Of a stretch of DNA of 64,000 nt, positions 1 to 64,000 are shown one piece after another. Under the pieces are notes generated by a model. That model was not told the origin of the DNA. It made no database searches and was given only the letters and a program-made list of their open reading frames with translations. The stretch comes from Pleodorina starrii (Eukaryota; Chlorophyta; Chlorophyceae; Chlamydomonadales; Volvocaceae), in the NCBI GenBank assembly GCA_030267565.1, contig BRXU01000026.1:1676880-1740879 (forward strand), written 5' to 3'. The stretch's first letter is position 1, and each line of letters opens with the position of its first letter. Both the position numbers and the translations under genes were made by a program.

Positions 1-430
1 GAGGGAGGGGCGCGGGGGGCGGGGGCCTGCGATGCACCCCAGGAGGACACCTGAAGGTGGACGTGTTCGCTGTTCACCCTCCCCTGCCCTCCCGCCGCTG
101 GCCAAAACACAAACACACACACATACACAGTTACACACACACATACACACCCAAAACACATACACCCAAAACACACACGCCCAACACTCACCCGCCCCGG
201 CTGTCCAGGTATCCCCGATCTGGTGGCGCTGCTGCGCTCCCGGGGTCAGGAGGTGTTCCTGGTGTCGGGCGGGTTCAGGCAGGTGGGTGGGTGTGTGTGT
301 GTGGGGGGGGGGGATGCAGGCAGGTATATGTGTGTGGGGGGGGGGGAGGTTAGGGTAAAGGTATTCATGTGACGAGACCGCGCATACGGGGAGGGTGTGT
401 TTGGGTTACAGATAACAGTCGATAAGAGCA

Positions 431-472
<42 letters not shown>

Positions 473-2173
473 TGGGTATATGTTGGCGACCCTTCAGTAT
501 ACTACTGGCCAAGAAGATCAAGAAGAGAACGGAGGGGCGGTGGTGGACACCGCCGCAGCAGCCGGACGCGTCTTGTCGTCTTGTCGTCTTCTTGCCTTCT
601 TCGTTTGTGCGCTTCATTCGTTCGTCATGGTGCCCATTCGGACTGCTAGGTTGTCATACGCTATGTGTTGCCCCAACACACGCGCATGCATAAGCACATG
701 TTTCCCCGCCACCATCCTAACAACCCCACCCCCACCCCCACCCCCACCCCCACCCCCACATGTTTCTTTCTTGCAATTTCACTCTTCAAACTCCCCCTCC
801 TCCCCGGGCAGATCATCCACCCGCTCGCTGAGTCTCTGGGGATACCCCTCTCGCACGTCTTCGCCAACACCATTCTCTTCGACGTGAGTACCCGCAGGGA
901 AAGGGGGAGGGGAGGAGAAGGAAAGGGGAGGGGAGGAGAGGAAAGGGGGAGGGGTGAAGCGGCAGGGAGGGAAGGAACGAGGAGGCAAGGGAAGAGAAGG
1001 GAGGGAAAGGGGAGGGAATAGAAGGAGAGGGTGCGATCAAGCGTCAACGATGATTACCTAGGACCTAGGTGGTAATACGTCGCCACCTGCCCTCCCCTCT
1101 CCCCCCAACCCCCTCCCCCCGCTCCTCATTTCGCGTTACAATCGAACATCCTCCCCTCCTTCCCTCCCCTCGTCTCCCTCCCTCCCTCCCCCCCCCCCCC
1201 GCCCCCCGCCAGTCGGAGGGCCGGTACGCTGGTTTCGATGAGAGCGAGTTCACATGTCGCAGCGGCGGAAAGCCCGCAGCCATCCGACATATCAAGGTGC
1301 GGAGGGGGTGTGTGTGGCCAGGATCGGGGTGGGGAGTTAGGGATGGGGGTTGCGGAGGGAGGGTGGCCAGGAGGGGGGGGTTATTCACGTATAGGCCGGA
1401 GCCCGTGAACGGTGGGGGTAGGGGTGCGGAGGTGCGGAGGGGGGGTGGCCAGGATCGGGGTGGGGGTCGCGAGGTGCGTAGGTGCGTAGGAGGAGGGAAA
1501 AGCTGGGAGGGAGGGCGTAGGAGAGCCAAAAGGGGCGAGGAGGCCTTTGCTCGCATGCGCATGAAGATGTGCTCGCGCATGTGTGCTGTGGCCCAGAAAT
1601 GGCCAGTAAACCCGGGAAACGGTGGAAGCGCATTTGTTTGCGACGGACATGGATATGAATGGCCTGTGTAGGACATGAACAGGCAAGGTACATACAAGGG
1701 AAGTTTCAAAAAAGCGTTGCGCGTCGTTTTTACGTGTCTACGTGCACCATGTACGTGTGCGCATGTACGTGTACGTGTACGTGTGCAGGACAAGTACGGG
1801 TACGAGAACGTTGTGATGGTGGGCGACGGCGCCACGGACATGGAGGCACGACTGGAGGGGGCGGCATGCCTGTTTGTCGGGTAAGTGGGGGATCCGTATT
1901 CGTACTCGTATCCGTACTCATATCCGTACTTGTATATCCGTACACATGCTGGTTGCTTGGAGGGCGGCCGCCGCTGCCAGCTGTTGGTGCACGCACGCGC
2001 GCGCGCTGCCCCCCGCGCCGCCACCTGCCTGACTATGTGCCGTACTATGCACCGTACAATGTACTCGCGACAGGTACGGCGGCGTTGTCGTACGCAAGAA
2101 CATTGCGGAGAAGGCCGACTGGTACATCATGGACATCCAGCAGCTCACCGACGTGCTCAAGCAGCAGCACTGA
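1..2173 (+). CDS. PSP: phosphoserine phosphatase, 3' exons (5' end outside window)
   Basis: Last step of the phosphorylated serine pathway: hydrolysis of phosphoserine to serine (HAD superfamily; plastid in plants, location not visible here). Exons read: up to 56 (codons from about 32, ..RTPEG), 209-282, 812-883, 1213-1296, 1789-1880, 2074-2173; phases join exactly and end on TGA at 2171. Visible HAD features are LVSGGFRQ (motif II Ser region), SGGKPAAI (motif III Lys) and VMVGDGATDMEA (motif III/IV acidic residues GDGATD). The first catalytic Asp motif (DVDST type) must lie upstream of the window. The last 140 codons are seen, ending VLKQQH. Introns are rich in simple repeats; the one before exon 812 ends with a dispersed element shared with another gene. 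The first exon boundary (56) is inferred from homology of the joined peptide. Identity is confident. Confidence 0.92.
431..472. repeat. (GGCT)n microsatellite in PSP intron
   Basis: About ten GGCT units inside the intron 283-811. A (CCCCCA)n tract follows at about 726-763 in the same intron. Confidence 0.9.
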
Positions 2174-2325
2174 GGCAACAGACAGCTGCAACAGCAGCAG
2201 CATTGAGGCAACAGGGGGGCAACAGACTGCAGCAGACAAGACTGCAGCACTGAGGCAACAGACTGCAGACAAGACTGAGGCAACAGACTGCAGACAAGAC
2301 TGAGGCAACAGACTGCAGCAGCAGC
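2164..2325. repeat. 25-bp minisatellite spanning the PSP stop codon and 3' UTR
   Basis: The unit ACTGAGGCAACAGACTGCAG plus ACAAG (25 bp) is perfect at 2249-2273 and 2274-2298, with a shortened third copy from 2299 and diverged copies upstream. The stop codon TGA (2171-2173) is itself part of a diverged copy (CACTGAGGCAACAG). Confidence 0.8.
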
Positions 2326-2351
2326 AGTGCAGCATACCCACCAGCGTCTCA

Positions 2352-2356
2352 TGTAA
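2352..2356 (+). promoter_or_regulatory. TGTAA polyadenylation signal of PSP
   Basis: TGTAA, the usual chlamydomonadalean poly(A) signal, lies 179 nt after the PSP stop. The match is only five bases, so support comes from position. Confidence 0.5.
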
Positions 2357-5263
2357 TTGATCACATAGGTATGACACCTTGACACACCAGCAGCAGCAAA
2401 GGCACGATGACGACACGGAGATGCCAAGTTGTGTGTTGTCGTGTTGTTTTGTGAAGAGAGGCGACGTGTTGTGAAGAGGGCCGACGGACGACAGCCGCAT
2501 CGCCGCGGCTATAACAGAAGACCACCCGGCTGACGACTACCCGTGTGACGGCGAATCTGGTTCATCAGCAATTCAGCATGGTGGTGATGGTGGAGGAGGT
2601 GGGGGTGACGGCAGCAGATTGGCAGTAGCAGTTGCAGCAGCAGCAGCAGCAGCGGCGATGGCAGAGGCGGTCGGGGCCCGTCGGATGGGATTGGGACGGA
2701 TGGGAGGGGGGGGAGGGGACGAGCTGCTCTTTTTGGACATGTGTGTGTATGTACGACGGGGGCGACGAGTGGTCGCCCCCTGTGATGTCCTGGACGAGCG
2801 GTCTGCGTGCGTTGTGAGGCTCAAGGGGAGAGAGGGGCGTGCGAGAGGTGGAAGCAATGCAGGGCGTCAAAGATCTGGCGGCAAGGCACTCGCGTGGGGT
2901 CCTCCCTAAATCCCAAGACCCCGCGCGCAACCACCCCTGTGTTTGGGATATTGCGGAAATACACGGTGGGTCACCGACGCCGCTTTGCTTCGTTGCTGAG
3001 GATGTGCGGGGAGGGCCCTGCGTGCGTGCGGTTTAGGTTGGTTGGTTCGGTTCGTTGGTTGGTTCGGTTGGTTGGTTGGTTCGATTAGTGGTTTGTTCGC
3101 CCCCTCGTGTCGCGCTCGCCGCTGTGTGGCTGGCCACTGGCGCGCTGTGTCGGCGGATGGAGGACATGAGGCGGAGGCAAAGCGACAGGTGATGCGACCA
3201 AACCATTAAACAATCATGACATCAATGACGACACGACAAAGGTCTCATGTGGGGCGGCGGCCGCTCGCCATGTGGGACATCTGCGCACCCCACGCCACGC
3301 TACCCCACCCCACGCCACTCCGGTCTCAGCGCGCGAGACCTGAGGCGGCCTCAGGCCTCAGTGAGGCCCCGCCGCGTTTCCTTACACGTCGTGCGGAGGG
3401 GGGGGGGGTCGGCGTGGGGATGGAGAAGGGAGGGGGCGCTGGCTTCAGCCGGAGTGGTGTCAAGAGGATGACGTTAAACCCGGCGTGAGCCACGCGGGTT
3501 TTGTTGTTTTTGGTCAGGTCAAGTCCCCTTGGCCCCAACCCCCGCTCTCCCGCTCAGAGCGAAACAAACAAAACAAACAAAACAAACAAAACAGAAAAAC
3601 GAGTTTAAAAGACGCAACATCCATTAGTGCTGCCTGCCCGCAGCAAGCCGAACCACCCGCGCAACACAGCGCCCCGGCCCGTCCCGAGGCGCTTCCAACA
3701 GGAGTAACTACCAACTGAAAACCGCCAACTGCCAACATGAAATAGGCAACCAACTTGCGGACACGTACATTCAGGGAACCGTTCTTGTGCTCACCCCCTG
3801 ATTTTCGCAGCCCGCACTGCACCAGCGAGTCCAACAAGGCCGGGAGAGCGCCCACACCCAACCCTCACACACACACCCAACCCTCACACACACACCCAAC
3901 CCGCACACACACACCCAACCCTCACACACACACACAACCCGCACACACACAACCCTCACATAGAAACACTGCAGCGAGGCGGTGGGCAAAGCGCCGTCTC
4001 CAAGTGCTGCAAGACAACCGACACCGCCCTCCGAAACCCCACAACCTCCAAAACCAAACCAAACGGCCCACGAGCCAGCACTGTCACAGCAACAAACAAA
4101 CAAACAAACGAACAAAAAAACAAACAAAAAAACAAACAAACAAACAAACAGGCAAACAAACAAACAGTCAATCCACGACGATAACGACGAACGAAAACGA
4201 CGACGACGAACGATACATAGTACAAAAACGATGCGGAGAGAACGAGACACCGTACAGAGATACTGCAAGAGATGCACAAGAGATACATACAGCGTTTTTC
4301 CTCCTCGCGTACGTTGCAGCCCTTTGAACGCATACACACCCATACACACACGCATACACACACGCATACACACAGAGCTGCAGACGACCCGTGCCGACTG
4401 CAGAGCCTCTGACAGCCCCCTAAACCGTGAGTGCCCCTGTGTGCCCCTCTGTGTGTGTGTGTCCTAAATAGGCTCCCGAAAGGCCGAGAGGCCCCAACGC
4501 GGGCGGCGGCGCCACCCAGCACCGGCAGCAGCAGCAGCAGCTCACTCACCCGGGGTGCTCCCTGACAGCAAAGCACTTGTATGTTGTTGTTGATCATTAT
4601 CGTCATCACCATCATCATCACCATCATCATCATCGTCATGTCGTCATAACGCTCGAACATACACAACCACCCGAAGAAACGAAAACGTCTCGCTGCGCTG
4701 CGCTGCATCTACCCTACCTGTACCGGTACCCCGTCTTCCTTCCTTCCTCGAGGGGGTACGACGCAAATTTCTTTGCGGACACAATTGTATTCTTGTGCGT
4801 GTGGATTTGGCCGTGTGGCCCAGACGACGAGAAACAGCTAGCTCACGTCCAATAATATCCGCGCCGTACCACCTGTCCTGCACTCATGCCGTACTGTCTG
4901 TTCAGATCCCGCCGCCAGATCCGGACATACCTTTCCTTTTCGTCAACACGCTCCCCCGAGAAAAGAAATACGGCTTCGGGTTTTGGAGTTTCCAGTTGCC
5001 GCTCTCTCTCTATCTCCCTCTCGGTCCCGTAACGGGAATACTCGACGGTGAGCGTTTCAACGGGTCGCAACGCAGCCGTCATACGCCCGTCCCGTACTGT
5101 ACGGCACACACAACATGCCACAGCTTCGATTCACCCGGTGTCAGGCAGCCCCACGCCTCTCCTTCCCTCCCTCCTCTCCTTCCCTCCCTCCTCTCCATCC
5201 CTCCCTCTGTTTGTCGAGCCTTTCCTTCTCCTCCTCGGCTCACAAGTGACACGTCACACCCCA
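2357..5263. other. convergent intergenic region between PSP and Ca2+-ATPase
   Basis: 3' flanks of two convergent genes. It holds GGTT-rich DNA (3037-3092), AAACA repeats (about 3562-3600), CACACACCCAACCCT repeats (about 3858-3958), AAAC repeats (about 4098-4165) and an ATC/CAT triplet tract (about 4596-4637). Open frames here are low-complexity or lack any recognisable domain; I see no supportable gene. Confidence 0.6.
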
Positions 5264-8200
5264 TCACCCTTCCAAAGCTCTGCCCTCCCGAGGGTCCCGA
5301 CCCTCCGCGTCCCCCCCCCTGCCGCCCTCCTCCTCCCCCACGTGGACCCTCCGAAGTACCTGCCGTACCAGCAAACTGGCGGCCCCCAGGCCCCCGCACA
5401 GCGCCCACTGCGCCGCCGTCAGCGGTGTCGTGCTGAACGCCTCGCCGCCGTACTGTACGATGAGGTACTGCAGTACGGCTTCGCCCGCCACGATTGCCAG
5501 GAACAGCGGGTGCGCGGCGAGGCCCTCGAATATGTTTGGCTCGTCGCGAATACGACTGCAGTACGGTGCGGTGTGCCGTACGGCATAGAGGCGGGGAGGC
5601 GGGGGGCAGGAAATGGCGGCGGCGCGGGGCGCGGGGCGAGGGGAGGAGGGTTGTTTTAGGGTTTTCGAGTCTTGTTTGCAAATGCGTGCATAGTTGTGCA
5701 TAATGTGTAAATGGTTGCCGCAAGTGCCTCACACGCGCGCGCGCAATCTGGAGGCCTCCTTGGTACGGACCGTACCATGGTACGGCACCTAGGCACGGGC
5801 ACCTACGTACGGCACGCCGCTCACCGGCAGTTAAATTGGTTGAACAGCTGGATCTGTACGAAGGTATTGAAAACCATCGTCGTCGCCAACACGTGCGAGT
5901 GGGAGTGGGGGGCGGAGGCCGCCGCCGCTGCCACCGCTGTAGCGGCGGAGGCGCCGCCGCCGCCGCCGCCGGCGGTGAAGAGCGCCGCCATGGCGGCTTC
6001 CAAGCCGCCGCCGGCGGAGCTGGCAGTAGCAGCAGCGGCGGCGGCGGCGCCGCCGCCGCCGCCACCGTAGTGTTGAAGTGTCACTAGCATGCCGTACAGT
6101 ACGGCAAGCTGGAAGGCCGCCTGGCCGACGATGTGCTTCAAGATGGTTGGCGTTACGAGGGGGTCGTTGGGGCGGTTGGGGGGCGCGTCCAGCATGGCAT
6201 CTGGTGAGCCGTTGGTAGTCGGTTGGCCGTTGGTCGTTGATCGGTTTGCAAACGTCATCGAAAGGGGAACGGGCGGTGGGGACACGGTAACGGCAACGGC
6301 AATGGTAACGGTTGCGTGCGGGGGAACAGGGCAACGACGAACAATTCAAACCCTATTCACTCAAGTACCGCAGGTACGACCAGTACGGTGACAAGTACGA
6401 CAGAAAGTACGGTCATGTTCGTACCGGTGGGCGCCTCCGTGGCCAGTGCCAGCGAGGCCAGTGAGTCCATGATGAGGTTCACCCAAAGCATCTGTACGGC
6501 AGAGAGGGGCGAGTAGCGCAGCCACACCGCGCCGCCCGCCGCCACCGCGACCGCCACCTGATTTCGGGTGGGGTCGGGTCGGGTCGGGTCGGGAGCATCG
6601 CCAATCGGGAAAAGGAGGGGGTGGAGGGGAAAAGGGGAGGATTAGCCTCAAAACGGCTGCTGCGGGGAACGACGGCGGGGTTTCGGGGCGGGGTCGTACT
6701 TCCCAACCTGGACCACCCCCTCGTTTACCCGTTTCCCCCCAAACACAAAGCCCCCTTCACCCCTCCACACACCCCACACACACCCACATACCCCCACACT
6801 CTAACCCCCCCCCCCCACACACACACACCCAACATCTCGGCTCCTTCGCTGCGCTTCGGCTATTATTCCCCCTTGCCCCCTCTCTTCCCCCCAAAACACA
6901 CACAGAGGTCACACACGGTCACACACACACGCACCCCCCCCAAACACACACTCTCCCCGCACCCCGCACCCCCTCCCTCACCACATTCGCGGTGAGTTGG
7001 AACTGCAGGAAGCGGCGTACGGAGTCATACACGTTGCGCCCCCAGGCCACCGCAGACACAATGGAGCTGAAGGACGAGTCGAGCAGCAGAATGTCGGCGG
7101 CCTCCCTGGAGCAGATCGAGATCGGGAGAGAGAGGGAGAGAGAGGAAGAAGGAAGGGGGAGGAGGAGACGGGTTTAGGGTTGTTTTAGGGTTGTTTTTAG
7201 GGTTTCAGGGTATGTAAAAAAAGGATAGACCGGCCCCCGGGGGAGGTATCCACGAAAAACGAAAAACGAAGGACGAGAGCCCCCTCCTTTCGTCCTCCTT
7301 TTGTCTCTCCCCCCCCCCCACACACCCACACATTCTCCCCCACCTCTCCCCCACCTCTCCCACCTCGCGATGGGCGTCCCGGTGTTCATGCAGAACCCCA
7401 CATCAGCCGCCGCCAGCGCGGGCGCGTCGTTGGTGCCGTCGCCCGTCACCGCAACCACCTGCCAACGGCCAGCCAATCGGACCAACCGTCAACCGTCAAC
7501 TGGCAACTCCCGACCGTGAGGGCAGCAGAGAGCAGAGGAAAGGAAAGGAAACGAAAGGAAAGGGGGAGGGAAGGAAGGAAGGAAGGAAGGAAGGCCGATG
7601 CTCTGGGGTAGGCCGATGCTCTGGGTGCCGCATCGTCCGGGCCGGGGGGCGGGGGGCGCTTCAGCGCGGGCAGCGCAGGGTACCCCTGGGCCGCCACCCC
7701 ACCAACAGCCCCCAGGCCTTCCGGCACCCCGCCTCGCCCCCCCGGGTTGCCCCCGTCCTCCTTCCCGGCTCCCACCCACCGACCCACCGACCCACAACAA
7801 CCCACCCGAACCCACCTCCTCCAGCCGACCCTCCTCCCTCAGCTGCTTCAGCGCCGAAACCAACAAAAACTTATCCCCCGGGCTGCATCGGGCCAATACC
7901 CGCAGCCGCGGCCAAACAGCCAGGAAAGCGGCCGTGTTGATGGACGGCGCAGCGGCGGCGGCGCCGCCGCCAGCTCCGTCTCCGCCGCCGCCTGAGTCCC
8001 GCATCACCAGCCGACGGAACGTCGAGCCCTCAAGAACCAAGTACGGCATCTGCTCAGCCTGTCGTACAACGCCGACTGGTGCTGCTCGGTCGAGGCTGGC
8101 GGCGTCGCCGCCGCTGCCATGACTCCCGCCGCCGGCGGTGGTGCTTGCGGTGGCGGCGGCGGCGGCGGCGGCGGGGCTGGCGGCTACGAGCTGCCGTACA

Positions 8201-11200
8201 TCGACGTCGGGCGGCAGGATTCCCGCCTGCTGGGCGATGGATGCTGCGGTGGTGACGTTGTCGCCGGTCACCATGCGGACCGTGATGCCTGGCGGCGGCG
8301 GCGGCGGCGACGACGACGAGGGCGGTGGCGGCGGCGGCAACGTCAGCTGTCAGCTTGCGGACCATCACCACCAATTTTTCTTAGGGTATTTCGAGCCGGA
8401 AATCACAACCACAGGTACCGGTAACCACAAAGTAAGTAAGTAAGCGACCAAAGACGTCCAGCCCCGCCACCTCCCCCCCACCTCCTTTCCCCTTTCCCAT
8501 GTCCCTTGCCCCCCTGCAACAAGGCAGTCATCCCCGCCCCGCCCCGCCCCACCACCACCTCGGCTGCTCGCTAAGCGCCTTCTTCCTGAAGCCCCCCTCA
8601 CCTCAAGTGTGCGAAAGGTAAGCGAGAGCGAGAGCGAAAGATAGACTAGGCAAGGCAAGGCAAGGCTAGGCGCCCCCGACGGAACGCTAGGCGCCCCGGC
8701 CCATCCGCTCCCTCCCTCCCTCACCCTCCCTCCCTTCCTGCCTCACCCTCCCTCCCTCACCCTCCCTCCCCCCCTCCCTCCCGCCCTCCCTCCCTGCCTC
8801 ACCCGCCCGTTTACACGCCGCCACCGCCGCCGGCACCTCCCCTCTCAACGGGTCCTCCAGACCCAGCAGACCCACCAACACCATGTCCTGCTCACAACAC
8901 ACACACAATCACAAACACACACAACCACACACACACAACCGCACACAACCACAACCACAACCACACACAACCACACACAACCACACACAACCACACACAC
9001 ACAACCACACAACACACAACCGCACACAACCACAACCACAACCACACACAACCACAACCACACACAACCACACACAACCACAACCACACAACACACAACC
9101 GCATACAACCGCAACCACAAGCGGCGGAAGGACGTGGCAAGCAAGCCAGGACGGAGGGGTTATCCACGTATAGGCCGGAGCCGGGGTGGGGGAAGGGGTA
9201 AGAGTACGGCAAGGACAGTCCGGCAGATGGAGGCAGTTCGGCGGGGGGCGGGCGGGGGGGCGGTGAAGAGAGGAGGAGGAGGAATACCAGTGAAGGAGGG
9301 GGGGGTGCGGAGGGGGAGGCGGAGGGGGAGGGCGAGGGTGGAGGCACACGGGTGGTGCACACACGGTACAGTACGACAGAAGATGACCACGTTAACAAGA
9401 GAAGTCGGGTATCGAGATCCGACCCGACCCGGGGCAGGCCACAGGCCCACAGCAAGGCCTTCTCGAAGATGAAAAGGCAAAGTCAGGCAAAGCAGAGGAG
9501 CGACAAGTGGGAGGGGTGGTGGTGGTGAAAAAAGACGATACCGCAGCGAAGGGACGGAGATGGCGCGCGGTGGGGGAAGGAGGCAGCACACAGCGCAACG
9601 GCACATTGCGGCGATGCCTCTTACTCGCTCCAAATAGTCCGCGTCGAGGGACAGCGTCGCCGCCACGCCGCCGCCGCTGCTTCCGTCAGCAGCGGCGGCG
9701 GCGGCGCTGCCGCTGCCGTCGCCGGTGCGTCCGTACGACGCCGCGCCGCCGACCACTCCGACGCCGACGGAGGCGCAGCTGCTGGTAGTCCCGGCGGCGG
9801 CGGCGGCGGCGGCAGCGGTGGCCGTCACAGGTACGGTAGCGGCGGCGGCGCCCGCCGACGCCGCCGCTGCCGTACTGTCCTTCATGGGTACGAGCATGTC
9901 CCGGTACGCCAATGCCAGCAATCGCAGTGAGCCGTCGCCCTGGCCTGTTGGGGAGAAAGAAAGACGCGCAGGGCAGCGTGATCCACCAAAGGGGGGAAAA
10001 AGGGGGAAGGGAGGGAACAAGGGGGGAGCGGTTCCTCCACACGTCCACAGCCGCCACTGCCCCGGGCAGCTCCAGACGTACGTCAAACGTTAAACATTAG
10101 CCGTTTGATTAATGGCTGCACTCTTTTCCACATCAGGAAAAAAACTCTTCTACTATATCCCATGACCCATGTACGTAAAAACGTCGCGGTTCTGCGGCTG
10201 CATTGCCACCCTAAAGTCCGCTTTGCCCTTGCACCAGAAATCTCCCCCCAACCAATGAATGCACGGCTGCCTTCCCGGCAGGAAATTTCTTTAGCGCTAC
10301 CCTGTCCCATACATGTAATAAAAAAGATGCCATCCTATGGCTGCAATTGCACAAAGGCTGCAATGGCACAAAATCACCGCCATGAAGAATTGACGAGGAT
10401 GGGATTTGAACCCACGCCCTTACGGACTAGAACATGCCCTCCCTGGCAGATGCCAGGTAGTCCTGAATCTAGCGCCTTAGACCGCTCGGCCACCTCGTCT
10501 TCTGGATGACAAGAACGAAGATCTGCCAAATAAGCATGATTTGCCTGATTGAAACCAGTTGGTTTCCTGGGTGCTTTCAACCGCAGCGCGGTGAAGCCTG
10601 TGAAGCGACGGAAGCGAAGGCCGCCGGCCTAACACCAGGGAAGCCTTGGACCAATCGGACGGCTATTAACCCGGAGGCGCATGGTACAGGCAGGGTAGCA
10701 AACAGCAATCGGCACGCATACGCACCTCCCCGGCCGGCCGCGCCTGGTAAGTGGTGACCGCTGACTGGGAGTGCTGGTGAGGAAGGCCACTACACCACTC
10801 AACCGGGTATACCGGTACAGTCGCGTAGCCCTGCTACCGTAGGCACAGTCGCGTAGCCCTGCTACCGTAGGCCCCCCGACCTCCCGACCCGACCTGTCCG
10901 CCCAACGGCGACTAGCTTCCCAGTATCCCACACGAAACGGTCATCCCCCGGCGCCCCGGGTCCGAAACAACCCATCTCTCCCCCTCCCCAACCCCCCACC
11001 TCTGCCCGCGCACCCGCAAACGACGCCAGCAGCCTCCGCCGGTGCTCCGACGTCAGCGGCAGCAGTGTCGTACCATCGGGCCCGCCCAGCTGCCACGCGC
11101 ACCGCTCCGAAACCAGCTCCGCGGCGCCCTTGGTCAGCACCCGTACAGGCGCCAAGAAGGAGCTGCAGCCCACGGCGGCGGCGGCGCCGCCGCCAAAGTC

Positions 11201-14200
11201 CGAGCCGGCCCTGCCGTACAGCTCCCAATCGACGCCCGATGCACTGCACATCGCGGTGGCGTCGTCAGGGTTGGCGCGGCCGCTGCCGCCGCCGCCGCCG
11301 CGTGTGGTTTCGATGTCGTACAGCGCCGACGGCGCCGCCGCCGTCGGCGGCCGCGGCGGCGGCGGCGCCGACAGGACCACCGTCATCCGCTTCCGCTGAG
11401 AAGAGAAAGGCACCAATTGGAGGACCTGACAGCTGCCGCCAGTCAGCTTGGGCGACGGCAACGCCGCCGTCGCCGCCGCCGCCGCCGCCGCGGCAGCGCC
11501 ACCGCCGTTCTCAAGCGAGACGCACTCCCCATCAATGGCCCCGCTGCCGCCGCCGTCACCACCACCGCCGCCGACGCCGACGCCCCAGCCGGCGCCCCAG
11601 CCCCAGTCCCAGCCCCAGCCCAGATTGTACGGCAGCTCGAGCAGAGCGCACTCCGTGGGACTGCCGCTGCGCTGGAAGGGCCCCCGTCGTCCGCTGTCCG
11701 ACGGCGGCGGCGGCGCCGCCGCCGCCGCCGCTGCGGACCCGCCGCTGCCGCCGCCGCCGCTGCCGCCGCTCCGCCTGAGGCTGGCAGTGGAGTTGACCAC
11801 AAGGCTCTGCACCAACAAACTCCGAACCGCCGGCGGCAAGAAAGGAGCGGTAGCGGTAGCGGTAGCGGTAGCGGCAGCGGCAGCGGGTGAAGCAGCGGTA
11901 GCGGCAGCGGCAGCGGGTGAGGCAGCGGGTGAAGCAGGAGAAGCAGCAGCCGCAGGCGGGATCGGCTCGCCGCTACGCGGCCCCTCCGCGTCCGCGCCCT
12001 CGAATCCCTCCGGAGTCGGAATCGGCACCAGGCGCGCGGCGGAGGGGCGAGGAGACGTCGAAGCCTGATCAACCGACCGGGAGCGCCCGTAGCCGCGGCC
12101 TTTTCCGTTGTCGACTGGCTGGCCGTTACCGTTGTTACCGTTAACTTGGTCGCCGCTGCTGACACTGTCATGCGTGAAGGCGCTGAGTTGGTTGTCGTGG
12201 TGGTTGTCGTGGCGGTTGCGGTTGTTACGGTTGGCGGTTGCTGGGTCCTCCACTGGGGTCGCCCTGACCACCCGGAAGTGGCGGCCGGCGGCCCACAGTC
12301 GTACAACGGTCATATCGTTGGAGGTCAGGGTGCCGGTCTTGTCGCTGCGGGGCGGAGGGCAGTGGGGGTTGCGGGGGGGGGGGCAGAGGGCCGGGGGGAA
12401 CATTGGGTGCGGGGCAGAGGGTGTGGGGGTGGTGGAGGGGTGGTGGAGGGAAGTGGGGGTGAGGGTGGGGCAGAGGGCCGGGGGTGAGGGCAGTGGGAGG
12501 CGCGCGGCGGGGCAGACGGACGTAGCCACGCGCGCCCGCCCCTGCGTACGATGTGTTTCGGTCCGGTGGGCCCCCGGCCCCGCCCGCCCCCGGGTGCTCG
12601 TCCGTCCTCTCAGGCCGAGTCAGAGCCAAGTGCAACACCCCGTCAACAACAACGAACAACAACGAACTGCAACGAACTGCCGTACCGCCATGTAGCCGGC
12701 TCACCTGCAGATGGTGGTGGCGGCGCCCATGGTTTCGCAGGCCCCCAGCTGCCGTACAAGATTGTTGTCAGCCAACATGCGCTGCACGCTGCAGGGAGGG
12801 GGGGGAGAGGGGTAGCCCGCAGAGGAGGGAAGAGGGAAGAGGTGGGGGGGGGGGGGCTCAGGGGATACGGTAAGCGGAGGCGGAGGCGAGCTGACTCGAA
12901 GCGTGCTCGGGGGGTTATCCACGTATAGGCCGGAGCCCGTGAACGGTAACGGTGCGTGCTCGGGGGGGGGGGTTTGATATGGCGGGTGGGCGCACCCACC
13001 CGGGTGCCTCTGGCCCCTCCAGATGAGGCGCCCCTCCCCTCCTTGACCCTTCCCGTCGGCCCTCCTCTGGCATGTGAGCTGGGTGCGCTGTAAACCGGTT
13101 CATTCACGTTCACCCCCCGCCCGAGTGGCACGTGCACGCCCTCCTAGGTGATCGCCTGCACGTGCACCCCTGAGCCCTGACCCCACCCCCGACCCCACCG
13201 TACCCCGACCCCACCGCACCTGAGCTCACCAGCTGCCCTTCCTTCCCCCCCCAGGGTAGGTCTCCGTCTCCGCTGCGGTACCTTCGTTTTACTCCCCAGG
13301 TAGGTACACGCCCTCCCCCCCGCTGCAGGTAGGTGCATCCCCTACCCGCCCCCTCCAGCCTAGACGTGGGTACCCCCTTCCCCCCCTCCCCCCCCCACAC
13401 CCCCCCACCTGAACGCCAGCGCCAGTGTCACCGCCAGCGGCAGTCCCTCGGGCACCGCCACCACCAGAATAGTGATGGAGGTGATGACTAGCTCCAGGTA
13501 GGCCTTATGGGGGATGGGGGGGAAGAGGGGGAGAGAGGGGGGGAGGGGAATTATCCACATATAGGATGGGGGAGGGGGTTTTCAAGGGTGCGAGCGAATT
13601 CTAAGGGGTACGAGTGCACGTAGACATGTCGAGTTGTCGACAGACAGATTGCTTCAGCGTCCTGTCCTGTCCTGTCTTCTGCGTTGGAGGAGGGCCAGGG
13701 AGGGTTAGAAATAAGGCACCGCAGCGAGAGGACGGAGAGACAGCGGTAGCAAGGGGAGCGGATTCCGGTGCGTTGGAGGTGGGGTGGGGGGAGGGGGGGT
13801 TAGCCCCACAGCAGCCTGGCAAAGGGAGGGGGCGGCGAGCGGCGGTACCAGATCACCCCACCAAAAGGGGGGCGCGAGCCCACAGCGCCTTAGCCCTGTT
13901 CGGGACGTAGATACCCAGACCCTTGCTCCCCTTCCATGGGCATGAGCGTGAGATGCGCTCGCGTGGTGTAGTGGTGAGCACTGTGGACTTTGAATCCACC
14001 AACCTGAGTTCGAATCTCAGCGCGAGCTACTGTATGACGCCGTACGGCCACTGGAACAACATAGAGCTTGGCATACACACATGTGTAAACTTATCAGTGA
14101 ATCGTGCAAGGTTTCATGATCGGAGGACATGGCAGTAGAATCTCCAATGCCCATGGTGGTCCTGGGGGCCTCGTTTTGATGACGTTTAGTTCTTCTCTAC

Positions 14201-17200
14201 TTCTTTGGGGCTTCTGATGTACATGGGTGGCTCAGAACTGGGAGTCACCCTGGGCGGCAGTTTCACCCGTACAAGCCGTACATACATTGCCGTACGGTAC
14301 TCACCCGTACTACATCCATCACGCCGCCGCCGCCGAGGCCGCTGCCGCCGCCGCCGGACGCCGCCGCCGTCGCCGTCGCCGCCAGCAGCTCCGCCGTGTA
14401 CGCGGCTGCATTGACCAGAAACACGCCGCTTGCGGCTGCGACGCCAAAGGCGCCGATCTGCTGCGCCAGAACCTAACCGACCAACCGACCAACCGACCGA
14501 CCAACCGACCGGGGGGTTATGGTTGGTATCTTGGGAAAGGGGAGGGCTGGTAAACAAGACGCGGCAAACCGCAGCGGAGGGATTCGTAGGCGACGTAGGG
14601 GGAGGGGTGGAGTGAGCGGTTAACGGTTCATTAGGCGAGAGTGGAAGAAATGGGGGGAGGGAGGGGCAAGGAGAAGGAAGAACCGCGGAGAAAATGGGAG
14701 AGGAGTTATGTTGGGTGAATGGGTCCAGTTTTATCGCGGTGGTGAGCGAAACCTGCGACCAGCAGTACAGCTGGTGTCGTACGCAGGCAAGTTAGGAGCA
14801 GTCGCTGGAGGGGACGGGCAGGGGTTTCGGGGGCCGTAGCGAGGGAGCCCCGCTAAAACCCTAAAACCTTCGCACCTGTAGCTTCTGCGTCAGGAAGGTT
14901 TCCACACGCATGCCACCCCCCTCAGCGTCACCGCCGCCGACGCCCACTGCCGCCGCCGCCGCTGTTGTGCCCCCGGCGGCGGCGGCGCCCGCCGCCGCCG
15001 CTCCTCGCCCCGCGGCGACGGCCTGCTGACGCCCCTGCTCGGCGGCGGCGGCTGCGACGGCGTCGCCGCCGCCGTCGCGGCTGCCGCCGTCAGCGCCGCC
15101 GTCGTAACTGGCAACGGACCCAACCGTCGCCAGCGCCGCCGCCGCCACCGCCGCCGACGCCCGGATCGCGGTGGCGGCGCCGCTGCCCAGCCCCGCAAGG
15201 CTCCGCTGCCGCCGCCGCCGCCGCCGCTGCGCCACCGCCGCCGCGCTCTGCTCACCGTCGGCGGAAGCTGTGGACGCGATGGCGGCGGCGGCCGCCGCCG
15301 TTGCCGCCGCCGGTGCGGCAACGGCGGCGGCGGAGCTTTCACCGCCCCCGCCGCCGCCGCCGCCAGCGCCGGCAGCGGCCGAGGCTTGGCGCATCATCGT
15401 GTTGATGCTGCCCTGCTGGCTGTACGGCCCAACCGCCAGTACGAGCATCTTGCCGTACCCGTCAAGTACCTTGCTGCCGGACAGTACGACAGAGGGGCTG
15501 CCCAGGCCGATGGGGGAGCGGATCACCTCGTCTGATTCGCCCGTCAGGTGGCTCTGATCCAACCTGGCGGGGTGGGCGGGGGGGGGGAGAGTGGGGAGGG
15601 AGCGGAGGGGCGATGTGCGCGTGTGTGTGTTTGTCGGCCGAAGAAGGCACAACACCTTCGTGGCTGCGGCTGTGCCTGGAACGCTCCGAGATGCCGAAGT
15701 CCGCACCATTATCCCCCAACATCCCCCAATCCGTTCCCCACCTTCCCAGGACCCCCGCTGCGGTGCCTCCCTCTTCTTCGTTACAAATCTACAACCTCCC
15801 AATCCGGTCCCCCTCTCCCCGGCCTTAGCCAATCCAATCGCCAAATCGCCAAACTAATCTGATCTCGATCACCACTGATCGCCGCTGATCTCAAATCCAA
15901 TGTCTTGACGCGCACACCTGATCTCACCACCCGCCACCAGCAGCCCATCCGCCTGGGGATTGTGAGGGGGGTGGGAGGGAGGGGTTGGGGGTGTTGGGGT
16001 GGCGGTGATGAGGGGGCGAGGGGGCGAGGGAGGTTGTGAGGAGTGCTTATGGGTTTGGGCGCATGTGCCCGCCCTTCCACCCTCCGGCCCCGCAACCCGC
16101 TCCAGAAAGGGTGTCTCACACACCCGCTTACCCGCTGGCCCCGAGACGGCTCCCAAAGGGTCCCCCCCACCCGTGCCATACCCTGCCGTACATTGCCGTG
16201 CCATACCCTGCCGTACATTGCCGTGCCATACCCTGCCGTACATTGCCGTACCTGCAGTATGTCCCCCGCCTCCACAATCGCCAGGTCCCCCACCAGAAGC
16301 TCCCGGGAGGGCAGGGGGCTGGGGGGCCCACCGCCGCGAATGACACGCACCTGCGCATACACACATACACACAGACACGCTTACACAAACACAAACACAA
16401 ACACGCTTACACAAACACGCTTACACAAACACAAACACAAACACAAACACGCGCCTTTTCCGGAGCCGCAGCGCTCCCACAGGCCAAGGGAGTGGGAGGG
16501 AGAGCGCTGTGGCTCCCTTGGCCTGCCAATGTCCCAATGGATGCCTCCTTGCGTTTCTGTTTACTTTCGGATGGCTATTAAAGCTCCACGATAAGAGCTT
16601 CACGTGGCACCCGCGAACACACATCCAGCCTCACCCTCATCCTCACCTCAACACATACACACACATACACACGCACACACGCACATGCATACACACATAC
16701 ACACACGCACACATACACACATACATACACACATACACACACACGCACACGCACACACGCACACGCACACGCACACACGCACACAGACACGCACACGCGC
16801 ACATACACACACAAGCCGCACCTGCACATCGTCTTTGAGGCTGTTGAGCTGTCGGAATTTGGATTCCTTGGCGTATCCGGTGGCGGCACTGACCTGCGGC
16901 GGGATGGGAGGGAGGGAGGCAGGGAGGGAACAGGGAGGTGGAAGGGTCGTGGTTTGGTTTGATGTGATTGGGAGGTTGGGGGGCAACGGCCGGCAATGGT
17001 TCTTGGGTCTGCAACGGTTCGGGTTTACAAGGGGTAGGTCGATGGGTCGAGGGGAGGGCAGAGGCGGGGAGAGGGGAATATGAGAGCGGAGCAGGAGGAG
17101 GGGGAGTTTCTGCTGCGGTTTCAATCTTTCTTTATGACACGCATGTACACACACCCCGGCTCCAGCCTGTCAGATTGCCTGTTTAGGCTGTCAAACCCCA

Positions 17201-18692
17201 CACCCCACACCCCCTCCGCCCCCCGCCGGTTCTGGGTCCGTTCGCTAATGCCGTCTCCGTCTCCTCTGCGGTATTTTCTTTTTACCCCCCTTCGGTCTCG
17301 CTCCCATCGTCCCTCCCGCCCCCGCCGTGGCCGCCGGTCTCGCTCTCACCGTAACTACCAGAGCCACCGTGCCTAAGATGGCCGCCCCTTCCAACCAATC
17401 CGAAGAAGAGGAGGAGGAGGCGGAGGCGGCAGAGGGCGCCAGCACCGCCAGGGCGAGAGAGAGCAGGCCGGATGCCAGGAGCGCCTGAACGGGAGGGTGG
17501 GCAGGACGAGGGGGATTTGAGTGAAAATGAAATGGGTCGTCGGCGCCGGCGTGGTCACAGACAACAGCCCCCGAGAGAAACAGAACCAGGGAAAAGAGGG
17601 AGAAGATAGGTGATACCGTGGATCGATTCAGAAGCGATCCAGGGAGGAAGGAGGGAAAGTTGGAAGGGCGGGAGGAGGAAAAGCGTGCAGGGCGGGGAGC
17701 AGGATGGCCCCAGATGAGGCAGGTGGGAAGGGGAAAAGGGTCGGGCCGGGTACGGCCGGGCAGCGCCGTACCTGTACGGTAAAATCCTCCAGCGCCTCAA
17801 GCACCAGCTCCAGGAAGGTCACCTCGTGCGGCGGCGGCAGCGAGTTGATGCCGTACACCTCCCGCCGCGCCGCCGCGTCCACTGCCGTACCCGTCGTACC
17901 CGCCGTCACGGAGCTCCGCAGCGCCGCCGCCACGCCGGCGGCGGTGACGGACGCCGGCGGGTAGCCGTCGTGATCGAAGGCGTACGACACCATGCGCGCC
18001 AGCTCCGCGGCGTCGACGCCGAAGCTTCCGCCGCCGGAGGCCGGCTGCGCTGCCGCCACCGCCGCTGGCGGCGGCGCCGCCGCCGCACGCTCGTACGTTT
18101 CTGCCTCCGCTGCCGCATCGTCTTTTGAGGCCGCGGCGGAGGTCACCGGCAGCACCGCCGTCTGCTGCTCCTCCACCGCCTCCGCCTCCGCCTCCGCCGC
18201 CTCCGCCTCCACCTCCACCTCCGCCGCCTCCGCCGCCTGCTCAACGACGTCCCGAAACTGCTGCTGTAGTTGCTGTGCGCCGGGCGCGTCACCGTCATTA
18301 TCACCCGCAGCAGCAGTAGCAGAGGCAGTAGCAGCGGCAGTAGCCGGCGCTGACGATCCGCCCTCCACCGACCGGAGTGGATGACATCGGGCGATGACCG
18401 GGCCCGGCCGCCGGTGGCTCCCTGCCGCCGGCGCTGCGGGCCCAGACGAGGTCGGGATAGAGGGCTGCGGGGTCACGGTGTGAGATGCGCGGTTGAGGGC
18501 TGTTGTCCGCGGCCAGGGAGCTGAACGGGAGAGGCGAGGATGTCGCCCCGGCATGGCTGGCAGCGGCATGAAGGCCGTCGGAAGGTGGTGGCCGGCGCCA
18601 TGCCGCGGGCGAGACTTGGGAAACCAAGGGCTAGCGATAATACGGTAGCGGCACAGCGGCCGATGAGGCGCCGTGTCGGCAGGGCGCTGCAT
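5264..18692 (-). CDS. P2B-type (PMCA/ACA-like) calcium-transporting ATPase, 1841 aa
   Basis: ATP-driven Ca2+ export pump (P-type ATPase, P2B group). Exons on the minus strand: 18692-17772, 17484-17350, 16893-16822, 16350-16252, 15952-15918, 15563-14876, 14472-14305, 13503-13409, 12788-12705, 12344-11014, 9944-9625, 8887-8803, 8288-7816, 7458-7364, 7105-6982, 6557-6425, 6200-5825, 5555-5264. They total 5526 nt and all phases close. Motifs: LTGES (A domain, about 427-431), [10 protein letters not shown] (M4, PEGL 724-727), [11 protein letters not shown] (phospho-Asp 767), KGAAEL (N domain), [19 protein letters not shown] (about 1505-1516), [13 protein letters not shown] (M6). Ten membrane segments can be placed. 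It is much longer than the usual 950-1200 aa because of a roughly 300-aa N-terminal region and Ala/Gly-rich insertions between A domain and M3 and within the N domain. I see no clear calmodulin-binding helix. The start Met (18692; alternatives downstream) and the last 30 codons (a donor is possible at 5359) are the least certain parts. Confidence 0.95.
7171..7210. repeat. telomere-like TTTTAGGG motifs in ATPase intron
   Basis: Three or four spaced GTTTTAGGG-like units lie inside the intron 7363-7106. Similar short runs occur in other introns: 5649-5670, 14849-14869, 22623-22653, 29808-29822, 31609-31652 and about 53843-53858. Confidence 0.7.
8888..9120. repeat. AC-rich (CACACAACCA) array in ATPase intron
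   Basis: Imperfect ACACACAACCACA units fill one end of the intron 9624-8888, directly next to the exon encoding [15 protein letters not shown] second CA-rich array is at about 16644-16812, beside exon 16893-16822. Confidence 0.85.
9157..9182 (-). repeat. dispersed intronic repeat family A (representative)
   Basis: Core CTCCGGCCTATACGTGGATA, often preceded by CCGTTCACGGG and followed by ACCCC. Other copies: 1381-1413, 12911-12949, 13550-13566 (partial), 26341-26362, 29901-29921, 29947-29971, 32033-32063, 32129-32153, 32219-32250 (core truncated at its end), 37701-37721, 48041-48066, 51438-51468, 56171-56207, 60281-60311, 61148-61182. All lie in introns of my gene models, in both orientations. 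Confidence 0.9.
10391..10499 (-). tRNA. tRNA-Leu(CAG) with a 29-nt intron
   Basis: Acceptor stem GACGAGG/CCTCGTC, D arm GCCGAGCGGTCTAAGGC, anticodon stem CTAGA/TCTAG with loop TTCAGG-T (anticodon CAG), long variable arm and T arm GTGGG-TTCAAAT-CCCAT, with discriminator A at 10391. A 29-nt intron (10461-10433) interrupts the loop at the canonical position between bases 37 and 38. TTTT follows at 10373-10370 as Pol III terminator. It lies within the intron 11013-9945 of the Ca2+-ATPase gene, on the same strand. Confidence 0.95.
13957..14028 (+). tRNA. tRNA-Gln(TTG)
   Basis: Acceptor stem GCTCGCG/CGCGAGC (perfect 7 bp), D arm GGTGTAGTGGTGAGCAC, anticodon arm GTGGA-CTTTGAA-TCCAC giving anticodon TTG, T arm CTGAG-TTCGAAT-CTCAG, 72 nt with discriminator T. 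It has no intron. It is antisense within the ATPase intron 14304-13504. No T-run is close downstream; the first TTTT is about 145 nt away. Confidence 0.95.
17229..17290 (-). repeat. dispersed repeat family B (representative long copy)
   Basis: About 57 bp. The core on the other strand is ATACCGCAGCGGAGACGGAG, continuing through GGCGTTAGCGAACGG. It matches 61861-61920 almost throughout. Shorter copies: 9537-9560, 13258-13297, 13710-13736, 32157-32201, 32998-33012, 33258-33278, 37889-37906, 42310-42336, 46599-46623, 47618-47665, 50216-50246. Most are intronic; 32998, 33258 and 42310 are intergenic. Confidence 0.88.
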
Positions 18693-19686
18693 GGGAGCAA
18701 CGACCGGTACGCTGGTCGGTATGGCGGTTTGGTTCGTGCTCCGCTACTTAGGCGTCGTGTAAATACAAGAATACGCAGAGAAGCTGTGTATGTGTCCGTG
18801 CGTGCTGACGACAGCAAGTGGTGTCTCCAATGCCGACACGGTACCTCTAAAGCAACAGCGTTTACAAGACCAAAATATTCTATTCCATCACGCAGTCATG
18901 ACTTTCCATAACAATATCCAGGAGTTCCCAACGTCCTGACATGTTGCTATCGGGGTTTCGACGTCTCGGTTGACTGGGGTTCCTATCTACGCGGCCGAAT
19001 CGCGGTCTTAAATATTGCAATGTCGTGATACGTGCCTAAAAATAGTATGCAGATTTTGCGCTTGTAATTTTACACTTGCGTCTTTTGGAGCGCCAGAGAA
19101 AGGCAACCGACATCGCTGTCCGGCAATCCCCTCGTCCCACAAATTCAAGCAGACTGTTGCCCGCGTCCTTATGCAGTCGGTTATGCGCACTGCCTTTGCA
19201 TTTTCGTCGCATCGTCAGAAAGCGAAGGTGCCCAATATATTTTTCCACCTCCTGCAGTCCTCGAGTTCAGTACAGTACTGTACGCGCCAGTACGCGGATT
19301 CAAGGCAGCGCAATTAAAAGGTAGCGTGTTAGCTCTTGAGTGCTTACAAATTGCGACGTACATGTTCGGCTTCTGGAAGTTTTGTTCGTTGATTGCGCAC
19401 TCCACCCACATGATACAATCACGATGGCCTTGCCTTTCGGCCCTTATAGCATCTGATGTCCTCAATCATTGGGTCATTGAACATTCATGAGTCCTTTTGC
19501 GGCTGTGTTCGACCACGTCCTGAAACATTGGCCAGGGTCGCTCTGCCAGCCGAGCACAGGCGGAGACAGCAGCACCCTGCGGCCTCAATACTTAAGAAAC
19601 GTGCGATAAGACTCGGATCCACTGGGGTTAAATAGCAGCAGGCAGCATTCCGGCCAGGGCCCGCTCCCTCAACACTCTGGGTGCCG
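18693..19686. other. divergent promoter region, Ca2+-ATPase / RRM gene
   Basis: About 1 kb between divergent starts. It is lower in GC than its surroundings from about 18750 to 19600. It contains a GTAC-rich imperfect palindrome (CAGTACAGTACTGTACG, about 19267-19283). I see no TATA box I would defend and no coding frame with a recognisable domain. Confidence 0.5.
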
Positions 19687-21437
19687 ATGCCAGCCGCCGC
19701 AACCTCAGCTCCCGGGCCGGCGTCAGCGGCAACAGCGCCCGCGGCTGCAATGTCCCTCCGAACTCCACCAACGCCAGCGCTCACGCATCTCGGCCCGAGC
19801 GCTGCGGCTCCCGTCTCGCAAGGACGCCGGGTGCAACATCGCAGCGGATCCAGCGGCATCAGCAGCTGGGGGTGCAGCGCCGTCGGAGGCGGGTGCCGCA
19901 GCAACCACCCGGTCTCGATCGCCCGTCTGCGACCCGCCTCCGCCGCCGCTGCCGCCAGCAGTGAGGCCGTGCCCGCCTCACCGACCCACGGGTCGCTGCA
20001 TTGCGCACGCGGCGGATCGCACACGGGCGGCGGCTTCTCCGGCCTGTCGCAGCCGCTGCATGCGGCCGCACGCCCTACCTGGAGTGACCTCCGCACCAAC
20101 CGGGTCCGATGCAGTGGTGGCATCAACGGCGTTGGCCGCGGCGGCGGCGGCAGCGGCGTAGCGGTTGCCGCTGCTCGGAGGTCGGGCCCGGCGGCGGCAT
20201 CCGTGGGCGATGCCCGCGGCGACCGCCGTGAGGACGGCGGGCGACGAAGCGGCAGCGGCAGGGGCAGCGGCAGCGGCAGCGACGAGGGTAGTGCCGGTGG
20301 CAGCGGCAGCAAGAGAGCATCCAAGCGCGAGCAGGCCGGGGGCACCGGCAGCGGCGGCGGCGGCGGCCGCGCAGCGGACAGCGCCGGCGCCGCCGGCGCC
20401 GCCGCCGCTGACCCGTTTGCAGCTCCGGCCGACGCCCATGCCGACGCCGGCGCCGACCTCAACGGCCAGCCGCACGGCGCCGGTGGCGCCAGCGCCCCGC
20501 GTAGCCGCCTGCGGCGATTCGTACATGCCGTTGTGGTTCCGGAGCAGCTTTCTGCGGCAGCCTCCCACGATTCCCGAATGGGTACGGCTGCAGGGCGGTC
20601 TGGGCCCAGCAGGAAGGGCCCAGCGAACGCAACCCCGGGCGCTGGGCCCGCCGCTGCCGCCACCACCGCCGCCGCCGCCGGAGGTAGGGCCGGCCATGGG
20701 GTCCGCGAGCGCGGCAGCGACCGCAGCGGCGGCGGCGGCGGCGGCAACGACACCAGCGGTCGTAGGAGCCGCAGGAGCGAAGAGGAGGTGGAGTCGGGAG
20801 GTGGGGCGGCGAGTTCGCGACGGTTGGCTGCGCCTGGCGCCCCACTGACCCATGGGCCGGTTACGCCGCCGCCACAGCAGCAGCAGCAGCAGCAGCAGCA
20901 GCCCACCGGCCGCGCGCTCGCAGACATCGGAGGGGCAGCGGCGGCGGCGGCGGCGGCGGTGGAGAGGGAGGGTAAGGCCAGCGGGAGCGGCGCTCCAGGG
21001 GAGGCGCCGGCAGTGGCGCTGCCAGCGCCGGCGCCGGCAGCTTCAGGCGTTTCGGCGACGGCGCCGCCGCCGCCGCCGCTGGCGGCGGCGGCGGCGGCGG
21101 TGGCGGCGGGGAAGCCTTCGGCCTCCGCGGCGGCGGGGCGGTCGGTTGTGCGCGGCCGCGCATTGACAGGTGCGCTGCGAAGGGCTGAGCTGCGGTTGGC
21201 GGTTGGCGGTCGGCCGGGCACACACCGCCCGGCTGTGTGATGTGTGTATGTGCGTGCTTGTGTGTATCGGTATGTGCTTGTATGTTTGTACCAGGGATAG
21301 GAAAGAGAGGCCCCCCTCCCGCCGCCACCTCCCTTGTCGTATTCTTGCCGTACTCCTCCATTTTTAACGTACTCCTCCACGTAGGCCTGCGGACTGTCAT
21401 CGGCCGGCCCAGACGCCGCCAAGGCGAGGCGGACACT

Positions 21438-21476
<39 letters not shown>

Positions 21477-23353
21477 ACCGCCGCCGCAGCAGCAGCAGCC
21501 GCCACGGACGTGCCCCCTGCTGTCGCCGATGCGTCCACGCCCACCACTCCCACCCTAACCGTCGCCACGGACCCCTTACACGGACCTGGCGCAGCCGCCT
21601 GCCCTGCCCCGTCTGGCCCTGCGTCGGCTGCCGTCGGCCCGTCGCCGGCAGCCGCGGCGGTGGCAGCGGCGGCGGCGGAAAGCTCTGGAGGGCACCTGGA
21701 GGCAGCGGTGGCGGCGGCGGCGGCGAGGAGGGATGGCGCTGCGGCCCCGGCGGTGGAGGTTGCGGCAGCGGAGGTCGTGGGTCCGAGCGATGGCGGCGGC
21801 GGCGGCGGCGGCGCCGTTCGGCGGCAGATGACCGCCACCGAGCGGGAGGCCCGCCTTCGGGAGATCTTCGACAGTCCAGAGTACGACGACGCTGCGGCGG
21901 CGCGGGCGCGGCTGCGGAAGATGTCGGCTGCGGCGGCCGCCGCCGCTGCCACCGCGGCAGCGGCGACTGCCGCATCCGCCGCTTCGTCGGCGGCGGCAGC
22001 GAACGTGGCGGCGGCGGCCACGACGGCGGCGGCAGCCGCCGCCGTGACTGGCGTCGGCGACACCGCCGCTGGCGCCGCGGCGGCACCGGGAGCGGCTGGG
22101 ACCGGCCGGAGCGCCGCCGCCGGCGTGTCGTACGGATTCGGCAGCCGCTGGGACGAGCAGGAGGACGAGTTCGCGGGCATGGCGGCGCTCATGGATTTCG
22201 GGTTCGAGTACGACAGGGCCGTACCGCAGCGCACGGTCACCGCCGCTGGCGGCGGCGCCGCGGGCGCGCAGCGGTCGGGCGGCGAGTCGCCGCCGCCGCC
22301 GCCCGGGGCGACGCCGGAGGATTGCAGCGGCACCATGGAGCGCCATCCCTTCCACGATATGGCCCAGGGGTCGGTGTGGCTGGACGACAGCACCAGCGGC
22401 GACGAAGGTGACCCGTGGGTCGGGACTCGGGAGCAACCCCACTGCAGCACACACATACACAGCCCCACAAGCCCCGGCCCCCCGGCCACACCAGCTGAGC
22501 CCGGTGGGGCACCGCCACCTGAGCACCGCACCACCAACCGTTTGCCTCCGGCCCCCCAAGTTACTATACTTGATTGGTTGCTGGAACCCGCACCGCGATA
22601 TCTTCCGCTGCTCCGCATTGCACTAAAAACCCTAAAACCGTAAAACCCTAACACAGCCCCATCCCCTCTTTTCCGTTTCCCAGCTCAAGGCGCTGCGCTG
22701 TGTGCCCACGCCACGCCACGCCACGCCGTGTGTATGCCTCATTGCGCTTCACGCGCGCGCCTCCCACCCCGCCCCGCCCCGCCGTGTGAAATGCTCAAAT
22801 GAATGACGCCCTGGTCTGGTCTGGTCTGGTCTGTCTGGTCGTGTGTTGGTGCGCTGTCCGACCCATTGCGCCCCGCACAGGCGGCCGCTACGCGTCAGGC
22901 CCCCCCACCGTCAACCCCAACAACCCCAACAACCCCAACAACGGGGCCAACAACACCGGCAGCGGCGGCATCCGCGGCGGCGGCGGCGGCGGTGCTCCAA
23001 GCCGCTCTCCAGCGGCAGGACCGGCAGGGATGCTGTCGGCGCCGACGGCGCCGCCGCCGCCGCCGGCGCCGCCGCCGCCGATGACGTCATCCGAGTTACT
23101 TTTGGAGGATGTACTGCAGTTCGGAGCGGAAGGCAGCGGCATCAGCAGATGGAGCGACGGCGGCGGCGGCGGTGCCGTGTACGACGGCTTCATGCGTGTC
23201 GTGACGGCGCCCGTGCCGGCGGTTGTCGGTGCCACCGTCGGCGTCTCCGCGACGGCGCCGTCGCCATCGTACGGCATCGACGAGGACGCGCTGTTCGGGT
23301 TCGACTTCAACTACGTCGCGCCGGTTGCGGCGCAGCCGCCGTGGCAGCTCATG

Positions 23354-23384
<31 letters not shown>

Positions 23385-26300
23385 CGCAGCAGCAGCTGCG
23401 ACGCCCGCCTGGACACCGGAGAGGCGCGGCGGCGGCGGCGGCGGCGGCGGCGACGGCGGCGGCGGCGGCGGCGGCGGCGGCGACGGCGGCGGCGGCGGAG
23501 GCGGCGGACGACGACGAGGACCCACAGGAGCTGCTGCCCAACAACTCGCAGCGGCGGCGGTGGTCCGGGGCGGCCCGGGGCGGCGCAGCGCCGACGGATT
23601 GGGAGCCGGCGCCACAGGCGCAGGCGATTGGAGGAGGTGAAGGGCAGCGGAGGGAACGGGGACGGGAGGGAGCGGTTCCGGAGCGGGCGCCGGAGGCGGC
23701 GGCGCCGGCGGCGGCGGCGCCGGAGGCGGTGGAAGCGCAGGTGCGGTTCCGGAAGGTGACCAGTGGGTCGATGCCGCCGTCGGCCGCGTCCCTCACCGGC
23801 GCCGCCCGCGCTGATGGCAACGACGCACCGGCGGCGGCGGCTGGGGCCTCGGCTAAGGAGTTGGCGCCGGCGGAGGGGGGCGGCGTCCGCGTCGGCAGCG
23901 GCGCCGCGGCTGCCCCGGCCCCGGCGTCGGCGGCGATTCCGGACGGCGCCGCGCCGGTACCGGCAGTGACCTTCCGACGAGTGACCCGGCGGGTCGGTGC
24001 CGGCGCCGGCGCCGCCGCCAACGGCAACGGTACGAATGAAGTGCTCGGAACCAATGGCAGCGGCGACGGCGATGGCGGCGGCGCCGCCGCCAGCGGCGGC
24101 GGCGGCGGCGGCAGAAGTAGAGCGGCATCATTCCTGCAAGATCTCCTGGCGCCGATGCACGGCGGCGGATCACAGCGGAGTGCAAGGGGCGGCAACAGCC
24201 GCGGCGGTGACGGCGGCGGCGGCGCCGCCGACCCGCGGGTCACTGAGGGGGTCGCTGAGCGTTCTGGCGATGGAGACCCGGCAGCATCGGAAGGCGGCGG
24301 CCGCCACCGCAGCAGCGGCGGTGGTGGTGGTGGTTATCTTCCGTCGCTGCCGTCGCTCCAGGAAGGGCAGCAGCAGCAGCAGCAGCAGCTTCAAGGTGAC
24401 GTCGGGTCCCGGCCGGGCCCGCCGCCAGGTACGGCATGTACGGCATTCGGACCCGGAAACGGTCCCGGGGTGGGGGCATCAGCCGCGTTCTGCGGCATGC
24501 TGTGACTTCCTTGATTTGGATCTTGGGCTGACGATGTTTGCTTACCGTACCGTATTTCTCAAACTTGGACAGACTTGGATCCTGAAACTTCCTGAAATCG
24601 GAAATTGGAACTCGGAGCTCGGGACTTGGAATGTGGAACTAGGATCTTCCTGAATTCCCCTGCGCATGCTGGGCATGAGCGGCGAAGGTTCGCGGTTCGC
24701 GCGCTGCGCCGCCCGGCGCTGCCACCTTCCCCTCACAGACCATCCCCGTGACCCCATCCCGAAACCACTGCCACACGCCACACGCTGACGGGAGCTTTTG
24801 GCCTCCTCGGAAGTAACGGGGGCTTCACTGCAATTGACCTCATCCGTCCTCTCAAGGGAAAAGTTGTCAAGAATGCCTACGGCGGGTTTCGAATCCAGCC
24901 GCCCACCCACTTCAGCCGCTGCCCCCAAGCACCGCTCCCCCCACCTTACCGCACCCCGATATACGGCAGGCGGTTGGAAGCCCAAGGGCAGCCCCGAAAC
25001 CACGTTGTTCGTGAAGGGCCTGGATCCCTCCCAGGGCGAGGAGCGGCTGCGACAGGCGCTGGCGCAGGTCCGTGGGATTCGCCGGAGTGCCACGTCTGTG
25101 TACGTTTGTATGTTTGTATGTGTGCGTATGTATGTGTGTGTATGTGTGTGCGTGTGTATGTGTATGCATGCGTATGTGTATGTGCGTGCATGCGTGTGTG
25201 TATGTATGTGTGCATGCGTGTGTGTTTCTGGGGGAGGAGGGGTAAGGGGAACAAAGTCGGAATGGGGTAGGCACGGGGCTGACACCTTGCCGACTAGGCA
25301 AAAGCTGGGGGCGCAACGCTCTGACGCCTGTCTGTCTTCCTGTCTGTCTGTCCGGCCCCCATCTCTTCCCGCCTTCCCTTTCCATGTTGCCTCTTCCCAA
25401 CCCCTCTCCCTCCCACCCTCCCTCCCTCCCTCCCATCCGTCTGTGAACACCACCACGACCATCACCACCACCACCATCACCACCACCACCGCCACCACCA
25501 CCGCCACCACCACCGCCGCCACAACCACCTAAACACATACACACACACGTTCCAACGCCGTCATACCGCCCCACCTCACCCCACCTGCACTCCAACCGAC
25601 AGCTCTTCTCGTCGGCGGGCCGCGTGGTGCAGGTGATTTCGGACGAAGGTGCTCCCCTATGTCTGCGTCCGGATCTGGATCTGGATCTGGATCCGGATCT
25701 AGTTTCGGATCTGGGCCCGGATGATATTGTTCTAGATCTGCGTCCGGATCCGGATCCGGATCCAGATCCAACCCAGATCCGGGTCTGCGTGTGTGTGTGT
25801 GTGTTGGGAGCGTGTGGCAGGGTGTGCGTGGGTGCGTGCGGTGGCCCCTCGGTCCCTCCCTGGCGCTAACTGGCTCCCAGGTGTGTGTTTTCCGCGGCCC
25901 TGACGCCAGCCCATCGGGGATACCGGGACACGGTACCCTCCCCCGCGCGCCTCCCAGCCCACAACCCCCGGCTGTGTGTCTGTGGCCCCCCCTTTAGACG
26001 GCTTCTCCCTCCCACCCCCACCCCCACCGCCCACTCTCCCACCCGCCCTCTCTCCCTCCCTCCCTCCTCCCGCCCCCCAGATACGTCTGCCCTCCGACCC
26101 GCGGCGGGGTCCCAAGGGCATTGCCTACGTCGTCTTCGAGTCGCCCGACGAAAAGGTAATAACTGTTTCAACGGTAACGGTAACGGTAACGGTAACGGTC
26201 ACAAAGCGACACAGGCTACCCGCGGCGCTGCGGGGATGGCAGCAGGCAGGAGACTGCAAGGGGGGGTGAGAGGGTAGGGCGTCGCGTCCGTCGCCTCCGC

Positions 26301-26709
26301 CTCCCATCGCCTCCGCCTTTTAATATATTAATACCCACCTCCGGCCTATCCGTGGATACCCCCGCCAATACCCCACCCTTCCCCACCCTACCCTACCTCA
26401 CCCTACCTCACCCTACCCCACCCCCCGGCCATCATCATGACAGGACGCTGAAAACGGCCCTACTCCCCTGGTAGCTCCCAACCAACCAATACACCGTTGC
26501 CGCATCTCCCCCACTCCAACTCCCGCCCCCCTCCGCCCCCCGCCCCACTCCTTCCGCCCCTTCCGCCCCGCCGCCCACTCCGCGCCCCCACTCCTTCCGC
26601 CCCCCACTCCGCCCCGCGCCTTCAGTCCCGCGCTCTGTCGCTGGAGGGCAGAGTCCTGCTGGGCCGCGTCATCCGACTGGACGCGGACGTGGGTCGCCCC
26701 ACCCCCTGA
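19687..26709 (+). CDS. Ala/Gly-rich protein with C-terminal nucleolin-like RRM
   Basis: Exons: 19687-21169, 21385-22407, 22881-24395, 24970-25067, 25603-25632 (a 30-nt microexon), 26081-26155, 26626-26709; 4308 nt in phase, 1435 aa. The C-terminal 90 or so residues form one RRM: TLFVKGLDPSQGEERL (RNP2), LFSSAGRVVQIRLPSD, GPKGIAYVVFES (RNP1), GRVLLGRVIRLD. It closely resembles the second RRM of plant nucleolin, so nucleolar RNA binding is an inference. Upstream is low-complexity Ala/Gly/Ser sequence with islands such as EREARLREIFDSPEYDDA, GIDEDALFGFDFNYVAPV and two related VxFRxVTxR stretches, which make the plus strand the coding one. The first exon is weak: another frame reads plausibly at about 20450-20850, so the true N-terminus may differ. 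Confidence 0.65.
22623..22653. repeat. telomere-like CCCTAAAA motifs in intron
   Basis: Runs of CCCTAAAA in intron 22408-22880 of the RRM gene; same motif type as at 7171 but opposite orientation on the window. Confidence 0.65.
25438..25531. repeat. CACCAC triplet array in RRM-gene intron
   Basis: Imperfect ACC/ATC/CCG triplets in intron 25068-25602, upstream of the microexon. Confidence 0.8.
25672..25780. repeat. GGATCT/GGATCC hexamer array
   Basis: Hexamers GGATCT, GGATCC and variants in intron 25633-26080; very rich in GATC. A further GATC-dense stretch lies past the stop codon at about 26763-26935. A (GGTAAC)n run is at 26172-26200. Confidence 0.8.
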
Positions 26710-29451
26710 GATCAGCAGCACAGCACAGCACAGCAGCATTTCCCGAAGCACCAGCAGCACCCTGATCGATGCATCCCCATCAGCAGCATCGGGATCTTGA
26801 TCCTCGCCGGGATCTTGATTGATCACTCATTTTGGGATCTTTTAGACCTTTAGGCAGGATCTGTCATCCTCATCCTCATAGCCAGGATCATGATCTTTAC
26901 CCTGATCCTGATCAGCAGGTCGATCCTGATCAGGCAATAATAAAGGCAACGTCAACGACAACGACAACAGCAACACAGCGCAGCGGCGTGCTTCGGTTGA
27001 GTTTCGGCGCCCATCTCTCAGAAGTGGGGGGAGTGGGGGAGTGGGGGGAGTGGGGGGAGTGGGGGGAGGGGGAACGGAACGGAACGGAGAGCGCAGCGCA
27101 GAGCGGAACGGAGCGTGCAGCGGAGCGAGGCGGGGAGGGGCACCCCGGTGTCTCCAGGCCGAAATTCTGCGTTGCGGCAACAGGGTCAGAAGGAAGAGCG
27201 GCTTTGCGGAGGGATGCGGAGGGAAGGAGGCGGAGGGAAGGAGGCGGAGGAGAGGGGGCGGGACGAGGAGGAGGGGGAGGGGCCCCTCGCGATTCACGGC
27301 CCGGGCGCTGTAGTGCACATACATGCAATCGATCCACGCGGGTTTGAGCTGCAGGTGTGGCGCTGGAGGGCCAGAGAGGGACAGGGGGCGTGTATTGTGC
27401 CGGGGGGGAGGGGGAAGTACGACACGGTTGGCGCGAAGGTCCGGTGTGGGCGCAAACTGAACCGCGCGACTCGGTACAGACTTGCTCTGAAACCGAGTCA
27501 AATCGGCGGGAGGATTGCGCCGGAGGTTGGCTGGGGCTGGCGTGCTGGGGTGTCTGGGGGAGGTCGGACGTGTGGGTGGGGCGACTGGGCTGAACTTGGG
27601 CGGTTGCGGTCAGAGTTTACGTCGTACTTTGTAGGATTCCCTCGCCTTGCGGGCGCGCGGACGAGTCGACCGAGTCACGTTCCTGCTGGGGGAAATGGGG
27701 CTATATGGCAGTGTTTTCACACTGTTACCCCAAACGCACGAATACTCAGCAAGCCAACCATACCCGTTGATAACCTCGCACGCATTTCGCGTATGAAACC
27801 GTGGGAAACGTCATGTCGCCGTGCGTACGGCGCGTACGGCAATTTGCCCTGTTGAATGCGCTATGCGGGCCGCCGATGATCCGCATGCATGATACCAGGA
27901 CATCCTGCAATGCACGTATGATCAGAGGGAACAGGCACACACATGTTCAGTTCCTCCCGTTGTTCAAATTACGTCGTGCTCAACTTCGATAGCTGTTTTC
28001 CAAGTAAGAGTGCTTGATCACGCCCTCATTTAGATGGCAACTTGCAGCAAGATTTGTTACGGAGCGGAAGTGCTGTCTTGGCGAAGTGCAGACCGATACA
28101 AGTAATTTGCCATTCCACAAATTTACGCGGCGATACACGCAGTTTCTATAAGCTTGTCCAGTAAAAATCAACGGCTACTTGGAAGTAAATGGAGCGCAAC
28201 TACGTGGTGAGTTTGTCTTACCGTATGCGTTTGTGTATCGTAACCTGCTTGGTGTGGTGCAGCCTGGTCGATGTGCCGAGCTTTGCACGCTCAGGGACAA
28301 GGAAGTTACTCCAGTGGCACGCAAGGCAACATGATCTCATCAGGTGAGGGGCCGCGGGTTCGCAAAGTCACACTTCTTGTCACAGGGAAAGTCTGCCTGT
28401 GAGCCCTTCCCGCGCATGTTTCTTGACAGGGCTGACAGGGCTGCACATAAGCGGCTCTGTATGCTTCTACCTACATACTCACTTGGAGGTGACCGACCCC
28501 GGCGCTCGAATTGCTGATCGCAGGCCGGCGTGCCGGAATGGCGCGGCCACCCTCTGGCGATGGCGGCGCAAACGCGGGCTTCTCGTCCAGCGGCTCTGAC
28601 GCTAACCAGGGGTCGCATGTGCCTCGCTTCGGGAGAAGGGCGTCGCCAGGCTCGACCCCTACAGGTAGGGCGGGTGGCCGGAGGGCGGGTGGTTGGGCCA
28701 CATGTCCACGCCGTAGATTTACCGGTAGGTATTCAAAAAACCTCGAAAGTTCAGCGAGCACTCGAACCGAGCCGAGCGCATGTCAGGCCAACCGCGTGCA
28801 CTGAAGGTCAAAATGTTGCGTCTGTGAAGTACGGGCTGCGCTTGCAGCTGGGATGTGGGTTTCCGTTCCGCCCCCGTGATCCGGTCTGATCTGATCTGGG
28901 TTTGGTTTGGTTTGGTTTGGTTTGGTTTGGTTTGGTTTAGGCTGAAAGGAGGAGGTGGTGCACAGGTGCTGCTTCGCGGGAGGGCGGGGCGGGACGGGAC
29001 GGAAACCCGCATCACGGCGGCAAGCGCCCCCCGCGTTCTGCTCTCTTTTGAGGGAGCTACGGTGGTGGTGGGGCCCAGCTCATATTGGGGCAGCCCCCCT
29101 CCCCCCTTTTGCAGCCCAAACCAAACCCCAGGTCGGTCGATGCGCGACAGAGGAGCCACCGACCCCGTCGCAGCGACGGCCGATTGGAAGAAAAACAGAA
29201 ACGCAACGCCGGCATATACGCTAGCGCCGTAGCGCGCCCAAGCTCAGCCCTGCTCCCTGCGCACTATCAACCCCCCCACCCTCCCCAGAGGTTCAGCGGC
29301 TGCAGCAACTCAATCAACAACGTCCGCAGTGACTGGGGTTGTTATATATAGGAGCATATCACTCCCTGACCCCCCTCCCCCGAGTCATTGAACCCCCACA
29401 TCAATCAACCCACATCCAATCAATCAATCCGTCGTCCGTGTAGGCGAGGGT
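26710..29451. other. intergenic region between RRM and ZC2HC genes
   Basis: Contains GATC-dense 3' flank (26763-26935), GGGGGAGT repeats (27026-27070), a lower-GC segment (about 27600-28330), and a GGTTT tract (28897-28940). From about 29310 it carries pieces seen elsewhere only in introns (AACGTCCGCAG, then repeat C at 29350-29380), so the end of this stretch may be an unrecognised 5' intron of the next gene. Confidence 0.5.
29350..29380 (+). repeat. dispersed repeat family C (representative)
   Basis: Core GAGCATATCACTCCCTGACC followed by a C-rich run. Other copies: 32092-32121, 32582-32612, 59256-59302 (two in tandem), 60672-60697 (diverged). The last three locations and the second are introns. 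Confidence 0.85.
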
Positions 29452-32400
29452 ATGGACGTGGAACCGCCCAAGTACACGCCATCGACTGGCCGCCCTTCCG
29501 CCGGGACCATTCCCCGGGGGGCCATCGGCGGCGGCGCCCCATCGGCCGCCGCGGCAGGCTCGGGCGCCGCGGCAGCGGCTGCGGGGGCCGGCGGCGGCGG
29601 TGGCGGCGGTGTGAGCAGCAAGTTGGCTGGGCTGCAGCGGCTGAAGGAGGCGTCGACGGCGCGACTCGTCAGCCGGATACCGTCCGCCAGCGGCAGCCGG
29701 ACGACAGGTGGGGTGGGGTGGACCGCCGTAGGGCTAGGATCATCGTAAGGCTAGGACTGCCGTAGGCTATCCTGACCAAAGCCCTTTTATCAGACCCTTC
29801 GCACCCTAACACCCTAAAACTCTTGAGCCACAGGACAGGTGGGGTCTGGGGCCTGGGAGGAGAGGAGAGGGCGCTCAGAAGTCGCACTTTGCTCCACATC
29901 CCCCTATACGTGGATAACCCCACCCCGCTCCACCCCCCCGCCCGGGCCCCGGCCTACACGTGGACAACCCCCGGCCCCAACCCTACCATCCCGCCCCCCC
30001 CACCACCATCCCGCGGCCCACAGGCGATACGAACGGTTACGTGCCCTCCGCCATGACCAACTCTCAGCCAGCGCGCGCCCTCCCCTCCCGGACCAACTCC
30101 GGCGGCCGGAGCGGCGGCTTTGGTGGCGGCGGCGGCGGCAGCGGCAGCACAGCCGCGGGGTACGGCAGCTCCGCCGGGCCAGCGCCGTCGTCGGCTCGAT
30201 CCGCGTCGACGGGGCCCGCCATGGCGGCCGCCGGCCGGCCGCCCTCCGGCCGCAGTACAGGCGCTGGCGGCGGCGGCGGCGCCGTCGCCGGCTCCAGCGG
30301 CTATGGCGGCAGCAGCACCGCCAGGGTGCCGCCGTACGGCGGCGCTCATCCGTCGTCATCGTCGGCGGTTGGCGGAGGCAGCTACGGTCGCGGCGGGGCT
30401 GGCGGCGGCGGCGGATCCGCCGCCGGCGGCCGGCAGACGCCGCCGCCGCCGCCGGCGGCGACGCCGCCGCCGCCGCCGGCGGCGGCGCCGGTCGCCGCCG
30501 CGCGCCGTACTGCCGCCGCGCCGCCACCTAAGCCGCAGCCTGTCTCCCGAGCACCGCCGCCGCCGGCCCCGCCGCCGGCAAGTCACCACCGCCATAGCGA
30601 CGACGGTGCTGGTTACGGCGGCGGCGGTGGCTTCAGCGGCGGCGGCGGCGGCTTCAGTGGCGGCAGTGGTTTCGGAGCTGGCGGCATCCCGCCGGGCGCC
30701 GACGAGGCGGTCCCCTCGGGCCCCATGGTGGAGTGCGCCACCTGCGGCCGCAGCTTCAATGAGCAGGCGTACTCGAAACACGCAAAGGTAGGGAGCGCGG
30801 ATTATACGGATTATACGGAAACCGGTTCGAGGCGTGTGGGTTTCCAACTGGGGAGGACACCGAATTACGTCGGGTGGGCCTTAGTTGGCTCGGTTCGTGG
30901 GGTCAGCTTTTTGACTGTTTGTCAAGGCTGACCGCATTCCCCGACCTGTACTGCGACCTGTACTGCGATGGGGGTGGCGGTGGCGGTGGGGGTCGCAGGG
31001 GAGGGGGTCGCGGGCCGCTGTGGAGGTGGCGGTGATGGACTGATGGACTGATGTTGGCTGTTCCCGACCCCGACCCCGATCCCGACCCGGACCCGCAGGT
31101 GTGCGAGAAGGTGTTCGCCACGAAGCGGAAACCAGTCAACATGGCGGCCAAGCGACTGGAGGGTGAGGGGGGGTGGGGGGGCAGGGGGCTGGGACTCTCG
31201 GGTGTTGTCATGGAGGGTGGGAGTGGCCGCGAATGGCAGCGAATTCGGAGGGTAAAGGAGGGCCAACAGCCACGGGTCCACCGACAGGGGGGCATGGGCG
31301 CGCCGCCCATGGCCAGCACCCCGATGAACACCAAGTCGCCCGTCATCAGCACGGCAACGTATGGGGCGGGGGCGGGGCCGGGGACAGGGCAGTCGTTGCA
31401 GTGCGGGATCGGCTGCGGGGCTCCCGGTCTGACCGGGGCTCACGGCATGAGCATGTGGCTAGGGCGTGGGGCCGGGGACCTACCGTTAACACCCACACAC
31501 ACGCGCATACACACAAACACACGTTTTCGCTTTGCCTGAGCTTCAAATGCTCATCTACGGGGGCTGGTTGTCCAACCAGCGCCCATGCCGTATTGCTCCA
31601 ACTACAACTACAAAAGAAAACCCTAAAAAGCCCTCGACCCTAAAAAACCCTCTTTCCCCCCGGGCGCTGCCCTCCCTGTCCTCATCACCTCCCCCAGGCT
31701 CCGAAGCCGTCAAGTTCTTCGATCTGCGGAAGGGGCTCCCCAAGTCGGAGGCCAAGCCGCAGGCGACCGGGGCGGGGGGGGGGCCGGGCCGCGGCGGCGG
31801 CGGCGGTGCGAGTCGTGGGGCCGCAGTTTCCGCCCTGGATGCCCGGCCGCTGCCGGGGTCAAAGGTGCGTGTGTGTGGGGGGGGGGCCACAGCCTGCATC
31901 CAACTCGCGCGGTACTCTTATCTACGGTACTTTTATTTATCTACGGTGCTCTTATCGACGGTGCTCTCTCTTCCGAAGGCAACTTCCTCCACCCGCCGTC
32001 CTTCCCACCCTCCGTGCCCCCCCCCGTTACCGTTCACGGGCTCCGGCCTATACGTGGATAACCTCCCCTCCCCCCCCGCAGTGGCTCATGTTATATAATG
32101 GAGCATATCACTCCCTGACCCCCCCCCCACGGGCTCCGGCCTATACGTGGATATCCCCCCGTCTCCGTCTCCGCTGCGGTATCTTCTTTTTACCCTCCCC
32201 CCTTCTTCTGCCACTTTACCGTTCACGGGCTCCGGCCTATACGTGATAAAACCCCGCAGGTGCCCAAATGGAAGTCGCAATCGGAACAGTTGCGTATGGC
32301 CATGGCCGCCAACCGCAAGATCGCGGATGCGAAGGCCAAGGGGATCGACATAAAGGTGGGTCCAGGGGGGGGGGTTGGGTGAGTGGGGGTATGAAAGAAG

Positions 32401-32885
32401 ATACCGCGTTTGGGGGAAGGGGTTGGGGTGGGGGTTGGGAGGAGGTGGGGGGTTCATACATACACCCTCATACACCCTCATACTCTACTCCACCGCCCCC
32501 TCGCCCCCTTCCCCACCGCCCTATACCCCCCCTCCCCCCCGCGAAAAAAAGGGCATATCAATTATCAAAGGGAGCAAAAAAGGAGCATATAAAGGAGCAT
32601 ATCACTCCCTGACGCCCCCTCCCCTCCCCTCGCTCGTTCCTTCTCCCCCCCTCCCCCCGCCCCCTCCCCCCCTCTCTCTCCCCCCTCCCCCCCCCCCGCG
32701 GCCCCCAGGACGTCAAGTTCGAGGCCACCCCGGCCGCCCAGGACGACCGCGTGCAGTGCCCCCACTGCGGCCGCAAGTTTGCGGAGCTCACCGCAGAGCG
32801 CCACATCCCCAAGTGCAAGGACATCATGGCCAAGCCAAAGCACCTGGCGGCGGGAGGCGGCCGCGGCGCACACATGCGCCGGTAG
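29452..32885 (+). CDS. C2HC zinc-finger protein, ZC2HC1-like, 507 aa
   Basis: Exons: 29452-29707, 30024-30787, 31099-31162, 31698-31864, 32260-32355, 32709-32885 (TAG stop); phases close over 1524 nt. Two zf-C2HC fingers of the ZC2HC1 family: ECATCGRSFNEQAYSKHAK-VC with ligands C323, C326, H338, C342 (split by an intron), and QCPHCGRKFAELTAERHIPK-C with C466, C469, H481, C485. The spacer contains the family-typical FATKRKPVNMAAKRL after finger one and DLRKGLPKSEAK. The N-terminal 320 residues are Gly/Ala/Pro-rich with no fold visible. Animal homologues are little characterised; some are linked to cilia, which is suggestive only. The ATG at 29452 follows a possible acceptor (TAG, 29441-29443), so an upstream exon may exist. 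Confidence 0.85.
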
Positions 32886-32904
32886 GGGGTGCGCGTGTGT
32901 ATTT

Positions 32905-32913
32905 GTGTGTGTA

Positions 32914-32986
<73 letters not shown>
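32905..32986. repeat. (TG)n microsatellite in ZC2HC 3' UTR
   Basis: About 30 consecutive TG units starting just after the TAG stop at 32883-32885. Confidence 0.95.
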
Positions 32987-32987
<1 letters not shown>

Positions 32988-35900
32988 AATAAATGAAAAC
33001 GATACCGCAGCGATGGGAGCCGGTGGGTGGCACCGGGGGAGGGGGTGGGTGGCGGCCGCCCTCCGCCGGATCTGGAACTGGAACTGGACTTGGTCTGGTC
33101 GGGGTCGGGTACGGGCCGGCTGCGGTTCGTCGTTCTGTCGGTGCGCCCTCCTCCTCCTCCGACCCACCCACCCACCCACCCGACCAGCCGTCCGTCCGCG
33201 CTGGCGAGGAAGGAAGGCCGATGACAGGGAAGGGCGTCGTAATAATAATAAAGATGAGACCAGACCGCAGCGGTGGAATCAAAGGCGGATCCAAGGCGGG
33301 TTCGAGCGGGGGCAGGCGGAGGCGGGCGGGCAGGCGGCCTGGCGGGGGCGGGCAGGTAGATGAAAGGTGGTGTCGTGGTGGCGGGCGTAGGTCGATCTCG
33401 TTGAGGATGAGGATGAGGCCTTTTGTCGGGCTGCGGTCAGGCTGCGGGGGGTGTGTGGGAGGTGTGGGAGGGGGGCCAAGGCCGCGGCAGGGCCTTGCAC
33501 GTGCTGAGCGTCGGTACCGAGGTGGGCCAGGTGGGTTTAGGCGAGGGAAGGGAAGGCGAGGGGAGCGGGCCGTAGCGGAGAGAGGGTGTGCTACCGTGCA
33601 CCTGGGGTGCGCGCGCGCGCGCGAGTGAGAGAGAGAGAGAGAGACACCACTGCGGAAAGGGGCCCTATTATGCCGTATCCGAAGGGGAGGGGAGGAGGCG
33701 GGGAGGGGGGTTTTCCAGCTGCGGGTTCAGGGATGGAGAGCGGCTGGGGCACCACCAGCTTTTCTATCTGGATATGGAGCAGTCCGGAAGTACGACGGCC
33801 CTTGCTGTGTACGACGGGTGCTCCTGTTGTGTATATACTGGCCTACTGCACTGTCCAGGTACGGGGTACGGCACTCGTACCACGTGATGGCAGACAAACA
33901 CACAAACTTTCTCGATCCAAAATACAAAGCGCCCCGATCCAAATTACAAAGCGGCAGCGGCAGCGGTGGCAAACGCGTCACAAACCGCAGGGAAGCGACC
34001 GACCCTCCAACAAAATCGAAACCCTAGGGAGCGGGGGGCGGCGAGAGCTGTCACTGCTGCCTCCTCCCGGGGGGAATACTTTCTCGTCGCGCGTAGGTTG
34101 GTCGAGGGGATAGGCATGGCGCGTGGGCAACCGTGTTTGGCGCGTGTTGTGCCGTGGGGTAGATACCGGTAAGGAGCGCAAGACACGAGGACAGCAGGAG
34201 GAACACTGCAGGAGGAGGTCAAGTGGGCGCAGATGGGGAGGTCGAGCTGCAGGACGAATTCGATCCCCCCCATCTCTCGAAGCGACTACGGGACAGTACA
34301 AGGAGAAAGGTACAGCACCTGACAGGTCAGCGCCGTGTCATGTTACCAGAAGCCCACAAGCCCGCCCCCCTCAAAGACCCCTTACACAATGTACAGAACA
34401 GGTTGCAACGGAGCGGCAGCGGCACCGGTGCAAGCTCTGGTGCCGCGCCTTGGGATACCACCCGAAAGCTGGCGCCCGCGGAATCATGCACACACACATA
34501 CACATGCCGTACACACACACGCGCGGTGGCGAGAGAGGCCGCTGCGGAGTGCTGACCCGCCGAACGCACGACACGACACATGACACGACAGCCGAGAAAC
34601 GAAAAACACGACCCGCGGTGAGCCCTCTCTTCCCGCGGGCCACAACCACAACTACCAAACGACATCTACCAAATCACCTTCATCCACACCACAACGACCA
34701 AACCGCCGCCAACACCACAATCCATCAATTGCACAACGTCCCCAGGACAACCGTTCGTAACTTTTTCCCCCAACGCCTCCTCGCCTTGTCGCTCTCCGGA
34801 CGGCGCCCACCATCCGCGCAACTGGAAATTGGGATGAGGGATTGGGGCTTCGGGGGTCGCGAAACCCCGCAGCGAAACACGGCATGTGGTACAAAAGGAA
34901 CGGCACGGCTCAGCGGGGGAGTACACAAAGACAGCGGCACGAATGAGCTGTGATGCGGTGCACCAAGCGCAACGACGCAAGCCGGTAATATACAGATGAA
35001 CAGATCCACAGCACGCGCTCTGCCGAGCAACTTTGACGCCCGGTGAGGTCTCCCCTGTGGGTAGAACTGTGGGCTTCATTCGACATTTAAAAATCAACTG
35101 GAGCAAGCAACAGCAAGCGGCAGCAACAGCCAGCAGCAGCAGCAGCGGCAAGTGTGCGCACGAATGGCCCGGGCTACACCGCGCACAACAAACCGCCACC
35201 TCCACCACCTACCTCCACAACCTTTCCCCCCCATTAGAACATGCACTTAACACAACCGGCGCAACGAGCGCAACGACGATGCCTTCGATCGACTCCGCCG
35301 GAGCGCCCTTCTCTTCCCCTCTCTCTTCCCTCCGCGCGCCCTACAACCCTAAGCCCATACCCCCGTTGGGCCTTAACCCGCGTGCGCAGAGTCAGCGACC
35401 AGAGAGCTTGCGCCGCCACCGCGCGGCTGCTGCGTTTAAGGGGTCCTGGCTGTTGGGGGAGTCCCATCCAAGATCCAATGCAACAGCCGCGCGAAGGAAT
35501 GCTCCGCTCAGAGAGGGGGGCTCTGGTGTCTGTGAACCCCTCTCTCAAAGCATTCTCCCTCCCTCTCTCCTTTCTCTCTTCCTCTCGCCTTCTCGCTCTG
35601 CCGCTGCCTCTCCCTGCCTGCCTGCCTGCCTACCTGCCTCCACACACCGTCCGCGAAGCCGCTACGCACGCGCGCCCCTCATCCGCTCTCTCGCCCGCAT
35701 CATCTCTCACCCCGAGTACAGTATGCCCACTTGCCAAGCCCTCTGGTGGACCCACAGCCCTCCCCTACACGTGCTGCTGTCCGGGCCTCGCATCCCCACC
35801 CACCATACGACCTCTCCGCTTCTGATAAGACGTAGGCGAGCGCGAGTCCGAGAGAATTGGAGACCCCCAGACGCGAGCGGTGGAAGAAGACGACGACGAC

Positions 35901-36029
35901 GACGACCAGGTAAGGAACACCGCAACGCCACCACCACCACTGAACGACCGATCGGCCGCACCGACCCATGGGTCGGTCGTCGGACGTTTGTGGTCGTGCT
36001 CGTGCTGCTCGATAGTGCTGCTCCTTCTC
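32987..36029. other. convergent intergenic region, ZC2HC / HNH genes
   Basis: 3' flanks of convergent genes. Contains repeat B copies (32998, 33258), a CGCGCGCG/GAGA tract (33608-33643) and C- and CA-rich DNA. Several open frames of 100-340 codons exist but none shows a domain, intron phase logic or codon pattern that I would call a gene. Confidence 0.5.
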
Positions 36030-39000
36030 TCAATTGTCATCGATGAGGTTGACGAGGCCCGCCTCAACGGCCGCCCGGCGGTACATTTCCAACCGCTCCC
36101 TGTACGGCGCGATGTACGCCTCCCACTCGGGTGGCGGGCGCAGCAGGTCGGACGTGCTGATGCCCGCCACAATCCCGATCTCGAACGGCGTGGGCTCCTG
36201 CTCGTACATTACACCGTGGCACGTTGTCGTACATACACATACACACACAGACACACGCGCGTGGGGCCAGGCGCAAATGTTCGTTTGTGTTTCACGGGAC
36301 GGCAGGAATTGGGAGGTCGGGACAGGTCGTCAAGGCCCAATTCGGTCATGGCCTCAATCCGGTGTCACAAGTCATGAGGAGTGGTGCCGGTATGCGGGCG
36401 GTGATACGTATGTGTATTGTACGTGTATTGTACGTGTATTGAACGTGTATTTAATGTGCAAGGGAATGGGCAGTGAGAGCGCCGGGATATGGTACCAGCA
36501 GGGGCAGTGCCGCATCGCCCCGCCCAACCCTCATCAGCCCCCCTTTGCCTGAAGGCCCACGCCGTGCCACGCCGCGCCACGCCCCTTCATCTCCCTTGTG
36601 CAATTTCCCTTCTCTCTAAAGTTACCACCGCCGCCCCTCTCCACCACCCACCTTTGGTTGCCTCCGCAGCTTCCAGCCCAACTCCCGCAGAGTGCGGTCC
36701 GACTTCTTCTGGTTGCACCGCATGCATGCGGTCACCTTCACAGGAAGAGCCGGAGCGAGACAGCGAGACGGCGTGACGGCGGCAGCAGCGGAATGGCGGC
36801 AACGGCAACGGCAACGGCAAGCGCGACCGTGGCGGCGAGCAGAGGAGAGATAGAGAAATAATGCTTGTAATATAATGCAGATGTCCAATGTTGACATCTC
36901 CTTCCGAGAAGAGATCAGTTGGGATCTCCCGCACAGGTTCGAATCCTGTCGACTGCGATTCTACCCGAGCTTGGCAGTCGTGCCCGAGTGGTTAAGGGGA
37001 CTGACTAGAATTAGGGAGGGACATTTTTTTCCCATTCGGAGCACTCATTGTTAAGGTTCCTCAGCGGTCAAACGCACGGGTAGACGTGTGGTACTGACAC
37101 GACGCGCGCTCTAATCTGACAGATGCAAAGAATGCAGCGGCCCCCCCCTCTGAGAAGGAGCAGGCGACATCAGGCGCGCGCTCACGCGTCCCGCATGGCC
37201 ATGCACGTTCGGTACGACAGAAAATTTGCAGTACACCGCAAGACCAGTCGTACCAGGTTCTCCCATGTCTCCTTGCCGCCCTTGCTGACGGGATGCACGT
37301 GGTCCAGCGTCAGGTCGCGGCGGGAACCGCAGTACCTGCGGATCGTGCGTGTTTGTGTTTTGGGAGTGGGGGAAATTGCGAAATTCGGGCCCAGTTGGGC
37401 GAAGAGTAAGAGTTTGGGGGGAAAAAAATGTACAGCAGTCCAGAAAGGCAGAGAGGGGCTGACAGAGGCTGGCAGCCGCAGTAGTTGTCAGGCCGAACGG
37501 AAAAGGACCCCCCAATCGGGGAAATGTGCCGAATGTCAAAACCGCAACGCAACGCAGACCACCGACAGCGTCTGTTGCACGTAAGGAAGCAAGCAGCCCC
37601 GCCCCCACCCCGTCCCCTTAAGCGCGCCCCGCCCGCGCCCAAGACCGCCTCTTTTCCCTCCTTTCCCCCCTTTTCCCCCCCATCCCCCCCCCCTTCCACT
37701 GCTATACGTGGACAACTCCCCTCCCCTGCTGAGTTACTCACTGGCAGCAGAAGCCGTCACGAACCATTATGTTGCGGCGGGAGCACGCGACCCGGGAGCA
37801 CAGGTCCTGTGTATTGCGTGTGTGTGTTTGAGTGTGTGTTTTTGGGGCGGGAAGGGGCGGGAGGGGGCGGGGAGGAGGGGTAGGGTAAGAGAAAAGATAC
37901 CGCAGCGAAGGGGGAGGGGGAGGGAAGGGTTGGAGGAGAACAGTCAACGAGTGCAGGCAAGCTGAGTGGCTGGGAAGGGTTGGGAAGGTGGGGAGGGGTT
38001 GAGGTGGATGCGGGTGCGGTGTGGGTTGTGGGTTGTGGGCGAGCGGTGGGTACCGAGGCGGAGGTTCGGAAGCCTTCCCCCTTCCCAGCCACTGCCACAC
38101 TACCGTCGCGCGCTGCCCACCCCCCCCCCCCCCATGGATAACCCCCTCCCTCCCTTACTGAACATCCAAAAAACCCCACCCCACCCCATCCCACCCCACC
38201 CTACCCCGCCCCGCCGCTCCCCCCCTCCCACCTGCATGTCAGCGGTGTACTGCGGTACCCGCAGTACGGCAGGCAGTGGGTGTTCCCCTGAACCCGTCGT
38301 ACACACGGCGGGCGGAGGGTAGTACTCCAGCACCTCCCCCTGGACCAACAGGGGGGGGAGGGGGTTGCGAGAGGGATGGGGGAACCGACGGAGGGAACAA
38401 TACGCGGCAGTACAGTACGGCAGTAGTACAGTCGACATCATGGGGGCGAGTGGCGGCGGGGCCTGCAGCTAAGCACGTTACCGTTTGCTTGTTACCGTTG
38501 CATGCAACCATCGGAACCGATTCAGTTAATCCGTTACACCACAACCTACTACAGTGGCTGTGTGGGCGGCGCCTCCGCATCCACTTCTCCTGTGCACAGG
38601 GAGATCCGCTGCCAGGAGTGGCTGTGGCTATGTCTGGTCGCATCCCGGTGGATGCAGCCGCCACCACAGCCCTGCCGTCATCGCCATGCCTCTCCTTCCA
38701 TTCCCTCTTCCCTGCTTCCCTCTTCCCTCCTCCCCCCCTTCCCTCCTCCCACTCACCTACCCACCCGCCCCTCCCTCCCTCCGACCCCCTAACCTTTCCA
38801 AAGTAGTCGAAGTGGAAGGCCTTGTACCAGGTCAGACTGTTGGGCGGGGGGAGGGGAGGGCGGGGAGAAGAGACAGGAGACAGGAGAGGGAGGCGAGGGA
38901 GGGAGTTTGAAGAGTGAGGGCATAGGGCGGGGGGGAAACCATATGGGCAGTGACGGGGACGGGGACGTGGGCAGGAGCCAGTTTATACACTCATTCATAC

Positions 39001-40582
39001 GTATACGGTTTATGGCGCCGTCATGTTGTGGTTTACCATTTCACAGTTGGATCAAGTGGATCAGACGGAGGAGGGGCGACATGGTCACACTTTGAATTTT
39101 TAAAGGCTCAAACAGCTCAAATGCTTCAAAACCGGCGCTTAAATGCTTACACGTTGATGGGGCGGTAGGCGCAGTCAAGCACCAGCGCGCGGGGTTGACG
39201 GCGGACGAAGGGCACGATGTTGCCTCCCACGCCGGTGGAGGAGCCCCCAGCTGAAGCCTGCTTCGTCGCGTCGCAGAGGGGGTCCCGTGTCGTGTGTTAC
39301 AAGGAGGGCGGGGCAGGGCGGGGAGTACCGTAAAAAAGAAGATACAGGGTAGGGCACAGGGGAGGGGACAGGGGAGGGGAAGGGGGAAGGGAAGGGGGAG
39401 ACCCGAGAGGGGGGAAGGGTAAGAAACGAAAGGCGAGGAGGAAGCTCTTCCGAGGGGCGTCGCTTGGACCGCCCGGGGTGGCGACGTCGGGGTGAAAGTC
39501 AGAGGGGCAAGGACCGTGACCAGGGAGGGAGTTGGCCCATTGCCGTACGCTATGCCGTACCTCGTACTCCGAGTCGCTCCCGCTTCCGTCAAGGGAGCGG
39601 GTCACCACCGCCACCGCAGCGCCGGCGGAGGACGAGCTGGCGGCGGCGGCGACGCCGCCGCCGCCGGCGCCAGCGCCGGGGCTGGGCGCCGGCACGGGTG
39701 ACGACGCCGCCGACGGCGCGGGTCCGGAGGTGATGGAAGTTCCGCCGCCGCCGCCGCCACCGCTGCCGCCGCTGGCGGCAGAGGAGGAGGGTGCTGGGGC
39801 GGCTGGGTCGGGTTTTCGGGAGCGCCTGGCAGGTTCGGGGGGAGGGGGGCCGCGGCGGGAGGCGTGGGAAAGGGGGAGGGGGAGGGGGGCCGCGGCGGGA
39901 GGCGTGGAAGGGGGGGTGAGGCGGGGGGCCGGGTTATTTGCTGCTTCCCGTGGGTTGCATGGTACGCGAAGGGCGGCCGCGATAGCGCAACCCTCTCTTG
40001 CCTCATTCCTCAAGCTCGTCATCCCCTTTCGAACTTGCGCCCCTCCCCCTCCCCTCCCCGGCAAGGCCGCAGCTCCCACCTGCCACCCTTGCCCGCCCGG
40101 CGCCTGCTGCCGCTGGCCCCCGCAAAGGCGGATGACCCGTGGGTCGGTCCCTCGGACGAGGAACCGGACGACACGCACGCCACGGCCACCCGCCGCACCG
40201 CCGCTGCCACCGCCGCCACCCCCGTCGCGGCCGAGCCAGTGCCATACACACCGGCGGCGGCGGCGGTAGATAGTACGGCAACGCAACCCGGGCGCCGCCG
40301 TTGCAACAGGCCGTGGCTGCCCTGCAGGCCACAGCGATCGCTGCTGCTGCCGCTACTGCCGGTGCTGCTGCAGCAAAGCACCAGACTCAATCTGGGACGT
40401 CGGGGGTTCGAACCCTGTCGGGATCGCGTTGAGGATGCCGATGCGGCGGCGGAAGTCACGAGCCCCGGGGCGCCTCCGGCGGCTGCAGTTGCAGTCACTG
40501 GTGGTGGCCGGGTCTGTTGGATTCGGACGGCGCGGCCGCCGGCGGCGGCGGCGCCGGCGCTTGCATAGCACGGCTGTAGCAT
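36030..40582 (-). CDS. HNH endonuclease-domain protein (plant plastid-type), 474 aa
   Basis: Exons: 40582-40080, 39825-39561, 39257-39151, 38836-38794, 38339-38232, 37806-37742, 37335-37254, 36735-36652, 36197-36030; 1425 nt, phases close. The N-terminal region (about 250 aa) is Ser/Ala/Arg-rich and transit-peptide-like. The conserved part reads RALVLDCAYRPINVLTWYKA, then GEVLEYY, HPLPAVLRVPQY and SRRNIMVRDGFCCQYCGSR. The HNH fold has zinc CxxC pairs C363/C366 and C395/C398, the DH of LTLDHVHPVSKGG (375-376) and N390 (WENL). This is the architecture of plant proteins annotated as HNH endonuclease (At3g47490-like), whose role is unknown; nuclease action on DNA in the plastid is inference. Intron 37253-36736 houses a permuted tRNA gene on the other strand. 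Exon 1 overlaps a tRNA-like stretch, so its 5' part is the least secure. Confidence 0.88.
36914..37010 (+). tRNA. circularly permuted tRNA-Ser(AGA) gene
   Basis: The 3' half comes first (36914-36957: ATCAGT, variable arm GGGATCTCCC, T arm ACAGG-TTCGAAT-CCTGT, acceptor CGACTGC, discriminator G). A 16-nt linker (36958-36973) follows, then the 5' half (36974-37010: acceptor GCAGTCG, T8-G9, D arm CCCGAGTGGTTAAGGG, anticodon 5' stem ACTGA, loop CTAGAA). Rejoined, the acceptor (7 bp), anticodon (ACTGA/TCAGT, loop CTAGAAA) and T stems are all perfect, giving an 81-nt type II tRNA with anticodon AGA. The breakpoint falls between loop positions 37 and 38, where tRNA introns sit. Leader TCCTTCC (36899-36905) can pair with trailer GGAGGGA (37015-37021), as expected of a splicing-endonuclease substrate. 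Seven T at 37024-37030 would end Pol III transcription. It lies antisense in an HNH-gene intron. Confidence 0.93.
37024..37030 (+). terminator. Pol III T-run terminator of permuted tRNA-Ser
   Basis: Seven consecutive T, 14 nt after the 5' half of the permuted tRNA. Confidence 0.8.
40388..40437 (+). pseudogene. tRNA-like fragment with intact B box
   Basis: CCAGA/TCTGG anticodon-like stem with only a five-base loop, then GGTTCGAACCC, a full match to the Pol III B box. The T stem pairs poorly (GGGGG against CCTGT), and no matching 5' acceptor half is seen on either side. It overlaps exon 1 of the HNH model on the opposite strand. Best read as a degenerate tRNA copy or chance match. Confidence 0.35.
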
Positions 40583-43500
40583 GGATGAGAGGAGCGCAGA
40601 CGAGACGAGCTTCCGGATGTGCTGTCTTTTAGAGATGATATGATAGGGAAAGACCGGAAGGTGGGGCGATGTGGGTCGGGGCGAGTTGCCCGGGGGGCGC
40701 GGTGTCGGTGCCCTGGGGAGCGCGGGATGGGAGGGAGGGAGGAAGGAAGGCGGGGTTGTGGCTAAGGAAGGAGGAAAGAAGGAAGGGAAGTAGGCTAAGG
40801 AGGGCATGTCCGTGCGCGCATGAAGGGCCGCGTTGCGAGGAGCGGCCGGGCGGGGCACAGTTCGCGCTCTAAGGGCAAGAGCGGGTGCTGTAAAGGTCGG
40901 TCAAACACGGCGTCAACCGGTCTTCGCATAGACCAACCGCCCGCCCTGCGCGCCAAAATAGACGAACCGCCCAAACAATGTTATGCAAAGTAAGCGGCTT
41001 CAGAAGCTTGTTTCTATGGCTGATCGTCTGCAATTTGGCCGCTGGACGGAGGGCAGGTGCGAAGGAAAACCCTCGGCGCATGCGTCCGCATCAGGGCTGC
41101 TATTAGTTATCAATATGACGGAAATGCAACATGGCAAGCACAACTAGCGTTGAATACCTCTGCGGCTTGGTTAACAGCGCATTTGTGGGCAAAAGCCAAG
41201 CAACTTGCCACGATGGCTGGAAACATCTCGGAGTCGCGCGTTCAACATTGCAAGCCCAAGCCCGTTAGAGCAAAAGCGATACCAGCTTCTGTTTGTCTTG
41301 CCAAGCTTTGGAGCGACTTTCAACAAGCGACCGGTAAACGCGACCGGGGCAGAGAGAGACCGCGCGAAACCCTTGTAGAAGGTTTCGCTCCTCAGCCGCT
41401 AGCGCACACCTAGGTAATAACCGCTATTTGATTTCTGTCTCCTTGTTTGATAATCAGAGCACTCGGCAGCTCCTGTATGCCTTCACTTACCTTTCCGGTC
41501 TTCGCTGCGGAGGCCTGGGCACGCCGAGACGATGTGAGGCCCAGCGCAATAGGCTAACAAGTAAATGAGCTTCCAGTAACGCGTGACTGGGTAGGCAGCG
41601 CCGTTCGATTGGAGGAGCGCGGTAAAACAACCGCTCTTCAGTTTGCGAGACACTTCAACGAGCAAACGCAGCCAATAGTAATACCATCTAAGCAGCTACA
41701 GCGAGCTCAGCGTCGGCACTTTGACCTTCGTACGTCGGAATGTTGCAGTTTGATGCCCGGTGCTCGCGTAAAATCCCGCGGGATGCTGTACGATGGAACA
41801 ACAGTCGCGGAGTCACGAGTCAGCATTGCGTTTACCTCGGCAAGCGAGTCGTCGTCCATTGCCCTACTTGAAGTTGTCAAAGCCTTGTAATATCCTGAAG
41901 AATTTGTCGCCCGGCTCCTGGTTCCGGTTGGATATTTTTGCTGTTGCCGTTGCCCCGGCCGTTGCTTGAGCCCGCTTTGCATTGCCGCAAAACGAACGAG
42001 CTTTAAGCACCCGAACTAAAATATGACATAATAACATTAATACGAGTCCAGCTGGGCTCTTTGGTGTCGGTCGTGCGTTGCGTACGGTTGGGCTGTGCCA
42101 TCCATAGAGGCAAGGCAGTGGCGTCAGCCGCAACGCTGGGAAGACAGAGCTAGTACGACGCGCCCTCTAACGGATCGCAGAATCACGGGGGTCTACGTCG
42201 AGCCGATGTCGCTAAGGCATGCCCGCGTGCGCTTGCAGCGCCGCTGCTGCAACCTGCGCCAGGAGCATTCCGGACTCCACGTCGTCCCCTTGCGGGGAGC
42301 AGGCGGGGGGTAAAAAGAAGCTACCGCAGCGGAGACGGGGGGGCCCATTGAAGACGGTATGACGTGTGGGTTGAGAAGTTTAAGGCTATGTTAGACATGG
42401 CCTTCCGCGGCCGTGCAGGGCTGGGCTCCTTGCAGAGCGTGGCCACCAAGTTGAAGGGTAGGGACGTAGAGAGCCCGGGTAGCTACGCCAACCATCACGA
42501 GTCCGCATGTGACTCGTCGCAAAACCCTCCTCGCTAGGCCTCCTTACCGTTGAGTTCTTTAGCTGCCTCCTACAGTTCCCTACAGTTCCCTACAGTTTAG
42601 TTTAGCTGCCTCCTACAGTTCCCTACAGTTCCTTTACTAATTGGTTCCCCAGGCCTGCAGCCACTTCACGGCTGCAGCCACTTCACCGCCTGCAACTTCA
42701 CGCCCGATGCCACAGGCCTGTCCCTGCCACACCGCAGGGCCACAACACAAAACGGCGCGTGCGAGCTCAGCCGTGCACCGCCTCCGCCCCTAACGCCCCA
42801 TCCTACAGGGGTCCAGCGGCCCAGAATGTCGAGTTGACCCGAAACGGCAGCAGCCGCGCCAGAGCGCTGCCAGGATTGCGCACACGCCACGACGTCGGTA
42901 GGCGTCGGTACGCAGCGCAGCGCTGCCAGTACGCAGAGCGCCGCGCGGATACGGAAGCGTGCAAGCATCAGGACCACGTTTGGCCTGAACAAACGTGACG
43001 TAACAACTTGGCATCGTGGCTACCGGAATAATGTCGCCGCCCGCGGTGGCAGTTCTGAGCGGTTTGTCCAGCTTTGTCGCAGGAGACGTGCGTGTAGCGC
43101 TACGGTAGCTGAAACAACAGCCCTGCGCGTGTCCCGGAATCGTCCATCCACGCCATGATGAAGTTGTGGCAGAGAGCGGTCAACACGTAGATCAAGGCCA
43201 CCCCTTAACAGCGGGGCCGTGGGGACGTGCGGACGTCGTATCGCGGCCCCAGCTCGGCCGTTGCAAGTTGGTTGTGCAAATTGCGCCGCAGTAGCTGCGC
43301 ACGCCCACATTTGTCCTTGTCGCGAGTACGTAACTGCACTCCGTATTCCACTTACCAGTTGTCTGCTGAGAGTGACGGTATCGCAGCACACGAATTCGCT
43401 CCGTAACCCTCTGCCCGTAAGCAGTCGTCGACCTGTTTACCTGTAGGCCAAGCGCCAAGGGCCGTAGCCATATCGCATACTGGTGTTCAATCAGAATAAT

Positions 43501-43676
43501 CGTTTGTGATGCCATGACATCTTAATCACTACCGTGCCACCGTGCACGGACGGCACCTGCAGTCCCACTACGGTCCACAGCTGGTGGACTATATTAACCA
43601 TTATCCTTGACTTTTGCAAATCATCAAGAACAGCGTCAAGGAACAGCTCGACAGCTTTACGGGCACGTCAGGGAGA
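40583..43676. other. divergent intergenic region, HNH / arabinosyltransferase genes
   Basis: About 3.1 kb, mostly of lower GC (especially 40870-42130 and 43020-43900), with none of the homopolymer-rich coding texture of its neighbours. A repeat B copy lies at 42310-42336 and a short direct repeat of CCTCCTACAGTTCCCTACAG at about 42567-42625. No gene, tRNA or transposon terminal structure recognised; both promoters must lie here. Confidence 0.5.
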
Positions 43677-46600
43677 ATGCTTCCCCGGGCAGGCACGCGC
43701 GCCCTGTTTCTGGGCTTTACGGTCTTCGTGGCGAGCGTCATGTACGTTCTCATTGTCACGCATCACCTGAGATTACCTACGGTGCGTGCAAAGCGTGCAA
43801 ACGGGTGAAATGCGTCAAGCGGCCTCCACACTTTTTGAATTTCTCAATACCAGCACGGTAATTTGTTAGTTTGTGGATGATCACCTAGGTCTACTTTTGA
43901 TGTAATGTCCTGGTGCTATGTGCTTGTGGTGGGCGCTAGTCTGCCCCCCCCCCCCCCCCCACCACCACCACCACACCACCCAATCGCGGAGGCGCTCTCG
44001 CCCTTTGCCATGGCCAAAAGGGAACGGCAGCGAGCGGGTGTAGCGATATGGCATGTATGGAGGGTTCATCACCCGCTGGCACCCTTGCTTCCCATGTAAA
44101 CCCCCACCCCCTCCCTTCCCATCCCTCCACCCCGTCACCGCCACGCAACCCGCCACGCAACCCGCCCCCAAACCCGCTCCCACCTCCCCCAACCCCCCCC
44201 CCACCACCCCCGGCTTCCACCCGGACACATATTCGCAGCTGTCCGAGCTGGCTATCAGTCCCTCCCACAGCCACCGGGAGAAGGTGGCGGTGGAGGCGCT
44301 GCACCACGTGCTGCTGGAGGACTTTGCAAAGTGGGTCGCGGCATCATCACATGCGGGGGTCGTGACATCCTCCCCCCCGCCCGGGGCGAGTGGGACCTCT
44401 CCGCAGGGAGGGAGGGGAGGGAGGGAGGGAGGGACCGGGTGGCGGTGGTGGTGCGGGTGGGGGGGGCGCTCACGACTGGGCGGAGGATTATTCGGCGGAG
44501 GTGCAAGGGCGTGTAGAGGGAGGGGTGCAAGGATGGGTGCAAGGTAACGATGGGACTCTGCAAGGGGGAGGGGGAGGGAGAGGGGGAGGGGCGGAGGTGC
44601 GCAGGGATGGGCGGAGGGTTATTCGGCGGAGCGGTCTGGAGGGCAGATGATGGGGGAGGGGAGGGGAGGGGAGGGGAGGGGAGGAGGTGCCTAGTGGGCA
44701 GGATATGCCGGGAGGGGGATGGATGCTGCTGAGCGGTTCACGGCGAGAGGGGGGCCCCAGACGCGCGCCGGGGGGGCGGGCCATGGTCGCCTCGGTCGCC
44801 CTGGAAGCGGAAGAAGCCTGGAGCGGGGGCTGATGGGGCTGAGGGCTGACGGGGTCGGGAGGGTTTAATCGATTGGATCGATTGGGTTGCTTGCTGAAAA
44901 AGCAAGAGGGGTTGAGGGACCTCGTGTGTTCCCCAGAGGGACCTCTCCCTGCGGCGCGATGCGATACAATGCGATACGTCCGCTCCCATCCCCACCCCAC
45001 TTCGTTCGGTGCCTGGCGCCGGTGCCTGGCGCCGGTGTTGTCGTCGGGGCCGGGTGAGCGGTCTCCCTTCGCGGCACGAGTGCCACCGCCATCGCCACCG
45101 CCATTACGGGGCCTCACCGCACCGCACCGCACCTCGCTCACGCTGTATGCCGCCTTGGTGCTGCTGCCGCTGCCGCTGCTGTTGCCGTACATCTTTGCAC
45201 GGCAGGTACGACGAGGACCGCGACTCGAAGCTCTCCATCCACGAGTTTGCAAACCTGCTCCGAAACAGCGGGCGGCGGGGGGAGGAGGCGGCGGCAGCGG
45301 CCGGGGAGCAGGTCGCGCGGCGGGAGGCGCAGCAGGCGCTGCAGCATGCGACGTCGGCGGCGGCCGCGACGGCGGCGGTGAAGCAGATACCGCAAGGGGC
45401 GCGGTCGGTGGAGAACGGCGGCGCGGTGTCGGTGCCCAAGGACGACTACGACGACGGCGGCGACGTCGCGGCGGCGGTGGACGAGTTCAAGGGCCTGGAG
45501 GGCGACGGCGACGGCGGCGGCGAGAGCGAGTACGACGAGGACGCTGACGCTGACGCCGCCGACGTCGACGGCGTGGTTGCGGTGCTGGATTACGACGACG
45601 AGGACACGGAGGTGGATCTGAGCGCCGCCGCCGCCGCCATCAAGGCCGCGGCGTCGACGTCGCCGTCACCGCCGCCGCCGCCGCCGTCACCGCCGCCGCC
45701 GCCGCCGCCGTCACCGCCGCCGCCGTCACCGCCGCCGCCGAAGCCGTCGCCGCCGCCGTCACCGTCACCGCCGCCCAAGGTAGAGCCGAAGGCGGCGGCG
45801 ACGGCGGGGACGGCGACGGCGGCTGCTGGCACGGGCTGTCCTGAGTTGACTCGTGAGCTTGTGGCGGAGTTTGCTCGTGACAACACCATCATGCTGACGG
45901 TGGCGGACTGGCGCATATTTGGAACCATGGGTCAGTGAACCATGGGTCAGTGGCAGGGGCAAGTGGCAGTGAGCAGTCGGCAGTGGGCAGTGGGCAGGGG
46001 CAGGGGCAAGAGACAGTGGCAAGCGACAGCGGCGGATTCTTGTGTTGCAGTGACAGTGTCAGGAGACGGTGACCGTGCGAGATTGATAAGAGACAGTGCG
46101 GAGGAGTTGGCGAATGTCGCGGCGGCGGCGGCGGCCGTCCTGCCGCGGACCAAGCGCGAGGAAACTGGGGGGGGGGGGCGTGGGCCTGTGTGGCCGTATG
46201 TGTGTATGTACTACAACGTCCGCGGGGCGCCTTGTTTCATTATTGCAACTTCACTCTTCAAACTCCTCCCTCCCCTCCCTCCCTCCCTCCCTCCCTCCCT
46301 CCCTCCCTCTCCCCCTCCCCCTCCCTCCCCCCCCTTCCCTCCCTCCCTCCCCCTCTCCCTTCCTCCCCCCTCCGCAACCTGACCCCCAGGCATCAACTGG
46401 ATGAAGCACCTGGCCAAGTGGGGGGTGGACTACTACCTGGTGGCGGCAACAGACGTAACCACGGCGCAGGTGACTGCGTGTGTTTGTGTGACTGTGACTG
46501 TGTATGTGTATGTGAGAGACTGTGACTTTGTGTGGCTGTGTGGAGTGGGGGGGAGTGGGGTGTGTGTGACTGTGTGTGAGGAGTAGTGTGGAGAAATAAA

Positions 46601-49600
46601 GAAGAAACCGCAGCGAAGGGAGGCGGGGGTGGGTGGGCTCGGGTGGGTTGGCTCCTGGCTGGGGTAAATAAAGATGCAGATGATGATACCGCCGCCGCAG
46701 CAGCGGCAGCAGCAGCAGGGCGGGACAGCAGAGGCGACATTGGGTTGGGTCTGGGGGGGGTGCAAAAGGGGGCAGGGAAAGGGCCGCCGAAGGCGGGGGG
46801 CTGATACATTGCCGTCCCCCTCCCCGTCCCCCTCCCTCCCCCTTCACACCCCCCTCCCCCGCTCCCCCCAGTTCCTGGGCCACACGGGCAAGCACCCCTG
46901 CTTCCGCTTCTACGAGGAGGGACCCAAACAAGGCAGTGGCGAATACAAGTAAGCAGCGGACCGGGGCCGCGAGGGGGGGGGCTGGCGGGCTTGTTGGCTG
47001 CTGCCGCCTGACTTGTGGCTGGCTGGCTGGCTGGCCGACCGGCGGGGCTGGCTGAGGGGCTGGCCGGGCCGGCCGGGCCCGAGTGCGCAGCAGGTGCGCA
47101 GCGGTGGGAGCGGCTCCCAACACGCATATTGGGAGGCGAGCTGTCCTCCATCTGGGAGAGGAAAGGGAAGGGAAGGGAAAGGAATGGAAAGAATGTCGGG
47201 GGAAGTGGGGGTGGGGATAGCGGGTGGCACGGCTGGGCCCGGAGGGGGGGGCCATGCCGGGACGCTCGCTCGCTCGCTCCCCGGGGACAATCAGTCAAGC
47301 GCGGGAAAGAGTATCGGCGCTGGCCTTTTCTTTTCTGCGTGTCGGACGTTGGGGTAGACGTCAACAGCGATCGGACCGTCCCGCCTGCGGCGTGTTTGTA
47401 CTGCATGTGTACTGCATGTGTACTGCATGTGTACTGCATGTGTACTGCAGGTACGGCGATCAGCACTACAACGCCGCCACGTGGCGCAAGGTGGTGGTGG
47501 TCAGCCGCATCGTGCACTGGGGCTTCAACGTCATACACAGCGATGTGGATGTGGTGTGGTTCAGGTGCGGGGGGTGAGGGGTGAAGGGGGGGTGGAGGGG
47601 CGGGCTGCGGGGGTCAAAAAGAAAATACTGCAGCGGAGACCGAGACGGCGTTAGCGAACGGGGGGTGGGGCTGCGGGGGTAAGGCGGGCGGACTGTCATG
47701 GACTCTACCTACTCCTGTCGGTTGCTCGCTCGTTCGCCCGGGTCGCATCGGCACCTTTCGGCGCGGCTCGTGTGTTTTTGTATTCACCACATCCCCACCC
47801 ACTCCACCCATCCCCGGGTGCCCCCCCCCCCGCCCCACCGCAAGCCCGGCTCCTGACAGTGTCCGTCGTTTGCGTGCCGTACAGGGACCCGCTGCCGTAC
47901 TTTCTGGGCCCGGCACTCAAGGGTGTGGACATGGCCGTGTCGTCGGGTGGGTGGCTGGCTGGCTGGCTGGCTGGCTGGCTTGGTGGAGGGTGGAAGGGAG
48001 GGTTTAGGGTGGCGGGAGGGCTTGGAGGTTGGCGCGGGGGGAGGTTATCCACGTAAAGGCCGGAGGGGGGTGGGAGAACGGGGCGGAGGAAGCCGATGGC
48101 GGACGTGTTCGGGAAGGGGCGGGTTGTTCTGGCGCTTGGAGATACGGAGGACGGTGCGTCCAACAGCAGGGGCCCCTTCCGGGGGGGGAGGGGGCTGGGA
48201 CTCGGAAGTGAGGGGGACGACGCCGCTGGCAGGCGGGAGAGAGGCTGTCGACTCCCTTCCGGTTGTCACTCCCAGCCCCGATTGTTTTCCGCCCCGACTC
48301 GGCTCGCGACTAGGCTGCCGTCTTCCTGGCCGCCTGGCCACCTGGCCACCGCTGCCTGAGTGAGCGCGCACTGCCTCGCTTGCCAGCTTGCCACCTTCAA
48401 ACTGTCGTACTTGAACCCCTCACCTCACCCCACCCCCACCCCCACCCCACCCCCGGCCTGTACCCCCCTCACGTTTGCCCCTCACTTTCCCCCCTCACGC
48501 CCGCCCGCCCGCCCGCTTGCCTTCCCCTCCCCCGCGCGGCCGCCCTCCCCCCTCCCCCCCAGACCTGATCAGCACTCAGAACAGGGTGGGGGATGACGGT
48601 CTGGAGGTGGGCATGCACCAACACACCAACTTCAACACAGGGGTCTACTTTGTGCGGGCGTCGCCAGGTGGGGCTGGGTGGGTGGGTGGGGGTGGGTGGG
48701 TGGGTGGGGGTGGGTGGGTGGGGGTGGGTGGGTGGGTGGGGGTGGGTGGGTGGGGGTGGGTGGGTGGGTGGGGGTGGGTGGGTGGGGGTGGGTGGGTGGG
48801 TGGGGGTGGGTGGGTGGGGGTGGGTGGGTGGGTGGGGGTGGGTGGGTGGGGGTGGGTGGGTGGGTGGGGGTGGGTGGGTGGGGGTGGGTGGGTGGGTGGG
48901 GGTGGGTGGGTGGGGGTGGGTGGGTGGGTGGGGGTGGGTGGGTGGGGGTGGGGTGGGTGGGTGGGGGTGGGTGGGTGGGGGTGGGTGGGGGGGTGGGGGG
49001 TGGTGGGGTGGGGGGGGGTGGGTGGGGGGGGGGGGGGGGGGTGGGGTGGGGGGTGTGGGGGGAGGGGTGGGTGGGAGCGGGGGTGGGTGGGGTGGGGGGT
49101 GGGGGGGTGGGTGGGGGGGGGTGGGGTGGGGGGGGGTGGGTGGGGGGGGGCGGCTGGGACGGGGGGGGTGGGGCGTGGGGGGGGGGTGGGTGGGGGGGGG
49201 GTGGGGGGGGGGGGGGGTGGGTGGGTGGGGGTGGGTGGGTGGGGGTGGGTGGGTGGGGGTGGGTGGGGTGGGGGGGGGGTGGGTGGGTGGGGTGGGGCCC
49301 TGGAGAGAGAGATGAGGGGCGGGGCGGGGGGGGGCGGGTGTGTGTGTATATGGCAAAGGGGGAAGGGTGGGAGGGGGCGGGCTGCTCTCCCGTTCCGACG
49401 TGTGTTGGGCGGCGGCTCCGGCAGCCACTGGACTCTTCGGTCTCGGGGTGGCCCCCTCGGACCCCCTCCCCTCTGCTTCCAAGCCCGCGTGTGTTGTGTG
49501 TTGTCGTGTGTGCTCTCGTGTGCTCTCGTGTGCTGGAAGGGGGCGGGGAATCCCCCTTCCCCCCATCCGCCCTCTATCTCTCCCCCCCCTCGTGGATACC

Positions 49601-51661
49601 CTCCCCCCTCCCGCCATACACACATACACACATACACACACCCACATACACCCACATACACCCACCCTCCCCAGGCGGCAAGTCCCTGATTGCTGGCTGG
49701 GCTTCCATGCGCATCACCAACAGAGGGGAAAATGACCAGGTGAGGAGCGAGAGGGGGGAGGGAAAGGGGCGAAGGGGTGGAATTCCTGGATGTTCGGTTT
49801 GGCTCTCGTCTATGTGTGGAGAAAGGGGAGGCGAAGGGGGGAGGGCACTGGCATGCCAACCCTGGAGGCGGGCGACGCAGGCGGGGAACCCCCTCTCGTC
49901 CCTCTCCCCCTCTTCCCCTCTTCAAAACTCTCCTCACTCCCGTCCTCTCTCCTTCCCTCCTCCAGGTCGGCATCTACAAGTTCATTCGGGAGCGACGCGC
50001 CCACTCCGAGACCCGGATCTTGGTTCTGGAGCCGATGCCCGGAGAGGACCAGGCGGCCAAGGCCTTTGCCGCCAACCCAGATGGCTTTGAGCGCTACTCC
50101 AAAACGGTACGACGAGTACGAGCAGTACGACACACAGTTGGAGGTGTGCCGGATGGCGCGCGTGGCGGCGGCGGCGTCGGGCCGTCTCCCTGGCCCCCTG
50201 GCCCCCCCCGCCGTCTTCGTCCCTTCGCTGCGGTATCTTCATTCTTTCCCCGCCTGCCCCCGCCTTGCCCCCCCCCCTTGCCCCGCCTTGCCTGATCAGG
50301 ACCCTCTGCCGGTGTCCACTGAGATGCGGCTGGCGGCTCTGGGGGTGCACATGCTGCTCAACGGATACAGGTAACGGCAAACGGGGGGAGAGGGGGTAGG
50401 CGGAGGGGAGGGGGGGAAACTACTGGGGGCGGAGAGGGGGGGACCCTTTCCCTCCCCTGCCTTCACCCCTCCCCTCACCTCCCCTCCCCTCCCTCTCCCC
50501 TCACCCCCCTTGTCCCTTGCGCTGTTAGGCCTCGCTGTTTGGGCTTTCGGGCGGGGTACTAGGTTCACGCACGCGCATGCCAGCAACAGCGATTCCCTCC
50601 GATCTCGCTCTCCGCTTCACTACCATCAGCCAACTACGTTTACCTCTTCGTCAATAGTTTACAATACTATAGCACTAGCCTACTACGTTTCATACGGTGG
50701 GCGGCGTGACAGCTCCGACACGCTGCCTTACACGAACGACTCCGACACGAGTTCGTTTGGGGCGCCGTCACGCTTGGTGTTCGGCGCAGCCACTGGTCGA
50801 CTACAAGCACTAAATTGGTAACTATCGGACTCCGTAAGCAGTTCGTTTTCGGGAAACTTGAACAGAGATCCAGACGATCTTCAGACTACAACGTCCGCAG
50901 GGCCTTTTGTTTCTTTCTTGCAAATTCACTCTTCAAACTCCCCCTCCCCTCACCCCCCCTCCCTCCCTCCGCAGCTACTTCATCCCCCACCTCCACGAGC
51001 GCATGAACATCACCCCGCTGGGCATCCACATGACCTGGGTGCCGCTAAGCAAGTGAGGAAACCCCCCGCTCTACCCCCCTGTCTCCCCCCTGTCTCCCCT
51101 CTCTTCCCTGTCTTCCCCGCTCTCGCCTGTCTCCCTCCTCTCTCCTCTCTCCCCGGTCTCCCCTGTCTCCCCCGGGGCCGGGCCGGGCGGGGACCAAAGC
51201 CGCTGGGCAAGTGAGTAGCCTGGGCCACCGAGGCCGGGAGCAGCCGCTACGGGCCCGCAGCCAAGTTTTTTTGCTTGTCAGAGTTTTATGGGTTTCAGGG
51301 TTTTTCAGGGTAGCCCTGACCGACCCGACCCCCCGCGCTCCTTCCTGGGTGGGTTCCCCCGGGCCCTGCCTCCCATTTCCCACCACCACCACCACCACCA
51401 CCAGCACCGCTCACCTCCCCCTCGCCCCCCCCCCCTCGGGCTCCGGCCTATCCGTGTGGATAACCCCCCTGCCCTCACCTCGCCCCCTCACCTCGCCCCC
51501 GATCCCGCCCCCGATCCCGCCCCGGCTGGTGGCTGGTGGCTGGCGGCTGGCCTCCAGGGAGGGCAAGTTCCACCGTTTCCGTGATGGCATGTTGTACGAC
51601 GACCCACCCGAGTATTACGACTCACCCGGCACCAAGTACCTGACCGCTGACATCGATGTGC

Positions 51662-51692
<31 letters not shown>

Positions 51693-54600
51693 CATGTGCC
51701 TGTGTGTGTGCGCGCGCTTGTGGGTGCGCGTGTCTGCGTGTGTGTGTGGGGGGGGGGGGCTTGTGGGCTTGTGTGTGTTTGTGTGCGCTTGCGCGCGGTC
51801 GTGCCTCCGAGCGTGCTGTGTGTAAGAGTGTCCTTGCGTGCGTGCGTGCGTGCGTGTGCCGGCCGGCCGGCATGTCTGTGTGTCTATGTCTGTGTCTGTC
51901 TATTATCCATAAAACGACGCACTTTGCTCCGACATCCCTCCCTACCTCCCTCCCACCCGCCTCGGGGTGACTTCGCTGAGGTTCGTATTTTCTTGACCCC
52001 ACAAACCCCCACAACCCCCTCACGCCCTATTTTCCATGATGGAAATCCCCCTTCGCACACCTACACCTACACGCTCGTACACACACACCTGCACACATGA
52101 CATATGACACATGGCACATATTTGACATATATCATACCCCCCCCTCACACCCCTCCAGGCCCCCGATGCGCCCCCGGGCTTCAACGCCTGGAGGGAGACG
52201 GAGGACATGATCCAGGTATGTGGGTGGGTGGGTGTGGGTGTGTGGATAGGGGTGTGGTGTGTGTGTGTGGGGGGGGGGTAACGGCTGCGGCTGCGGTCCG
52301 TGTAACATCCTTCCGTGCACTCCTCACTCCGCCGGATCAGTCCGTCGGTCCGTCCCTCACTCCGTCGGAGTCCATGTCCCATGTTGCATGTCCCATGTGT
52401 CATGTCCCGAGACATGCAACATGCATGTCTCGGGTGCTTTGTGGGGTCGGTCGGTCGGTTTGCAGCAGCAGCACCAGCAGCAGCAGCCCTCCGCCCTCCA
52501 CCGACCCGACCCACCCACCCACCCCCTCACCGAACCCCCCTCCTGCCACCCACCGGCCACAGGAGCACCTGAAGAACATGCCGCCGCAGCTCAAGCAGGT
52601 ACCGTATGGGGGGGGGGAATACGGATTCTGTTGGGGCCTTAACCCGTTGTGGCCCTGCCTGCCTGCCTGCCTGCCTCGCCTTGCTTCATCGGCCCCAACA
52701 GTGTCTTCTGGGTTCGACCCCCCCTCCGCTACAAGCACTTAACTGGTAACTATCGGAGTCCGTAAGCAGTTTGTTTTCGGGAAGCTTGACAGGGATCCAG
52801 TCGACCTTCAGACTACAACGTCCGCAGGGCTTTTTGTTTCGTTCTTGCTAATTCACTCTTCAACCCCCCCCCTCCGCCCTCTACGTGGATGACCCCTGCA
52901 TACCCCTCCCTCCCCGGCATCCCTTCCTCCCCTCCCCGGTCTTACTCCCCGGCCTCCCTCCCCTCCCTCCCCGGCATCCCCTCCCCGGTCTTACTCCCCC
53001 GCCTGCCTCCCTCCCCGGCCCCCCTCAGGTGTACCGCGCCGTTGCGGTGTCCATGGTCCTGAACCGCACCCTCATCTTCCCCCGCATGCGCTGCTACTGC
53101 TTCAAGAACTGGTTTATGAGCGAGCAGTGCCGCATCCCAGGAGACAAGGTCACGCAGGTCAGCGGCGGTGTGCGCATGTGTGCATATTCGTGTCAGTGTG
53201 TCTGTGTATATGTTTGGATATGTGTATGTATGTGTAAGTGTAAATGTAAATCAGTATGTGTGTGTGCTGTTGTTGCAACTTTCGGTTGGCTCCTGTATCG
53301 GTTCGTTCGGTCTTGCTCTCGTGAATAGGAAAAGAAGAGGGAAGTCGGGGAAGAAGCCCCAGCCCGGCCCGGCCCGAGCCGTCTCCGCGCTGCACTCTAG
53401 ACACCCCAACGGCCCCAACCGTGTCAACGTCCCCCTCCCTCGGTCCCGGGTTGATGTGACGCCCAAGTCATTGCCCTGCCCCCCTCACCCGGCCCCACCT
53501 TCCTCCTTGCTCCTTGCTCCTTCCTCCTTGCTCCTCATCCCCACCCACTCCTTCCTCCTTGCTCCCTTCCTCCTTCCTCCTTGCTCCTTGCTCCTTGCTC
53601 CTTGCTCCACATCCCCACCCACTCCTTCCTCCTTGCTCCCTTCCTCCTTCCTCCTTGCTCCACATCCCCACCCACTCCTTCCTCCTTGCTCCACATCCCC
53701 ACCCACTCTTCCCGCCCCCCGCCCCCGACAGTTCCCGCTGGACTGCGCACTCGATCAGGTACGACAGTACGGCAGTAGTACTGTTTGACGGGGTCGCCGG
53801 GGCCCCTTCCACGTGCTGCGTTCGCCGTCGCGGGCTCGCAGGTTTTGGGTTTTTAGGGTGGCCTCATCTTGTTTTCCTTCTTTTTCTTCATACGGGTTTC
53901 GTTGCGCAACGGGCCTTATCAGGGTAATCCAGGCTACCTGGCTGGCTGGCTGGCTGGCTGGTGGCTGTGCAATCAGTGCCTTGCCCAGATCGCATGCCAC
54001 TCAAAACACCTCCATCCCCCCGCCCCCCCGCCTCCCCTTTTTTATTCCCCCCGCCTCCCCCCGCCCCAAAACTACGCACTCCGTTCTTACCGCGTGCACC
54101 TGGGGCTCCGGCCCATCCTCCTCCCTCCGTGGATTGTCAAAACCCCCCATACTCCCTCCCCATCTTCGCTCTCTCCCGGGCGGACCAGATCTTCCGACCC
54201 AAGGTGTTGTACAACTACCCGCCCCTGGCTACCAAGAACGGACCGCAGGTAGGGAGGGTGTGTGTGTGTCTCGCCACCTCCACCTCTCACCTCACCCCCG
54301 GGGTTCGGTTGCTGCCATGATCACAACAGGGAGGGGTCTACACATGGAGAGGGGGCACATAGGGAGGGGAGGGGGGCGGGGGGCGCTGGTCAGTGGCAAG
54401 CTTCCTCCTACAACCCCGTATCCGTCTGCACTCTTGCCTCCCTTTTTCCCCTTGACGCTCGCTCCTCCCGTTCCCCCTCCCTCCCTCCCTTCCCTCCCTC
54501 CCTCCCTCCTCCTCCCTTCCCCCTATTCCCTCCCTCCCGCCCCCCCCCCCTTCGCCCCCTCCAGAACTTTACGTTCCGGGAGTACAGCCTGCTGGACAAC

Positions 54601-56385
54601 CCCCGCACACCGCCCTCCGTCAGAAACGGCCAGGTGGGGAGGGGGTGGGAGGGGTGATGGGTGGGGTGATGGGGTGGTGGTGGTGGTGTCAAAGGGCTGA
54701 AGAACGTGGCAGTACTGGTACTGGTGTGTTTGGGTACTGATGTGTTTGGGTACGTTGCGCCGTTTCGCTGTTTCCAGTTTGACACCAGCTACCGGTAGCC
54801 CTTCCCCAAACCCCCCTCTCTCTCCCTCCCTCCCTCCCTCCCTCACCTTTTCTCTTGCGCTGGGAGGGAGGGAGGGGGGATGCCCAACTACATACGGTGC
54901 CGGTTGCAAACTAACCATGCCAACCGCCAACTTCCCCAACCCCCTAACCGTCAGGTCCTGGTGGTTCCCGAGGGCGCCGACGCGGGCAATACCACCGGCT
55001 TTGTGCGGGTGGTACGGATAAAGCCAAACCTCATGCAGGTGTGTGTGTGTGGGGGGGGGTGCAGGAGGGGTGGAGGGGGGCGGGGAGGTCTGGTGGGTGG
55101 CACGAAACCGCAGCTCCGAAACCGCAGTCCTGGGTGGGGGGTGAGGGGTGAGGGGCTGGTGAGCAGGCGTTGGTGGCAAGCCGCAGAGCCTGGAACCCAC
55201 CCCCCCAGAGTACCGCCAAAGCTTTAGAAGCTCCCACAACCCACCCTCACTCCTGCGCCTCTTGCCCCTCTTGTCCCTCTTGTCCCTCTTGCGCCTCTCG
55301 CACCGCGGTTCAAAATACGTACCTCTCCGATTTCCCGAGAATATCAAATGCGCGAGCCAAAATTCGATTTCCAAACTGCTTACTATCTACATACTTTGTA
55401 ATTTTTCATTTTTTCAAATTGGACCCTCCCCCCCCCCCCCCCGCAGGACGAGCTCGTCAAGGCGCTGGCGGAGGTCAAGGTGGGCAGCAGAGTGGGCGGG
55501 AAGCGGAGCGGGGTGGGGTTTGGGGGGTTGGAGGGGTTGGGGGGTTAGGAGGTTTGGGGGGTTAGGGGAGGGAATGCGCGGTTGGGGATCGGAGGGACCC
55601 TTGATGGTGGTGGTGGGGTGGTGGTAGTGGTGGTGGTTAGAGATGGACCCGAGGTGGGGAAGCGGGTCGGGTCCTTCTGAAGCCATACGGCCTTCCGTCC
55701 GGCCCTCTATTCGGCCCTCCCTTGACATCCACAGTGAAATTGCTGTGATTTGGAGATGTCGCCCTGCTCGCCTGCACAGCTCGCTCGCGCATGCCGCCGC
55801 GCGCACCGCCCAGAAGACCTACTCGCGAAGTTCGCCCCCGAGTCCCCGACCCCTTTCTCCCCTCTTTTTTCCCCCACCCCCGCGCCTCCCACTCCGACCC
55901 CCTAAAACGCCTACCTACGCCTACCACACACCCCTTACCTACGCCTACACCCTCCCTCCCTCCCTCAGGACGCCAAGGTCATTCGGTTGCGCCACCCGCT
56001 GCAGCTCTTCGGAGGATTCAACGATCAGGTGGGGATACGGGCAGGGGTGGGGATGGGGAGGAGGAGGGGTGGGGGAGGAAGGGGGAGGGATGCCCCACAC
56101 CTCCCGCCCATCCCCCCGCACCTCCCCACACATGTCCTCCCCCCCCCGGAACGATTTCTCCGGGTACTTTACCGTTCACGGGCTCCGGCCCATACGTGGA
56201 TATTACCTCCCCCCCCCACACACACACCTCCCCCCCTCCCGCCCCCCCTGCCCCTTCCCCCTCAGGTTCTGAAGGCCTCTGTGGAGACGTTTGCGCACAA
56301 CGTGACCGCCAACTGGTGCTGCCGGGACGAGCCGTACATTAAGAGGGGGCTAGACAGGAAGGTCAAGATGGTCATGGCGTGGTGA
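43677..56385 (+). CDS. GT77-type arabinosyltransferase (XEG113/RRA-like) with EF-hand, 829 aa
   Basis: Likely Golgi type II enzyme adding arabinose to hydroxyproline-rich wall glycoproteins. Exons: 43677-43781, 44239-44330, 45206-45930, 46390-46469, 46872-46948, 47451-47564, 47885-47946, 48563-48667, 49675-49739, 49966-50106, 50300-50370, 50975-51052, 51558-51657, 52159-52215, 52563-52598, 53029-53157, 53732-53758, 54189-54248, 54565-54633, 54955-55038, 55447-55479, 55969-56028, 56266-56385; 2490 nt, all phases close. Domains: membrane anchor (about 9-30, LFLGFTVFVASVMYVLIV); one EF-hand loop DEDRDSKLSIHE (68-79); acidic/Ala-rich stretch; Ser-Pro-rich linker (about 218-258); nucleotide-diphospho-sugar transferase fold with HSDVDVVWFRDPLPYF (DxD motif), TNFNTGVYFVRAS and LGIHMTWV; then the XEG113-type C-terminal part (VYRAVAVSMVLNRTLIFPRM, FPLDCALDQ, WCCRDEPYIKRG). 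Many exons end in CAG at phase 0. The first Met is chosen because it gives a short cytosolic tail before the anchor. Confidence 0.92.
46210..46266 (+). repeat. truncated copy of repeat D in intron 3 of the GT77 gene
   Basis: ACTACAACGTCCGCGGGGC followed by TTCACTCTTCAAACTCC and a pyrimidine tract leading to the acceptor at 46389. Same segment, same orientation and similar distance to the 3' splice site as the two long copies at 50801 and 52729. A shorter piece is in PSP intron 283-811 (about 760-800). Confidence 0.85.
48676..49292. repeat. G-rich minisatellite (GGGTGGGTGGGGG), about 600 bp
   Basis: Fills most of intron 48668-49674 from its donor side. For the first 280 bp the pattern alternates GGGGGTGGGTGGGT with a copy having one extra GGGT (about 32 bp per double unit); it then decays into G runs of three to twelve separated by T. 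The G-rich strand is the transcribed RNA sense strand. Confidence 0.93.
50801..50944 (+). repeat. repeat D (introner-like element), long copy 1
   Basis: About 145 bp in intron 50371-50974. Includes CTACAAGCAC, GGTAACTATCGGACTCCG, TTCGTTTTCGGGAA, ACTACAACGTCCGCAGGGC and TTCACTCTTCAAACTCC, ending 30 nt before the acceptor AG. It aligns along its length with 52729-52867. Confidence 0.9.
52729..52867 (+). repeat. repeat D (introner-like element), long copy 2
   Basis: In intron 52599-53028, same orientation as copy 1, with roughly 85-90% identity by eye over about 140 bp. Differences are scattered substitutions and one or two small indels. Confidence 0.9.
53505..53706. repeat. CTCCTTGCTCC / CCACATCCCCACCCACTC tandem array
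   Basis: CTCCTTGCTCC units interleaved with CATCCCCACCCACTCTTC-type units (four clear copies of the latter) in intron 53158-53731, just before the 27-nt exon FPLDCALDQ. Confidence 0.85.
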
Positions 56386-58248
56386 AGGAAGAGAAAGAGA
56401 AGGAAAGAAGCAAGAGAGAAAGGAAAGGAAGGCGAGGGGGAGGGGGAGGAGGAGAGGGGAAAGGGGAGGAGGAGAGGGGAAACGGGCGGAGAAGAGGAAG
56501 GAGAAAGGAGCGGAGAAGAGGAAGGAGAAGGGGGAGGAGAAGAGGAAGGAGAAGGGGGCGGAGGAGAGGGGAAAGGGGTGGGGGTGAGACAGGACGTAAC
56601 GGGGGTTGCGATTTTGCGAAACGAACGAGAAGCTGCCGGGAAAAGGGAAAGGGGGAAAACAGGGCGGCACTCTGTTGTCGGTCGCATGGGAGCGAAGAAG
56701 CCGGATCTCCGGGAGGACGTCGGTGGTGGTGTTGGTGTGGGTGGGGTAGAAAAGAAGATACCGGGGGGGGGCAGGTTGCCTCTCCTGCGGGGGGGGGGGC
56801 GCAGGAGGCAACACGGGCACTGCCTGGGTAGAGCGAAGCGAGCGGGAGCCAGGGAGGGTTTCGGAGCTGCTTTTGGGGGGAAGGAAGACGAGCGAGCGAG
56901 CTGGGAGCGAGAGAGAGCGAGCGGCTGGGACCTGGTGGGGTCGGAGGGCGCGGGGAGGGGGGGAGGGGGCCCTCAGCACAGGGCGTGTTGGATGCGGTGA
57001 GGGCTGCGCAGCACCTCGCGAGGTCTCACCACCGGGGGAGCGGGTGGAGGTGGAGCGGAGGGTTAGCGGAGGGTGCCAGTACCGCGGTACGTGACTGGTT
57101 GGGGCTTTGGCGGCGTGCGGAGTGCGGTGTGTGTGCGGTCAGCCAGTGCGGTACACATTGATCGGTGACTCGGTGTGCAATCCGCTTGGACCGGGTCCGC
57201 TGGTCCACTGGCCCGCTGTACACCGAGTCGTTCCGGTGAACGGGTTTAGGGGCTCAGGCGGGGGGGGGGGTTGAGGGGCAAGTAAGCTGCTGTTCGGCTT
57301 TTGGAAGAAAGCCACGTCTTGCCGGCTTGCCACGTCAGCCGAGGTGAGTGCTTAGGCGTTGGGTGGGCGCACGCGCGCTTTGCGGTTGGCTCGTGAGTGG
57401 CGGTACTGTCAGCTGTCTGTTCGAACGGCACATTTCGGGGCGGAATGTGCTTGGATTTGTTTGAGATCTCGACAGCTGAAGGGCGGTTGGTTAGTGCTGG
57501 TGGTTGCGGCTAACGGTGACCAACCGACAAGTCAACAGCTTCATGAGAAGGCGCGCGTCGGCGGCGTATGGGAGTGACGAGACATGCCGCTGAATCCTTT
57601 CTCGCAGATCGGAACGATCGGTCCTGCGCAACGGTGGCGATGCCGGGGCCCGTTCGGGTTGGCTTGCAGGCATGCCTGCAATTTTGGACGTTACTACTGG
57701 AACAGTTGTGATAAATACGAATTTCATTTATGTGCGAAGTGGTCTTATACAAGCGTGCTGTAAAGCCGCAAGCGCAATGTAGGACGATGGACGAAGAATC
57801 AGAAAGCGAAATCGGCAATTATCTGCATCAATGCGGGAGCACAGCTATAACAGCAATTATCAATTAATAAGTTGTCACATACTGTATTGTTAAGCTGCGC
57901 CAGAAGGCGGATTTCGCGCACGTTTGTAGACTCGACGGCCCAACCATGACGATCTGGGTTAAATGAAAATTGTTAAATAAATGACCGCTGATTAGAACAA
58001 ATACTAGTAGAGCACTAGGATTTTTACTCGGAGTAGGCTGTCGGCGTTTGGCCCGAGCGCAGGCGGCTGTGGAGCTGTGGAATGAAGGCAAGCTCGGCCC
58101 AAATATGCCGTAGTTCCTAGAAAGACTTCCCAATTTGGTCTCCTTCACGCTGAAGCGACAGCGCTCTGGATATGCCGATTGAGGTCCATTTACTTCAGGG
58201 CTGCGGGCACGCGATCCCTCTGCCCTACAACTGTTCAACTTACATTCC
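56386..58248. other. intergenic region downstream of the GT77 gene
   Basis: Begins with a purine-only tract of GGAGAAGAGGAAGGAG type (about 56386-56580). From about 57660 to 58200 the DNA is lower in GC. The remainder has no convincing coding frame. The promoter of the next gene is presumably at about 57700-58240. Confidence 0.5.
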
Positions 58249-61200
58249 ATGGAAAATTACCCCCCACACCTGCAGGCGTCGGGCCTGCCAAGCTTGCCGG
58301 CGCGGAGGCCGTGCTGCTCATGGGGGCGGGCGGCTCCCCATGCCCCCTCCTGCTGGCCCCCCTCCTGCTGGCCCTCCCTGGCCTCCAGGGCGGGGCCCAG
58401 GCGGGCGTCCGTCCGATCTGCGGCGGCGGAGGCTGAAGCGGCGGTGAGCACCCTCACGTGACCCACCCTCACGCGTCCGGGCTGCGCTCCCCTTGCCGTA
58501 CATCACCTGGGGCCGGCCCCTTGCCGCACTCAACCAACTCCCCGCTACCTCCCCTCTTCTCATCCCCCCGCTACCTCCCGCCCCCTCCCCCGCTCTTGGG
58601 CTCTCTTTACAACTGCTTTGGGCGTGTGTGTCTGTCTGTCGGGCCTGGCTGAGCCGTACAGGCTTGCTTCCAAATCACGGGCCGCAGGCGGCGTGCGGGT
58701 CGTGGAGCACACACGTGTTTCGGCCGGTGGCGCTGCGTCCCGGGGGCTCATTTACCTCCTCGTTTACGTCCCCCCCCCTGGCGCACACCCCCAATCGGGC
58801 AGAGTTCCCGTCTGGCGGAGGCGCTCTATCCATTCTCTCCCTCCCCTCTCTCTCTTCGCCCCTTCTCTCTCTCTCCCCTCTCTCGAAAATGCAATTCACG
58901 CACCCAAAAAGGAAAGATCATCCATCCAACCCACCCGCCCGCCCCTGTGTCGTACTCCCAACCCGCCTGCCGTACAGGCCCCGCAGGCTGCCTCCCTGGA
59001 TTCATCCGCCGCCGCCGCCGCCGTCCGCTTCAGTGAGACGGTGGTGGCGGAGGAGGTTCGAACGGCGGCGGTGGTGGCGCCTCTGCCGGAGAAGAACTTT
59101 GGAGTGCTGCGTGGCGGGCGGTACCCGTTCCTGTACGACAATGTGTACGGCCTGCCAATCGTACGGCAGGTCGCCAGCTACGGGGAGGCGCTGGAGGGCC
59201 TCAGGTGTGTGGGGGCGGGGCCCCGGGGCGGCCGGGTTCCCCCCCTCCCTCCTGGGAGCATATCACTCCTCCCAGGAGCATATCACTCCCTGACCCCCCA
59301 GGGAAACCGGAGACCCCCCCTCCCGGGACGGATCGCAGCCTTTCCGATCTGCGCTGCACAAGCTGCTCCCATCTCCCTCTCCCTCTCCCTCTCCCTCTCC
59401 CTCTCCCTCTCCCTCTCCCTCTCCCTCTCCCTCTCCCTCTCCCTCTCCCTCTCCCTCTCCCTCTCCCTCTCCCTCTCCCTCTCCCTCTCCCTCTCCCTCT
59501 CCCTCTCCCTCTCCCTCTCCCTCTCCCTGTCCCTCTCCCTCGCCCTCTCCCTCTCCCTCTCCCTCTCCCTCTCCCTCTCCCTCTCCCTCTCCCTCTCCCT
59601 CTCCCTCTCCCTCTCCCTCTCCCTCTCCCTCTCCCTCTCCCTCTCCCTCTCCCTCTCCCTCTCCCTCTCCCTCTCCCTCTCCCTCTCCCTCTCCCTCTCC
59701 CTCTCCCTCTCCCCCACCTCACGCCTCTCTTATCCTCTCATCTCATCTCTCTGACGTTTCCTCCCTCCCTCCCTGCCCTCCCTCCCTGCCCTCTCTGCCC
59801 TCCCTGCCCTTCCTTTCCCCCCCCCCCCCAGGAGCGGTCGCATCACTGAAGTGTTGTGGTTCCAGCCGCTGCCCCACAACCCGGCGGGAGGGGACAACCA
59901 GGCGATGAGGACGGCGGCGGAGGGAAGGTGCCTGCTGCGGTACGCCAGCGGACAGGTACGGCAGTGTACGACAGTGAACGGCGGCGACGAGGGCGGGTGG
60001 CGGGCGCGGGCTCTGGCGAGAGGGAAGGGAGGGAGGGGGGTGGAGTGGCGAGAAGGGAGGGGGGCGCAGGGAGAAGCAGGGAGGGGGCGGAGGAAAGGGA
60101 AGGGAGGAAACGTGGCATGGCGGAGCCCCTCCTTGCCGCCGTCGGTTTAGAATACCGTGCTGTACGACACGGAAGCGTTACAGGAGCGTGAGGAGTACCG
60201 GTTCTTGCCGCTGGCCTTCTTCACCCCTCAACCCCCTCAACCCCCACACCCACAACCGCATCCCCCCCACCTCCCCCCATCCGTTTACGGGCTCCGTCCT
60301 ATACGTGGATAGCCCCACCTCCCCCTCCCCCCCCCCGCAGGTGAAGCAGTCGGTCATTCCCTACGGCGAGCCGCGGATCATGCAGGTACGACATGACGTA
60401 ACCTGACGTGGCGGCTGACCCGGCTGGCTTGCTGCCTGGCCTGGCCTGGCCGCCAGCCGCCAGGCGGCTGACGTGGCGTGACGTGCGTTTTACCATTGCC
60501 TGACGTGACAATGGCCCTGAGCTGACGGCTGACGTGGCCTGGGCTGGTGTGGGGTTGCTGTGCCTGGGGTGTGTATCGAGTGGTGGTGGTGGTGGGTGTG
60601 TTGTGAGGAGAGGGAGCGACCACCACAACCATGTCTACACGAATACACGAACCCTCCGCCCCCCGCCCCCCAGTTAGCATACCACTCCCTGACCCCCCGC
60701 CCCCCCCCAAAAAAACGGCCTGCAGGCCATTCACGAGTACGGCGCGTCCGCGGGTTTCATTCCCCTGGAGCCCCGCCACATGCGAGAGCTGGCGGCTGTA
60801 CGGCAGGCCAACCACGCGGGCGCGGGAGACCCCATGGCCAAGGAGGTTGGTACGGCAGCGTTGGAGGTTGACGCGCTGACCGGCGTGCCGGTTGAACCGC
60901 CCGAGGTGAGCCGCGATGAGTGTGTGTGTGTGTGTGTGTGTGACTGCGTGTGTGTATGCCTGCGTGTGCGTTTGTGTGCGTGTGATGAAAGGTGGGATCT
61001 GGGATGTACGGTAAAACGTAAGAAAGAGAAGAAAGAATGGTAAGAAAGGAAGTGACGGCGGAAGTGACAACTTTACACGCCACGCCACGCCACTCCACTC
61101 GCACTCTGTCCGACCGCGCCGCCCGCCGGTCCCCCCACCTCCCCCTTCCCCCCGGACTCCGGCCTATACGTATAGGATAACCCCCCCCCTCCCCCCTCCC

Positions 61201-63955
61201 CCCCCCTCCGCTGCCTTCAGGAGCTGAGGCGGGGTCCCCCCGTGGGGCCCACAACCCTGGAGGCCCTGCTGGCGTACGGCACTCGGGAGCAGCTGGACGA
61301 GACGCTGTCGTACAACAAGGAGGTACGACCACCGGCTGGCTCCCCCCAAAAATGATAACAAAACCAAAACCAAAACCAAAACCCTGTCTGAAACCCCCCT
61401 GTTCCTCCCTTCCCCGTCTACAGCTCGCCTCCGCCGAGGTCGCCGCCCTGCTAGCTCGTCGAGAGGCCTGGTTACGAGAGGCGGAGGAGGCGGAGGCGGC
61501 GGCACGCGCGGAGCGCTCCGCCGCCGCCGCCACCGCTGGCGCCGCCGCCGCCGGCCGCTCCGGAACCGGTTCCTTCAGCCTGTCTGGCTGGCTGGACTCC
61601 ATCCAACTCACGAATGAGCAGCAGGCGATGGTGCTCAAGTACGTGCCGCTGCTGGGCCCTATTCTGGGATCCGGATTTATTATTGGGCTGTACCTGCTGG
61701 CGAGGCTGGTCAAGGTGGGTCTGGGTTTGGGGCTGTGCGGGGGGAGGGGGAGAGGGAGGGGGTTAGAGGGGGAGGAGGGGAAGGTAGAAGAGTGGGGCCT
61801 GGGGGTTTGGGTTTTTTTCGGGGGGGAGCACTGAATGGGGAGGGTGTTGGAGGAGGGGAGTAAAAAGTGATACCGCAGCGGAGACGGAGACGGCGTTAGC
61901 GAACGGACCCAGAACCCAGTAATACTTACCGAACATACCCGAGCTGAAAATACGCTGCGACCGCGTCGCCGCCAGACCAACCCAGACGGACGATTACACG
62001 CGACAGCACAAGAACGGCACGAACGCCCGGACAGAACAACCCGACATATTGTAGACTCACCTGCGCTCAATGGAGGAAGCGAAGCGGGAAGATTTCGAAG
62101 GAAAAAGGGCGTGAGTAACGGCAATGGGCAACGGCAATGGCAGCGAAGGAAGGAGCGAGCAGGCAGGCAAGCAAGGCAATACACACATAAACCCACGAAG
62201 GAGCTGGGGCGGCGACGCGGCGCAAAAGAGGGCAGGAAGGGGGGCGGCGGGGCAGAGAAGAAAGGGATACGGAGGGGCAAAACGTACGACGGCAAGGAGG
62301 GCGAAAGGCAGGAGGAGAAAGGGCAAAGGAAAGAGAATGGCAAGGAGAATCGGCAAAGGGAAGGAGAACAGCAGAAGGAAGACGGAGGCTGGAGGGACGG
62401 AAGGAGGGGGCGGGGGCGGGGCGTGGGGGCACGAGGGCAAGAGCAAGGACGAGGAGAAGGGGAGAACGACGGCAGGGCGGGCGGAAAGGGCGGAGGCAGC
62501 GGGGCGCGGGAAGACGATGCGGGGCGCGGGAAGGTGCGAAGTGCAGGAGGGGAGGGATGGGGGGGGAGTGTATTTGAAATGCACTGCGTTGTTGGTGCGG
62601 GGAGTTGCAGCAAGCAGGCCCCCTAGGAGGGGAGGGGAGTGGCTGGGCAGGGGCTGGGGGGTAAAGTGGACGAGAAGGGCTGGTACCAGGAAGCAGGGAC
62701 GTTAGGGAGGGGCAGTGGGTGGGGATACGGGATCTGTTTGTTTGTTTGTTTGTTTGTTTGCTTGCCTGTTTGCTTGTTTGTTTGTTCAAATGTTTTTTTC
62801 GGCCAATCCGATTGGAGGCGCCCCATCTCTCTCCTCGCCTCCCTCCGAACCACCCAGCCCCCCATAGACACACGCACACGTACACACACGCCCTTCCCCC
62901 TCCCTTCCCCCTCCCTTCCCCCTCCCTTCCCCCTCCCTCCCCCCCTCCCCCCCCGCAGGGTGATCTCACGGACCGGCTCAAGATGATGGATCTGGAGGCG
63001 GACAAGAAGAAGAAGACCGCCCTCAAGGTCTGGGGCTGGGGGTGTGGGGGGATGTGGGGGATGTGGGGGTAATTAAAACGGGGTGGGGGTAGGGGTGCGG
63101 TGTGGGGGACCTACCCCCGCCATCTTCTGTCCGCGCCTCCCCCTCCCTCCCCCGCCTGCGTCGTGCTTTACAGCGGCGACGGCGGCGGAGGCGGCCGCAG
63201 CCGTGCGCCCCAAATTTCCCCGATTCGGTAGCTAAGAAGCTAACCAACCAAGCAACCAACTTACCCAACCAACCAACTTATCCAACTAACCAACTGACTA
63301 ACTGACTTTTAACGAACCCACAGGAGGCACGCATCGCCTTCCTGGAGGAGCGAGGTTTCGCGGCGCTATGGTGGCCAAAGGGGGGCTGAGCGGCCTGGGC
63401 GTGGAGTGGGGTGGAGAGGATCGGAATTTGGGGGGGGCGGGGGGGAAAAAACGAAAAAAAAAAAAAAAAAAACACAAAAACGCGGGAGGAGGGGGGAGGG
63501 GGATGCGAGGGGGGGGAGGCGGGGAAGGGGGGGACATTCGGGGGGAGATCACAGGAAAAGGGGGCATAGCCTCCTTGGAGCGAGGTATCGTGGTCACGAG
63601 TTGGTTGGTTGGCTGGCCCCGGTCTGCCAGCAACCTTGGAAGGCCTGCTGCTGCTGTTGCTGCTCCGCTGCGGCCTGGTTGCTACAGCCCTGACAGCCCC
63701 CTTCCCCTCCCGCTCCCCTCCCACTCCCCTCCCACTCCCCTCCCGTCCCGTCCCGTGCCTCCCCTCCCCCCCTGGTTGCCTCTGCGGACTGTTGTACTTC
63801 CCTCCCCACTCCCTTCCCTTCCCTTCTCCCCTCCTTCAACCCCCCCTCCCCCCCCTTGGCCCTTCCCCCCTCTCCGCCCTCCAGACGACATCCGAAAGCG
63901 CTGCGCCTCCATCAACTCCCGGCTGGGCTCCAAACTGGCCATTGCTGACTCGGAG
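58249..63955 (+). CDS. probable plastid membrane protein, FtsH/FtsHi-like N-terminal part (truncated by window end)
   Basis: Exons: 58249-58443 (tentative), 58978-59204, 59832-59955, 60341-60385, 60726-60905, 61221-61322, 61424-61714, 62959-63027, 63324-63354, 63885-63955, continuing past 64000; 445 codons in phase. The N-terminus is Arg/Ser/Ala-rich, ending in [10 protein letters not shown], and resembles a transit peptide. [32 protein letters not shown] and MQAIHEYGA resemble the pre-AAA intermembrane region of FtsH-type proteases (GRVxEV, then a strand and a PxDPxL-like segment). A membrane helix [20 protein letters not shown] (about 367-386) is followed by a charged coiled region [20 protein letters not shown]. 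The AAA and zinc-protease domains, if present, lie outside, so the family call is tentative; a plastid membrane protein of another family is possible. The first exon and its frame are uncertain. Confidence 0.5.
59372..59711. repeat. (CTCCCT)n array, about 56 units
   Basis: A nearly perfect 340-bp hexamer array in intron 59205-59831, with two single-base interruptions at about 59530-59541. One strand is pure pyrimidine. Confidence 0.97.
61861..61920 (+). repeat. repeat family B, long copy 2
   Basis: Near-full match to 17229-17290 in opposite window orientation, in intron 61715-62958. Begins TAAAAAGTGATACCGCAGCG and runs through GCGTTAGCGAACGGACCCAG. Confidence 0.9.
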
Positions 63956-64000
63956 GTACGACACGATACGACACGATACGACATCGGGAGTGCACCAGCC

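Follow-up and report, generated by a model that had tools for sequence, protein, structure and literature searches.

A circularly permuted tRNA-Ser(AGA) gene and its dispersed and tandemly amplified relatives in the green alga Pleodorina starrii

A serine tRNA locus with its halves in reversed order

The window analysed here is a stretch of 64,000 nucleotides from Pleodorina starrii (assembly GCA_030267565.1, contig BRXU01000026.1, forward-strand positions 1,676,880 to 1,740,879). Within it the 3' half of a tRNA-Ser(AGA) precedes the 5' half, and the arrangement comprises the following features:

36736-37253, minus strand: predicted 518-nt GT-AG intron of an HNH gene, whose exon pieces when joined match Pfam HNH at 2.7e-15
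36839-36888, plus strand: A/T-rich upstream stretch, possibly a TATA-type Pol III promoter element
36899-36905, plus strand: leader strand of a 7-bp leader/trailer helix (partner 37015-37021), paired in the minimum-energy fold too
36911, plus strand: purine (G) three bases before the predicted 3' cut, able to pair with C32 (37005)
36914-36957, plus strand: 3' half of tRNA-Ser(AGA), positions 38-73, ending at discriminator G73 with CCA not encoded (sequence read, pairs checked)
36958-36973, plus strand: 16-nt linker from G73 to position 1, presumably removed by RNase P and tRNase Z
36974-37010, plus strand: 5' half of tRNA-Ser(AGA), positions 1-37 (sequence read, pairs checked)
37007-37009, plus strand: anticodon AGA, in which A34 is expected, from general knowledge, to become inosine
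37015-37021, plus strand: trailer strand of the leader/trailer helix
37024-37030, plus strand: T7 run, putative Pol III terminator

All coordinates given for the halves, the linker and the T7 run by a first-pass annotation of this DNA (36899-37030) were confirmed when the sequence was reread, the terminator role of the T run being a likely one. That annotation had also held that every stem is perfect once the halves are rejoined, and indeed 23/23 cloverleaf pairs are standard; written out in full the gene has 31/31 standard pairs, namely the 23 of the cloverleaf, C32-G(-3) and seven between leader and trailer, one of which is U-G. The rejoined molecule possesses the variable arm claimed as serine-type, with a 3-bp stem, together with a discriminator G and the anticodon AGA. 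Its halves complete the cloverleaf at 37/38, the canonical intron site that had been named as the join, and this is the probable junction, the precise cut site being a prediction from sequence. The locus is best read as a nuclear gene for tRNA-Ser(AGA) with a type II circular permutation, and these features support that reading.

A geometric scan for a T arm, an acceptor complement and a D-arm-like start found a single match in the window, which is the permuted gene, and the same scan of 10 mononucleotide-shuffled windows (one strand each) gave 0 matches. Neither ARAGORN nor Rfam called the permuted locus when run on the window, as expected for a gene in this order. The gene lies wholly within the HNH-gene intron, in antisense orientation, and is preceded by sequence with an A/T content of 0.60 (-75 to -51) and 0.68 (-50 to -26) in 25-nt bins, compared with 0.39 in the kilobase upstream. 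Two other tRNA calls were noted in the window: an ARAGORN tRNA-Gly at 30416-30510 (plus strand), which is a CGCCGC-type repeat without Rfam support and probably false, and a 109-nt Rfam tRNA at 10391-10499 (minus strand), which on inspection looks like an intron-containing Leu(CAG) gene and which ARAGORN left uncalled on the window.

Permuted and ordinary serine tRNA genes in the genome

The 136-Mb assembly comprises 95 contigs, and the telomere repeat TTTTAGGG, which we take to be of the Chlamydomonas type, is present at 3 of 20 sampled contig ends. With up to three mismatches allowed, the 5' half of the window gene occurs at 84 places in this genome. A broader pattern for serine 5' halves (up to three mismatches in 22-23 specified letters) found 91 places, and reading the neighbourhood of each gave 80 permuted genes (59 AGA and 21 CGA), 10 in ordinary order and one AGA remnant that lacks an acceptor stem. 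The ordinary genes comprise six CGA (four intronless, one with an intron and one degenerate) and four TGA, all with introns, one of which is labelled Phe by ARAGORN. Anticodon AGA was thus found permuted at 59 of its 60 places, the other being the remnant. The first-pass annotation had asked whether a normal tRNA-Ser(AGA) gene exists elsewhere: none of the 91 places holds an ordinary-order Ser(AGA) gene or any Ser(GGA) gene, although CGA and TGA genes were picked up, with the limit that a strongly diverged ordinary Ser(AGA) gene could slip past the pattern. BLAST with the rejoined tRNA likewise gave near-full-length matches only at six ordinary genes, among the 40 of 87 candidates that were scored, and found no normal tRNA-Ser(AGA).

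In eukaryotes tRNA-Ser with A34 converted to inosine reads UCU, UCC and UCA, and we know of no other eukaryotic tRNA that reads UCU and UCC. Because only tRNA-Ser(IGA) reads these two codons and no ordinary AGA gene was found, the permuted family looks indispensable, and as far as can be judged from the genome sequence its members alone seem to supply the UCU/UCC reader. Whether the permuted gene is the main UCU decoder, a question raised at first reading, is therefore answered positively within the searches made. Since all copies found have their halves swapped, the cell would probably have to circularise and recut an RNA in order to read common serine codons.

Ordinary order prevails in the other families that were read: Ser(GCT) in 9/9 genes (four from an array on one contig, five elsewhere; 69 places found), Cys(GCA) in 6/6 genes, and Met in three of the four genes read from 68 places, the fourth being cut short. 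A Leu(TAA) pattern matched just four Ser(TGA) genes and picked up no Leu gene. The genome contains thousands of tRNA-like candidates, and large tandem arrays of ordinary tRNA genes are present for Lys, Trp with Glu or Lys, Arg, Met and Ser(GCT), the copy number exceeding 50 in some (L029, L030, L036, L072 and other contigs). Rfam returned nothing at the gathering threshold over the array and isolated permuted loci, and exact-pattern scans for the permuted Ser gene in viral and genome contig collections, which hold no algal nuclear genomes, gave no match.

Four of the 80 permuted copies are isolated in differing surroundings (the window gene and those termed L009, L010 and L011), while 76 lie in tandem arrays on two contigs. 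At each isolated locus a 3-kb stretch contains a single 3' half and a single 5' half, and further partner halves are absent within 1.5 kb. The window gene, L009 and L011 agree at 81/81 tRNA letters, and L010 carries one substitution, which produces a T-T mismatch in the anticodon stem. Comparison of the 1.2-kb flanks revealed no alignable sequence in 10 of 12 cases, the two matches (21 and 31 nt) falling at non-corresponding places. The window gene, L010 and L011 resemble one another by eye over the final ~20 bases of the leader. No common body extends past these ~20 nt, and dispersal as a SINE-like element or a segmental copy was rejected. The linkers of L010 and L011 are 16 nt long and a few bases removed from that of the window gene, and that of L009 is 7 nt. 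A run of T4 or longer follows soon after the 5' half in 4/4 isolated copies, and the A/T-rich upstream stretch is clear in the window gene, L011 and L009 and weak in L010.

The abundance of tandem tRNA arrays in this genome lends some plausibility to an assembly artefact, in which a tandem pair of ordinary genes collapsed into one apparently permuted gene, an option that the first-pass annotation had listed as refuting its reading. The same order recurs, however, at the three other isolated loci as well as in the window, and in 76/76 array units, with two linker lengths, so that the probability of such an artefact is close to negligible.

Tandem arrays on two contigs

The arrays comprise 59 units on contig C28 and 17 on contig C31, spaced mostly at 575 or 567 bp, and all 76 read as 3' half, 7-nt linker and 5' half. 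An unbroken cloverleaf can be drawn for 55 units (39 AGA and 16 CGA), the remaining 21 having a broken pair, and TTTT occurs within 25 nt after the 5' half in 57 of the 76. Both arrays mix AGA with CGA units, CGA accounting for 8/59 units on C28 and 13/17 on C31; the two forms represent a one-base anticodon switch within the permuted gene.

In a head-to-tail array the same letters serve two readings, and the arrays could conceivably be made of tRNA-Ser genes in ordinary order, each interrupted at 37/38 by a 479-487-nt intron and separated from the next by 7 nt, the isolated copies being fragments excised from such arrays. ARAGORN, applied to two array stretches, reported 16 Ser genes of this form, with introns of 479 or 487 nt. 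Of the four block ends, three are undecided or lean towards long introns: one end on C31 closes with a partnerless 5' half, which favours permutation, while the block starts at its other end with a degenerate 5' half, and on C28 one end continues beyond the final 5' half into an incomplete 3' half, neither of which favours permutation, and the remaining end adjoins inserted sequence. Against long introns stand the four isolated units, none of which is followed by a 3' half, or accompanied by any other partner half, over 1.5 kb, and three of which differ in linkers and flanks and so are not simple array pieces. On such a reading the TTTT runs in 57/76 units would terminate transcription by Pol III within the intron, 7 nt is too short to accommodate a terminator and a leader, and the ordinary-order Ser genes that were read have introns of ~11-16 nt or none. 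We consider genes with long introns very unlikely, and it is the isolated copies, together with the terminators and the spacing of 7 nt, that lead us to read the array units as permuted.

Variable columns are as frequent in the tRNA (11/81) as in the spacer (45/412) among the 70 clean array units (p 0.45). An apparent signal of selection on the arrays (p 6e-11 on all 76 units) was discarded; it came from six units beside inserted or foreign sequence and was gone in the other 70. The A/T-rich upstream stretch is absent from the array units. Because the tRNA columns vary as much as the spacers and this stretch is missing, some or all of the array units may be silent, and the isolated copies are presumably the active ones.

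This variability, together with the broken stem pair in 21/76 units, the mismatch in L010 and an assembly that may be incomplete, would also suit permuted copies that are all unexpressed pseudogenes or repeats, the work being done by a strongly diverged or unassembled ordinary Ser(AGA) gene. On the other hand, three isolated loci whose flanks do not align carry exactly the same tRNA letters, together with a terminator and a leader/trailer helix at each, and such identity is hard to account for unless there was selection, or recent dispersal after which the flanks were replaced. In addition, the three-mismatch pattern that recovered CGA and TGA genes found no ordinary AGA or GGA gene. On balance we regard inactivity of the whole permuted family as unlikely.

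Processing, origin and relation to known permuted tRNA genes

We consider it highly probable that the window locus is a working nuclear type II permuted tRNA-Ser(AGA) gene and belongs to a dispersed and tandemly amplified family that is seemingly the sole source of Ser(AGA). For the permuted Ser genes, transcription, circularisation, linker removal and charging are predicted from sequence features and would proceed as follows. Pol III would start upstream of the 3' half and stop at the T run past the 5' half, giving a precursor in which the acceptor stem is closed over the 16-nt linker and leader and trailer are paired below the anticodon arm. The splicing endonuclease would cut on the 5' side of position 38 and on the 3' side of position 37, whereupon a ligase would join 37 to 38 to form a circle, from whose acceptor loop RNase P and tRNase Z would excise the linker before CCA is added. 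Matches to the splicing endonuclease family PF01974 occur at two places in the genome, and six exon matches at one locus (G000:C5:3801556-3806360) identify an RtcB-type ligase gene. The fungal-type tRNA ligase model PF08302 had no match in the genome, and none in the controls either.

The 7-bp leader/trailer helix proposed at first reading can form in the window gene, where taken alone it is modestly above chance (p 0.028 against mononucleotide shuffles); the corresponding values are 0.24 for L011, 0.004 for L010, 0.14 for L009 and 0.028 for an array unit. When the best helix is summed over these five contexts, it is equalled by 1 of 10,000 mononucleotide shuffles, a figure to be read with the five contexts as only two related classes and not as five independent events. 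The two leader classes are unlike in sequence, the window gene, L010 and L011 forming one and L009 and the arrays the other, and pairing the leader of one class with the trailer of the other gives poor helices. In both classes (window gene, L009, L010, L011 and array units) a G at -3 lies opposite C32, a pair that can be likened to the A-I pair of eukaryotic tRNA introns. The 7-bp helix and C32-G(-3) together make a candidate BHB-type motif, although it is weak singly in 2/5 contexts and departs from the 4-bp geometry of a textbook hBH. In the window precursor the minimum-energy fold (-45.4 kcal/mol, compared with -34.3 kcal/mol for cloverleaf plus helix; z -1.0) keeps the leader/trailer helix and loses the cloverleaf, which we counted against a working gene; the minimum-energy fold of unmodified tRNAs is often not the cloverleaf.

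In L009, and in the one array unit tested, the leader can be aligned with the final part of the window gene's 3' half and the linker that follows it, and 0/2000 shuffles align as well. This suggests that the leader class shared by L009 and the arrays arose by duplication of a 3' half and then decayed, in keeping with the tandem-duplication model of permuted tRNA origin reviewed in PMC3978253. The sequence GATTCTACCCGA recurs at the start of the linker in one class of copies (36958-36968 in the window), in the leader of the other (L009 and the arrays) and once in an array spacer (L018).

Permuted tRNA genes have so far been regarded as rare features of compact genomes in algae and archaea. It is possible, although we hold this only tentatively and give it somewhat less than an even chance, that an essential isoacceptor family of ~80 genes is solely permuted in this alga, that all tRNA-Ser(IGA) would be made through circular RNA with the arrays contributing, and that the CGA form arose in the arrays by a change of the first anticodon base; the array tRNA columns that vary like spacers (p 0.45) and upstream regions that are not A/T-rich lower the odds that the arrays are active. 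If true, the permuted order would be a stable and amplifiable state and no oddity of compact genomes, the alga being free-living and its genome large. If the family is indeed the sole UCU/UCC reader, the circular-RNA route would be essential in a possibly tractable alga, where its enzymes could be tested. Standard tRNA finders miss permuted genes or misreport them as long-intron genes.

Soma (2014; PMC3978253) tabulates 34 permuted genes from seven species, with intervening sequences of 1-74 bp, a range that includes the 16 bp of the window gene and the 7 bp of L009 and the arrays; the genes tabulated include Ser(AGA) of Micromonas pusilla and of the Bigelowiella nucleomorph, and C. reinhardtii is given there as having no permuted tRNA genes. 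To the groups named as holders in the first-pass annotation should be added Auxenochlorella (PMC12633428) and the Amorphochlora nucleomorph (PMC4494063), which it had omitted. Its remark that it knew of no permuted gene described in a chlamydomonadalean alga agrees with the open-access literature searched, subscription papers lying mostly outside that search, and within the same scope there is no report of permuted tRNA tandem arrays. The three further isolated copies, the two array blocks, the occurrence of both AGA and CGA in the arrays and the location within the HNH intron go beyond that annotation.

The half order and the circular-intermediate model are those of Cyanidioschyzon merolae (Soma et al. 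2007, via PMC3978253), in whose small genome, in contrast, junctions occur at several positions (types I-IV). Auxenochlorella (PMC12633428, a preprint) is a core chlorophyte with nuclear permuted tRNA genes that tRNAscan-SE missed, although as a trebouxiophyte it belongs to another green-algal class. The nucleomorphs of Bigelowiella natans and Amorphochlora amoebiformis also encode permuted Ser(AGA) and Ser(CGA) with the 37/38 junction (PMC3978253, PMC4494063), but these are reduced genomes, with 5-nt linkers in B. natans and no arrays mentioned in the accounts given by these two sources. The type II Ser genes of the prasinophytes Micromonas and Ostreococcus (Maruyama et al. 2010, as tabulated in PMC3978253) share with those described here the 37/38 junction, the lack of an encoded CCA, the anticodons AGA (M. 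pusilla) and CGA, a pairable leader and trailer and an A/T-rich upstream stretch, and have linkers of 12-64 nt. Ser(AGA) and Ser(CGA) are thus a permuted pair in prasinophytes and chlorarachniophyte nucleomorphs too, and a permuted Ser family could either be ancient in green algae or have originated repeatedly. Compared with the prasinophyte genes of PMC3978253, two of the three UCN isoacceptor anticodons in P. starrii (AGA and CGA) are permuted, AGA solely so, and whereas the table in that paper lists no tandem array, ~80 copies are present here in a 136-Mb genome. The kind of gene is therefore already known, and what would surprise is the scale: amplification in a large genome, two anticodons, and an essential isoacceptor for which no ordinary gene is left.
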